Origin: Chlamydoabsidia padenii
Taxonomy: Eukaryota > Mucoromycota > Mucoromycetes > Mucorales > Cunninghamellaceae
Assembly: GCA_025330725.1 (NCBI GenBank)
Contig: JAIWND010000014.1
Location: 186,001-250,000, forward strand
Direction: 5' to 3'
Length of the DNA: 64,000 nt
Positions within the stretch are counted from its first letter, which is position 1. Every line of letters starts with the position of its first letter. Below are positions 1-64,000 of this stretch, in pieces. The notes under the pieces were generated by a model. That model was not told the DNA's origin, did no database searches, and was given only the letters and a program-made list of their open reading frames with translations. Both the position numbers and the translations under genes were made by a program.

Positions 1-18
1 CGATGACTCGTTGGTGGT

Positions 19-1705
19 CTAGATCTCCAGCATTTCCAAAGGTGTAGTTACAGCCTGTTGAGAGCTATTGGATGGTGATTGAGGAGGAGTGGCCATATCC
101 AGTGAAGGTGAAAGATTGCATGAATCAGACTTGTCATCGGTAATGTTAGGTGATAAAACTGGTGTAGGGCTGTTACTGGTGCTAGAGGATCGTCGTTTCT
201 TGTCGCCGGCATCAATCAGAGGACGAGCATGTTCTCTAAAAGTCAATTTTTCATTAAAGATGCCTATCACAGTCCCTGTAGCCTTGTGTGAGATGTTGTC
301 GAGTGAGCCCACCTTGGCCGAAGCATTTATCTTGAGTGGTGCATGAATAATCTTGGTGGTGGATTCCTTGGGTTTATGATGAATGTTATCCAAGGAGCCG
401 ACCTTTGATGAGGCGTTGATTTTAAGGGGTATGTCGTAGATCTTTGTTGTTGATTGCTTGGGTTTGTGTTTGATGTTCTCCAGCGAACCTACTTTGGATG
501 TTGCATCGATCTTGAGGGGTTCGTGGAAGATCTTGGTAGTGGATTCCTTTGGTTTGTGTTTAATGTTGTCCAATGAGCCGACCTTTGACGAGGCGTTGAT
601 TTTGAGTGGTACATTGTAGATCTTGGTAGTGGATTCTTTGGGTTTGTGCTTGATATTGTCCAACGAGCCTACTTTGGATCTGGCTTCAATCTTGACTGGT
701 TCATGGAAAATCTTGGTGGTGGATTCCTTTGGTTTGTGCTTAATGTTGTCGAGTGAGCCCACTTTAGATTTTGCTTCAATCTTGACTGGTTCATGGAAGA
801 TCTTGGTGTTGGATTCCTTGGGTTTGTGTTTGATATTGTCGAGTGAGCCCACTTTGGATCTGGCTTCAATCTTGACTGGTTCATGGAAGATCTTGGTGGT
901 GGATTCCTTTGGTTTATGCTTGATGTTGTCCAACGAGCCAACTTTGGATCTGGCTTCAATCTTGAGTGGCGCGTGTAATATCTTGGTGGTGGATTCCTTG
1001 GGTTTGTGTTTGATATTGTCGAGTGAGCCCACTTTGGAAGTCGCTTCAATTTTGAGTGGTTGGTGGAAAATCTTCGTCGTGGATTCCTTGGGTTTATGCT
1101 TGATATTGTTGAGTGAGCCCACTTTGGATCGTATAACAACGCCGTCTTTTGTTGATGAAGAATGATGATCCATTTCGCCTAAAATGAGACAAAAAAAAAA
1201 AAAAAAAAGAGGGAGGTTTTCTGTTAATGATCATTATAAACATGTGTGTATGATTGACAAGCAAAATCCTCCCCATATATCCTATTTTTATACCATTCCC
1301 CCATGGTCATATCTTTATTTTTCGCCACTCCTTTTTTTCAACTGTACCTGATCCGGATCGCCGTTTCAATTTATCCACATTATCGGATTGGCCATTTTGT
1401 TGGTTATTATTGTTGATAGCAGTAGGAGAGCGCATACCAGTCGGAGAGAATACTCTATTAGGAGAGCGTATACCCAAAGGAGAAGGAATGCCGGTAGGAG
1501 AGGTGGTACGAGTAGGAGAGCCATTACTATTCGTCTTTGAAGAGATTGTTGTAGAAGACCGACGACTTGAAGAAGAGGAAGCAGAGGTAGGACTTTTTTC
1601 AGAGTCGGAAGAAGTGTTTTTGCTGGAAGACTTGGTGATTACTGTGGTTGCCTTCAAGCTTGTTTGTAGTTGTGGTCTACCATTAGCAAAAGAAGAGATA
1701 GGCAT
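19..1705 (-). CDS. Tau/MAP2/MAP4-like microtubule-associated protein with ten tubulin-binding repeats
   Basis: Two exons, 1705-1348 and 1178-19. The GT-AG intron 1347-1179 joins in phase and gives 505 residues. Residues 1-119 are Ser/Thr/Pro-rich with a run of SP motifs (SPTG, SPLG, SPNR), the type of proline-directed phosphosite that surrounds the repeats in tau. Residues 137 onward are ten tandem 30-residue repeats, each with a core like KVGSLDNIKHKP followed by a basic/hydrophobic linker ending KIEA or KINA. The tenth repeat diverges and continues into KLTFREHARP, matching the end of the last tau/MAP2/MAP4 repeat (KLTFREN). That match argues for true family membership rather than chance similarity. 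Metazoan tau-family proteins bind along the microtubule lattice and stabilise it; here that role is inferred. Metazoan members have 3-5 repeats with a GGG stretch, replaced here by KES. The start is the first ATG of the open frame; a 5' non-coding exon cannot be excluded. Confidence 0.88.
229..1128 (-). repeat. Ten tandem 90-bp coding repeats (tubulin-binding repeat array)
   Basis: Ten direct repeats with exact 90-bp spacing and no indels encode the 30-residue tubulin-binding units. Units 2-5 are nearly identical at protein level, while the first and last three differ more. This is the pattern expected of array growth by unequal exchange in the middle. The tenth unit keeps the ancestral-looking C-terminal boundary. 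Confidence 0.9.
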
Positions 1706-2364
1706 GTCGGTGAGAGAGGATGTATTCCAACAGATAAAGATATATATATATATTATTTATATATAAAGTAAATGGAGAGCGATGGGGGTAGGGGAGAGTG
1801 AGAGTGTGAGAGAAAAGGGAAAGAAAGAGAGGGAAATTAAATTTGGTAGGGTGTTTTTTTTATTGTAATATCCTACAGTGAGACAAAAAAAAAAGTGTTG
1901 ATTTTTGTACAACAAAAAAAAAGGGTAGTTAGTATATCTTTTACATCATGACGACCACTGTTGTATACTAACAACACCATATCTTCTAACCATAGTGTCC
2001 TTACCATAAGCCATTGAGTATCCGGTTCTTCATCATCAGGTTTACTTCAAGTTCGGTATTAGTCACATTGGTAGTATTCAAGCTGAGCCAACCCTAGTAT
2101 CACGTCCACCAGCAGATATGATATACAGCATATATGTAAAGAAGTAAGTAATCTATTATTATTAGTCTCCGTAAACTTGATAGTTTCTCATCCTACTCCT
2201 CTTTTCTTATTTACCAGTTGATACGGATGCCTTGTTGTCCCACATACATCCATTAATAGCCAGGAGATTTGTTGATTATGGCACTGCGCGATCTAGACCC
2301 TGACAAGCCAAGTGGTGGAGTTTGTATCAGGGAGGCGTGATGATCTACACACACACACACACTT

Positions 2365-2402
<38 letters not shown>

Positions 2403-2977
2403 TCAGTTCGTACACAGGGATATTGGAGTTACTTTTACCTGAGTAAGATTAGACTTGTTCGACAATGACGAATAGATCTTGCCATAGAATGTCACTGAGT
2501 AATTGAGACAGCCAAACTAATAAAGACAATATAGTTAAGGAGAGTTCAAGTGATGAGTCAATCAATCTGCCAAAAGGCAATAATTCATTATGACTTACGT
2601 AGCCCCGTCGTAAGGTAAAAGTATATCCATAATTGTTGTTTAATGTCAGAATGATGTTGCTTGTGAATCGTAAAGTTGAGAGGAATGTGGGAAACAAAGA
2701 GGGCAACCCAATGCAATCAACCAAGTTAAATCAATTTTCGGAATTTAAAAATGTCATTTCCTTTTCTATCGCTGCCCACACAAAGTTGGAGTACTATGTA
2801 TTTATCATAAAAACGCTTTTATTGTCCCATATAAATCATATAGAGTATATATAATAACAGCTACACTAATAAGATTAATAAGGGAAAGGGTTTAAAACAA
2901 AATAAAAAGAGGTCAAAAACAAAAAAAAACACCTATACAGTAATAAGTTCGCCAATGCCAGTGGTTTCCTGTCCATT
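1706..2977. other. Intergenic: upstream of the tau-like gene, downstream of eEF2
   Basis: No supported gene. The region holds an AT-repeat near 1738-1765, A-rich runs, a CA repeat followed by a 35-nt poly-A at 2366-2400, and an AATAAA-type sequence on the minus strand near 2817-2823 that could serve as the eEF2 poly(A) signal. A 91-codon minus-strand ORF (2449-2724) has no recognisable similarity and biased hydrophobic content. Confidence 0.6.
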
Positions 2978-5900
2978 TCAAAGCTTGTCGTAATACTTAT
3001 CCAAACCAGGAATATCTTCCACCAAGCCTTTTCGTTTGCGCACAGCTCTAACAATGTCGTAGACTATATGGATATACAAAAGATTAGTTCGTAGTACCTT
3101 CTTCCTTTTTATCAACATACCCTTGTTTCCAGCAATGAGAGGATCACCAGGCATAGGTTGCCAATGATCAAAGACAGCTTGAGGGAAGGCTTGACCAGAA
3201 GTAGCAGCACGGAGATCAGTGTTGAAACCAAAAGATTCGTTGACGGGCAAGTAGGCCTTGATGTTCATCATAGGGGTACCAGGACGCTGTTCCTCGGAGC
3301 AGACGAGACCACGACGTCTGTTGAGCACAGAGTAGATTCCACCAATAGAAGATTCAGGACATTGGATTTCCACCAGATACATTGGTTCTTGAATGCCAGG
3401 CTGAGCTGTTAGTACCGAGGCATAAATGACACGGCGACAGGTTGGGATGATTTGGCCACCTCCACGATGGATAGCATCAGCATGTAAAGCGACATCGAGA
3501 ATGTTGAATCGACAGCCTCGTAGGTTTTCTTCAGCCAAAGGTCCTTCTTTAGTAGCCCATTGGAAGGCAGCAACACAAGAGTCTTTGATTTCATTCAGGT
3601 ATTGGACGGCCTTGGTAGTATCCACCAACTTGAAAAAAAAAAAAAAAAAGTTGAGTACATCAGTCCCCCCCCCTTTTTTTTTTTTTTTTGAACTTACCAA
3701 GTTAGCACCCGTTGCTTCAGGACCAAAGCACCAAATCTTCCGAGCATCATTAACATCCCATCCATACTTTTCAGCCAGCTCACGCGCCCGGACCTTAAAG
3801 TCATCCCGAGGAGCGATTTCACCTTTTTCAATAGCCAAAGACAGTTCTTCAACAAGAGGACCAGCACGCATAAAGATACGATTGTGTTTGTTGGGGGATT
3901 TGGACAGACAAGTCATGGAAGATTCACTATTGACGGTCTCACGGTATTGGACCACAGGATCACCCTTCTTCAATGGCACACCAGCATGGTCTTCTTCCAG
4001 ATCCTTGAGACAGATTTCCAAATGCAGTTCACCAGCACCCGCCACGATATGTTCGCCCGATTCGTTGGTCAATGTCAGCACACAAGGATCCGACTTGGCT
4101 AATCGTTTGAGACCTTCCACCAACTTTGGTAGATCGTTTGCATTCTTCACATCTACTGCCACTTGCACGACAGGAGACACCGAGAATTTCATCACCTTCA
4201 TGTTATGAGCCACTTCAGAAGTCGAGATGGTACCAGATTTCACCAAGAATTGATCGACACCGACAAGACCGACGATATTACCAGCAGGACAATCATCAAT
4301 GGCTTCAATGTAACGACCCATCATCAGGACAGTACGTTGAATGGACTTTATGGACAGATCGGACTTGCCACCAGGGCGATAATTGGGACCCATGATTCGT
4401 ACCTTGAGACCAGCGCGCGCGGTACCCGAGAAAACCCGACCAAAAGCATAGAAGCGACCTTTATCCGAGGTAGGCACCATCTTGGAGACATATAACATAA
4501 GAGGAGCATTTGGATCACACTTTCGAATACCCACCGCACATTCATCATCAGGAGGACCTTCATACAAGTTGGATACACGGTATGCTTGAGCAGTGACTGG
4601 AGAAGGCAGATGGATACAAATCATTTCCAACAAAGCATCACCACAAGGCAGGAATTTACGCATAACCACCTTGAGGAGAGGTTTACCTTCGAGATCCTTT
4701 TCGTCGGGTTTGAGGACAATGTTCAATTTGGAGAGTAGAGTGGCAGTTTGTTCCTTTTTAAAGTTCATCACACTGTCAAAGATCTTGTAGATTGGATCCA
4801 GGACAAACATGTTAAAGGCACGTTCGAGATTGTTACCATCAGCATCAGTAGAGCGAGAAGACCATTTCTTGGTTTTCGGATTAAAAAAGTTTTCACCCCA
4901 GAGCTTTTCCATCATACGTTGCCTGTCGACCCCAAACTTTTGAGAGTACCGGATAGCAAATTGACGAAGAGTAAAGCCCCAACCATGTAAACCAGAAGCA
5001 AAGGCCACAGTACCACGATCAGGATACACTTGTACATCACCAAGAGAATCATCCAAGTAGGTTGAGATGATCACATTCACCGATTCAATAGTACGAGAGA
5101 AGGCCTATATATAAAAAGTCGAGTTGGTTAATTCTTGTTCTTTTTCTTTTTTTTTTCGTATGACTTTACATTATATAGTTCCTCCTTTCCAAGTTGTAAT
5201 TCTAGTAAAGCACGATCCATCTTGTTAATGACGAGAATAGGCTTGATTCGTTCAGTCAAGGCTTGACGTAGAACAGTTTCAGTTTGGACACATACACCTT
5301 CAATACAATCAACCACGACCAGAGCACCATCAGTAACACGAAGAGCTGCAGTCACTTCTGAGGAGAAGTCAACATGACCAGGAGAGTCAATGAGATTGAT
5401 CAAAAAAGAATGGCCATCCGTCTTTTGATTCTTGATTTCCTTAATATCATCAGGTGATTCCAAAGCAAAGTACATGGAAATAGCAGTTGACTTGATAGTA
5501 ATCCCACGGTCTTGTTCATCTTGACGAGTATCGGTAAATCGCATGTCACCAGCACGACCAGCAGAGATAATACCAGCCTTTGATACCAGTGAATCCGTCA
5601 AAGTGGACTTGCCATGATCAACGTGAGCAATCACAGACATGTTTCGTACATTGGTAGTACGATTCTATTAACAAAGAAGTGTTATGAGAAGCTAGTTGTT
5701 GTTGATGATGTTTTTGTTTACTTACCATCAAACCACGGATTTCATCAATTGTGAAATTCTATATAGTATAAAAAAAAAAAAAAGAAATGAGCAAACAAGT
5801 ACGTTTCATCTGCATATTCACACAGACAACTTTTTTTTTTTTTTTGTGTCTTTGTTCCCACGCACGACTTGTCCACCCCTTTCCCCCGCTCCATTCCCAC

Positions 5901-6121
5901 ATTGTAAAGAAGATTGTAAAAGTCATACTTACCACTATAGGACCACAAGTATATTAAAAAAAGAAACCAAACCAGTATAAAGTGCATTATGTTCATGAGG
6001 GGAACGAATGAGGAAGAGAGAGGAAGAAACAGAAAAATGAAAAAAGGGTGAGTATTTAAATCCCGCTCTTCATCACCGCCCATGCCATAACATTTTTCAT
6101 GCAGATGTCCCACTTACCCAT
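2978..6121 (-). CDS. EFT2: Translation elongation factor 2 (eEF2)
   Basis: GTPase that drives ribosomal translocation. Seven coding exons: 6121-6118, 5934-5933, 5758-5726, 5664-5170, 5104-3698, 3628-3121 and 3063-2978. They sum to 2535 nt, or 844 residues, against about 842 for fungal eEF2. Visible landmarks are the N-terminus [13 protein letters not shown], the G1 motif AHVDHGKST (residues 26-34), the switch I segment DRGITIK, DSPGHVD (G3), NKMD (G4), and the diphthamide loop DAIHRGGGQ with the modified His at 701. The C-terminus ends KYYDKL. The second exon is only 2 nt (TG), needed to restore the Val2 codon. The first coding exon is 4 nt. The fifth intron (3697-3629) is nearly a pure poly-A/poly-T hairpin. 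The gene is the housekeeping copy by completeness; no second copy is in the window. Confidence 0.96.
5933..5934 (-). other. 2-nt micro-exon of eEF2
   Basis: The dinucleotide TG is flanked by CTATAG (acceptor) and GTAAGTATG (donor). The upstream exon ends ATGG before GTAAGTGGG and the downstream exon starts AATTTCACA. Only inclusion of TG gives ATG GTG AAT TTC, the invariant MVNF start. Direct joining of the outer exons gives a stop after five codons. Splicing the first intron (6117-5935) first would rebuild a strong ATGGTG|GTAAGT donor, so stepwise removal is plausible. Confidence 0.8.
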
Positions 6122-7261
6122 TTTATGCTAGATGACCAAAGAAAGAGAGAGTTGATTGTAAAAAAAAAAAAAAAAGAAGAGGTTGTTTGAAAAGATAAAG
6201 AAAGAGAAAGAAAGAAGAAAGAAAAAGATTTTTTTCATACAAATTTTTTTTTTCTCATGGTCATTTATGTGTCTTTTTTTAGGCGTGCCTGGGCTGCATT
6301 TTAGGGATGACTGTCCATTATCATATACCTACCGCAGTTCAAACTAAATCAAGTGCAATACTTGATTTATCAAGAACTAGTATCAATCGATCAGATTTAC
6401 CATCCACTACTTGTTAGACCATTATTCTTCATTCATTCATTAAAGAAACCGTGGTGTAAAACGCCAAAAGACGGTTTGGTTCGATCCCACACTATTGACA
6501 CAGTTCTCACCTGATCTTTTTCTCGAAAAGTGAAAGACAAAAAAAAAACTCACACACACCTATACCAAATGTCACAGTTAAATGTAAACAATGCAATGTG
6601 TGTACAAAATCAAAACATCATAAATATAAAAAGGTTGTCAGTGAACTAGTCAATACAAACAGTTTCTTTATTAACTAATCATTAAGGGTAGTCGGTAAAA
6701 TAACAACGTATGATATTAAATATAATAGTACTAATGTAATGGTTGGTGTGACACTATATGAGTGAGTATATGTTTTGTGAGAGGAAGAGGGGTGAAGAAG
6801 ACTATACTATTTAGACGATGGCACAGACTATTTTGTCGACGAAGGAAGGACACTGCGGTATATTGTAACGGGATAGCGCTTGCTGGAATATCCCGCTTCT
6901 TGAAGTTCAGGTGATCATCGTATTGTCGTCCATATAATCCCCGTCCGCTTTGTGTTTATATATTCCATGTCAGGCGTACTGTTGGTCCTTGCTGAAACAA
7001 ACATCTATGATTGGCAGATGCGAGAAGTAAGAGCCAGAGCAAAATAAGCTTTTTTGTTAGTATCGGAATTTCAATTTACATATATAAAAAAAGGAAGCAT
7101 AACACACATCACGTGAATCATTTTTACCTTTCCAGCAAATATCGACAGTACCTAGATTGTTCGTATAATCAAACCCCGCCAAGCATTGAATTGATAGACC
7201 ATGTTTATAATTTGTGTTTATTGTATTTATTATCCACTAATAATCAACTATCTAATTGGAC
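6122..7261. promoter_or_regulatory. Intergenic: eEF2 promoter/5' leader and coatomer delta 3' region
   Basis: No ORF or RNA gene recognised. The minus-strand leader just upstream of the eEF2 ATG is pyrimidine-rich (CAACTCTCTCTTTC), reminiscent of leaders of highly expressed translation genes. A copy of the recurrent ATCCCGC motif lies at about 6885-6893. A TATA box could not be assigned with confidence. Confidence 0.4.
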
Positions 7262-9453
7262 TTAACCCACCGTATATTCATCAGATGTGAGAAGGATTTC
7301 CTTGGAGAAGATACATGTTGATTGTGATTCCAAATTCTGTATATCCAGGACATCCACACCACAGATCAATTTGTCAGATACAAAGCTTGCCATCACCGGG
7401 AAGAACCCGCTTGCCTCCGCGCCAGGAAGAGTACATTCGAGTAAGCCTGTCTTGTTATTGCTGTTGATCACTGGTAATTGCCATTCGAGCACCCGACGTT
7501 GTCGATCCACAAAGTAAGATCCATCCACCTGATGTACTGTAGCCGATGGTTCCCCACTATATAAAAAAAAAGCCGATTAGGTTATACAGTATGGCCCGGG
7601 GGGTTGTTGTTATAAACTTACGGAAGAGGAATGGCAATAATCACATCGCGAAGTTCCAAATGATCGGCTTCTAATACATATTCAATATTCACATCACAAG
7701 TTCCATTATCGGCAGGAGAAGGCCAGCAAGTAACTATTAAAAAAAAAAAAGGAAATCAGATTAGATTAGAGGGGAGGATTTGTTTTCCTACTTACTTGAT
7801 AATGGCACGGCAGTTTCATCATGAGAAGAGTATTTCCACCTAACCACTTCCAAGTTTTGATTTACAGGGAAAGCCCGAGTAGTATCCCGCATTTGTACTG
7901 CCTTTTCGTTCTTGAATACATTCTTGTCTACATTCGGATGAGTCTATAATAAGGATGGAAGGAGAGAGGGAGTATCTGTTAGTATCTGTTTGATTCAATC
8001 CTATATATATATATATATATATACATGTAGTATGCTTACCTTGAATTGAATGGCAGGATCATCGGCAGCATCAAGTGTTAATCGGATCCGACCCATGGAA
8101 GGATCACTGACCTTTAGAGTAAGAACACCTTTGACTTCCAATTGTTCGAGTTCACCTTCTTGATTAGCCATCATTGATACCCTTTCCTCGATTGATACAT
8201 GGACACTAAATCCAAAAAGTATAATAAAAACAAGTTTAGTGCAATCTTTCCCGTCATATAGCTTGATTCCTTTTTACCTTTCTTGATTGATATTAGGTTT
8301 CTGATGTTGATTTGTAGATTGTGCAGACCGTAAAAGAGGTTCCTCCACTTCGGTCTTGATGGCTTCAAATAAATCTGCTGTTTTCTGCTTACGCCCTAAT
8401 TGCATTCCTTTCGCTTTTGATGTCGAGGATGGTGTAGAGGATCGGCTATGATCACATCCAGATCATAAAATAAAAAGATCAGTATTTCGCTAGTCATTCT
8501 TCCAAGTTGTTTGATGTTTCATACCTGCTATAAGACGATACTTCCACCATTGATTGAGCTGATGGTTCTATAGAAGGAGAGTATCGACCACCCATACCGT
8601 TGCTGCTGTTGCTGTAGTTACCTTGCATAAACCCTTGACCCCGTTTGAGTGCTTCCATTCGTTGAAGATCGAATTGTTTCGCCCGTCGTTTGAGTTCTTC
8701 TTTAGCTTCACGTTCCTTGTTCTATATGTATAAAAAAGAGATTAGTTTAGTCAAGTGTGATCATAATAGCCTACATCCTTTTTTTTTTTTTCGACTTACC
8801 TTGGCAATGGCTTCCTGAATCTTTTCTTCGTGGCTTTCCATTTCAATGTTGTTCTTGACTTGAGATAGGTTGACATTATCCCGATAGCCTTCAGAAATGA
8901 TTTCATCAAATGCAAATAAAAGGTCAAAGGAGTTGTTGAGAATATCGCGTTCATCACAAGAACGACACATGTCAGTCACCACACGAGCAAACAGGTGGAG
9001 TGATTCAATGTCTTGTAAAATGTTGGACTACAGAGGGGAAAACAATAAAGTAAAGATGAGCAAAACATTGCTTCCCTAGGTTTTCTATTTACTTACCTGT
9101 CGGTTTGTGATGAGTACCATAAAGAGATCTTCGAGGGGTTGATAGACATAACGTACGTGTTCAGTTTCGACAGTTGTATGTTGGTGGCCGGTGCTCGTGA
9201 GTTTAGGGAAGGAGGCAAGTAAACCTTCGATGCGAGATCGTTGCATTTCATGGAATTGACGTGATAGGATCACTATGTAAAAGACATGGCATAATTAGTG
9301 AATCTTCTTTCGATGACTTGGTATTGTTCTTACCTTTGCCACTTTTGGAGACAATAGAAGCAGCTAAAACAACCTTTATATAAAACATTCATCGTTAGTA
9401 TACTTTGTTGGGTTAGTAAGGATATTGGAATAACTTTTTGATTGTTTTACCAT
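7262..9453 (-). CDS. RET2: Coatomer subunit delta (delta-COP)
   Basis: Subunit of the COPI coat (F-subcomplex) for Golgi-to-ER retrieval. Ten exons: 9453-9451, 9373-9334, 9272-9097, 9027-8800, 8721-8525, 8445-8278, 8205-8040, 7943-7796, 7733-7622 and 7556-7262. They total 1533 nt, or 510 residues, the usual length of the family. The N-terminus is a longin-like domain ([20 protein letters not shown], then [12 protein letters not shown]). A charged linker ([16 protein letters not shown]) leads to a C-terminal mu-homology domain that includes [29 protein letters not shown] and ITCWPSP. The first coding exon is just the ATG, so translation start and splice donor overlap. It faces the sirtuin gene across a 428-bp divergent promoter. 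The p24 cargo receptor 3 kb away acts in the same pathway. Confidence 0.95.
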
Positions 9454-9881
9454 ATTGTATGTGTGGAGGAAAAAGAGTAGGAAAGAGAAGAAAGAGAGAG
9501 ACAAAAGGAAAGCCTGAAATAGCCAACCGCGTCGGGAATTGAATATATGATGTCGAACCAACGACAACCAACCACTTGGAGGTCAGAGAGACAAAGACCC
9601 TGAAAATTCCAATTAGGTACTTGAGGCTTTTTGATGATCATGCATCTCAATCCAATTGATTCAAACTACTTTCATAAAGAAGAGTCCTTACTACTACAGG
9701 GCAAGGGAAACACTGTAACAAGAAGAAGGGAAATGTGTGTATGTGACTTGTCTGGAATTGAAAAACCCGACATGGAAAAATAAAAAAAAAAAAAAAAAAA
9801 AAGTACCTCCTCCCTCTTTTCTCTCTCTCTACTTTTTCTTTTTTTTTTTTTTTTTTTTTTCTTTGACACAAACACACAACA
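9454..9881. promoter_or_regulatory. Divergent promoter between delta-COP and sirtuin genes
   Basis: The 428-bp gap between two start codons on opposite strands. It contains a poly-A tract (about 9782-9802), a CT-rich stretch and a poly-T tract (about 9839-9860) just before the sirtuin ATG. Poly-T immediately upstream of the start codon recurs at several genes in this window. No specific factor site could be named. Confidence 0.5.
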
Positions 9882-10586
9882 ATGGATTCATCTGACAAGT
9901 CAGTCAGGGAAACAACTGGGACAACAAATATGACGACGTTGAAACGATACACAAACGACGAACAGGGCCAGAAACAACCCAGTGACTATTGCAACGACAC
10001 GACTGAAGATCGCTCCTCTCTAACAAAACGGGTCAAACTGGATCAAGATTCACAAGGTAAAGTCATCTTGATGTTAAGATAAAGACTGTTTTATATTTTT
10101 GACGTGGGGAGAGTTGGAAAGAGGGCTATGGGGATGGAATGTCATTAACTGGGAAGGATGCAGTAAAAAAACCACCTCTCCGAGAGGCACTGGGCAAATT
10201 GGGTTTGATTTATGCTTGTATTATGTCATCTAATCTTTTATGGATTATCTTGTCGAAATAGGCAATGGTACCGACGATCACAATCAAAACAGTGCTACAC
10301 TGAATATACCACCATCATTACCTTTGACAAACAACAGCACTACTACTCATTTGGATGGAAACCATACGGAAGAAATGGGAATCGACTGCTGGGCGGCTTC
10401 TGGTGGTGACGATGATACAGCAAGTGATGATAGTCTGGCTCCTGATTTACTTCACTCAGCTTTGCTACTGGATGATGATGTGGATGTGGAAGAATCAGAC
10501 GAAGAATCACAATATACCATACGTAAGAATATATAAATATGCATTATGTATCAATTTGGAATTCATGCATTAACGTGGATTGGCTG

Positions 10587-10617
<31 letters not shown>

Positions 10618-12311
10618 GATGGGTTTATAGCTTGGACTAGTTTTACAGAAGAAGAAATGGAAATGATACGGGATGATGCTAGGGATATTGGTAGGTGAAA
10701 ACTCTTATACATACATATCAAGTACTAATCTCTCTTCCTCTCTAGGACTCATAAAGTTTATTGAAAAGTATGTACTTGAACAACATATACCTGTGGCCAA
10801 ATTGCTTCAAGTATTTGGATTTGTAATGGTAAACTGTCAAAAGAAATGAAAAAAAAAAAGCACAATCTATATAACTAATGATTTTCATTTGTCAAACTAG
10901 TCACCAAGAGCAATCGTTCTAGCCACTGATTATGATCTTGCACCTCTTCTTCGAACAGTATTAAACCGATTCCTACGAAAAAGACGCCGATTGGAACATG
11001 TAAATACTCTTGAAGATGTGGTGTCCCTGATGGCTAAAGCACAAAACATTATGATTGTTACTGGTGCGGGTGTCTCGGTGTCCTGTGGAATCCCTGATTT
11101 CCGATCTGAAACTGGTATCTATTCTAGACTACAAGAATACCAACTGGATGATCCTCAGCAAATGTTTGATATCGAATACTTTCGTGATACTCCTGAAATC
11201 TTTTATTCTTTTGCCAAGGAACTGTACCCAAGTAATTATGTACCCAGCCCAAGTCATCAATTTGTAAAGTTGGTGGAGGATCAAGGTAAACTGTTACGGA
11301 ATTATACACAAAATATCGATACTCTGGAACAAAAGGCGAATATCAAGAATGTGGTAAACTGTCATGGTAGCTTTGCAACTGCTAGTTGTGTCACTTGTGG
11401 CTATAAATGCGATGGAAAAGATATTGAAGAATTTATATTTGCTCAGGTAAAAAAAAAAAACATTTACATAGTTTATATTCATGTACATTTGGACTAACTT
11501 TATTCTTATTCTTACTTAGACTGTCCCACCATGTCCCAAATGCCCTAAACTACAACCAAAGAAACGAAGCACATTTAAAGGTGGCGACAACAACGACGGG
11601 GATGACGATGATGATGATGATGATATGGGTGCCAATAAAGGAGTATCCATCATGAAACCGGCAAGTCAAAAAAAAAGGAGGGAGGGGACTCGCGCTAGAT
11701 GACACTAACAAATACTTTGTCAACTGAATAGGATATCACATTTTTTGGTGAAAAGCTACCTGCCGAATTCGACCATCTGTTAGCCATTGATTCCGAAAAA
11801 GTCGACTTGTTAATTGCCATGGGCTCATCACTTAAAGTCTCACCGGTATCCGAAATCATGACCCAAGTGCCTCACCGTGTACCTCAAATCCTCATCAACC
11901 GAACACCAATTACTCATATGACATTTGATGTCCAACTCTTGGGTAATGCCGACGATATTGTACCTGAACTCTGTCGAATGCTTGGATGGGATCTACGTCA
12001 TGAAAAACTTCCAGGTGGAAGTGCCTTGTCTGAAGAAAGTAAATCCATGAAGGATGACTCGAAACCTATTTGGAATCATCTGGCTGATGGATTATATACC
12101 TTTCCAGGTGCAGTACTGGATGAACATTGTTTTGATATGCAAAGGTAGGTTAGATAAATTAAATGATAAATGATAAACTAGACTCATCTTTTTTTTTTTT
12201 TCATGTTTGCTTTGATGTAGGTGTGGGTCAACTCACAGCGGTGTAGAAGAAAGTGATGATGATCAAACAACTGACCTGGTAGTAGCTGGTGGTACCTGTA
12301 TAAACACTTGA
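9882..12311 (+). CDS. Class I sirtuin, NAD-dependent protein deacetylase (Sir2/Hst1/SIRT1 type)
   Basis: Eight exons: 9882-10056, 10262-10522, 10631-10690, 10746-10828, 10901-11446, 11520-11660, 11732-12144 and 12221-12311, giving 589 residues. The Rossmann NAD site is GAGVSVSCGIPDFRS (residues 248 on). TQNIDTLE follows, then the catalytic His348 in NCHGSF. The zinc-binding cysteines are 356/359 (CVTC) and 380/383 (CPKC). DITFFGEKLP and MGSSLKVSP complete the core. An acidic eight-Asp insert lies after the second Cys pair, and an acidic disordered tract precedes the core. Similarity is closest to the Sir2/Hst1/SIRT1 branch, whose members deacetylate histones, so a nuclear chromatin role is likely. 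Intron 6 starts GCAAGT: a GC-AG intron is the only in-frame option there. The C-terminal tail is short and acidic. Confidence 0.93.
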
Positions 12312-12582
12312 TTTAGCTCATATATACTCTTTACCTCTACCACATTGATAGTATTAAACTTGACTCATGTATGTTTTGTTTGTTTGTATCGTTTGTAAAT
12401 AAATCTTACTTTTAACCATCTCTTGATTGGACCTGTCAAAAATAATAGGACATGAAAGGATGTGGGGTTTAAAATCGGGCTTTGAAAAAGATGGACACTT
12501 AAAAAAAGGGGGGGTGATGAATATCCTTTTCCTTTTTTTTTTTTTTTTTTTTTTTCTTTCCACTATTTATCTATTCTCAGAA

Positions 12583-13433
12583 ATGCCATCCATTTCTATC
12601 ACTTTATTGATAGGAATTATCTTTGTGGTGCTCATTTCAGCTATCAAGTTTGACATTCGTGCCTCTCCTTACGACGAACCTCAACTGACTGAACGATGCT
12701 TCTCCCATTATGTTCCCAAAAACACCAAAGTACTCGTAACCGCCACGATCAGTGAAGGCCATAACCAACACGTGGACTGTGACGTAAGTATAAAGTAGAA
12801 TGCCAACTAATCAATTTCCTCTCTCATTCTCTTTATTTTGTAGATTTATGAAGATGGAGAAAAGCCTAATGTGTTTGCAAAGAAAAGGGACATTAAGAAT
12901 GATTATACCAGTGCCTTTGACACTTTACAAGACGGTGAAATCAACATTTGTTTTAGCAATACATTGGATAAAGGTAATATGAAGAAGAAAAAAAAAAGAC
13001 AACTGACCCTTATATCTCTCACCTCTTATGTTTTGATAACTAGGTTTTGTCCCATCGACGGATCATTATCGCTCTGTTGATCTGGAGGTGAATACTGGTG
13101 CTGAGGCAAAAACTATTGAAGAAATCACCAGGAACAAGCATTTACCTGACCTTGAAGAACAAACCCGGGTATTGGAAGCCATGGTGGGTGGTATCTTGAA
13201 TGAAATGAACTACTTGAAGGATCGTGAAGCCAAACTCCGAAACACTAATGGTAAGTAAGGGATCACAAGAAAAAGAACTGACTTTTTTTTTGTTTTTGTT
13301 TTTGTATATAGAATCTACCAACGAACGTGTCAAATGGTTTAGTATAGGATCCTTAATTACTTTGATTAGTTTAGGTGGTTGGCAGATATTATACCTTCGC
13401 TCTTACTTCCGTAAAAAAAGACTTATCGATTGA
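12583..13433 (+). CDS. p24 family cargo receptor (Erv25/TMED10-like)
   Basis: Four exons, 12583-12783, 12844-12973, 13044-13250 and 13312-13433, give 219 residues, normal for p24 proteins. A signal peptide (residues 1-20, [16 protein letters not shown]) precedes a GOLD domain with the paired cysteines near 35 and in INICFS. A coiled-coil follows ([17 protein letters not shown]). One transmembrane helix ([18 protein letters not shown]) precedes a short cytosolic tail FRKKRLID. The tail combines a Phe and a dibasic KKxx-like signal that bind COPI/COPII coats in the family. It closely resembles the TMED10/Erv25 delta class (YLRxFFKxKKLI pattern). The start chosen is the ATG before the hydrophobic signal; the frame stays open upstream only through a poly-T tract. 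Confidence 0.92.
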
Positions 13434-13965
13434 TAAAATAGTGATTATGAAATACATAGTTAATAAACTTGATAAGAATTTTTTTTTTTTTGGCTATTGG
13501 GTACTGTTTTATGTGGTGGCATATGGTATTTATTGTATGGGACATGGACCATTAGGAATGGGGTAATATACAAAAATAATTTCATGATGGTTTGGTTATT
13601 ATGGAAGGATATCACTTCACTCTTTGATTTCCTTAGTTTACTGATTGTATGTCTCACACATGGGCGGGATTTGAATCGTGTATCTGCATGAATGTCGGGG
13701 ATACAAATAACCCGTTGGTTAAAAACCGTACAACATTATGATACCTATTAAACCATCCTTGTATGATCTATTTATAAAAAGGGATCAAGATTGATCAAGA
13801 TCATGCATATAATGGTGAGTATCAGCAAAACAAAACAACAGGGAATCGATTGTCACTTATAAAAAGTCTTTCAAGTCATGGTGAATATACAAATTGGTTT
13901 ATTAATTGGTTATACATCTATATATAAAAACTACTCTATTCTTTACTATGTAGCCTATATATCTT
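13434..13965. other. Intergenic between convergent p24 and kinase genes
   Basis: No gene seen. One forward copy of the recurrent motif GCGGGATTTGAA sits at 13664-13675. The rest is AT-rich 3' flank shared by two convergent genes. Confidence 0.5.
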
Positions 13966-15781
13966 TTATATTGTGATATCCAATTCTTTAACTTGGTTTG
14001 TAGTTTTTTCTATCTCCGAATCCGAATCCGAATCTGAATCCGATGAGATATCCGATAGAGAATCCAAGTGTTTCCAATGGTTGAGCAAAGTCATAGCAGT
14101 GACTAAGGATCGGAATTTGTGCTGGCTGTTTATTCCTTTACGTACAACAGGCGCCAAGTTGTTATTGTGAGGTATTTGTTGTTCTTCGTTGGTGATCCAA
14201 GGATGTTGTAACGCTTCTTCTGCAGTGATCCGTTTTTCCGGTTTAAAAGCAAGCAATCTATCTACCATGTCTTTTGCTGATAAGGTTTCACAATAAAAAG
14301 ACTAGATTAGAATGGTGATATCAGGGGGGGGGGTAGGTGATTGATATGACTTACCAGAATCCGATATATCACTCCAGTATTCTTCATCGAATTCATATTT
14401 CCCAGACATGATGTTTTCAAACAGTTCGGTTTGATCTATAAAAAGCAAGCGTGAGTATATCATGATGAGCTGTGTTCAAATAGGGATTTCCCGTTTTACC
14501 TTCCCCATAAAATGGAGTATAGCCACACAAAAGGACAAACTATCACAAATGGCAGGAAAAAAAAAAAGATGAGTTCTTGTTTTGCGTTGTTTGTTGTGTG
14601 TTTCTTACCGTAATCACTCCTACGCTCCATAGATCAACAGGTTTACCATGACCTTTCTGTAATAAGACTTCGGGCTGGGTATTAAAAAAAAAAAAGTGGG
14701 ATGGATTCATATAAGATAGGATGATTAGATATATGTATCATGACTTACCGCTACATATCCAGGTGTGCCGCAAGCAGTGGTCAATATATCATTATGATTT
14801 TTCATGATCTTGGATAGACCGAAATCTATCAATAGAAAGTTTTTTTTAAAAATAAAAAAAAAGTTGGTAATGGACACAGTATTTATTATATTCATCATTA
14901 CCTGTGATCATCAGTCTGGCGTCCGGCTCTTTGGTTGCAAATAGAAGCTATTTATAACAAAAAGAGTGAAGATTAGTATCATCGCTTACTTTATCATCCA
15001 CCCCACCTAAACTTACATTTTCTGGTTTGATGTCTCTTTGTAAGTAGGAATACCAATAAAATGTTATCAGTTAATAGTTTCAGGTTAATAAAATTGGTTT
15101 GTAATGTTTTACCTATGAACGATCTAATTAAGTATGGTAATAGCACAAGTCAATACATGTTGTCATACCACCCCCCCCTTTTATTTTTATACTTGCATCA
15201 TGATCATGTAGATACTTGACTCCTTCCAGCATTTGGAGGATCAGATTTGCAGCATCGCGTTCATTATAGAAGCCTTTGTCAAGCAGTTGTTGGAAGAGTT
15301 CGCCACCACTAGCCAGATCAGTAACGATATAAACAGCGTCGACACTTTCATACAAAGCATGCATAGACACAACGTGAGGATGATGTGCCTTGGTCAATAT
15401 ATCTATATATATATATATATACAAAGGTTAATATTAAGGCTGGTAGAATCATTTTGGGGGATTTCTATACTGTACCAAGTTCACTATTGAGCATATGTTC
15501 CTTGCCTATCACAAGAAGAATAAGAATCATAATAACCACACTTTTTGTTTCTTTTTACCTGCAATAACCTTCTTGAGAATGATCTTGAGAGCATATGACT
15601 TTTTGGTTTTACGATGGATGCATTCTTTCACTACTGCAAAAGACCCAACCCCGAGAGTGTTTTTGGTTACTTCATAGTCCGCAATCAGTTTAGGTGGGTA
15701 GGCATCGGTAACTTCTTTGTTGTCTTCGTGAGTTTTCCTGAATAAGGCCAACAGACGTTTTATAATAGTTGACCTGGTCAT
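13966..15781 (-). CDS. Ser/Thr protein kinase, Ca2+/calmodulin-dependent kinase (CAMK) family
   Basis: Eleven exons, 369 residues: 15781-15559, 15505-15476, 15402-15197, 15123-15113, 15035-15017, 14947-14902, 14825-14749, 14674-14609, 14539-14500, 14435-14355 and 14276-13966. The glycine loop is LGVGSFAVVKE and the catalytic Lys lies in YALKII. The catalytic loop is VHRDIKPEN (155-163), the Mg site DFG (179-181), and the activation segment ends TPGYVAPEV. WSVGVITFVLLCGYTPF is the typical CAMK helix. After the domain, a basic segment with LVTAMTLLNHWKHL could be the autoinhibitory/calmodulin-binding helix. The tail is an acidic Ser-Asp run. Intron 3 is GC-AG (GCAAGTAT). Exons 4 (11 nt) and 5 (19 nt) together encode IVHRDIKPEN. 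The start ATG is followed by a basic segment; no membrane signal. Confidence 0.92.
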
Positions 15782-16175
15782 GTCAAAGTGGATCGAGTGT
15801 TTAAAAAAAGGGGAAAGAGAGTGAAGAAAAAGGAAAAAAGTGTTTGCTTTTTTTTTTTATGTATGTCACATTTCATATCCCGCTTCAGGTCCATTGATCT
15901 GCCCAATCAAAAAAAATAAGATTAAAGCAAGATACAAGAAGTAGTTTGTTTATTGATTAATTAACTAAATGAGTCAATGATAAAATGTAATGACTATAAC
16001 TATAACTGTATGTGTATTACTATTTAATCTACAAGTATGACTTTGTTAAAAGGATCTGTTTCTATTTCAAATCTGGCAGTCCGTCAATAATACCCGACTG
16101 ATCCGATGAGAGACAATAATAATCCAAAAAAAGACACAAAGCCCAATTCCCCCCCTTTTTTTTTTTATCTCCATC
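15782..16175. promoter_or_regulatory. Divergent intergenic region upstream of the kinase gene
   Basis: Contains a copy of the recurrent motif in the form TTTCATATCCCGC at 15871-15883, about 95 bp upstream of the kinase ATG. A poly-T tract lies just before the plus-strand ORF at 16176. Confidence 0.4.
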
Positions 16176-16520
16176 ATGAGCAAGACATTCCACCGTATAC
16201 AAAACAAGCGCATCACCCTATGGTTTCAAAAGATAGTATCATTACCAAAGTTCATCTGGAAGAAACAGCCCTTTTCCCGAGACCCTATCAGTTCCAAGTC
16301 GTTTACTTTATTAAGCGGCCCACGCCAAGACCGAATCCTATTAGCACCATACCAGATTAATTTGTTAGTCTGGTTAGCCTTTTGTTTTCTTCTTACCATT
16401 GTCTATGTCTTTTACCAGTTTGGTAGATTGATTGGCTTGTTGGAAGTGCTCGTCTTTGGTGCTGATGATATTGTCCGTAGTTTATTCCGTTACATGTCGC
16501 TTTTTCGGCTGGGAAAATAA
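16176..16520 (+). CDS. Hypothetical small membrane protein
   Basis: Uninterrupted 114-codon ORF starting ATGAGCAAG directly after a poly-T/CATC leader, the arrangement seen at other genes here. The N-terminal half is basic (many Lys/Arg). One strong hydrophobic helix (LVWLAFCFLLTIVYVFYQF, about residues 64-82) is followed by an amphipathic C-terminus. The family is not recognised. A single-pass protein of an internal membrane is possible, but a chance ORF cannot be excluded. Confidence 0.5.
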   Translation: MSKTFHRIQNKRITLWFQKIVSLPKFIWKKQPFSRDPISSKSFTLLSGPRQDRILLAPYQINLLVWLAFCFLLTIVYVFYQFGRLIGLLEVLVFGADDIVRSLFRYMSLFRLGK

Positions 16521-16947
16521 AAAAAGAAAGAAAGAAATTCAGGTCCCGTCTATTTTTTTTTTTCTTTTGGATGCCTAGTGAAATTTAGGGGAAGGATCCC
16601 ATTGGGGGGATTTTTTTTTTTTTATCTGGCCATATTTAAGCAAACAAATACAGCATGAACCATAAGGGACTTCTTGAAAGTATTCACCTCGTTGGTCGAT
16701 CTAGTTCTGTCGGGATTGGCTCATAAAACATTTCCATTTGCGTCCCGATCCTTCCATATCCATAAACTAGTTTTAGTTTATATAATCCCAAACCATTAGA
16801 ATAGTATATGAATCTGTTTTTATTATGATAACAATAAACGACATCGATCAGTTCTTATTCAAAAATAATCATCTAGTGAGAACCCTTTAACGTACCACAG
16901 TTTACAATTGAAACTCCGCTCCAAGGCGAGATGCAAAAAGCCAACTA
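16521..16947. other. Intergenic between small membrane ORF and tRNA-Leu
   Basis: AT-rich, no ORF. Contains poly-T tracts around 16551-16563 and 16610-16623. It includes the downstream flank of the tRNA, where a run of five T on the minus strand (plus 16935-16939) is a likely RNA polymerase III terminator. Confidence 0.5.
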
Positions 16948-17029
16948 TGATGAGAGTGGGATTCGAACCCACGCACTCGAAAGTACTAGAGCCTAAATCT
17001 AGCGCCTTAGACCACTCGGCCATCTCACC
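16948..17029 (-). tRNA. tRNA-Leu (anticodon UAG)
   Basis: An 82-nt cloverleaf on the minus strand. The acceptor stem GGTGAGA pairs with TCTCATC (one G-T pair) and the discriminator is A. The D-arm/A-box is TGGCCGAGTGG. The anticodon stem CTAGA/TCTAG encloses the loop TTTAGGC, so the anticodon is TAG (UAG in RNA). A long variable arm as in class II tRNAs follows. The T-arm/B-box is GTGGGTTCGAATCCCAC. There is no intron and CCA is not encoded. A TTTTT terminator lies a few bases downstream. Confidence 0.96.
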
Positions 17030-17411
17030 ATACTTTTGAAGAAAAAATAAAAACTAATATATAAACCACAAAAGCGGAGTTAAAAATTAAATCAATTTGA
17101 TTGGTCAATTAAGTGCCGTTTTACTGTGATTGGGTAGTTGTTGCCGGGTATGTGTCATCTAAAAGGAGTTTACTTTGAACAAAAAGAGTTTAATATGCAC
17201 TGACATAATCATTTCAAAAATTATAATAAAAGTCGAGCAGTACGAAAGTGTGGTATACGATTTCCAAGACGCTATTAACATTACTCATAGCCCAGTTCTC
17301 GTTTTTAAAGACCGACCGAGCGGACTGCCTTGAAATCAAAAAAAAAAAAAAAAAAAAAAAAATCTGTCATTCATCGTCCTTCTTCCCACTTTTAAATTAT
17401 CATTTCGTTAA
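17030..17411. promoter_or_regulatory. Intergenic upstream of the orphan gene at 17412
   Basis: 5' flank of the tRNA and promoter side of the plus-strand gene. A poly-A tract at about 17338-17361 lies 50 bp before the ATG. No ORF or known site seen. Confidence 0.4.
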
Positions 17412-18638
17412 ATGGCATTAGAAGACGAAGATACAAGCAAATCGGATACTTTGTCACAACAAACAACCACTAAGCGAAATCTCGATTCTTATTCTACGGA
17501 TTCTTCACTTAAAAAGCAATGCTCCGATTTCTCACGACTTGACAATGACACGAACAACGGCGGAAGCAACCCAGTTACGCCTAAAGATATAGCGCCACTA
17601 CCACCACATGATAACGCCACAAGTACTTCAAACATCAGTCAGCCCTCAAACACTAATGGAGCACAACAACAAGAGACACTGTCTATATTTGGTGAATCGG
17701 ATTCTGGTAAGTGTTAAAGCCTGTCTTTATAACATACTTACACTTTCTTTTGGGGGCGGGGGGAATGCGATTATATAGAACAAGATAACGACATTGATGT
17801 GGAAATCTTGACTGCAAGTGGAGGCTCATCAGATCTGGCTACAACGACTGACACGATGGAATTCACAATAAAAGAATCAGTAACCACGACTGATAACACG
17901 GAATCAAAGAAACAAATTCAAACAACAGGTTCTGTCAACTCGGCTACACCTCCAACAACCAGTACATCAGAGACGGGAATAGAAACACAGTCAGTGATAT
18001 CATCACCAATAACTTCTGGATTAACAACGCCTCAACCTTTTAATGTGAATGAATCACACACCAGCACAGCACCAGCACAATCAGCATCATCATCAGAATT
18101 AGGCAAGGAAATGCCAACATCATTGCCAGAGACAAAGGACAATACACGATTCACAATCATCGATCGCTCCTCGGATGTACGATTACCATTCTCTGACAAA
18201 TTCTTCTTTACTGAAGAAGCATATGAAGCCTACTCTTGTGATAGTTTTGCGGCCACTGTCGAACGTATGGTCAAGAAGAATAAACCAGGACTCGCTCTAT
18301 CATCTGATCCATCAAAACCTACAACCATCACCGATACATCTAGTCAACAATCATCAACCAATGCAACAACATCTCAGTATCGATCACATTCACCAACCAC
18401 ACATGATGACAACAATAGTAATGGCGATAGTACTGATCATGGCGACAATAACACCAAAAATAACAACACATCTCCTGCTGTTGGTGACAATATGTTGGAC
18501 TCATTACTTGATTCCATCTCCAAAAATGACAGGCCAGTGAAACAACCACCGCCTCTGCCGCCACCACCACCACCACCAAGTCGTCCTTTATCCGATATTG
18601 AAATTGCTATGCAGGCTGCCGATCTGCCTAAACCATAG
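17412..18638 (+). CDS. Orphan low-complexity acidic protein with polyproline C-terminus
   Basis: Two exons, 17412-17706 and 17779-18638, are joined by an in-phase GT-AG intron to give 384 residues. Most of the protein is Ser/Thr/Asn/Gln-rich and probably disordered. One segment looks folded or conserved: about residues 220-270, DVRLPFSDKFFFTEEAYEAY followed by a basic helix with VERMVKKNKP. Near the end are nine prolines with one Leu (PPLPPPPPPP), a potential SH3/WW/profilin ligand, then SDIEIAMQAADLPKP. The family is not recognised. The single clean intron and sustained frame support a real gene. Confidence 0.75.
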
Positions 18639-18912
18639 TACTTACCCCTCCCTCAATAGCAATACAATTAGGATAGATTACCCCAAATATATATCTTTTT
18701 TTTTTTGAAAAAAATAAAGTTACATTGATTTGATTTATTTAAAAACCAATCTCCCTAACAAACATTAGGAAACCAAGATTAAAAAGATACATAATACCCT
18801 ACATTCATTACATTATATAAAAATACAAATATTATCAATACTAATCTACGTTATTCTAGGTATAATACTATGTAACTAATTGACTATACAACTAAATACA
18901 TGTTCCATCCTT

Positions 18913-19804
18913 CTATGCTGTTAATACTTGTTGTTGTTGTTGCCAGATGACCGATCGATAGTTGCGTACCTTGGTATTCCCAATCCCTCCAAATCCAAAA
19001 GCAGGCCCTATCCGACCAATCCGAGCCACAGCGCTTTTCAAGTATTCCGCACGCACCAAAGACACCCGTTGGCGTGTGGTAGCATCCGGCCGATTATAAA
19101 GATCCAAAGATAAAAGATGTAAAGGAGTGCTGAAGAATTGGACGAGAGAAGGGCAGGCGAGCTGAGCAGCGGCGGTGGCTCGTTCAGGTTGTGTACGCCA
19201 ATATTCAGAGGAGGATTGCAGCCACGAAGAGATCATAGCTGGAGCATTAAAACTGGCCGCCACAGTCAGGGAATCCCGTAAAGCAAACAAGAGATAGGAA
19301 AATGTGGGGAAGGATCGAGATGCCGTGGTGCCGAACATTCGAGTAAACGATCGGTCCTTGTAGATGCATAGTCCCATGTTGATTGTCGTGGTGGCGATAA
19401 ACTTGAGCATTGATGTCTTGCTGGGATCCACGCCATAGTATTCCGCTGTTGTGTCGACAATATTGGCTGTTGCGTAAGTGCTAAAGTAAAGACCAAGGAC
19501 AAGTTGGAATTGACGTGAGACGAGGAATTGGTGAGGACGAGTCAGCACCATTCGTGCACCATAGACAAGACCTTGCGATAACGACCTTTTACCATTCATG
19601 TTTTCTATAATGGACCTAGGAGGGATACTGATGAGTCATATCACAGCTAAATACATTTCTCTTTTTCTTGTTTTACCTGTCAACCACGGCGATAAAAGGT
19701 GAAACCAAAGCCGAAGACGATGCAGCAGCTAAAAGGTCAACACCATATAGTTTGCCCAAAGTTTGTTGTGAATACGGTTTAATGTAGGTTTTAGAAGGAT
19801 CCAT
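18913..19804 (-). CDS. Conserved-looking multi-pass membrane protein of unknown function
   Basis: Two exons, 19804-19677 and 19615-18913, give 276 residues with matching phase (AG|G = Arg). The sequence has several moderately hydrophobic helices (LLAAASSSALVSPFIAVV near the start; FQLVLGLYFSTYATANIV; MLKFIATTTINMGLCIY; FSYLLFALRDSLTVAASF) separated by basic loops rich in Arg. This resembles inner-membrane or carrier-like proteins, but the Px[DE]xx[KR] signature of mitochondrial carriers is absent, so that family is not assigned. The C-terminus ends in a Gln-rich WQQQQQVLTA. A copy of GCGGGATTTGAAA lies 140 bp upstream of the ATG (19944-19956), beyond a 57-nt poly-A. Confidence 0.78.
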
Positions 19805-19859
19805 ATTGTGAGTAAAGTATGAATTCTATTAAAGTGGGGGAAGAGAGAAGAACCAACGA

Positions 19860-19920
<61 letters not shown>

Positions 19921-21669
19921 GAAAACATATAAGGGATTTTTCGGCGGGATTTGAAATCGAAGCCCTGAGGTGTTTCTCACCCCCTATCAGCACTGAGTCA
20001 TAATCATCAACCCTCTTCATCTTACATGAAATAGGTAATCCCTTCACTTGCTTCATATTAATCATAAATCAAAGTAAATAGTCTATCCATTACCACTTCA
20101 ATATCCAATACAATGAATCACCGGGTAAAATCATCACTTTTTCATTCCTTTTCTTTTTTTGACAGTTTAACTTGAATGAGTCGACCACTTTTTTATACGG
20201 TTGTCTTGAACGCATGCCAAAAAATGTAACCAGATCTTGGCCATCTGGAACAATTCTGTCAGATACCAAAAGTGTCAGGATAAACTAAACAACACCCAAC
20301 CATATATTAGTAAATTATGACCCTTTCTTTTTCCAATCTAGCCTTTTTTTAAAAACGACTCGGAGTTTGGATTTCAAATCCCGATTTTTTTTTGCATGAA
20401 TTAAGAAGCTCTCCCCCCCCAAAACCAAGTATTCAGTGACATAAATCAAGTACGTACAGTATATCAAATGAAATGATATATGGAATGCATGTATGAAAAA
20501 AAGTAACAAGTGCAAGAAGAGAGTGGTCATTTCATTCCACACGAGATTTGATTTGATTTCATTCTCCTCATGCGGTACACCATCCCACGATCGTTCATGT
20601 TGCCCATGTTGCAAAAAATAAAACTTGTTATCAAGGAGAAAGTAGACATTCATATAAACGATTATCGTATCAAAGGTGTTGTTGAAAAATGGGGTAATCC
20701 TATCACGATAAACATGTTGGTTTAAAAGGAGTCCATCAAAAAGCGCCGTTTGAAATGTCAAAGAGAGCGAGAGGGAGAGAACGCTGGGATCAAACAACTC
20801 ACTTTTCTCCAAAGGAGAAGTGTGAGTATGTTCAAATACAAATGTAGTGATGAGCAAACACGAGCATGATGACATCCGAGTCTCCCTAAAAGAGTAGGTG
20901 TGTGTTTTTATAGAACGTGCTGGATTTCATTTTTTCAAAATCGAGATTTAAAAATACGTGTCGGGATATGAAGTTGACGCACAGGTAACAGGGACTCTCT
21001 CTCTCTTCATTTTGACGGTTGTTAAGATTATTGTGTTGTTAATTTAGCTTGCTATTATCTATTTTGGTCTTTATGATAAATGAAATAAAGAGTTTACTTT
21101 TCATAATGTGGTGATTTGGGATAGATTAAGTATGATTCTCGTTCATTGAAGTGGATCATCATCATCATCATTTTTGTCCGTTATGCTGTACTACATGCCC
21201 ATATTTACCGACTAGAGAAGATAGAGAAACATACTGATGCCAGTTTAGGACATATTGTAAAATGAAAACTTTATGAGTAATAAAGAGCAAAGGAATAAAA
21301 AGGGGGAGGAAAGAAAGGTAGATCAGATCCACCAGTCTTATTCTCGAGTTTCTTTCTCTTTTTCTTTTCGATGAGCGTTTTTTTACTGCTTGAGAGAAAG
21401 AACGACAGAAAATAGGAGTTTCGACATGTTTCTTCCTCCTCTTTCATTTTCATTATACATGATAAAAAAGAAGGGGGTTAAGATAGATAGATGCTCATAA
21501 GGGGAAGGGATGCACAACCTAAATGAGAACTTGCGTTCTGTTGAGAACCGGGGTTTAAAAATCGTGCATATATATAATGCATAAAGAAAACTAGGGATAA
21601 GCTCTCTCTCGTTTTCTATTCTTCTTCTTTATATCAAGCCTTTTCTTTACCTTATTACTTTATACTATT
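19805..21669. promoter_or_regulatory. Long divergent intergenic region with poly-A tract and recurrent motifs
   Basis: Promoter space for the membrane-protein gene (minus) and the zinc-finger gene (plus). It holds a 57-nt poly-A at 19861-19917, GCGGGATTTGAAA at 19944-19956, and the opposite orientation TTTCAAATCCCG at 20372-20383 followed by poly-T and TGCATGAA. A related TCGGGATATGAAG lies at about 20961. A 186-codon minus ORF at 20315-20875 is rejected as biased composition. Confidence 0.5.
19861..19917. repeat. 57-nt uninterrupted poly-A tract
   Basis: A pure A run of 57 nt on the plus strand, about 60 bp upstream of the minus-strand gene start at 19804. It is the longest homopolymer in the window; its exact length in the genome may vary or be mis-sized. 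Confidence 0.9.
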
Positions 21670-23316
21670 ATGAATCACTTTGAGCAACAGTCATCATCCA
21701 TTGCTCCCGAGAAATTACCAAGCATTTCAGTTTTACCATCATTTCCGGAGAATGGATCATCTGTAACTTTTTCTGACCAGCGACCCCCACATAACGATTT
21801 ATATCAAAATGTCGTTTCACCTCCTTTGACACCAGCAGTTTCACCTTCTTCTATGCTGATGGATAATCTAAAGTACCAAAGAAAGTATTCGGTAGATGTT
21901 GGTCCTTTTAGTTTTGGAAGTGGTAATGTCATGCTTCCCCATCATGTATTACAGGAGGAATACAGACGTGGTTCAACCTGCTCATCTGATATGACACCCA
22001 ATCATTCTTCTCTTCATCACCGTCATCATCATTCCCCTCCTCATCTTCAACAGCAAATGCAAATGGAAACTCCCAACCATGACTATCCTTTCCTTCAACC
22101 TTCCCCTATTGATCCTTTTGGTATGGCGGTAGGAAATGATGGCAATCATCCTTATCCGGCTGGAATCATGCAAAAACACTCCGACATTTCAAATTCCGAT
22201 GACCCAACTTTGCAGCAACAGCATAAATTCCGACGTCCTTCCCGTTTGATTGGTCAACCAGGTCCTAATACCCAACACAAACATGTTTGCAAGTACTCTC
22301 ATTGTGGATGGAGCTTTAAAAGATACGAACATTTGAAAAGACATATGTTGGTGCATACGGGTGAAAGGCCGCATGTATGTCCATTTCAGGGTTGCGGGAA
22401 ATGCTTTAGTCGTTCTGATAATTTTCACGCCCATTATCGGACTCATACCAAAAAGGCAATGATTCAACAAAACTCTTCTTTGGCTCCACCCACTGGTAAA
22501 CCTGCCACCAAAAAGCAACAAAAACAACAAGAGCAACAAACAAAACAACAAGAAAATGAACAGCAACAGCATGAACAACAACAGCCTCGATCAATGTTCA
22601 TGTCTGACTTTGATCGCATGAATGTTAATCCGTATGAGATGTATGATCAACGTTCTTCTATTTATTCACATCAGGTAACATACCAATATAAAAACAATAA
22701 CAATAAACAAAAGGACGCCTAGGAAGAAAACTAAAAATCTAAATATAACCAAACCTAATAGGATCATCATCAATATATGCCACCCTATCCAACCTCCTCC
22801 AATGCTTTCCACACTTCTGTGGCCCCTTATTCAAATCCCGCCACTTCAAACGCCGCTCATTCATTCGAAGGCAGCGTGAATGTCCCTTCACCCCAGCATC
22901 CATATAACTATACACCTCCCGCCGATATGTCTTTTTCCAGTAATAACAACACTGCCACCTTATCTTCCTTTCCACCACAATCATCCCCATCCATGCGCCG
23001 AAGCAGCAGTATCAGTAGCAGCAATAGTAGTGGCAAGAGTGGATTAGAGGCCAAAACTCATTGTTGCCCTGTCCATCAATGCCAAAGAAAGTTTAAACGA
23101 TTGGAACATTTAAAGCGACATATGAGAATACATACCATGGAACGACCCTTTGCCTGCACTCAATGTAACAAGACGTTTTCAAGAAGTGATAACCTAAGTC
23201 AACATCAAAAGACTCATAATCGACCAGTCTCTAATCGCAAATCAACACAATCTGACTTTACTATGCATCATCAACAAGAATCTATTTGGTCATCAATGAG
23301 TAATATAGATTGTTAA
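21670..23316 (+). CDS. C2H2 zinc-finger transcription factor with two separate finger pairs
   Basis: Two exons, 21670-22674 and 22762-23316, joined in phase 0 across an intron starting GTAACA and ending AATAG, give 519 residues. The N-terminus is Ser/Pro/His/Gln-rich, like activation regions. Finger pair 1 (about residues 203-262) has a C-x4-C finger with [21 protein letters not shown], then [18 protein letters not shown]. Pair 2 (about 457-510) has [19 protein letters not shown], then [18 protein letters not shown]. Both pairs share the same [FK]KR-EHLKRH/FSRSDN signature typical of fungal stress and morphogenesis regulators of the Msn2/SteA kind. A Gln-rich spacer divides them. The two halves could be taken for separate genes, but the splice keeps the frame. 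DNA binding in the nucleus is expected; the target is unknown. Confidence 0.85.
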
Positions 23317-23827
23317 TACCGAAAAAAAGAAATTATCATCCCCCTTTTTTTCAACTTTTCTCTTTTGGGACATTTGGAGTGCCGCTGCATAATAATGACC
23401 CTCCCCCTTTCATGTCTTCTTTTTTTTTTTTTTATACTTTCACTATTACCACTCTATTGTTTGATTCTATCTATCACACTTCACCTTCATTACCAACTAT
23501 ATGCCTTTGTTTTACATCATTACTACCTTTTTCTAACTTCATAAGTGATTACCCATTTCATGTCTTATCTTTTTTTATATACTAGTTTTTATGCATGAAT
23601 TCTCCTCCACCACCCCCTTTTTACACATACATACTTTTACCTAATGATGATTTAATAAACTTAAACAAGTTGTCAACCCATTATAATGTCTATTGTGTCG
23701 GTGTATATAAGAATAATGTCTTTATTGATACAAAATAAATAATAAGGAGTCATCACATATATATATATATATATATAGATGCAATATATAAATAGTATAA
23801 CTATAGCTTAAGGGAGAGTGGTATGAT
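23317..23827. other. Intergenic between convergent zinc-finger and phosphotransferase genes
   Basis: T-rich 3' flank with AATAAA-type signals near 23652 and 23732 and a TA repeat at about 23758-23777. No ORF supported. Confidence 0.5.
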
Positions 23828-25380
23828 CTAAAAAGTATGGTATTGAGAGGAGTCCGAGTTATTTGGTGGTGGAAGACCTTGTTCTTCAGTATCGACATCT
23901 TGTTGATTATGTGTAGATTTGTTCCGAGCGATCACGAGGCATCGGATACCAAGGTAGTTGCAGAATCCATCAATCACCAGAATCACCCAAACGCCATAGA
24001 TCACCACATATGCAACTAATTCTGTCCACAGTAGCACAAGTTCAAAGTGCCCTGATATCAATTGACTATATATTATATATGTATATATGAGTCATTTTGG
24101 CATATCATCATTATCTGTATCAACTACTTACATTCCGATCATAGCAGGAGCATTGATCAATACAGCCATAACAATCACTGGAGTTACCATAGCCAAAAGA
24201 TTAGGAAAAGGAGACCTTGTCAAATGAGCGAGAATGATAGATGAAGCCATCAGACCAAATAAGGTACCATTTGCCAATGCGAATAGGAGAAAGTGACCAC
24301 CTGTCATAATGATGGAATGAGAAGACATGCACCAGTAGTATTGAGCAATCGCAAACACAGCCATTGGAAGCAACGATCTACTGGCTGCTTCCCCAACATG
24401 AATCCCTTTTTGCCGACAAGCCTGATACATCGAATGGAAGACCACCGTACAATGAGTCATGACAAAAAAGATCAAAGTCCCCCACACAAATAATTGAGCA
24501 CCGGTCGTTCCAGGTGGTAATAAGTTCGATATCCATGATAAGCTTGGAACTGTGTCCCATGGCACATGCCATGAAGAGACACCTAATAAAAAAAAAACAC
24601 AAGAAGAGTTAGCCATAAAAAAAAAAAAAAAAAAAAAAAGAGAGAAGGCAGATCATGCTAATGTTCGAGTTTACCATAAATCCAAGTCCAAAGGAAGGCC
24701 ATGCAAGTAAGAATGATTCCTTCAGTGGGACCGTTCACAACACCAAGATATAAGACACCTGTATAATACTCCTCCGCTGTTGAGAGATAAAAGCCGGCCA
24801 TAGTGGTGATGAAGAGTACGATGGTCAGGGTGGAATGACCTAAACCGAGAGCAGTGATTTGTAAGATGGCAACATAGGTGGTGTTGAGTGCATCGCATCC
24901 GTGATCGAATAATTCACCAAGAGGAGACGACGTGCCAGTCCTTCGTGCTTGTTTCCCATCCACGTTATCAAAAGTCGAATAAAGCCAGAGTCCAAGAGCA
25001 AACGACAAGTAGATCCAGGAAGGTGCATTGGTCCCCAGAAAGTCGGGGGCATAAACACACACAAGTATGACGTTGAATATCATGAAGAAGAGACCGATTA
25101 GTGTGATGAGATTAGGCCTAGGTATTCATATCCCCCCCAGAAAAAAAAAGATGTTCTGATCGTTAGTAGGAGTAAGGTAAGTATTTATATATTCTTTTTT
25201 TTCATAGACTTACGCTATCCATAAAGGAAACAGTTCTATAGCCCAATTCCAGTAATGTCGCAAAATATACTTGGTGATGTATGATTTGTCAACTGCCGCA
25301 TATTTATAAAAGCGTAGGTTTTCCAAACTTTCTTGGCTTGGAAAGTCAGTATCCAACCAACGTCGAAGGTGAGATGCCAT
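23828..25380 (-). CDS. CDP-choline/CDP-ethanolamine:diacylglycerol phosphotransferase (CPT1/EPT1 family)
   Basis: Last step of the Kennedy pathway: transfers phosphocholine or phosphoethanolamine from the CDP form to diacylglycerol in ER/Golgi membranes. Four exons, 25380-25214, 25117-24675, 24582-24132 and 24065-23828, give 432 residues. The CDP-alcohol phosphotransferase signature DG-x2-AR-x8-G-x3-D-x3-D is complete at Asp109, Gly110, Ala113, Arg114, Gly123, Asp127 and Asp131. APNLITLIGL precedes it, as in the family. Multiple hydrophobic segments follow (about 8-10 helices). A disordered acidic tail ends the protein. The sequence alone does not settle choline versus ethanolamine preference. 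A motif related to TTTGAAACCCCGC lies about 80 bp upstream of the start. Confidence 0.94.
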
Positions 25381-26029
25381 TAAAAAATAAAGTGAAAGCG
25401 AAAAGGAAAGGACTAAAGTAGGCTAAAAAATTTTACCAACATTTATTCCTCACCGATTTTGAAACCCCGCCATGAAAGACCAGTTTGGCATGAGAGTTGC
25501 TCCGATCTGTCAATGGAAGACTCCTATTTCTTTTGTTTCTAAGCATTCCTCTTTCCAATAATGCAGCCAAATCACTTTATCTTATTACATCAAGGTTCAC
25601 TAGCCACAATTTGGGATCATGCCCAAATCTAAATGAAAAAAAAGCTTATTTTCTTTGATTTTGCCACTAACAAGAATAGGGTATGAGGCTGGTCAAAAGC
25701 CAATGGGGGCTGATAATCCCGAAACCGAAAACGAGATAGTATGTGTTTCGATAAATGATGCACTTTATCAAGTTTCGTGATGAAGATTTTCACAGGTTAC
25801 TATGACATCACTTTTAATACTAGTTTTATTAATTAATTAATTAAACAAAAGCAACAATGAAATATACGATGTTTAAAAGTAGTTGAAAGAAATGATCAAA
25901 AGCAATCGTACATAGGAAAAAAAAAATCAAAAAGTCAGTGCTGGGGAATTCGTTCGATTTTTAGGATTACGTCTAGAAGTAGTCAATCAAATCAATAAAA
26001 AATGAGTGATAAAAAAGATGGAATCTTTT

Positions 26030-26640
26030 ATTAGGCGTCAAATGATTATGGTATTTAGATTAAAAGCCAAGCAGTGTCAATCTGTTTGAACTTGCGATGA
26101 CTTTTACCTGGTCATGAAACCCACTTCGTATTCAAAACCCGCTTTACCTTGATTCCTTACTAAGATTTTAGATGGGTTCTCCTCGCTCCGTTGTTAAAGG
26201 ATGCTAATGATTAAAGTGGTGATGTGAATACTATAACCCATTTCCAATATACTTTACCGCAAAAGTCAAGCACCAAAACCCTTGTGCCAGTCAGTCCAAG
26301 CTTGTAATGAGTTTTATCTGTCTTTTGCAAGAAAAAAGGACGAAGACTTTTTACAGACAGAAGCAAAAACCATTTTCAAATCCCGCCAGTCCCTAGCCAG
26401 AGTTGGAAGGAACTTTACCGTTCCATTGTCAACGGATGCTAATGATTAAAGTGGCCATGTGGACATTATGATTCATTTCCAACATACATTACCGCAAGCT
26501 CAAGTACCAATACCCTTGTGTTAGTATATTTATACTTGCAATGACTTTTACCTTTTCTTTGCGACGAAAGGTATTTTTTTTCCATGTGGACGAAAGAAAG
26601 CTTCATTTTCAAACACCGAACACCACAATTCAATGCGCCT
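26030..26640 (+). repeat. Cluster of about 230-bp degenerate interspersed repeats (copies 1-3)
   Basis: Successive units share landmarks in the same order: a TTTCAAATCCCGC-like left arm, ACTAAGATTT, CTCGCTCC, ATGCTAATGATTAAAGTGG (26201 and 26436), TTTCCAA, TTACCGCAA and GCAATGACTTTTACCT. Left arms start near 26140, 26374 and 26604, so the unit is about 230 bp. The same unit recurs at 49200-50023 and, inverted, at 61309-61748. Confidence 0.8.
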
Positions 26641-26714
26641 GCATGATCATGGAGAGGAAGCGTTGTCAGTCGAGATTTCGTTACTCGTTGTAGGGTCCAA
26701 ATTTATATATGCTG

Positions 26715-26872
26715 TCTCTCTCCACCCATATTCTCCCCGTGCCCACTCTTTGCGAGGGCACTCACTCTACAAAAAAAAAAAAAAGATTCAACTACTCACT
26801 CTACTATGTTTTGTGAAACTCCCTCTCTACCCACCTTCGCCCGTGCTCCCCTCTTTGCGAGGGCACTCCATT
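26715..26872. repeat. Direct repeat with core CTCTTTGCGAGGGCACTC
   Basis: Two copies of about 50 bp, roughly 100 bp apart, share CCGTGCYC and then CTCTTTGCGAGGGCACTC. They flank a poly-A run. Confidence 0.75.
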
Positions 26873-27153
26873 TGATTTCAGGCACCAAATTGAATACTGA
26901 TCCAAGAGAGGGATTGTCTACTAGGGTATATACTCTCGAGTAAAGTGTTTCTATCAAAAGGATCTAATGCAGAGCTTTTTAATTGTTATGTAAGCTTTAA
27001 TTAGATTAACCATGCGGAGTGTGAACATTGATATTTGAAGAAAACTAAACTCATGCTAATGAAAATTTAATCATACTTTTTTTCTTCTTTTCTTTTTCTG
27101 ATCTCTCCTCTTCTTTACTTTATACCTATCAACAGAGAAAAACAAAAACAAAG

Positions 27154-28586
27154 ATGGCTCAGTACTTATCGTTTATGCATGACATGAATGTTTACACTTC
27201 TGATCTCAACATTCACACCCCGCCCATTATGCCCGACAGTATTAAGAAATCATACGAACAGCAATTGCTGCCTGTTCGTCAACAGAGCCTGCCCTATTAT
27301 CAGCAACCACCCACATCTTTTCCACCATCAATCCCGATTCCCATAAGAAAATCAAGTATTTCTGTAGTTACAGCACCACGGCGTAAGAACAAGGACCCTT
27401 TTTCATCCTCTGTCAAGCAAGCGAGACGAAAGATATCAGGTAAACGTTCTACTATAATAATCACTGTAATAAATGACTAACTAATCATAACATGCAAAAA
27501 GTGAGACATCGCTCGAGCAAGTCAGAAACGGCTTTGGTGGTGAAAGTCAATCCCCACCGACGGTATTCTACAAACGCGGCAAAAAGGAATCAAGAGCAGC
27601 AGGATCTGTTGAGTTATTACTATTCATCATTTACTTTTCAAATCAACCCTCACCATCAATCTTGTTTATCGGTTATAATGAACTGCTTATTGGAATCTAG
27701 TTATCGCCATCAGAAGATGTTTTGGCATGGCATTGAAATAGTGGTAAGGATTCCAAATCAAGAAAATTCAAATGCTGTCATTCAAAATCCTTTTTTCCCT
27801 ACTTTTTTTATTTTTATTAAAAAAATCTCTTTTTCTCTCTTTAATCACACAATGACTCTTGTAGGATCAGCTTTTGGTATTACTAGACACAACAAATCGA
27901 CAAGTGGCGACGAATGCTGCCAGTGCGCTTCCTCTTATACAAATCAATGGTCCACCTCTTGATTCCATATCTGACTCTGATCAACTTCTTTATCGATTAC
28001 CTACCACCACAAACGTTCCATTGTCCTTGAAACAACAACAACAAGAAGCTTCCAAACTAACTGGTAAGAAAACTAATACAATAACGCTGATGGTAATAAT
28101 GAAATCAATTAGGAATGGAACTCTCATACACTTTTTTTTTTGTGTTAGAATCTTACCAAAGTGTGTTTATTCCACTAAGCAAGTGTTATGCACCCCGATG
28201 CACACGTAACCAGACTTGTTACAGTATATCCTGTCCCAACAAAATTGTAAGTACTAATGAAAAAGAATAGAATTTAACTGTGTAGCTCATATGAATGTTC
28301 TTTTTTTTTTTTTCCAAGGCGACACCAACCACCACCACCAATATATCGATACCATCAAAAATACAACCCATTGGTCAACAACAGCAACAACATGCTCTTT
28401 GGATCCATTCTGTGCCAAGAACTATTGTTTCCACCACTTTACCTGCTGAACGATATCGACAAGAAGCCATCTACGAACTTATTCAAACTGAAGTTGATTT
28501 CGTGGGTCATCTCCGATACATTAAAAAGGTAACAACCGACTCGGCAAATCATACAAAGTTTAAATCTCTCCCCCACCCTTTAACCC

Positions 28587-28629
<43 letters not shown>

Positions 28630-29809
28630 TTTATATATAGTTTTGGATTGAACCTTTGGAATTGAAGGATACCACGATTGTACGACAAGTGTTTTGGAAT
28701 TGGTTGGATGTCTTACGGGTGAATACAGGATTGATGGATACTTTAGTGACCCGACAACAACAAGATCATCGAATCACCCACGTGGGACCCATGTTACTGG
28801 CTCATGTCGGACAATTTGAACCATTTATTGTTTATGGCTCTCACCAGCTGGTTGGTAAATTTTATTTGGAATTACAAAAGAAACGGAGTTCCTGGTTTGC
28901 TCAATTTGTCAAGGTAAGATCGTGTTATATATATGTATATATATTATAATGGAACCTTGTAACTCTTTAATCTAATGTTATAATATATGTATTCGGAATA
29001 GGAAACTGAACAAAGACCCGAATCGGAAAGGCTGGAATTAAATGGCTACTTGACCAAGGTGACAACTCGATTAGCAAGGTACCCGATTCTTCTCAACAAT
29101 ATATTGCACTGGACACCTGCTAATCATCCTGACCATGAATCACTCGGCCGGGTACTAGAAATCCTTGGTCAATTCCTACAACGTTTGGATCATCAAGTAG
29201 GTCTAGTCTCACATCAATTTGAACTGGAACAATTCTCTGAACGACTGGTATTCAACAAATTCACTCATCAACAGTCTTTGGTAAGTATGAAACAACAACA
29301 GGTACGCATATTTTGCTAACGTACTTGATATTATTATTATTATTATTATTGCATCTCTATAGGATTTCGATCTGAAATCACCTCATCGTCGACTGGTACA
29401 TCAAGGCCGGATGCAGCGCACCTCATTGGATGGCGATATTCAAGTCTTCCTTTTTGATCATTTACTTGTCTTCACCAAAGTGAAAATTCACCACCATTTA
29501 GAATACTATCGTCCCTTTGGAAAGGTAAAGAGTAGAATAACAAATGATATTACCACCTGTTTGATATTAATGCATTCTCTCTTTTCATAGTGGATTCCTT
29601 TGGAGCACCTGACATTTGCTTTACACGATCAAGTTTTAGAAGACAAAAAGGCAATCGGACCAACGAATGGACATCTCCTCTATCTCATCACATTCCAACA
29701 CAAGAACCAAGTAGGAAGCACTCCCATCACTCTTGTCACACCAAATGAAATCAGTCGGCGTAATTGGGTAGAAAAGCTGACACGGACTATCGACAAAGTG
29801 TTAGTATAG
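27154..29809 (+). CDS. Rho GTPase exchange factor (Rom1/Rom2-like DH-PH protein without CNH domain)
   Basis: Nine exons, 27154-27439, 27502-27743, 27865-28063, 28149-28246, 28319-28528, 28641-28913, 29002-29280, 29363-29524 and 29591-29809, give 655 residues with consistent phase. The N-terminal part has a domain with FQINPHHQSCLSVIMNCLLE and a Cys-rich segment (CYAPRCTRNQTCYSISCP) also found upstream of the DH domain in fungal Rho1 GEFs. The DH domain starts at about residue 318 (RYRQEAIYELIQTEVDFV) and includes LNGYLTKVTTRLARYPILL. A PH domain fills 530-655. Rom2-type proteins normally continue with about 300 residues of citron-homology (CNH) domain; here a stop follows the PH domain. Likely activates Rho1 at growth sites for wall synthesis. 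Confidence 0.88.
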
Positions 29810-30118
29810 TGATGTAGGGTTAGATCGCTGGTCAACGAGGGGGACTAGAATAGACTTTTTTTTTTTTTTTTTTTTTTGGTGGTTGGACCATCTACATAAT
29901 AAACTTTTTACTGTATACTCTCACATATATTATCCATTTTAACTAGCTTTGTTTATTAATAATGAAGATTATCATAATGAATGTATATATACTAAAAGAA
30001 AGAATGTTGTTCATAAATACATACTAATGAAGGTAAATGGTAAGATCATGTACAAGGAAATCAGTAAAAGGGACTATATTTATAGAATGGACCAGCATAT
30101 AAAAGGGAGTGTGTGTGT

Positions 30119-30147
30119 GAATGAATGAATGAATGAATGAATGAATG
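30119..30147. repeat. GAAT tetranucleotide microsatellite
   Basis: About seven tandem GAAT units, following a short TG repeat. Confidence 0.95.
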
Positions 30148-30249
30148 GGTGATTATATAAAAAAACATCGATCGATCGAGTTGAGGGAGGTTTGTTATAT
30201 GTTTTGTTGATTGCTTTATATGGATATGTCAGCAGTTAGGTTTGGTGGT

Positions 30250-30363
30250 TTATGCATGAGGACAATGGCTTTCATGAGAGAATTGTGATACATCAACACC
30301 GCATACAGGACAAAAGCTTGAATCATTATGTTGATGGGTCATGATAGAGTACTGGTAAACCAT
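30250..30363 (-). CDS. Possible short ORF with Cys/His zinc-binding pattern
   Basis: A 37-codon ORF, MVYQYSIMTHQ onward, ends FCPVCGVDVSQFSHESHC-PHA. The Cys-x2-Cys-x8-His-x3-Cys arrangement resembles a small UBZ-like zinc knuckle. It may be a stand-alone micro-ORF, a last exon of an unseen gene (CAG precedes the ORF interior), or chance. The longer open frame upstream reads through a poly-T stretch and is not convincing. Confidence 0.2.
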   Translation of the reverse strand: MVYQYSIMTHQHNDSSFCPVCGVDVSQFSHESHCPHA

Positions 30364-32393
30364 TGTTGTTATAAAGTAATGTGAATAAAACAAGTAAAGA
30401 TAGAAAAAAAAAAAAAGGACAAAGAAAGGTGCCTTGACAGCTTTTATATCTATATTATTTAAATCCCGACCGACGAATCGGTGTTTAAACCCCTGTTTTT
30501 TGCCAATGTTGCACGAACTGCATCTGGTTTTATATTGGTTGTCAAAGCAGGAATCCCATTTTAAACTTCGTCGTATGATGCGCCACAATCGAGTAGATAT
30601 TCGATCTCTTTTTTACCTGTGTTGATGATACTCAGAACGAATAAGAAACCATCCTACTTCTTTATGATGACTATTCGGGAAGAATATGCATGAATCATGG
30701 CACCTTCTTTTTTTTTTTTTTGTTTCCATTCCAATGCCATGAAATGTATTGTTTTACAAAAAAGTAAGATACCACCATGATTTAAATTATCAAATTATGA
30801 TAGTTTATTGTGATGGACCCCGATGAATGAGATTACCCCCCTGAACTCCTTATTCTGTAAAAAAAAAGGCGGCGTTTGAAAATGCGCAAATTTCTCGATG
30901 ATCACTCCACTTGCATGACCAAAAGAGAAGATACTCTTTAAATCAGAACTACTTTCACGCGATACTCATTGAACTATTATTTTGAACATACACACACACA
31001 CACACACACGAAAAAGGGGATTCTTTGTTTAAGGTTATAATGAAACTCATCTTCAACGAACCATACAATGTACTGCATATCATCAGGTTTGGGAATTTTC
31101 AAATCCAGGTAGATTAGCCTGGTTACTTGATTGTTTTGAAGGAATGTGGCACCAAGTTAGATGGAAAAAAGGGTTAGTGTGACATTAAACAGTGGAGGAA
31201 CATGGAGAAAACGTGAAAAAAATTAACCTCCCCTCATCGTATCAAAGAAAGTCACTCTTTTTAAGGAAGGTTATTATGAGTAGACCTGTCAAGATGTCAA
31301 AATGGGCTTGGATTTGAAAACTCCGATATAGCGAAGAGAGGAGACATCTTCAGCCAATCAGATTCAAAAGAGAAAACCATTCCGGATAAATGTAATAGAG
31401 AACGTGGCTATGTAATAATATATTGCGATATCCGCAGGGAGAGTAGTGTTTCACCCATGTGATGATGAACATGCTTCCTCTTTTTCTTCCTTCACGCCAA
31501 ATTCGGCTCATATATTAAAAGCCAGCGGTTTCGGTTGATGCCACCCCGATGCTTTGCGATCTGAAAACACATCTTGACGAAAATGTTACTTTTTCCTCTT
31601 TTGGGGGAGGCAGGTCAAATCGATCGAGATGAATCGTCCTTTTTTTTTTTTTTGTTGGGAGATCGTTATTGAAGATCCGGTAATACCCAGTAAGGTATTA
31701 TACTTCCATCGATGATATGTTTTTGACAGTGGGTAATGAACTTGATTGGTACAGTAAATACTGGTTCAAAGTGCGGTGGAATCGATCCTTTCTCTTTTGA
31801 TGTGCATCGATTTTTTCTTTTTCTGCTTTTATCATTTCATGATCATGCATGACATCTATTTAGATCCCCCAGGGTGCAAATGACTTGACGCCATTACTGT
31901 TTCCAGCTTTTCAAATCCCGCTCCCCGTTTTGCATGAATGATAGTAAATACACATCACAAGAATCAAAGACTGATCATTGTGAAATACCATTCCAATCAA
32001 GTTAAAACAGTTCTGCAACAAAAAGATATCACAGGACATTTATGTAACAAGGTCAAAATTAAAATTGAATGCATTTTTAGTTGACAAGAAGGTATTTTAT
32101 TAAAAAAGGCAATATGTAGCTATTTTGTATAAAGTAAGATCAATAGACACTATAGTAAAACCAAGATAATGGGGTTAAGATATTCAATCTGGAGGTGTTT
32201 AATGTATTGGTTTCCAATTCATCCATTTGTGTGTGACATGGATATATGGCGCTTGTGGTTTAGATATTTTCCAGAGTAGATTGTATAAGCAAAGATAATA
32301 CTAATTTGAGTTTTATTCGGTTAAATACAGTAGTGATGATGTCGCTGATGGTGATAATTTGATGTATAAAGTATGACGTCCATGTCTTGACTG

Positions 32394-34268
32394 CTAATAT
32401 TGTTCCCCCCTATCTTTTTGAGAAAGAGTGATGATTTCATCCAAAGATTTCTGCAAATCCTTCAGATGATGTATGTCAGAGTCATACTCTTGATGCGATT
32501 GAGACAATTTCCATGATTCCCATGCTGTGTTAATCCTGTTGCTGGTGTATTCAGGTGGAGGTGTAAAGTGGCGATCGTTGCTGTGTAGGTGACTGGATGA
32601 GATGGAGGGTGCTATTACGGGAGGTTGTACGACCATGGCCCTAGTAGATGGAACAGTGGATGATAACCTGAATGCATCAAGTAGTCGTTGTGATAATCTG
32701 CGCTGCTGAGATGCTGTGCCAGTGTCTGGTGGTGGTGGCTCTGTTTGTTGCGTATAAGACTCTGGTCTATCGGTGCTGGTCGGAGATTCCATTAGTGCTT
32801 TTTCATCCTGAATAGTAGACCAATCCTCCAATGTCACCGTTCCCTCCCAGTTATCTAACAATGCCTTTGAGACCCTTTTGTTGTTGTTGTTGTTGTTGTC
32901 GTGGTTGTTCCAATTCGCTTGTGTAATATACGTCGATGTTTGCTCCATGTTGTGATAATCGCCCACTGATACTAATTCCGTTTTTTCATAGTCAAAGTAG
33001 CCAGTATCCGCCAAAGGGTAAGGCTGTTGTCTTGTTGTTGTTGGAGGAGGAGTCATTGCTTGGCCTTGAAGAATTCTCGTTACCATTGCGTTACTGTTCA
33101 AGTTGTAAGCCAATCCAATACGCTGATATAATGATGAGCCATGAAGGACAGAGCCATCAGGAGAAACCAAAGGAGAGAGGTCAGATAGTTCGGCATTGTA
33201 GACAGATCGCCGGTAGGGGTTAGCCAATAAAGGACTTTTTTGATCTTGATCATACCTGTTTTTCTGAGCCACGCCGCCAATAGGAAGAGGATCAGAGTTG
33301 TTATAAGAGTGATGATGGTTGTGCTGAAAGTTATCATCGTTTCCATGAGAGTATTGATTGTTGCTACTGTCAATACCGTTACACCCTCTTTGTTGATATT
33401 GTTTGGATTGTCGTTTCTCCTTCACCAGTGGTTTTTCGTTCATGGTGTAATGCTGTGCCTTGTCATTATTGTGACTGACTAAGGATGAGGGATGGATCAT
33501 GTAGTTCGGTTTGCTGAACCAACCTGTTTTTACTATAATGTTGCGGAGTGGATTTGTTGTAGTGGTGTTAAAAGAAAATCCCATGCTGAGATGAGGTTTT
33601 TGGTTGGTATTGGTAACAGTATTATCGGTTGTTTCAGACGCAGATGCAGCAAGTGGATCAGTCAGCACCCAATCTTCAGGATCAGAGTTGTGTAAATCCA
33701 TGGGTTGATTGGGAAGGATGATAGGAGGTACCAGTTCGTTTTCCAGTAATATATCATGTTGTGCCTGAAGACTATCTTGTTGTTTTTGGTCACAAGGTTC
33801 CATAGTTGATGGGTCCATACCGTGATCAGTAACCTGTGGACCAGCAGTAAAAGCGTTGGTGCCAGCCAAAGAAGAGGTTGCATCAGAGAATGTTGTCAGA
33901 CAGTCATCAAAATTGCTAACAATAGGAATGTCAGGTAAAACCAAAGGTGCTATGTGTTTGATCGTGGAGGTGGTAAAATCACTGTTGCTACTGATGTTAC
34001 TTGACGTAATAGATTGCTGTTCATTCACTTTTCCTTTCAAAGTAATCAGAGCTGATTTTACAAAGGATTTCCCAGTAATACGATGCTTTTGCCGTTTCTG
34101 ATGTTTTTGCTGAGTCGATTTACTGATGGTATTGTTGATTTCAGGAGTCTTAGTCGTATGAGCCAATTGATTGCTGTTTCCACCCAAGTCAGTTTGTGAT
34201 GTTTCTTGAAGGAGGCCAGTACTTGATGTTAACGCCACCTCTTTACTGTAACGATTAGCAAGCGTCAT
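32394..34268 (-). CDS. Large disordered orphan protein
   Basis: Single open frame of 624 residues starting ATGACGCTTGC. Rich in Ser, Asn, Gln, Thr and Pro, with several homopolymeric stretches (Asn-rich, PPP). A basic N-terminal segment includes KHQKRQKHRITGKSFVKSAL and the C-terminus ends in a predicted helix HHLKDLQKSLDEIITLS that could be a coiled coil. No known domain is recognised. The upstream 34.3-34.9 kb shows several good splice sites (minus-strand GTAAGAC near 34369, GTAAGTAAC near 34708, GTAAGCCC near 34850), so the mRNA probably has a spliced leader. Extra N-terminal coding exons cannot be ruled out, but no in-frame join with a strong donor was found. Confidence 0.7.
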   Translation of the reverse strand: MTLANRYSKEVALTSSTGLLQETSQTDLGGNSNQLAHTTKTPEINNTISKSTQQKHQKRQKHRITGKSFVKSALITLKGKVNEQQSITSSNISSNSDFTTSTIKHIAPLVLPDIPIVSNFDDCLTTFSDATSSLAGTNAFTAGPQVTDHGMDPSTMEPCDQKQQDSLQAQHDILLENELVPPIILPNQPMDLHNSDPEDWVLTDPLAASASETTDNTVTNTNQKPHLSMGFSFNTTTTNPLRNIIVKTGWFSKPNYMIHPSSLVSHNNDKAQHYTMNEKPLVKEKRQSKQYQQRGCNGIDSSNNQYSHGNDDNFQHNHHHSYNNSDPLPIGGVAQKNRYDQDQKSPLLANPYRRSVYNAELSDLSPLVSPDGSVLHGSSLYQRIGLAYNLNSNAMVTRILQGQAMTPPPTTTRQQPYPLADTGYFDYEKTELVSVGDYHNMEQTSTYITQANWNNHDNNNNNNKRVSKALLDNWEGTVTLEDWSTIQDEKALMESPTSTDRPESYTQQTEPPPPDTGTASQQRRLSQRLLDAFRLSSTVPSTRAMVVQPPVIAPSISSSHLHSNDRHFTPPPEYTSNRINTAWESWKLSQSHQEYDSDIHHLKDLQKSLDEIITLSQKDRGEQY

Positions 34269-35398
34269 AGTATCAATGGAGTGTTCTGAAGTAGAGAGTA
34301 AGAAGAGAAGAGGTTAAAACTAAATCCGACCTGTAATTGCACTCATTTTTTTTTTTGTCTTACCAGTTGATAACCTGTTGTATTCTGGATAAAGTGGTTC
34401 CAAGGTTCCCAAAGACAATCGGTGTTTTGCAGTAGTTGATCACCAAAGTAGCCAATCAAAAGCGGACCCCAAATGAGTAGCATAGTGCGTTTTTTTTTTT
34501 CCACGATCCGAATCTTCCAGGTACAGTTTTGCTTGTTTCTGTCATCATGCCCCACCAATTCAAACCATTAAAGTATGTTGAGAGTCATTCCATATCAATG
34601 AGAAGTAAACCTTGTAGTATATGTAGTTGATTCTGACAAACTAAAAGTAAAAACAATATTAAAATTCCTCAAGTCCATGTCATTACAATCATTGATCAAG
34701 TGTTACTTACAAGTATAAAGGTCATATCCTTCTTGTTTATTATCAACAACATGATTCTATGTGTCTTTTTTGTTTTGCACGCCTATAAAAGAAAATGAAA
34801 TTAATATTGGGTTAGATATATTGTAATGGTGATGTGATTGAAGGGCTTACCTAGTATTTGATTCCACCAACGCCCGTGAGGACAATTAGCATAAGATGCA
34901 TAACACAGTGCAAATGAATTTCAGCCAGTTATAAAATCCATAAGTAGTCCAGTGTAAAGATGCAGATTGATATTGTGATATCTAGTTAGCAAGGAAGAGA
35001 GAGAGAGAGAGAGGTGGGTAAATATCTAAATAATGTAGAAGATTAAGCAGTTTTGTGGCATACCGTGTATTTGATAATATCAAGCCGGTCTAGTGAAGCA
35101 GACTGGTAGAATAAGAGTTAGATACTTGAGGACCAAGATCAACAAATTTGGTATCATTTTACTAAAGTGCATTACCATTTGTTCAAGGATGAATTTGTTG
35201 TGGTGAGTGCTAGGTATATTAAAAACGAAAGAAACGCTCTTTCACAAAGAACCAGCCGACCCAAATGGGACCGTTTTCGAATCCCGCAAAGCTAAAAAGC
35301 GGGATATGAAATAGCCTTGACTGTCGATTATTTGTTTATTTTCGGCCACCTCTTTTCTACTTCTTCCCCACTCTTTTTATCACTCCATCGTCTATACC
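34269..35398. promoter_or_regulatory. Spliced leader region of the orphan gene and divergent promoter of NDUFB3
   Basis: The left part has candidate 5' leader exons for the minus-strand gene with short upstream ORFs. The right part is the NDUFB3 promoter, with an inverted pair of the recurrent motif at 35273-35286 (TTTTCGAATCCCGC) and 35299-35311 (GCGGGATATGAAA). A GA repeat is at about 34991-35012. Confidence 0.45.
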
Positions 35399-35602
35399 AT
35401 GCGTAGCCATACTGAAGCTCAAGTCCGTCGACCTGTCTACCACGATCCCTGGGCAAAGAGAGAAGCTTGGAGATCTCACAAGATTTTCTCAAAGTCAAGT
35501 AACTTTAAGACTCTCTTCCCTGGTTTGGGTTATGCTACTGTCGCCTTTGCTGCCTATTGCACTTACGAACACTTCTTCCTCAAGGACAAGAAACACCACT
35601 AA
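35399..35602 (+). CDS. NADH:ubiquinone oxidoreductase subunit NDUFB3/B12 (complex I)
   Basis: Single exon of 67 residues, the usual size of this accessory subunit of the membrane arm of mitochondrial complex I. DPWAKREAWRSHKIF and FPGLGYATVAFAAYCTYEHF match the B12 pattern of a DPWxxxEAWR segment followed by one transmembrane helix. The C-terminus is short and basic (KDKKHH). There is no cleavable presequence, as usual for the subunit. Confidence 0.88.
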   Translation: MRSHTEAQVRRPVYHDPWAKREAWRSHKIFSKSSNFKTLFPGLGYATVAFAAYCTYEHFFLKDKKHH

Positions 35603-36379
35603 CAACTCTTTGGATAACTTGGAACGACGATAGCAACAATAACAACAACAATAACAACAACACCATTTACAACCATACAAAGAAACATCACCAAATAGCA
35701 TACGACCGTCAAGTTGATAGACAATCATCCTTAGGTAGGGTTCTAATCAGTATTCATTGGTTATATTGGATTTGATATACTGAATTTTTTTTTCTAATAT
35801 TCTATATAGATAATTCTCCTATCTACTTTGGCGTTGTATTCACCTTATTAAATCACCCAATATAACATTATTTTTTGAAACACTTAATAAAGAACTATGT
35901 TTGTCTTTTATGATTTGATGTCGTGATATATTAAAATGATTCTATTTGGGTGATGGATTGTTTTAATAATGATTGGTCTTTTATGATAACTTATATGAGT
36001 TATATGTGTTTGTGTGTGTGTGTGTGTGTGTGATGATGATGATGCCATATTTTACTAAAGACTGTATAAAGGAATTGAGTAGTGATCTAATTAAATCCAT
36101 ATGACAGCTGATTATGTATTGAGGATGTGATGAATACAGGTAAAATAGTCATTATTGTCGATATTAATGCACTTTTTACTATTATTGGTACGCATAATCA
36201 GCCATAGTCAGCTTTAATAAATAAGGGTTATCATATACCGAAGGATACATTGATTAAGATCGTGGAAGGTTTACCCGATTCAAATTCCGACATTTTTTTT
36301 ATTTTTATTTTTTATTTTGGTTGCGGCCCCACTTTTTTTCCGTTCTTCTTCATTTTCTCCAACATTGTATTGTAGCAAC
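35603..36379. other. Intergenic between NDUFB3 and GNAT genes
   Basis: Contains AAC-rich 3' flank, a GT microsatellite at about 36009-36032 followed by GATGAT units, and TTCAAATTCCGAC about 100 bp upstream of the next ATG (a degenerate copy of the recurrent motif). No gene seen. Confidence 0.5.
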
Positions 36380-37492
36380 ATGGGTAAAAAGAAATCAACA
36401 AACACTTCTTCCACTGCGAGTACAACCCAAAGTTCTGTATCAGCAAAAGATGCCGCGACGCCTAAACTAATGCTTCGCACCTATCGACCTACTGATTTGG
36501 AAGCCGTTCGACAACTTTATATTGGTACTTTATTCGCGTTGGTCCCCGAAGGTGTACGACGAAAGCTATGGAGCGTATCAACTTGGCTGGTATGGTTTAC
36601 TGGATACACTCTTCTACTAAAGTTGGTACCAACGTATGTACTTCTTACTCTCTTCCCTTCTCTGGATATTGAAACAAGTAAATGGGTATCTTTTGTCAAA
36701 GTAGTATTGACCTTTGGTTGGGCTCTGATTGGCTTCTCAGCAATGTTTATTGTTACGGAACGATTTGAAATAGCGGAAAAAGTACATGCAGGTCTGGCGA
36801 ATGATTTGAATGATCCTGAAGCGGTATACTTACAATATGAACCAATGGACGAAAACAACAAGGACAATAGGGTACGCCAACGACGAACAACCACTACTAA
36901 TGACGAGGAAGAGGAGGAGGAGGAGGATAATGGTGACGCCAATGTGGATGAACATATTCCTGGACACTTTTGGGTACTATTGGCTAATGATGAAGTATGT
37001 GGTATGATGGGTCTTGCTCCTGCCTCCAAAGAACCATTATTTGACTCTCGGCCTCATGTCTTGCCTATCTGGAAACAAGTTGTACAATCCATGGGTGGGA
37101 TTGTCGGTATCTCTCTATTCGCAACAGCTCGATCTTCTCCCTCCAAGCGACAAGTTATTATTGCCTCTCGACCTCAACATACAGCAACTATTGTGCGATG
37201 GGCAGTGGCGAATGAATATCAACAATGTGGGTTATCCTCTCTCTTGATTCATAGAGCATTAACTTGGGCAAAGGAAAATGGATTAACTGATGTTTATGCG
37301 ACGACAAATGAAGTGCAAATGGCGGCGGAACAGATCTTGGAAAAACGACATGGATTCAAGTTGGTCAAGAAGCAAAAAATTGGTTGGTTTGGTCGATATG
37401 AATGTCTTTGGGTTTGTCATGTGGATGATTGGGTGGAACAAAACAAGAATCATGTCAACTCTAGATTCAAACCTTCTGACAATAAGAAATAA
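36380..37492 (+). CDS. GNAT-family N-acetyltransferase with membrane hairpin
   Basis: Single-exon ORF of 370 residues; the first ATG is ATGGGTAAAAAG. Residues 30-50 (MLRTYRPTDLEAVRQLY) form the start of a GNAT fold. Two hydrophobic segments follow (about 64-90, WLVWFTGYTLLLKLVPTYVLL, and 104-128), splitting the fold as in the membrane-anchored NAT8 group. A run of acidic residues (EEEEEEED, about 175-185) precedes FWVLLANDEVCGMMGLA. The acetyl-CoA site lies in the C-terminal part (VRWAVANEYQQCGLSSLLIH, then a helix with LEKRHGFKL); the usual Q/R-x-x-G-x-G/A appears as QQCGLS. The substrate is unknown. A frame extension upstream has no ATG. Confidence 0.83.
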   Translation: MGKKKSTNTSSTASTTQSSVSAKDAATPKLMLRTYRPTDLEAVRQLYIGTLFALVPEGVRRKLWSVSTWLVWFTGYTLLLKLVPTYVLLTLFPSLDIETSKWVSFVKVVLTFGWALIGFSAMFIVTERFEIAEKVHAGLANDLNDPEAVYLQYEPMDENNKDNRVRQRRTTTTNDEEEEEEEDNGDANVDEHIPGHFWVLLANDEVCGMMGLAPASKEPLFDSRPHVLPIWKQVVQSMGGIVGISLFATARSSPSKRQVIIASRPQHTATIVRWAVANEYQQCGLSSLLIHRALTWAKENGLTDVYATTNEVQMAAEQILEKRHGFKLVKKQKIGWFGRYECLWVCHVDDWVEQNKNHVNSRFKPSDNKK

Positions 37493-37671
37493 ATGTGGAC
37501 TTGATTTGAATAGCATTAATAGTATAGTATAGTATTAAAAAATAAAAATGTAGCGGGTTATGTAATAAAGTAGACATATGCGGCGGGATTTAAATAAAAT
37601 CATTTTGGGATCTTCCCACTCTTTTATTTATTTATTTTGTCCTTCCAGGAAACACTCCCTCTACTACTTGT

Positions 37672-38637
37672 ATGGGAAAGCAGTTCAATATTAGTAAAGA
37701 CAAACCTATTGCTACTATCGAAGGTTGGGAAGATGGACAACATTACAAACGCTCGGTGACGACATTGGATCGGTGGGAACTACAATCCGCTGAGCAACTT
37801 ACTATCCATATTGGCCAACATGACCTTGTCTTATTACAAGACCCTCACTCACCTCATCTCGGTGGTTATGTTTGGCTTAGCTCTATTATATTCTGTTCCT
37901 ATCTGGATGCAATACACTTGGGCATGCACAAAGGACGCGCACATCGACATGACTGGATTCACTTGGAACATGGCAAACGGTGGGTGGAACTGGGCTCAGG
38001 AGTGGGATTAATTGGACTAATGCTTCACAAGGTGGGGGTGGAAAATATCGTGATGACTGATATTGACGAATTAGTACCTACTATCGAAAAGAATGTGGAA
38101 GCAAATGGGATTTTGGTTCAATCTATTAGTGGTAGGCGCGAAAACAAGAAATCCATGGACGATTGCTCCAGTATGCCGACGGCGGTAGTGGTGGAACCCT
38201 TGGTATGGAATGATGACAATGCCATTCGACATATTAAATCATCAGGTCCTATACATTATATTCTGGCTTGTGATTGCATATACTCTGAAGCCAGCGCGGT
38301 AGATTTGATCATGACAATGGATAAACTGGCTGGCCCTGATACCTTGATCATCTGCCTATCTGAAGTCCGAAATCAAGTAGCTCAAGATACTTTTATAAAA
38401 CAAGCCCAGTCAGTCTTTTTGGTGGAATTGGTGCCTCCTAATCAATGGCAGAAGAAAGTCACCAATATCAGGTTTGATGGAACTCTCAATCTTTACCGAC
38501 TATACAAACCTCATGGTCATGCATCTCCTCTTACTATTGGTCATTACAATGATCGGTCAGGGCGTCGAAGGAAATCAGCTGGTAATGGTTATACAGGGAA
38601 TTTTACCACCACACTCTCTGAAATACCATCAAGATGA
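37672..38637 (+). CDS. Seven-beta-strand methyltransferase, METTL21-like lysine methyltransferase family
   Basis: Single-exon, 321 residues. The SAM-binding motif I is WVELGSGVGLIGLMLHKVG, followed by VMTDIDELVPTIEKNVEAN (motif with the acidic ribose-binding residue). A DxIY-type post-motif is present in LACDCIYSEAS. This order is typical of the Methyltransf_16 (METTL21/VCPKMT/Efm) protein lysine methyltransferases. The substrate cannot be read from the sequence. In related proteins it is a translation factor or chaperone, so eEF2 in the same window is only a speculative partner. The motif GCGGGATTTAAA lies 80 bp upstream (37583-37594). Confidence 0.87.
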   Translation: MGKQFNISKDKPIATIEGWEDGQHYKRSVTTLDRWELQSAEQLTIHIGQHDLVLLQDPHSPHLGGYVWLSSIIFCSYLDAIHLGMHKGRAHRHDWIHLEHGKRWVELGSGVGLIGLMLHKVGVENIVMTDIDELVPTIEKNVEANGILVQSISGRRENKKSMDDCSSMPTAVVVEPLVWNDDNAIRHIKSSGPIHYILACDCIYSEASAVDLIMTMDKLAGPDTLIICLSEVRNQVAQDTFIKQAQSVFLVELVPPNQWQKKVTNIRFDGTLNLYRLYKPHGHASPLTIGHYNDRSGRRRKSAGNGYTGNFTTTLSEIPSR

Positions 38638-38993
38638 TATATATACTTGATACTTTTTTGTTTTACTTCTTTGATTAGTTAATTGATAGTATAGTCCTTT
38701 TATGTCAACTTGAATACAATAAAGAATTAACTTCAAAAAATGGGGGATCATCGGGATTTAAATTTATCTTACAAAAGTAAATTTCGTGCAACACTACAAA
38801 AAACGTTCCTTTCTTCATTTATTTGTTTTATTTTTTTTTTTACACCTTTTTTTTTTTCCCTTCCTTTTTCTTCTTCTTCTTCTTTGTCTTACCCAATCCC
38901 TTCCTTTATTCTTATATCATTTATATCCTTTTGTATCATATTCTCTATATAATCTATCTACCATTTTTATATTCCAGGTGATATACTTTTAAG
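38638..38993. promoter_or_regulatory. Promoter/5' leader of the DOCK gene
   Basis: T/C-rich sequence. TCGGGATTTAAATTTA lies at about 38751-38765, roughly 240 bp before the ATG. Long T and CTT runs precede the start. The sequence ACTTTTAAG immediately precedes the ATG. Confidence 0.45.
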
Positions 38994-41900
38994 ATGACCA
39001 CAGTTAGGTGGGCACCACTATCCAAAATCGCCCATGGAATAGCGATTGCTCCTTTTACACCAACGAATCCTCCACTTTACTCTTCGGCAACTTCATCACA
39101 TTCCCGTCCCATCACGGTCTACTCTAATATACAGTCTCCAACAACTGACTCTTCATTATTGAATGCTAATCGACTCTCCACTGCTTCTTCTGACATCTCT
39201 TCTATCAGCACTAATGATTATGCATATTTAGCACCATTGGAAGTAGGTGATGAACTTTATATCTTTGAACAAAATGGTGCTTGGTATCGTGGTTATGTAC
39301 TTAGCTCACTTGAAGAAGGTCGGAAACCTCACATGGCACCTAATGGTATTTTCCCTCGATCACACGTACAAATAAAGGAATATGTGGATATGGACTTAGC
39401 TGATTGTGGTATACTTTTATCAAAAAAATACTCTTCAGCAACGACAACAATTCCAATGGCTAACGAATGCAACAGTGATAATGGTGGTTTGGGTGGATTC
39501 GACTTGTTGCCTCTGTCGCCTACTCCTTCCTCTTATAGTGGTAGCAATGTGGTGTTTAATTCGACTTTCACTACTGATTCAATGTCAAGGTCTCCATCAG
39601 GGTCACAATTTGGAAATCATGAACTGGTTAGTCCACCTCCTCTTTTATCTCCTACTCTGAATCTATCAACAACTACTACAAGTACAAGCTCTGGTCTTGG
39701 TGCTGGCCATTCGCGTCCTACTAGTGGTATCGACTTTGACAACAACAGCAACAACAATATCTCTTCTTCTCCTGCTGATATTCAACCACAATATCAACGT
39801 CCTTTCCAAAGTAGATCAACGGCGGATGGGGATCATGATCATCAACAACAGCAACAATTAAAGCGACCATCACCACCACCTTTACCTATGGTACGATTTG
39901 ATCAGTCTACTGTTACTGGAATGGATGAACCTTTAGTTGATGAAATTGCTGCTTGTGTCAGTGAATGGAATTGTCTGCTCTACACCTATTTACAAGAAAG
40001 TCGGTACGCCGCCTTCAATGCAGTAAGGGATCACATTAACTATCTCTTCCAAGCACGACGTCAACTGTTGGATCAAGCACTCTCTAGGGAAGAATTATCA
40101 AGACTACGGAAGGAAATCATACAACGGATGGTGACGATGAATATATCTCAGTATCGTGAAATGATCATTCGACACCCTGAGCGTGGATTTATCTTGGATA
40201 TCAACAGTACCTCGGTGGCAACTTTGTACTATATGCACTGGAAATACACCATCTCTGAACAAGTCCCGATCACATCTCTTTTCCCTCAGTCATTCTTGTC
40301 GGATACGGACTCTGTCAAAACGTCCAATGGATCGGTGATTCCAACCACTTCTTCCTCTACATCTTCTTCGAGTCAACAAAGGTTACACGGCGGACACTCA
40401 TCATCACCGTCCATGTCTTCTTTGAATGATCAACAACATCGACCTCAGCAACAGCGGCACCAAACGAAGAAAAGAAAGGTACCACATCACTATAAAGGCG
40501 GTGAATTCCATCACATGTTTTTTGATCTCAAGGCATGTGTGGCTCATATCTGTCAACCTGGTGAATGGACTGAATTGAAGTTCTCCTTGTATTCTGCTAG
40601 TCAAGGAAAATTCGTGGCGGAACAATTTGTGGTCCATCTCAACTATAATGGTATGCCTAAAGACGAACGACAAATTGGAAAACTTCAATCTTTGTTTGTG
40701 GATTTGGCAAGTCAAGATCTTAACGAACATCTCTATTTGGTCTGTCACATCTTTCGCTTGGGGGGCATGAAATCTGTCGACAAGGAAAAGGATCATCTGG
40801 GATCTCTGGGTAGTCATGCTTCTTCTCTCTTTGGTGGTCATCATAATCAACAACAATATCAGCATGGTGCTACAGGTAAGAAGAGCAAACAGACCATCAA
40901 ACACAGTACTCACTCTTTTTTTTTTTGTTTTTTTTTTGTTTACAGGGAATGGAGGTGGACATTCTTCTTCTTTCTTTGGTAGTAATCATAATCAACAACA
41001 ATATCAGCATGGTGCTACAGGTAAGAAAAACGTATAAACTAGCAAACACATTACTCACTCATTTTGTTTTCGTTTATAGGAAATGGGAGTGGATATTTCG
41101 ACTATAACAAACGGAATCATCAGCGAAACAACTCTCAGCAACAAAACTCTGTCAACTCCAACGATCCGACAGCTATACCTTTGTCTGCTCACACTAATCT
41201 CTTCCGACGACCTTTTGGATGTGCTGTTTTGAACATTGGACGACTCTTACAACAAGTTGATCATGGTAGTGCGGCAACTCAAGCAATGTACAGTAACTCA
41301 ACCGGGAACGGGGGAACACCAACCGGGCCACGATCAGCGACGATGTACTCCGATGTAGACTTGATGCGCTCACCAACCCTATCGGCAGGATCTCAGCTTT
41401 CTCCAACAGCAACACAAGGATCATCTAATGCCAATGGAAATACAATCAACGTCCTATCAGCAACTTCAGCAACAACATCCTCTTCAGGTCCTTCATCAAA
41501 TGGGGACTCGGGCAATCATGCTGTACATTACTTTATTGCACCTTCGGAACATGATATGCGGATCTATACACCATCATCAGAATCCACTTTTGCTCACCTC
41601 CATGAAGACATCATTCAAGATAACACCAAGGAATTGGACAACAACCCACGTGCTGAAATGATCTGTGTCTACCTACGAATGTTTTACGGCCAACAGGATG
41701 AAGTGCTCAAGATAAATGCGGCGCTATTACAAGGTATTCCTTTGACACCGAGGATTGGATTCCCTGATGTGGTGTTTCCTGATGATGAACGAAATGAACT
41801 CTACATCACTCTCAACTCGGGTGATTTTGCTCAATTCGGTCGAACAAGAAACATTCAAGTCATTCTTTGTGCTCGGGACAATATTACTGGCGATGTGGTG

Positions 41901-44900
41901 GAAATGGCTGTCTCGGTTGGATCAGGGACATCAAAAATGTCGACTTGGGAAAGTGCTATTTATTACCATGAAATGAAACCTACTTGGAATGAAATGGTCA
42001 AGATCAAGATCAGCGATGTTAGTGTCTGGCAGCGATCTCACGTATTTTTGGTGGTCAAGCATCGAAGTCGTCATGGTGGAGGTCCTGGCTCGATAAATGG
42101 CAACAACAATGGATATGGAAATACACCTGGTGGGAATGCACTTGCTCGAATGACGGTGGAAGGCAACACATCATCTTCGGATAAGATCTTGGCGATGGGC
42201 TATATACCTCTCTTTATTCCTCCTTTGTCCAATGACTTTGTGGCTGATGGTACTCATACTCTCTGTCTGTACAAGTATGATAGGCAGCTACTCCATCCTT
42301 CTTCTTACTTTGGGGTTTTACCTTGGTGCTCTCAAACAACTGCTCCATCGAATCTCCAAGGTCAAGAAAGTATGATCCAATCCGTCCTTAGATCAAATCG
42401 TCAACGTACAGTTGGTCATCATCACTCAAACTCAAGTTATTCCAGCGTCAAAAGTGGCAGTGGCAGTAGTGGATCTCTCAAAAACCTCCCGTTATTCCAT
42501 CAAAATGGCAGCCATCACACTATTACTTCAGTGGGTATGGATACGGGATCATCATCACATGGCGGCTTTGGTGGTGCTTCAAAATTACACGCTGTCAGGG
42601 ATTCTTTGGTGGTGTCTACCTTTTTATGCTCGACACGATTTACACAAAATACTACTCTGGTACAACTAATCAACTGGCGGGCAATAGTTGAAGGTCGTGT
42701 CATTGGAAAATCGGCATCGGCAACTACAGCAACAAGCAACGGTGTGGACGATCTACTGGTATTATTGGACAAGTTTACATTTGTGGGTGAACAAGAAGTG
42801 GTTAAGTTTTTGGCTGATATCTTTGATGCCCTTTTGGATATTCTGGCTTATCGCCTGCCTGATGCTCCGGAAAAACAAGATGCTCTCCATGATCAAGTCA
42901 TTGTTGCCATCACCTGGGTACTCAGTATTGTACAAGATCGACGATTCAGCAACTTCCGTCCGGTGCTTAATGTCTACATCAACCAAAGATTTTACTCCTT
43001 TGAAGACGACGACGACGACGACGACGAAAAAAAAACTAACAACTCTGTTGACTGTATGGACGACATGACGGGTGGCAAACCTGGCTCACCTGATGTAAAT
43101 CCTCGGCGCAAAGTGACACTGGATGAAACGACATATAACCAGCTCTTGAAAGGTTTGATTCGACTGGCCACCAATCCTAGCGACATCACCAAGGCAAAAC
43201 GACTACGAAGCAGCATAAAGGTATGGGAATATCTCTTCCGGTTTATCGAACGATCAAGGGAAATGCAGCGCAGTAATGAAGATCAAGGTGAACACGAACT
43301 CCGGGAACTGATGTACAAGGAAGACCTCCAGCAATTCTTCGACTTGGCTACAAACATGATGCGTCCGGATCAACCCAATTCGATGATTGGTACTCAAACT
43401 TTGGTGTTACAGCACTTTTGTGAAGCTATTACTGAAGTTAGGGATGCTTACTCGTCTAGTGAAATTGTGGATATCATCTCGACATTTGTGGATGCCTGCT
43501 CACATGTTACTGGTAAATTGGTTGGATTCAAGCTCAGCATGATTCTGGCGATCATCAAGGCACCCATCTTTAGTGACAAGGCATGTTGTTGTGAACTTGG
43601 CAATCAGGTGGTGCGATGGATTCAAGTCTGGCTCAATTCATACATGGCGGTGGCGAAAGAGGTAATTTTTGCTCGGACGGCTGATAATGGTAATGGCAGT
43701 TCCCAACATGGCGGTGGCGACGATCATCATCAGCAAACAAGGTTACCTCGGGCACAATGGATTGAAAATCTACGATTGTCTTTGACCATTGTTCATGAAA
43801 TTCTCGACAAGATCCGGAAGGTACGTGGTATGTCAATTCCTGGTTTATCCTCGGCAACGGCGGTATCAGCATCGTCTGTGCATGGTGGAGCATCAAGTAC
43901 CACTGGATCGGTGGTGGCAGCAAACTCTCGAACAAGACCGGTATCGATGTCAACGGCAGGTGACGAAGAAGAAGATTATGAACCGATTGATAACGGTGAC
44001 AGTCCTTTAAATTCTCTTACCAGCACTTTGATGTTACTGGTCCCTCAGCTGCTTCATACATACAAGGATCTTCAACGTTTGACAAATCAAGCTATACAAG
44101 CAACGGCGGCTCCATCGTCGGGAAGGACAAACAACTCGGCGCCAACATCGATGACGATGAGGGATTCTCACAACTCTATGGTGATTGGATCTAATGCGAC
44201 AAGACCAAACTCAAGACATTCTCTCACTGTGCTTCGTGAACGTGCTAATTCGATCCGTGGACTACCGAGTGTTTTGGAAAATATGGGCTCCTCGGGAATC
44301 GATCAATACAATGGCGCTCAATTCAAACCGGTACCATCTCCGGTGGTATTACAAGCATTGGCAACTTCACCTACCACACCATTCCCATCAATTTATCCTT
44401 TCCAATCAAGTACGTCCAGTGATGTGGCTCTAATGGCGGGATCCGACTTGGCGGCAATGGTGACTTCTGGGCTGATGGACCTGACAGTGGTTTTACTCGA
44501 CTTGTTCCACTTGACACCGGGGACTCAATGGATCCATCTTTTACGAAACATGGCGACAAGCACTGACGGAACTCCTACTACTGGACCTAAAGCAACTGCC
44601 GACTATATATCCACACTTTGTTACGTGTGCATGGCGATGTTATATGGTGACGATATTCAAAAATTGGCCGAGACGCATGGTACAGTGGATGGCTACGACG
44701 CTTTTATGGAAGATCCTACACGTGAACGGCGCAAATGGGCGAAGGATTGGCTAAATCTGGATGTGGTGGCTCACAAGATCATTCTGGCGAACGTCTTGAC
44801 ACCAATAACAGCATTACTGGATATAGATCTATTTGCTCCTAGTAAACAACAACAAGATGCCGAAGGTGATGATGTTATGGTAAAACTTTGGCGGACGGTG

Positions 44901-47195
44901 TTTGTTACTGTGGTGCGTATCTTGGCAAGTTCGTCTTTGGAAGTCGAAACCCTCCTACCTCAAGCGCAACGAGCGGTCTGGAAACTGGCTGGTAACATTC
45001 GGGGCGAAGAAGGTGTGTCTGCTCTGGAACTACTTTGGGATTCAGTTGGACCTTCTCGGCGGCAGTCTACGATAAAAAGAAAAAATGATCGACTGCGACA
45101 AGAATCAAAAGACCTCAAAATGAAACCACAACTATTGGCCTTTTTTGATCAGAAAAAAAGACATTCTGCCGTTACTCGTGATGATATTGATACTGGTGGT
45201 GATCCTGATGATTCTGACCTGGACTCTTTATCTGATCTCTCTAGTAATGACGGCGGTGATGGTGATTGCGGTGTTATTGACAATGGTAATAGAGGATATG
45301 GTACTACTTCATCACTGGACAAGAAACCATCATCCGAAGATACTACTCATATACATTTGGATTTGGTGCCGATACTACTGAAACCTCTCTGTGCAGCCAG
45401 TCTTACGCTACACGACAAACTTCGGGTTACAACGATTGGGATGATGGCTGATCTTTTTGCAATTCAAACCCCAACATCCAATGATGCGGCAACACTACAA
45501 AACATGATGATTGGAACTATCGACAAGCTGGTGATGACTTATGGCAAAGGCAGTGATGAAATTCGGGTCAAGTGGGTGGTGGAACTGGAACAAGCATTGC
45601 AAGTGCGACTCACGACAGATCAAGAACATGCATGGGGACAAGGCTTGGTGGATTCGCTGGCGAACTTGATGGAACTTCTTTTGAAGATTCGGTCTTTGCC
45701 TATGGGTAGTGCGGAATTCATGGACGAACGGATTAATGCAACACTCCAGTTAATGAAGTTTATTCAAGTATGCGAACGACAAGAAATCTATGTCAAGTAC
45801 GTGCACCAACTGGTCGACCTCCATCTTCAAAACAATAATTTTGTCGAAGCAGCATTGACGTTACGATTCCATGCCGATCTGCTCTCTTGGGACCCTTACG
45901 ATGAAGTGGATGCTATACCTGAACTTGGTTTTGGGGTGGAAACTCAATTCACTCGGAAACAAGCTTTGTACGAAACGATGATTACTTATTTGGATAAAGG
46001 TACAGCTTGGGAATTATGCGTGGATCTATGTCAAGAACTGGCTGATCACTATGCGACAACTCTAGTGGATTACGAACGATGCAGTGGAATCTTACACCAA
46101 AAGGCTACTTTTATGGAAAACATTGTCAAGAAAGAACGGTATTACTCTGAATACTTCCGGGTGGGCTTTTATGGACGTGGATTTCCTGCTGGTCTTCGGA
46201 ATCAACACTTTATCTATCGTGGTATGGCTTGGGAAAAGATGTCTTCTTTTATGGAACGCATGCAAAATCGACATCCGAATGTGCAACTGGTCTCGGGTAA
46301 AATGGCGTCCTCTCCTCTCCTGCCTGAAGATCAAATCCGTGAACTGGAAGCCGAATTGGATGGTCAATATATACAAATTACGGCTCTGACACCTGTGATG
46401 GATCCTCAAGCCAGTCCTATCCTGATGAATCCTTTGGCATCCGACAAGGTCAAGAAATACTACCACTTTAACAATGTATCTCACTTTACTTACTCAAGGC
46501 CGGTGACAAGGGAAGATGACAATTATGGAGGAAACACTATTGGCGATGGCATTCTTGACGATATAACTAGTGATTCAAATGATAACAGCACCGACATCAG
46601 CTCTGATGATACTTCCATCTTGACCGAAGCACCAATTATGTCGAAACAAGAACTGGACTTCTTACATCTATGGACTGAGCGAACAACATTCACAAGCGAA
46701 GACACATTCCCTGGTATTGCCCTACGATCGAAAATTGTGTCCATCGAAATCCGAGAAATATCTCCTATTGAAAATGCGGTCGAAGCTATGAACAATAAAA
46801 CCAAGGAATTGACTGCTCTGGAAAAGACATACTCGGTATATCTCAGCAACAAACAAGCATCCTTCAACTTGAATCCTTTCTCCATGTCCTTGAATGGTGC
46901 AGTGGATGCTCCTGTCAATGGTGGAGTCCCTCTATACAAGAAAGCATTCTTATCTCCCTATTATGTGAAGAAACATCCTGGTATGCGGAATTGGGTGGAT
47001 CAATTGAAAAAGGCGATCGATGAACAGGTAAAAAGGAGAAGAAAGAAAGAAAACAGTAATTGTACTTGGTCACTCATCGTCATATCTCTATACCATTTTT
47101 TAGGTAATTGTGATTGATCGATGCTTGGACACACATGATAAGCTTGTCAGTACTGAAATGCGCCCATTTCACAGCAATTTGGTGGAACGTAAGTA

Positions 47196-47232
<37 letters not shown>

Positions 47233-47932
47233 CTTCCTTAAAGTCATGCTCATTTTGTATTCTTCAATAGTGTATAAAAAGAACTTTGTAGACGACATCA
47301 GCCAACTAAAAAGACGGGGTACGGCATTGAAATCAGCCACTTTGCCAACAACAATCACCACCAAGGACAAAGGATTTGCCCCCAACAGCAACAAAGGTAT
47401 CAAACCACCACCAAGCCGACTCAATCTGGCATCAAGTACTTCAAGCTCGGTCTTCACAGCAGGAATTCAACATAATCGTCGAGGGTCATCTTTATTCAGG
47501 GACATGGACAGACCCCTGACAATGAAATCAAGAACAAACTCAGTTACATCTTACTCAAATGGAGCAACAACACCAGGTGGCACAGGCCACTTCTCCTCAC
47601 TGATGTCACCAAAATCAGTCAGTTATTTCTCGATCCCAACACTAAAAGAAGAACAACAACAGAAATCTAGATCCAGCGATAGACTTCAATCGGTGACCAA
47701 CTTGACAACATCCCAGACTGATAATAGAAACATCACTGACAGTAACCAACATCATCGAAATCACCAAAATAACAGTGTAGCAACATCACCAGTATCAGCA
47801 TCACTGATTCATCCAAACGATCCAACACCCTCCACCAAATCTGATGGTGGAGGACTATCAAAAAGCCTTAAAATGTCCATACTGAAGGCAACAAGAAAAG
47901 CGACATCCTCCTCTGGTGCAAATCAAAAATAG
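38994..47932 (+). CDS. DOCK-family guanine nucleotide exchange factor (SH3, DHR-1, DHR-2)
   Basis: Five exons, 38994-40875, 40946-41020, 41080-47027, 47104-47188 and 47271-47932, give about 2883 residues. An N-terminal SH3 (LEVGDELYIFEQNGAWYRGY, about residues 80-125) is followed by low-complexity linkers and helical segments. A DHR-1/C2 domain starts near 885 (NELYITLNSGDF, IQVILCARDN, SVWQRSHVFLVVKHRS). The DHR-2 catalytic region is near 2180-2620 (YVKYVHQLVDLHLQNNNFVEAALTL, YRVGFYGRGFP-like FRVGFYGRGFP, the VKK...VDQLKKA helices). The domain order matches DOCK-A/B proteins and fungal Dck1, which activate Rac/Rho GTPases, usually with an ELMO partner. The C-terminal tail is Ser/Thr/Pro-rich. 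Exon 2 (75 nt) and its flanking introns are a tandem duplicate of the end of exon 1. A poly(A) signal AATAAA is at 48112-48117. Confidence 0.93.
40813..41079 (+). repeat. Tandem duplication of an exon-intron unit inside the DOCK gene
   Basis: The last about 60 nt of exon 1 plus intron 1 is repeated as exon 2 plus intron 2. Both exons end CATGGTGCTACAG before GTAAGAA, and both introns contain TACTCACTC before a T-rich acceptor. The donor-to-donor distance is 145 bp. Exon 2 is 75 nt, so the frame is preserved and each copy adds a Gly/Ser/His/Gln-rich block ending NQQQYQHGAT. Confidence 0.92.
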
Positions 47933-48075
47933 ACTGGTTCATTCTCACTTGCTATGTATATCCCCTACTTTGTATCCTCTATTACTTTTATAATTACTTT
48001 ATCCTTCTTTTGTATTCCGATCTCTTACCCCTTCCCTTCATTATTCACTATTGTCTTTTTATCCACACCCTCTCT

Positions 48076-48109
<34 letters not shown>

Positions 48110-49199
48110 ACAATAAAGTATAATATGTTGATATAAAAACCACTTAAAACAACGTTAAAGTCTTGACCAAAACATCTTTTAAAAAATGATACACATACTC
48201 CTAAGCCTAATGCTCCCCGACAAAATAAGTAAACTTGATTGGATAAAAGTAGATTTTAAGGGATGTCTGGATGGAGGGCGGGATTAGAGAGGAGTCTGTG
48301 TCTTTTTCATGCCGAGAGTTGGATGTAGAGTCGGGATTTAAATAGTGAATCCCGTTCTGCATGAATGCGCCATATCGGAAAACCAACTTTGATGGTCCTA
48401 AATAGCATAAAAAAAAATCCAAAGTCTTTTTTATGCCCAAAGATACTCATCGAGTTTCTCTCCATTCCGTCACTTGTTTGACACTGAACACCACTAACAA
48501 AACAACAACAACAACAAAATAGAGGTAAAAGTAGTACGACACAAGTAATGTAATAGTTTATTAGGTATATAAATAAAAGGGAATGAATTAAGAAATCTAA
48601 ACTAAAGTGCTAAACTAGATGTAAAAATGGCTATATTGAGGTTCTATTGAGACAGTCTCCAAAGCGCGAGATAGAGTGCCGAATATATCCACGAAGATTC
48701 TTGTTGCCACCCTACTGCAGGCCTCGGCTATTCTTGTACGGACACGTAGGGATCTCGCACCAAACGTGGGAACAGCTACACTCTTTACTTATATAACAGG
48801 AGCTTATATGAGGGTACAATCATCCGCAAACGATACACAATCGGAACAGAAATGTGGTCAGTGAATGAAACAATTGAGTTCACACGCCTGTCGGCATTGA
48901 AATCGACTCCTCAAATTTACAGATTTTTGATTGTTGCTATTCCTACTTTCCTTTCTTTATTATCTTTTTTTTATATATATCCTTTGTTGCTCTATTTCTT
49001 TTACAATCATTCATTCTCTTTTATTTTCTGAACTATACACTTTGTTTGGCTCTACCATGGTTGGTGATATATCCACTTTTTCTAATCCTGCGATCTTTAA
49101 AAAGTCTACGTGCGAAATCCCTACGGGTCGGTAGCAAATCCCTAACTTTTTATCTTCCGTCTTTCTACTTCTTCCCCCACTTTTTATATTTTTTATATA
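47933..49199. other. Intergenic: DOCK 3' flank and unassigned sequence
   Basis: A poly-T of about 30 nt (48079-48108) precedes AATAAA at 48112. Two recurrent motif copies at about 48278 and 48331 are followed by ATCCCGTTCTGCATGAATG. A stretch at 48640-48880 is less AT-rich than its surroundings and carries a 62-codon ORF (48676-48864) without recognisable family; it may be relic coding or non-coding RNA. Confidence 0.4.
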
Positions 49200-50023
49200 T
49201 AAATTCATGTCGATCTTCCCTAAAGTGATGATGTGAATACTACAGTATACTTCTAACATACTTCACCGCAAGTTCAAGCACCAAGGTTCTTGTGTCGGTC
49301 AGTCCAAGCTTGCGATGACTTTTATCTGTCGAAGAGGAGTCAGGTTTCATTTTCAACCCCCGCTCATCCTTGATTCCCTATTAAGATTTGGTAAGAGCGC
49401 TATTTGCTCTATTGTTAACGGATGTTAATGATTAAACTGGCGATGCAAACACTATAGCATAATTCCAACAAAAGTCACCACAAAAGCCAAGCTCCAAGAC
49501 CATTCTGTCGGTATGTTCAGACTTGCGATGACTTTTACCTGTCTTTTCTAAGAAAAAAGAAAAGAGGAATCAGACTTCATTTTCAGATCCCGCCTACCTC
49601 TACTAAGATTTGGAAACACTCTACTCGCTCCAATTGTCAAGTGATGCTAATGATTAAAGTGGCGATGTGGGCATTATAGCCTATTTCCAACAAAGTTTAC
49701 ATAATGGTCAATATATCAAGCCCACTGTATGGAGCAGTATAGCCTCAAGATCGTTTTAACCTGACTTTTGTAATGAAAATTGACACACAAGATAAAACTT
49801 GGTTCAAAACCCGCTTACTCTCGCCTGGAATTTTAAGAGGGCTCGACTGCCTTAATGGACAAGTGATGCTCGTGACAAAAGTGACCATGAGCATTCCTTA
49901 GCCTATTTCCAACAAACTTTACATAATGGCCAATGTAGCAAGTCATTTGTATGGAGTTATACAGCCTTCATTGAGGCAATAGAGCTCTCTCAAGATTCCA
50001 TGCGAGAGTAAGCGGGGCTGGAA
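49200..50023 (+). repeat. Cluster of degenerate interspersed repeats, ending in a palindromic unit
   Basis: At least four units of the same family as at 26 kb. ATGYTAATGATTAAA cores lie at about 49424 and 49646, a diverged core near 49869, and left arms at about 49351, 49581 and 49803. The last unit (49803-50023) is bounded by imperfect inverted arms of about 55 bp. Confidence 0.82.
49803..50023. mobile_element. MITE-like palindromic element, about 220 bp with 55-bp inverted arms
   Basis: Positions 49803-49857 and the reverse complement of 49969-50023 match at roughly 80%, with a perfect 15-nt core CCCGCTTACTCTCGC. The interior carries the repeat-family core. No transposase is present, and no target duplication could be confirmed. 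Confidence 0.6.
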
Positions 50024-52253
50024 ATAAGTTTGTTCTTGCTCCTTTGATATTTGCTGTATTTGAAAGCAGAAAAAAAAAAAAAAAAAAAAAAGATAGAGAG
50101 GTAGAGGTCTCTTTTTCTTTTTATTTACTCACCTTTAACGTGGCATTATGACTGTACTGTATCATAGACGATGGATTGAAAAACTACTGACTAGAAGCAA
50201 GTCACCAACTTTCGCCAACTACAACCACTTACAAGTATGAAACTCACGGTGGTTGGGAACGAATAGTCGACGATGAACGAAAGCGGTGATCAAACAACTG
50301 ACTCTGTGGTAATGGGGTATGTTTTACTAATGGCGATGAATCTCTAACGGAGGGAAAGGGGATGGTAATGTTATACTGTATGCACCCTTCATCAAGACTT
50401 TGATACTAATACTTTTGCTTCTCTCTTCGTCTTTTTTCATGTTTAGGTAAAATTGATACATACTAACTTCTTGGTATGGACTATGTACTGGTGATGGACA
50501 AACTAGGGGAAAAGGTAAAGCAATCAAACAACAGGAAAAAAATAAAAGAGATGCTGTAAAATGGGTCCTTCTCTTTTGAGTTAACAACTTCATCAAGGCT
50601 CTGATACTAATACCTCTCTTTTTTTTCTCTCTCTCTTTTTCTATCTGTCTAGTTGAATAGGTGGCCCAAATACCAGCAAACGTAGGGAACAATTTGGACG
50701 ATTGAATCGACGTCTATGGTGACAATTATGTGTAGCAATGAACAATAAAGGGATTTCAGCACTGCAACGACTTCTGACCATCAACAAATAGATTCAATTG
50801 GGCGCGCACACGGGTAAATTGGACATACATCAACCATCAGCCACCAACCACCAACCATATCACTACAAAATCTCTCGCCTTCATGAATATCCTGACAAAA
50901 AAAAAAGGCCTCGAAGGGTCTAGAAATGGGTGATCTCCTCATTAAAATCAATATCTTGAATGAAATATGGACTGGACTGGACTGGACTGGCAATCACAAT
51001 CACAATCACCAACAAAATGATGATGATTGTCGAATGGAAACTTGAATGACTTTGGCTGGATCAGTAATGCTACTTCTCCCTCATATGCTGGATTGGGTGA
51101 TGATCAACAAAATGGTTCAAAAAGGTAACTCTTTCCAACAACATGGTGTGGATTGGAAGACGGTTTCTGGCCCCATCTCTCTTCCCTTCTTCATTTACAT
51201 AGCCTAGGCTATCTTTTTATCAACTCTCCCTCCTCTCTATAGTATAGAAATAGTATAGAAATGATTCTTGTTTTTAACCGAAAGTAATAAAAAAACAATA
51301 TGTAACATTTTATACATAGGACTTTGTGATAAACAAAAAAGTATTAGGTCGTTGATTGTCCGTTGGCCTAATACATATACATAATAGAAATGAATGATAC
51401 TGAATGACATGACATGGAGATCACGTATCTACATCACTCTCATGAAGTGGGATTTGACAGGCATGGCGTCTAATCGAGAAACTAGTCTTTTACTATTATA
51501 CTTTTTTCTTTTCTTTTTTCTTTTCCTATCACCCTTTTAGCATGATAACCAACAGAATAACCAACAGAAAAGTAAGCGCCTGGTTTATCGGCATCGGTTT
51601 GATAGCTGGGTGAGGCCTGATACTCCCTAGTTGGTCTGATTCTACGCCCAAAATATTCCACCACCCAAAGTCGGGGTTTATATTTCAAAATCAGATTCTG
51701 CATGAATATCTTGATTAGACGAACCCTCTTTCACGGTCAGAGCTCACCTATACGACGTTTGAAAAAAAAAAAAAAAATCCAAATTCTTTCACCAGAACTG
51801 GCCTGATTTCTACGCCCAACTTCGTGCGTAATCTTTTCTCTCCCGAGCTGGCCTGATATTTACGCCCAGTGGGGGAGGGATTTCAACAGGGACATTTGAT
51901 CCCGATTTTTATTTTTATTCAGGGATAACACTGTCTAAAAGCGTCACATACTCGTAAAAGTATAAAACTCTGCCGTCTATGTATGCATGTTTGCTAAGTA
52001 ATTTTTTTTATGCCATTGTAAAACAAAATCAGATTGATAAAGATGTTCATTGAGATCTCCCTTCGCTCCATTAGTTGTTTCCTATTAAACATCACCAAAA
52101 AAAAGGACAAATAAAAAGGACAATAGACATCAGTGGTAAAAAAAAAAGTTTTGTTTATTGAATGTACAAATGGTGTATTAATACTATTACTTTCAATCTA
52201 TAACTAGTACTAAAAGAAGGGGGAAGAGGGAATAGATCTATTGTAAATGTGTA
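50024..52253. other. Gene-poor intergenic region with short repeats
   Basis: No supported gene. Features seen are a poly-A at about 50070-50091, two copies of a CTTCATCAAGRCTYTGATACTAATAC segment (about 50387 and 50590), a short GGACT tandem at 50969-50990, and a CAATCA tandem just after. Three copies of GGYCTGAT-TTCTACGCCCA lie at about 51632, 51806 and 51852. Small ORFs at 50327-50692, 50781-50993 and 51482-51703 cross these repeats and lack family similarity. Confidence 0.5.
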
Positions 52254-55877
<3,624 letters not shown>

Positions 55878-56157
55878 GAGTTGTGGGGCAGTGCAGGATT
55901 ATATTAATCAATTAAAAGAGACAAAAAAAGAAGGCGGAAAAAAAAAGTGTCGCGAACTTATTCAGGGCGTGACTTACAACCTGCACTTTTCCTGGCATAG
56001 TGCCGGAGTTTAAGACTGTGTGATTATTGGTGTGGGTTAAAAGATACAAAGTTTATTTTTTCAATAAAATGGGATAGATATAATGAAGTAATTGGGTGGG
56101 GATGAGTAATAGGCACAAAGATACATTAAAAAGGGTTGGATGATTAAACTAAGGGCA

Positions 56158-59100
56158 TTAAGCGGAGTTCAAAGCTGTTTCCAAGATGTAGCGTTCATCT
56201 TCGTTCAGTTGTTGACAGATTTCCATAAAATGATTGATATTATGCGAAGAACAATTACGGAAAAAGTCCACGAGATAAGTCTATAGTAGAAGAGAAAGAG
56301 AAAGAGAGAGAGAGTAATGAGTATAGTTACCGCATGTTTGCTATTCGATTCTTTCTTTCTTTACCTTCATGTCCGTTTGATAAATGGGATCATTTTTCAA
56401 ATCAGGGTTGTTTTCTTCATCATCATCTTCACCCAAGTTATTCAACATATCTATGCAAGCAAAATAATTTCATATTAGTATCATCCACCAGTATATTCAT
56501 TTACTACTTTTACCTGATAAGTAGTTGAAGTCTTGGCGAGACGCAAATGCAGCTTCGTCAGTGATATCATCCCATTCGCCGTCCTATAAGGGAAAAAAAG
56601 AGTTGGTCACGATTTATGTATCTGATTTTCATTCACCTACTTCATCGCCGAGAGATTCCGCATCGTCTTGATTTGCATGATCGTTGGGTAAGGAGTTGCC
56701 CATATCCGCCACCAATAACTTGATGATCTTCATAGGCAAAGGCATAATAGTGTATTGATCAGGATCTAAACCACAAAAAAAAAAAAAAAAAAAAAAAGTT
56801 GGCCCTGATTCTTTTTATGTAAACCATTCCATCAACTTACTTCTTTTGGATTTTGATCGAGTAACAATACCACCATTAGGGTTGACGACGATTTCGCCTT
56901 TAACGTTCATACCTTGCAATCTAGGATCACTGATGAGGAAGATCTTGGACAAAGCAATCGCACTAGTTACAAATAAATATGGTGATGTAAGTATATTTGC
57001 GTAGAACGAGATTAGTTAAACAAGGTGGGAGGTAATGTCTTACCTAACTTTGAGTGAGTAATAGCCCGAAAAGCTTTCATAATTGTCCACCCAATGGGTC
57101 ATGAGAATTTCCAAGCCGTTTTTGCCATTGATGGTTGTATTTGAGAGGAATCCGAGTACTGTATCTTGTTGAGAGTTGATCAGCTGGGCAAAGACAAGGA
57201 CAAGAGACTATATAAACAAGGAAACATACATTAGATTATCACTCGTATATGTAACAAAAGAGTTTCCATTACCTGAATAAAAGGCTGATAACTGGTGGAT
57301 TCCAATCGAACCAAGACAGCGTTCAGAAGATCCGGCAAAGCAGGAGCAATATTGTTTCCAATCTATGTAGACATAAATAGTAAAAGGATTAGTACATTAT
57401 CTGATAGTACCCATTTTCGCATGTCCCATCACTATTAGCCTTACCTTTTGAATCATTGTTACGATCAGATCACCAACAAATAAAGCTTCGGATTCGGTTC
57501 CGGTAGGTTCCAATAGTTTAGCAACGAAATGGATAATGTAGTCCAAACCTGACTTTCCTGTTTGGTCGTGCCTTTAAAAGAGATAAGACAAAGATGTTAG
57601 TGTACTGGATAAAAGGTCTGTATTTCATACTTACCAGCTAACAATGTGGGCACTATCCTTGATGAGGAATTGCTTCAGACATTCTTGAGTACTCTAGTAG
57701 TGTTGTATAACAGTGAGTGAGTGATATCTATCATCAACTATTGTCCCGACTTGTTTTTGATTTATACCTGTAAGACATCATTATCACGGACGCTCCAAGC
57801 CAGTTGCATCAACGAAGGAAGAATCTGTTCGGTGAACTCATTTGGCAAGGGAGAGGGTCCAAAGCGAACCAGAGCAGTTAACAAATCAATGGCAGACTAT
57901 TATATAAAAACCGTTTTGGGTAATTAGATGTTAGAATGACCCAATACATCCACATTGTTTAGACTTACAGCAAGTACAGTAGGTTCGGCATTGGTAGAGG
58001 AGAATACTTCGCTAATGAAGGGAAGAGACCGAGTGCAGAGGGAAGGATAGTAGAGAGTGTTTTTGGCGAATTCTTCAAATACATCCAATACATAGCTGGT
58101 AATGATAGAGTCCGAAGGGAACTTTTTCCAAATGTCTAAAACAGCGGGTGTCAAAGTATGTTCGTATCGGGCTGTCACTTCATTGTTGATCTATTAAGTA
58201 AAAAGTAAGTAAGGGGTTATGCCCAATACAAATAGCATATATCCAGTGTTACCTTGACAGATGATCCCAAGGTATCCAAAAGCAACATCAAAGATTCTTC
58301 GGTAGCCAAAGGAAGGAGTTGGCATGTTCCTTCCATAATGTTGATTTGATAGGGAGTGACATATTGAGCATCCAAATATTTGCAGTAGCTATAAAAAGAG
58401 CAAAGGCATTAATAAAGAAATGCAGGGTTCATGTTGTTTGTCCTTCCTTACTTGTTCAAAGCACGGAGCGCAGAGATCTTCACAGGGATTCCACTTGTAG
58501 GGGCTTGAAGAGCACTGACCGCCACAGCGACATATTGACTGGCCATATCGACAGGTAAGATCTTGGCGAATTCAGAGGCAAATACAAAAGCACGACCTTG
58601 TAAAAATGGATGTTCTAACAAAATCAAAGAATCGAAAGATGTGAGTACCTGTATCCATTTCCAATTTTCCTTTTTCCTTCTCCCCCCCCTTTTTTTTACA
58701 TACCTCCCACCTTCATATCCTCCAAGACGACATGGTCAAATAAGCTTTTCAAGTCAAATTGGACATTACGGGAGCTATCATCCAAAGCTTCGGTCAATTC
58801 TTCCGACATGCGACCAATAGCCAAAAGAGAGGCTTCTTGAATTTTCCACCTAAAACAAGACAAATGTATTAGTAATCGCTCCTGGTGTCCTCTTTGTTTT
58901 ATTTTACCAGTCAGTATTTCCTGAGGCGCGGGCTTCATTGGATTCGGTGATATGACGTTGGACAGCTTTGGAGAGAGCATTAAAGAATGGCGCAGGATAA
59001 GCTTCTTCCAAAGACTATATATTCATAGCATATAAAAGATAAAAAGGGTAAGTAATCAAATTTTTTTTCTTTTCTTTTTTGATGAGAAAAGATCTTACCA

Positions 59101-60680
59101 AAAGGACGTCGATAGCAGCAACACGAGCATTGAAGGAGAAAGTGCTTTCTTCTTCATCAGCGACATATTGATTGGCATCATTGGACCATATTTCGGCTTG
59201 TTCTTGAGTGATTTGCATATAGACGATAAAGACATATAACAGTTGTTCAAAGAAGTCTGTAGGTCCATCAGGTGTAACAAAGAGATGGCGCACGGTTTTC
59301 TTGTTACAGGAGGCCACAATAAAGTCAAAGAGTAGGTACAACAAGCTTTGGAATCCAATATCATTACCATCAGAGTCTTGGAAGGATTCAGCAACATCAC
59401 CAGAATCACTGACAAATTCGTCCACGTATCGGTTTCGTAAGTTGTAAAGATCGTTCCACATTGGTTCGAATAGTTGAGGTAAGGCCGCAATGATGAATTT
59501 GGGGAATTGATCGCTAAGGGTGCAAATACACTATATAAAGAAGGTTGTGAGTTCCATGTTTTTGTACCAGGTGAATTTTTATCACCTTTTGAGTTCCACT
59601 TTTTACTTTACCTTTACAACATCCATCTTGAGACCATATTCTTCAGTCAGTTTTTCGGCATCGTCTTGGACATGGTGACTAAGGATTGCTTTAAACGCCT
59701 CTAACCACTGAGGAATAATGGGACCAACAAACTGATCAGCCAAAGTAGGATTTTCTTCACGAAGAGTAGAGAGCATTTCCACACAGCTGCTAAAGATATT
59801 GACAGCACGACCACGAGTTCGGAAAGAGTAGATCTAAAAGAGCGCATTAATAATCAAGGTTAGTGTCATCATCATCATCATCATAATCACTATTATTATT
59901 GTAAAATGACTTACATTTTCAGATGTCAGGATTCGATACAATTCGGGAAGGAGTACAGGACCCACTTGAGGTAGTTGTTGAATACTGATATCCTTTTTCA
60001 CCATTTCCAATAAGACCCGCATAGCACCATGGACACTATCCGCACTGTTGGACTTTAAATAGACAATCAAGATATCCAAAAGGTTGGGCCAGTCTTCAGG
60101 AAAGTCATCATGAGCAATTTTAGATACCACATAGGCACTGACCACACGAATTTTAGATTCAGGATCAGCCAAGCCATTGACAATCACTTCGCGCACCATG
60201 TTTTTGCTCTATCCAATAAAAGAAGAGCAATGTGAGTACTGTTCGGTAGTTAGTATAATCTACTTACGTTTTGAGGAGGTTCAGGGCCAATGAATCTGTC
60301 ATCATGTTTGGAAGACCAATGAGTCGTAACATAGCTCTTTAAAGTCAAGGCAGCTAAGTATATAAAATAAAACAAGAATGAAGTTAAGGATAGGCTGTTG
60401 TTAGTAAAATGTTAACCGAGGTGAATCAAAATATAGATAAAAAGGATATTTGACGATGAGGGACAGATATTTCTTGAGACACGGTCAGGCGAGCCAAACT
60501 AACAGGGTATTCTACACAAAAGGAGCATATCAGTGTAAAAAGCTTGTTTCCCTGAATCAAAATCATATTTTCATTACCTGGTGCATTGGCAAGCTCTTTC
60601 AAACGGGATTCGGCAGCAGAGCGAATAGTGTAATCACTATCTGCTACTTTTAAAAGGGTTTCATAAGCGGCCTGATCCAT
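56158..60680 (-). CDS. Importin-9/Kap114-like karyopherin beta
   Basis: Nuclear import receptor of the importin-beta superfamily, made of HEAT repeats. In other species this branch carries core histones, TBP and actin. Twenty-one exons between 60680 and 56158 sum to 3072 nt, or 1023 residues, against about 1040 for human importin-9. Recognisable segments are RQLAALTLKSYVTTHW near residue 55, SKIRVVSAYVVSKIAHDDFP with DWPNLL, and VHGAMRVLLEMV. ATEESLMLLLDTL lies in mid-protein. An acidic loop (LGDEDGEWDD, then GEDDDEE) lies near the C-terminus, and YLVDFFRNC is the last helix pair. Every internal junction closes in phase. Intron 2 (60449-60358) is an AT-AC intron with perfect U12-type signals; the other nineteen are GT-AG. 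The neighbour pair AATCCCGC / CGGGTTTCGAA lies about 110-135 bp upstream of the ATG. Confidence 0.93.
60358..60449 (-). other. U12-type AT-AC intron in the importin-9 gene
   Basis: The intron begins ATATCCTTT, the exact U12 5' splice consensus, right after codon CAA. Near its end it has TATCCTTAAC, which contains the U12 branch consensus TCCTTAAC, and it finishes TATAC. Joining CAA to TTAGCTGCC keeps phase 0 and restores RQLAALTLKSYV, which aligns with importin-9. The nearby AG (CTTAG) would shift the frame and give a stop within three codons. No GT-AG alternative keeps the frame. Confidence 0.88.
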
Positions 60681-61953
60681 GATTAGTGTTTATATATTAA
60701 AAAAAAAAAAAAAGTGTTGGTGGACTGAAAGAAAGAGGAAATAAGAATGAGGCGTCGCGCTGAAGTAAAAAAAAAAAAAAAAATCGAAACATTGCAATCC
60801 CGCTTTCGGGTTTCGAATTACATGCTACAATGCAAAAAAAAAAAAAAAAAAAAAAAAATAAAAAAAAAAAAATATCATAGACTCATGATTTATATTACTT
60901 GGATCCCATAAATGATTGATGATCAACATTCAAAGTACATACATTAAATAATAATATGAAGAGCATTATGGTGGAATGCAAGTTTCCCACACATGGAAAG
61001 AACATGCTCTCCGCCAATTCTTCGAGGAAAACTTGCAAATATATATGAAACAGAAAGTAATTGAAACAATAGAGAAAGAATAGAATCAAGCAGTCCAAAA
61101 AATGGTAAAGATAAAACAGAACTTTTTTAGGCAGTTGGCTCTTTGACGAGTGATTTCAGGGGCAGGATTTGAATTTGAAAGCCTGATTGTGGCGGTGGAA
61201 AGGGGAAGGGACATGGTAATTTTTTATAAAGTTATAATGTAGATGTAAACTGAAATATTTATCACAATTAATGGAGAAGACAAAAAGGGGGGGGTGCTTC
61301 ATTTCGTAGGAATTGCTAGGCGCACGGAATTTTGGTGTTCGGCGTTTGAAAATGAAGTTTCCTTCCGTCCAAGTAAAATCATCGCAAGTCTGGACTGACC
61401 AAGGGTCTTGGAGCTTGGATTTTGCGGTGACTGATGTTGGAAATATGCCATAGTGTTCACATCACCATTTTAATCATTAGCATCCGTTGACAATGGAGCG
61501 AGTAGAGCCCTTTCCAAATCTTAGTAGAGGCAGGCGGGATCTGAAAATGAAGTCTGGTTCCTCTTCGTCTTTCTTACAAAGGACAAGTAATGATCATCGC
61601 GAGTCTGGACTGATCGACATAAGGGTCTTGGAGTGGTCAAGTATGCTGGAAATATGACATATTATCTATATGGCCACTTTAATCATTAGCATCTGTTCAC
61701 CATTGAGCGAGTAGTGCTCTTCCAAAATTCCGTACGCCTAGCATTTCCTTATTTTGTGTATCAATCTGATTACAAAGAACAGGGCATTGTCAGGTTTTAG
61801 CTACTAAATCCGTAATGCATGATTTTAGTTATTGGTGAGAGATACCGAGATTGGACATGTCTGTATGGATAATCATTTATTAAAATTAATATTGTTTATT
61901 ATCGATTGGATTCAAAGTATTGTATGTAATAAGAGTTATAAATAATCAGTAAG
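60681..61953. other. Intergenic between importin-9 and Ecm33-like genes
   Basis: Poly-A tracts near 60696-60713, 60766-60783 and 60834-60873 lie in the importin promoter. The inverted-repeat-bounded element occupies 61309-61748. The rest is AT-rich with no supported ORF. Confidence 0.5.
61309..61748 (-). mobile_element. MITE-like element, 440 bp, with 29-bp terminal inverted repeats
   Basis: 61309-61337 and the reverse complement of 61720-61748 agree at about 25 of 29 positions (shared core GCTAGGCG-ACGGAATTTTGG). Inside are two head-to-tail units of the dispersed repeat family in minus orientation, about 194 bp apart (left arms at about 61341-61354 and 61534-61548; cores at about 61471 and 61681). 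No coding capacity, so a non-autonomous element. Confidence 0.68.
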
Positions 61954-63283
61954 CTAGAATAATGTATAGAGAGTGGTAAAGAAGAGAGCCAAGAATAGAC
62001 CGCATTGGGATGAATGGTGTAAAGAGTTCACAGCCGCAGATTCATCATCAAATCCACCTTTCCCATTTCGAATACCAGATTTGGGTTTGGCCACCGACGC
62101 TTTACAAGCAAAAGAGTTCCCCTTGATTACGCCCTTTTTCAGTTGATTGATATGATCGCAAGAGAAGTGACTACTTGAGGTTTGTACATTCAATCCCCCA
62201 CGTACCTATTGTATCATATTAAAAAAGAATCAGAATAAAAGATAATCAATTGTATGTGTTTTTATTCTTACGTCAGCCAAAGCAGGTAGTTCGACTTGAT
62301 CAAAGTTACCAACAATATCCACCGTACCATCCACTTCTTCTAATCTTGGGAAGGCATTCACACTTGTCAATTCGTTGTTTCCCGAAACTGAGAGAGCGCC
62401 ACCGAGATGAGATAAAGATGGAAGTGAGAGATTGTCCAGTCGCATGTTGTCTGTGATGGTGAGTGTACCCGCCACGCCAGTCAATGCGGGTAGTTCCAAT
62501 GTCGTGAATGTGTTGGTGATGAAGGAGATATCGCCCGAGACCTGTCGTAATTCCTTCAATGATATACCGGCCAAGTTTCTAAAAGTACCAACCTTCATTC
62601 CTTGGATTGCATTAAACTATAAGATGGAAAAGAGTGAGTGAGTACGTATGTATGCATGCATATGTTTTATCATCTTAAATCATATTCCGACTTACATCAG
62701 CATTCAAAGCAGGTGAGTTGGCCGAGACAGTCAAGGATCCAGCGATCTTGGTGAGATTCCCTACTGCCAGTTGCTTCAAATAGATATTGTTGGTGATAGA
62801 TATATCTTTGATAACCGACATCTTTAAACCTTCCAAGCGGACAACAGTAGTATCGGCAATGGAGAATTGTTCCACTTGAGTCAAACCAGCAGGGAATTTC
62901 ACTTCATTCAGAGCAGGATGAACAGAGAGTTCAAAGTTTCGCAGGGCAGTAAGTAATGGCATGTCCAAACCAGATAGAGCCTTGTTGTTGAGTAATCGGA
63001 CTTGACCATTGACACCTTGAAGTTTAGGGAAGGATATACGTTGAAGATCGTCATTGTTGGAGATGACCAGGTCACCTTGAAGCATTTCCACACCTTGTAG
63101 TTTTAAATCAGTGATGGCAGTTTGATCAATAAGGATGTTACCACTATAAGATTGACACCCCTTAATGGATTCCAGATCTTCTTGAGACTTGACTTTGAGA
63201 TCACCGCCACATGAGCCATTGACACCAGTTTGAATCACCGCGAGCATAGCACCGATCGTTAATGCAAGTTGCTTCGTTAACAT
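61954..63283 (-). CDS. Sps2/Ecm33-like GPI-anchored cell-wall protein
   Basis: Three exons, 63283-62696, 62616-62272 and 62205-61954, give 394 residues. Signal peptide 1-23 (LALTIGAMLAVIQTGVNG). The body is built of leucine-rich, beta-helix-like repeats typical of the Ecm33/Sps2 (receptor L-domain-like) family: GNILIDQTAITDLKLQGVEM, GDLVISNNDDL, GSLTVSANSPAL, GTLTITDNMRL, GALSVSGNNEL. The paired Cys near the start (SCGGDLKV, IKGCQSYSG) and a CDH/FACK Cys pair near the end fit the family. The C-terminus is a hydrophobic tail (CGLFLALFFTTLYTLF) after small residues, a GPI attachment signal. Ecm33-type proteins are needed for normal wall structure in yeasts; that role is inferred here. Confidence 0.92.
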
Positions 63284-63594
63284 TGTAAGTAAATACCAGA
63301 TCTAGTAATAGTAAAGTGTGTAAAAGAGAGAAGAAGAAGAGGCAAGTTGAGTAATGAGTATTATTTTTTTATGTCAAAAAAGAGATAAATCTACCTAGGT
63401 GTAAGTGGTAGATACAAATATTGATTTCAATAGTGACTGATCCCCTTGTTCTTCATTAACTGTCAAAAAATCACCCGAGATGTGGATAAATCTGTTACTG
63501 GTGCTAAGAAAGAGATAAAACATTAAAATGTTTGTATAATGATTTTTTTTTTTTTTGATCATACCCCATTTTTAGATTTACCCGATATACCATT
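63284..63594. promoter_or_regulatory. Promoter region of the Ecm33-like gene
   Basis: AT-rich gap between the start of the Ecm33-like gene and the stop of the next minus-strand gene. No specific site assigned. Confidence 0.4.
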
Positions 63595-64000
63595 TCAAGA
63601 TTGTAGCTCTTTATCGTGCAGTGTATAGGTTTGTGATTCGTTTCGCTTGTATGCTTGAGACTTTGGTCTGAATATAAAATAAAAAGGATTAGTATACTTG
63701 TTAAATGGAGTATTATTGGCTTGAACTTGCCTTTATCATAATACATTATCAATACAACCAAGTGCCTGATACAACAGGGTTTTCCAAATGCGATTAAGAT
63801 CTGCTATATTGCCAAACATAACAAATACCTTGGTTCTGCTCCAGTACCATTCCACCAATTCACTGTTTCTTGTTTATCTTTTATAAACAACAATAAAGTA
63901 TGTTTCTCAAAAAAGAGAGAAAGACATAATGATACCTATATATAAAAAAAAGTTCAATTCAAAGATTATCAATATCAATGTAGTAGTTAACTTTACCTTG
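63595..64000 (-). CDS. 3' end of an unidentified gene (partial, continues past the window edge)
   Basis: Three exon pieces join in phase on the minus strand: 64000-63997 (CAAG, running off the edge), 63877-63829 and 63667-63595. They encode a C-terminal tail QDKQETVNWWNGTGAEPRP followed by a basic/polar end TYTLHDKELQS. The hydrophilic tail would suit a cytosolic terminus of a transporter, but too little is visible to assign a family. Confidence 0.5.

What the first reader, a model, noticed from the sequence alone, without database searches (positions are those of the whole stretch)
229..1705. Fungal tau/MAP2/MAP4-type protein with ten tubulin-binding repeats
The repeat core KVGSLDNIKHKP and the terminal KLTFREHARP correspond to the repeats and exit segment of metazoan tau/MAP2/MAP4. 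Ten units exceed the 3-5 usual in animals, and the GGG of each animal repeat is replaced by KES. The N-terminal half carries clustered SP sites like the tau proline-rich region. Such proteins are generally thought of as animal-specific, so this could be an ancient opisthokont MAP retained in early fungi, or a transfer.
Basis: partly seen in the sequence, partly recalled or inferred. Interest (0 to 1): 0.86.

Follow-up and report, generated by a model that had tools for sequence, protein, structure and literature searches.

The report
Fungal tau-type microtubule-binding repeat protein
A fungus carries a gene for a protein with ten copies of the microtubule-binding repeat known from the brain protein tau, which suggests that this way of gripping microtubules may be older than animals.

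Summary
A two-exon minus-strand gene (window 1705-19) encodes 505 residues with ten units, all scoring as Pfam repeat PF00418 (273.8 bits, E 2.9e-83). Solved human tau is found by sequence alone (best E 5.2e-19). Homology is supported by order: the tenth unit scores best with tau's last repeat R4, and a KLTFRE exit segment follows, as in tau. Units differ mainly at synonymous sites (dN 0.105, dS 1.31). The gene sits on an 863-kb contig and is the only PF00418 locus found in its genome, so contamination is unlikely. It probably lies along microtubules, one SKVGSLDNIKHKP core per tubulin dimer, with KXGS phospho-control; binding is inferred, not shown. PGGG and the VQI hexapeptides are missing. 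It is not the first fungal case: a 2016 paper has Rhizopus delemar in its tau/MAP2/MAP4 tree. Ancient or transferred could not be tested, because no fungal genomes were searchable. One result stays unexplained: codon use in the repeat array departs from the rest of the gene and from its neighbours.

The parts
1348..1705 (-). Exon 1: serine-rich N-terminal region (119 codons and one base), six SP/TP sites clustered at residues 63-94 (window 1519-1424)
1179..1347 (-). Predicted intron, 169 nt, GTACAG...TTTTAG
   Evidence: one of 22 GT-AG pairs giving over 450 residues; second longest product (505 aa); no transcript evidence
19..1178 (-). Exon 2 with stop codon at 21-19: repeat array, exit segment and tail
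319..1128 (-). Repeat units 1-9, 30 residues each (residues 137-406), consensus SKVGSLDNIKHKPKESTTKIFHEPLKIEAR
   Evidence: PF00418 matches; units listed; coordinates
229..318 (-). Unit 10 (residues 407-436), diverged; scores best with tau repeat R4
205..249 (-). Exit segment KLTFREHARPLIDAG (residues 430-444; overlaps the end of unit 10), matching tau KLTFRENAKAKTDHG
   Evidence: 1 of 20000 shuffles reached the local score
22..204 (-). C-terminal tail (residues 445-505) with seven SP/TP sites

Best explanation
A native fungal gene for a structural microtubule-associated protein of the tau/MAP2/MAP4 repeat superfamily (PF00418). The protein is probably disordered and basic. It probably lies along a protofilament with each SKVGSLDNIKHKP core anchored on alpha-tubulin at the contact between dimers, so that up to ten dimers in a row are tied together, which would stabilise or bundle hyphal microtubules. 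Phosphorylation of the KXGS serine in the units, perhaps by a Kin1/MARK-type kinase, and of the SP/TP sites at both ends would weaken binding. Shown: open gene, repeats, homology, excess of synonymous over non-synonymous change, conservation of the tubulin-side contact residues, a kinase with a KA1 domain in the genome. Inferred: splicing, disorder, binding, stabilisation, phospho-control.
For: PF00418 273.8 bits, ten stretches; 44 distinct PDB sequences matched, all named as tau; tau-repeat profile E 8.6e-55 against 0.21 for the best of 2000 shuffles. Unit 10 scores 70 with tau R4 (R3 63, R1 52, R2 32) and the exit segment is matched by 1 of 20000 shuffles. pS exceeds pN in 36 of 36 pairs of units 1-9. 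Of seven tau contact positions named in PMC6692637: S258 kept in 9 of 10 units, K259 10 of 10, S262 10 of 10, K267 8 of 10, I260 is V in 10 of 10. Tubulin side: seven alpha residues the same in 4 of 4 alpha-tubulin genes and two beta residues in 6 of 6 beta-tubulin genes. KXGS in 10 of 10 units. Three KA1 matches, the strongest next to a kinase domain. Charge-hydropathy on the disordered side in all regions, net charge +31 in the array.
Against: K274 is kept in 0 of 10 units and K281 in 1 of 10; PGGG in 0 of 10 units. Tubulin is so conserved that its contact residues do not discriminate. The kinase piece is nearest to AMPK alpha-2, with MARK3 a little behind, so the kinase class rests on KA1. 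By z-score unit 10 fits R4 (10.5) hardly better than R3 (10.4), and the R4 score includes the start of the exit segment. Codon use of the array is not that of the neighbours. No expression or binding data; gene conversion may distort dN and dS.
Confidence: 0.8

Rival explanations
1. The gene came into this fungal lineage, or into early Mucoromycota, by horizontal transfer from an animal, and the array was then expanded. It would work in the same way.
For: The exit segment is very like that of vertebrate tau; codon use of the array differs from the rest of the gene and the neighbours (r -0.04 against 0.55). Absence from yeasts and other well-known Dikarya is recalled, not tested.
Against: Synonymous divergence between units is high (dS 1.31), so the array is not recent; the non-repeat part has codon use like the neighbours; another fungus, Rhizopus delemar, has a family member.
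Confidence: 0.25
2. Contamination: an animal gene in a fungal assembly.
For: Codon use of the array departs from the neighbours.
Against: It lies 186 kb into an 863-kb contig with EF2, sirtuin, DOCK and kinesin-like ORFs beside it and a CotH match on the same contig; units 1-9 are of a type not seen in the four tau repeats.
Confidence: 0.01
3. Chance or convergent likeness: a basic low-complexity repeat that only resembles tau, with some other function.
For: Short basic repeats are common in disordered proteins; the linker half of units 1-9 (PKESTTKI..P.KI) does not follow tau. The Pfam matches DUF7689 and DUF3704 show that composition alone can give hits.
Against: The best of 2000 shuffles reached only E 0.21; the order of array, R4-like last unit and exit segment is that of tau.
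Confidence: 0.03

Closest known systems
Rhizopus delemar member of the MAPT/MAP2/MAP4 family (PMC4815063; abstract and passages read)
   Same: A fungal protein placed in the same family; the paper calls its domain architecture distinct.
Human tau (MAPT), repeats R1-R4 and exit segment
   Same: Core SK.GS..NI.H.P, KXGS site, R4-like last unit, KLTFRE exit segment, SP/TP sites on both sides, basic array.
   Different: Ten units of 30 residues against four of 31-32; PKES in place of PGGG; no VQI hexapeptide; no cysteine in the array.
Teleost MAPT forms with 5-7 repeats (PMC4815063, passages)
   Same: Array lengthened by internal duplication.
   Different: In the Antarctic rockcod the second tau repeat with its cysteine is multiplied; here seven of nine units score best with R2 and two with R4, without cysteine.

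Membership tests
MAP2/tau repeat superfamily (PF00418) | Significant match to the tubulin-binding repeat model | tested here: met
   273.8 bits against a cut-off of 27, E 2.9e-83; all ten matches marked over the cut-off
MAP2/tau repeat superfamily (PF00418) | Tandem repeats followed by the conserved exit segment | tested here: met
   KLTFREHARPLIDAG after unit 10; 1 of 20000 shuffles
MAP2/tau repeat superfamily (PF00418) | Basic, disordered array next to regions with SP/TP sites | tested here: met
   Net +31 in the array; charge-hydropathy on the disordered side; 7 SP/TP before and 7 after the array. A composition test only
MAP2/tau repeat superfamily (PF00418) | Binding to microtubules | not testable with these tools
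   Inferred from contact residues
Vertebrate tau/MAP2/MAP4 subfamilies | PGGG in each repeat (typical feature; whether defining is recalled) | tested here: not met
   0 of 10 units
Vertebrate tau/MAP2/MAP4 subfamilies | Three or four repeats of 31-32 residues | tested here: not met
   Ten units of 30 residues; 3-4 as stated in PMC4815063
Vertebrate tau/MAP2/MAP4 subfamilies | Placement inside a vertebrate subfamily on a tree | not tested
   No relatives could be fetched

The most novel reading that the evidence does not exclude
Tau-type repeats are older than the split of animals and fungi. The early fungal form works with a long array of the SKxGSxxNIKHKP anchor alone, without PGGG and without the hexapeptides that drive tau fibrils, and is switched off by a Kin1/MARK kinase at the KXGS serine, so that the tau phospho-switch is far older than neurons.
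Probability: 0.4. Interest if true: 0.75.

Novelty: new member of a known kind. Interest (0 to 1): 0.5.

Why it matters
Tau is mostly studied as a neuronal protein, and the one family study seen here traces MAP4 to a metazoan ancestor (PMC4815063, passages). A fungal member with ten anchor cores but without PGGG or the VQI hexapeptides is a natural experiment on which parts of a tau repeat are needed to bind microtubules and which only to aggregate. It also makes the age of the KXGS phospho-switch testable in an organism without neurons.

Tried and rejected
Scans with exon 2 found no confirmed relative in viral contigs (2 stretches matched a pattern, none confirmed) or in prokaryote genome contigs (18 and none); these reach close relatives only, and neither collection was expected to hold fungi. 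The 14 control genomes of the genome search gave no match for the tubulin family either, so their silence for PF00418 says nothing about eukaryotes. The Pfam matches DUF7689 and DUF3704 have no stretch that passes on its own; I take them for composition effects. The promoter and terminator scan is built for bacteria and was of no use. A search for ribosomal RNA did not complete. The organism could not be named; a mucoralean fungus is inferred from 26 CotH matches (pieces, not genes), where the link of CotH with Mucorales is recalled and 3 of the 14 control genomes, all prokaryotes, also match. Papers: ten searches; only PMC4815063 was seen to name a fungal member. Passages of PMC13406575 (12 of 20 places shown) and PMC12941056 (6 of 6) did not bear on it. 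Codon-use tests gave a result against a simple reading and are told in full.

Full report
What is there. On the minus strand at window 1705-19 lies a gene of two predicted exons (1705-1348 and 1178-19) with a 169-nt GT-AG intron. Of 22 GT-AG pairs that give more than 450 residues, this one gives the second longest product, 505 residues; the longest, 519, would add a stretch with five F in a row. There is no transcript evidence. The product has a serine-rich N-terminal region with seven SP/TP sites, six of them clustered; ten repeat units at residues 137-436; an exit segment; and a tail with seven more SP/TP sites.

Is it more than chance. All ten matches are marked over the PF00418 cut-off, the weakest exactly at it; the whole protein has 273.8 bits and E 2.9e-83. 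The PDB search by sequence lists 44 distinct sequences at E 0.001 or better, all named as tau. A profile of the four tau repeats gives E 8.6e-55 for the protein and 0.21 for the best of 2000 shuffles. Unit 10 scores best with tau R4 (70; R3 63, R1 52, R2 32), although by z-score R4 (10.5) and R3 (10.4) are nearly equal and the R4 score includes the start of the exit segment. Of units 1-9, seven score best with R2 and two (units 6 and 8) with R4. The continuation KLTFREHARPLIDAG matches tau KLTFRENAKAKTDHG; 1 of 20000 shuffles reached the local score (all). Repeats and exit segment stand in the same order as in tau, which points to common descent.

Is the gene real and old. Pooled over 36 pairs of units 1-9, pN is 0.098 and pS 0.619 (dN 0.105, dS 1.31), and pS exceeds pN in 36 of 36 pairs. 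The array is thus not a fresh expansion, and its protein sequence has been kept; gene conversion could distort these values. Tandem Repeats Finder gives a period of 90 bases and, with a higher score, one of 270 bases, so blocks of three units may have been copied.

Is it native. The window is part of contig C6 of 863 kb in a genome of 34.2 Mb in 95 contigs. Of 30 ORFs of 150 residues or more, 20 were scanned against Pfam and 11 had a match at E 1e-5, among them elongation factor 2, a sirtuin, zinc fingers, a DOCK-type protein and the end of a kinesin motor. A CotH match lies on the same contig and 26 lie in the genome; CotH as a mark of Mucorales is recalled, and it is not exclusive (3 of 14 prokaryote controls match). 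The non-repeat part of the gene (205 codons) has codon use near that of seven pooled neighbour ORFs (r 0.55; 22 pieces of those ORFs of the same length have mean 0.62, lowest 0.15), but the repeat part does not (r -0.04; GC3 0.567 against 0.341 in the rest of the gene, 0.322-0.425 in the neighbours and 0.462 in tubulin exons). A null in which half of the repeat codons are shared between units gave no value as low as that of the whole gene (0.31) in 1000 draws. Duplication with GC-biased conversion could explain this; it was not tested. The neighbour ORFs are stop-to-stop frames and may contain introns.

How it probably works. The Fig. 3 legend of PMC6692637 (passages read) names seven tau positions in contact with tubulin. 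K259 and S262 are identical in 10 of 10 units, S258 in 9, K267 in 8; I260 is V in 10 of 10; K274 is kept in 0 and K281 in 1. On the tubulin side Y262, I265, E420, E423, D424, E434 and V435 are the same in 4 of 4 alpha-tubulin genes, and S423 and D427 of beta in 6 of 6 beta-tubulin genes; the beta numbers were converted by an offset of ten, from my own knowledge of tubulin numbering. Because tubulin is so conserved this is a necessary condition and no more. The KXGS motif, the MARK site of tau (S262), is present in 10 of 10 units. The genome has three KA1 matches; the strongest lies next to a kinase domain whose nearest PDB relatives are AMPK alpha-2, Snf1 and MARK3, in that order. Kinase plus KA1 is the make-up of Kin1/MARK kinases (recalled). 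The likely picture is a long, disordered tether that ties up to ten tubulin dimers of a protofilament and is released by phosphorylation. Binding and control are inferred.

What is known. PMC4815063 (2016; abstract and passages read) names Rhizopus delemar among non-vertebrate homologs and calls its architecture distinct, while tracing MAP4 to a metazoan ancestor. So fungal membership has been in print, in one clause. In ten paper searches I saw no paper that studies a fungal member (open-licence papers only, most seen as listings). The present protein is a new member of the PF00418 superfamily. It is not filed as tau, MAP2 or MAP4 proper: PGGG and the number of repeats do not fit.

What stays open. 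The age of the family in fungi and the direction of any transfer could not be tested: the genome has no relatives held, the protein database was off, and the contig collections scanned are viral and prokaryotic.

Noticed in passing
window 1128-229, minus strand: Codon use of the repeat array departs from the rest of the gene and from the neighbours: GC3 0.567, T-ending codons rare for S, P, V, G, A and D. Cause unknown.
   Followed up: partly
window 284-1128: A higher-order period of 270 bases scores above the 90-base unit, so the array may have grown in blocks of three units.
   Followed up: no
window 620-1165, plus strand: An open frame of 181 residues runs antisense to the repeat array; probably a by-product of the repeat.
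   Followed up: no
window 38982-47117, plus strand: Two long ORFs with DOCK_N, DOCK-C2 and DHR-2 domains: a DOCK-type exchange factor in a fungus.
   Followed up: no
window 52254-53393, minus strand: ORF that begins with the last 40 positions of a kinesin motor domain.
   Followed up: no
genome G000, loci L009-L018: Six beta-type and four alpha-type tubulin genes; further Tubulin_C matches on contig C7 were not classified.
   Followed up: partly
window 2366-2400: A run of 35 A upstream of the gene.
   Followed up: no
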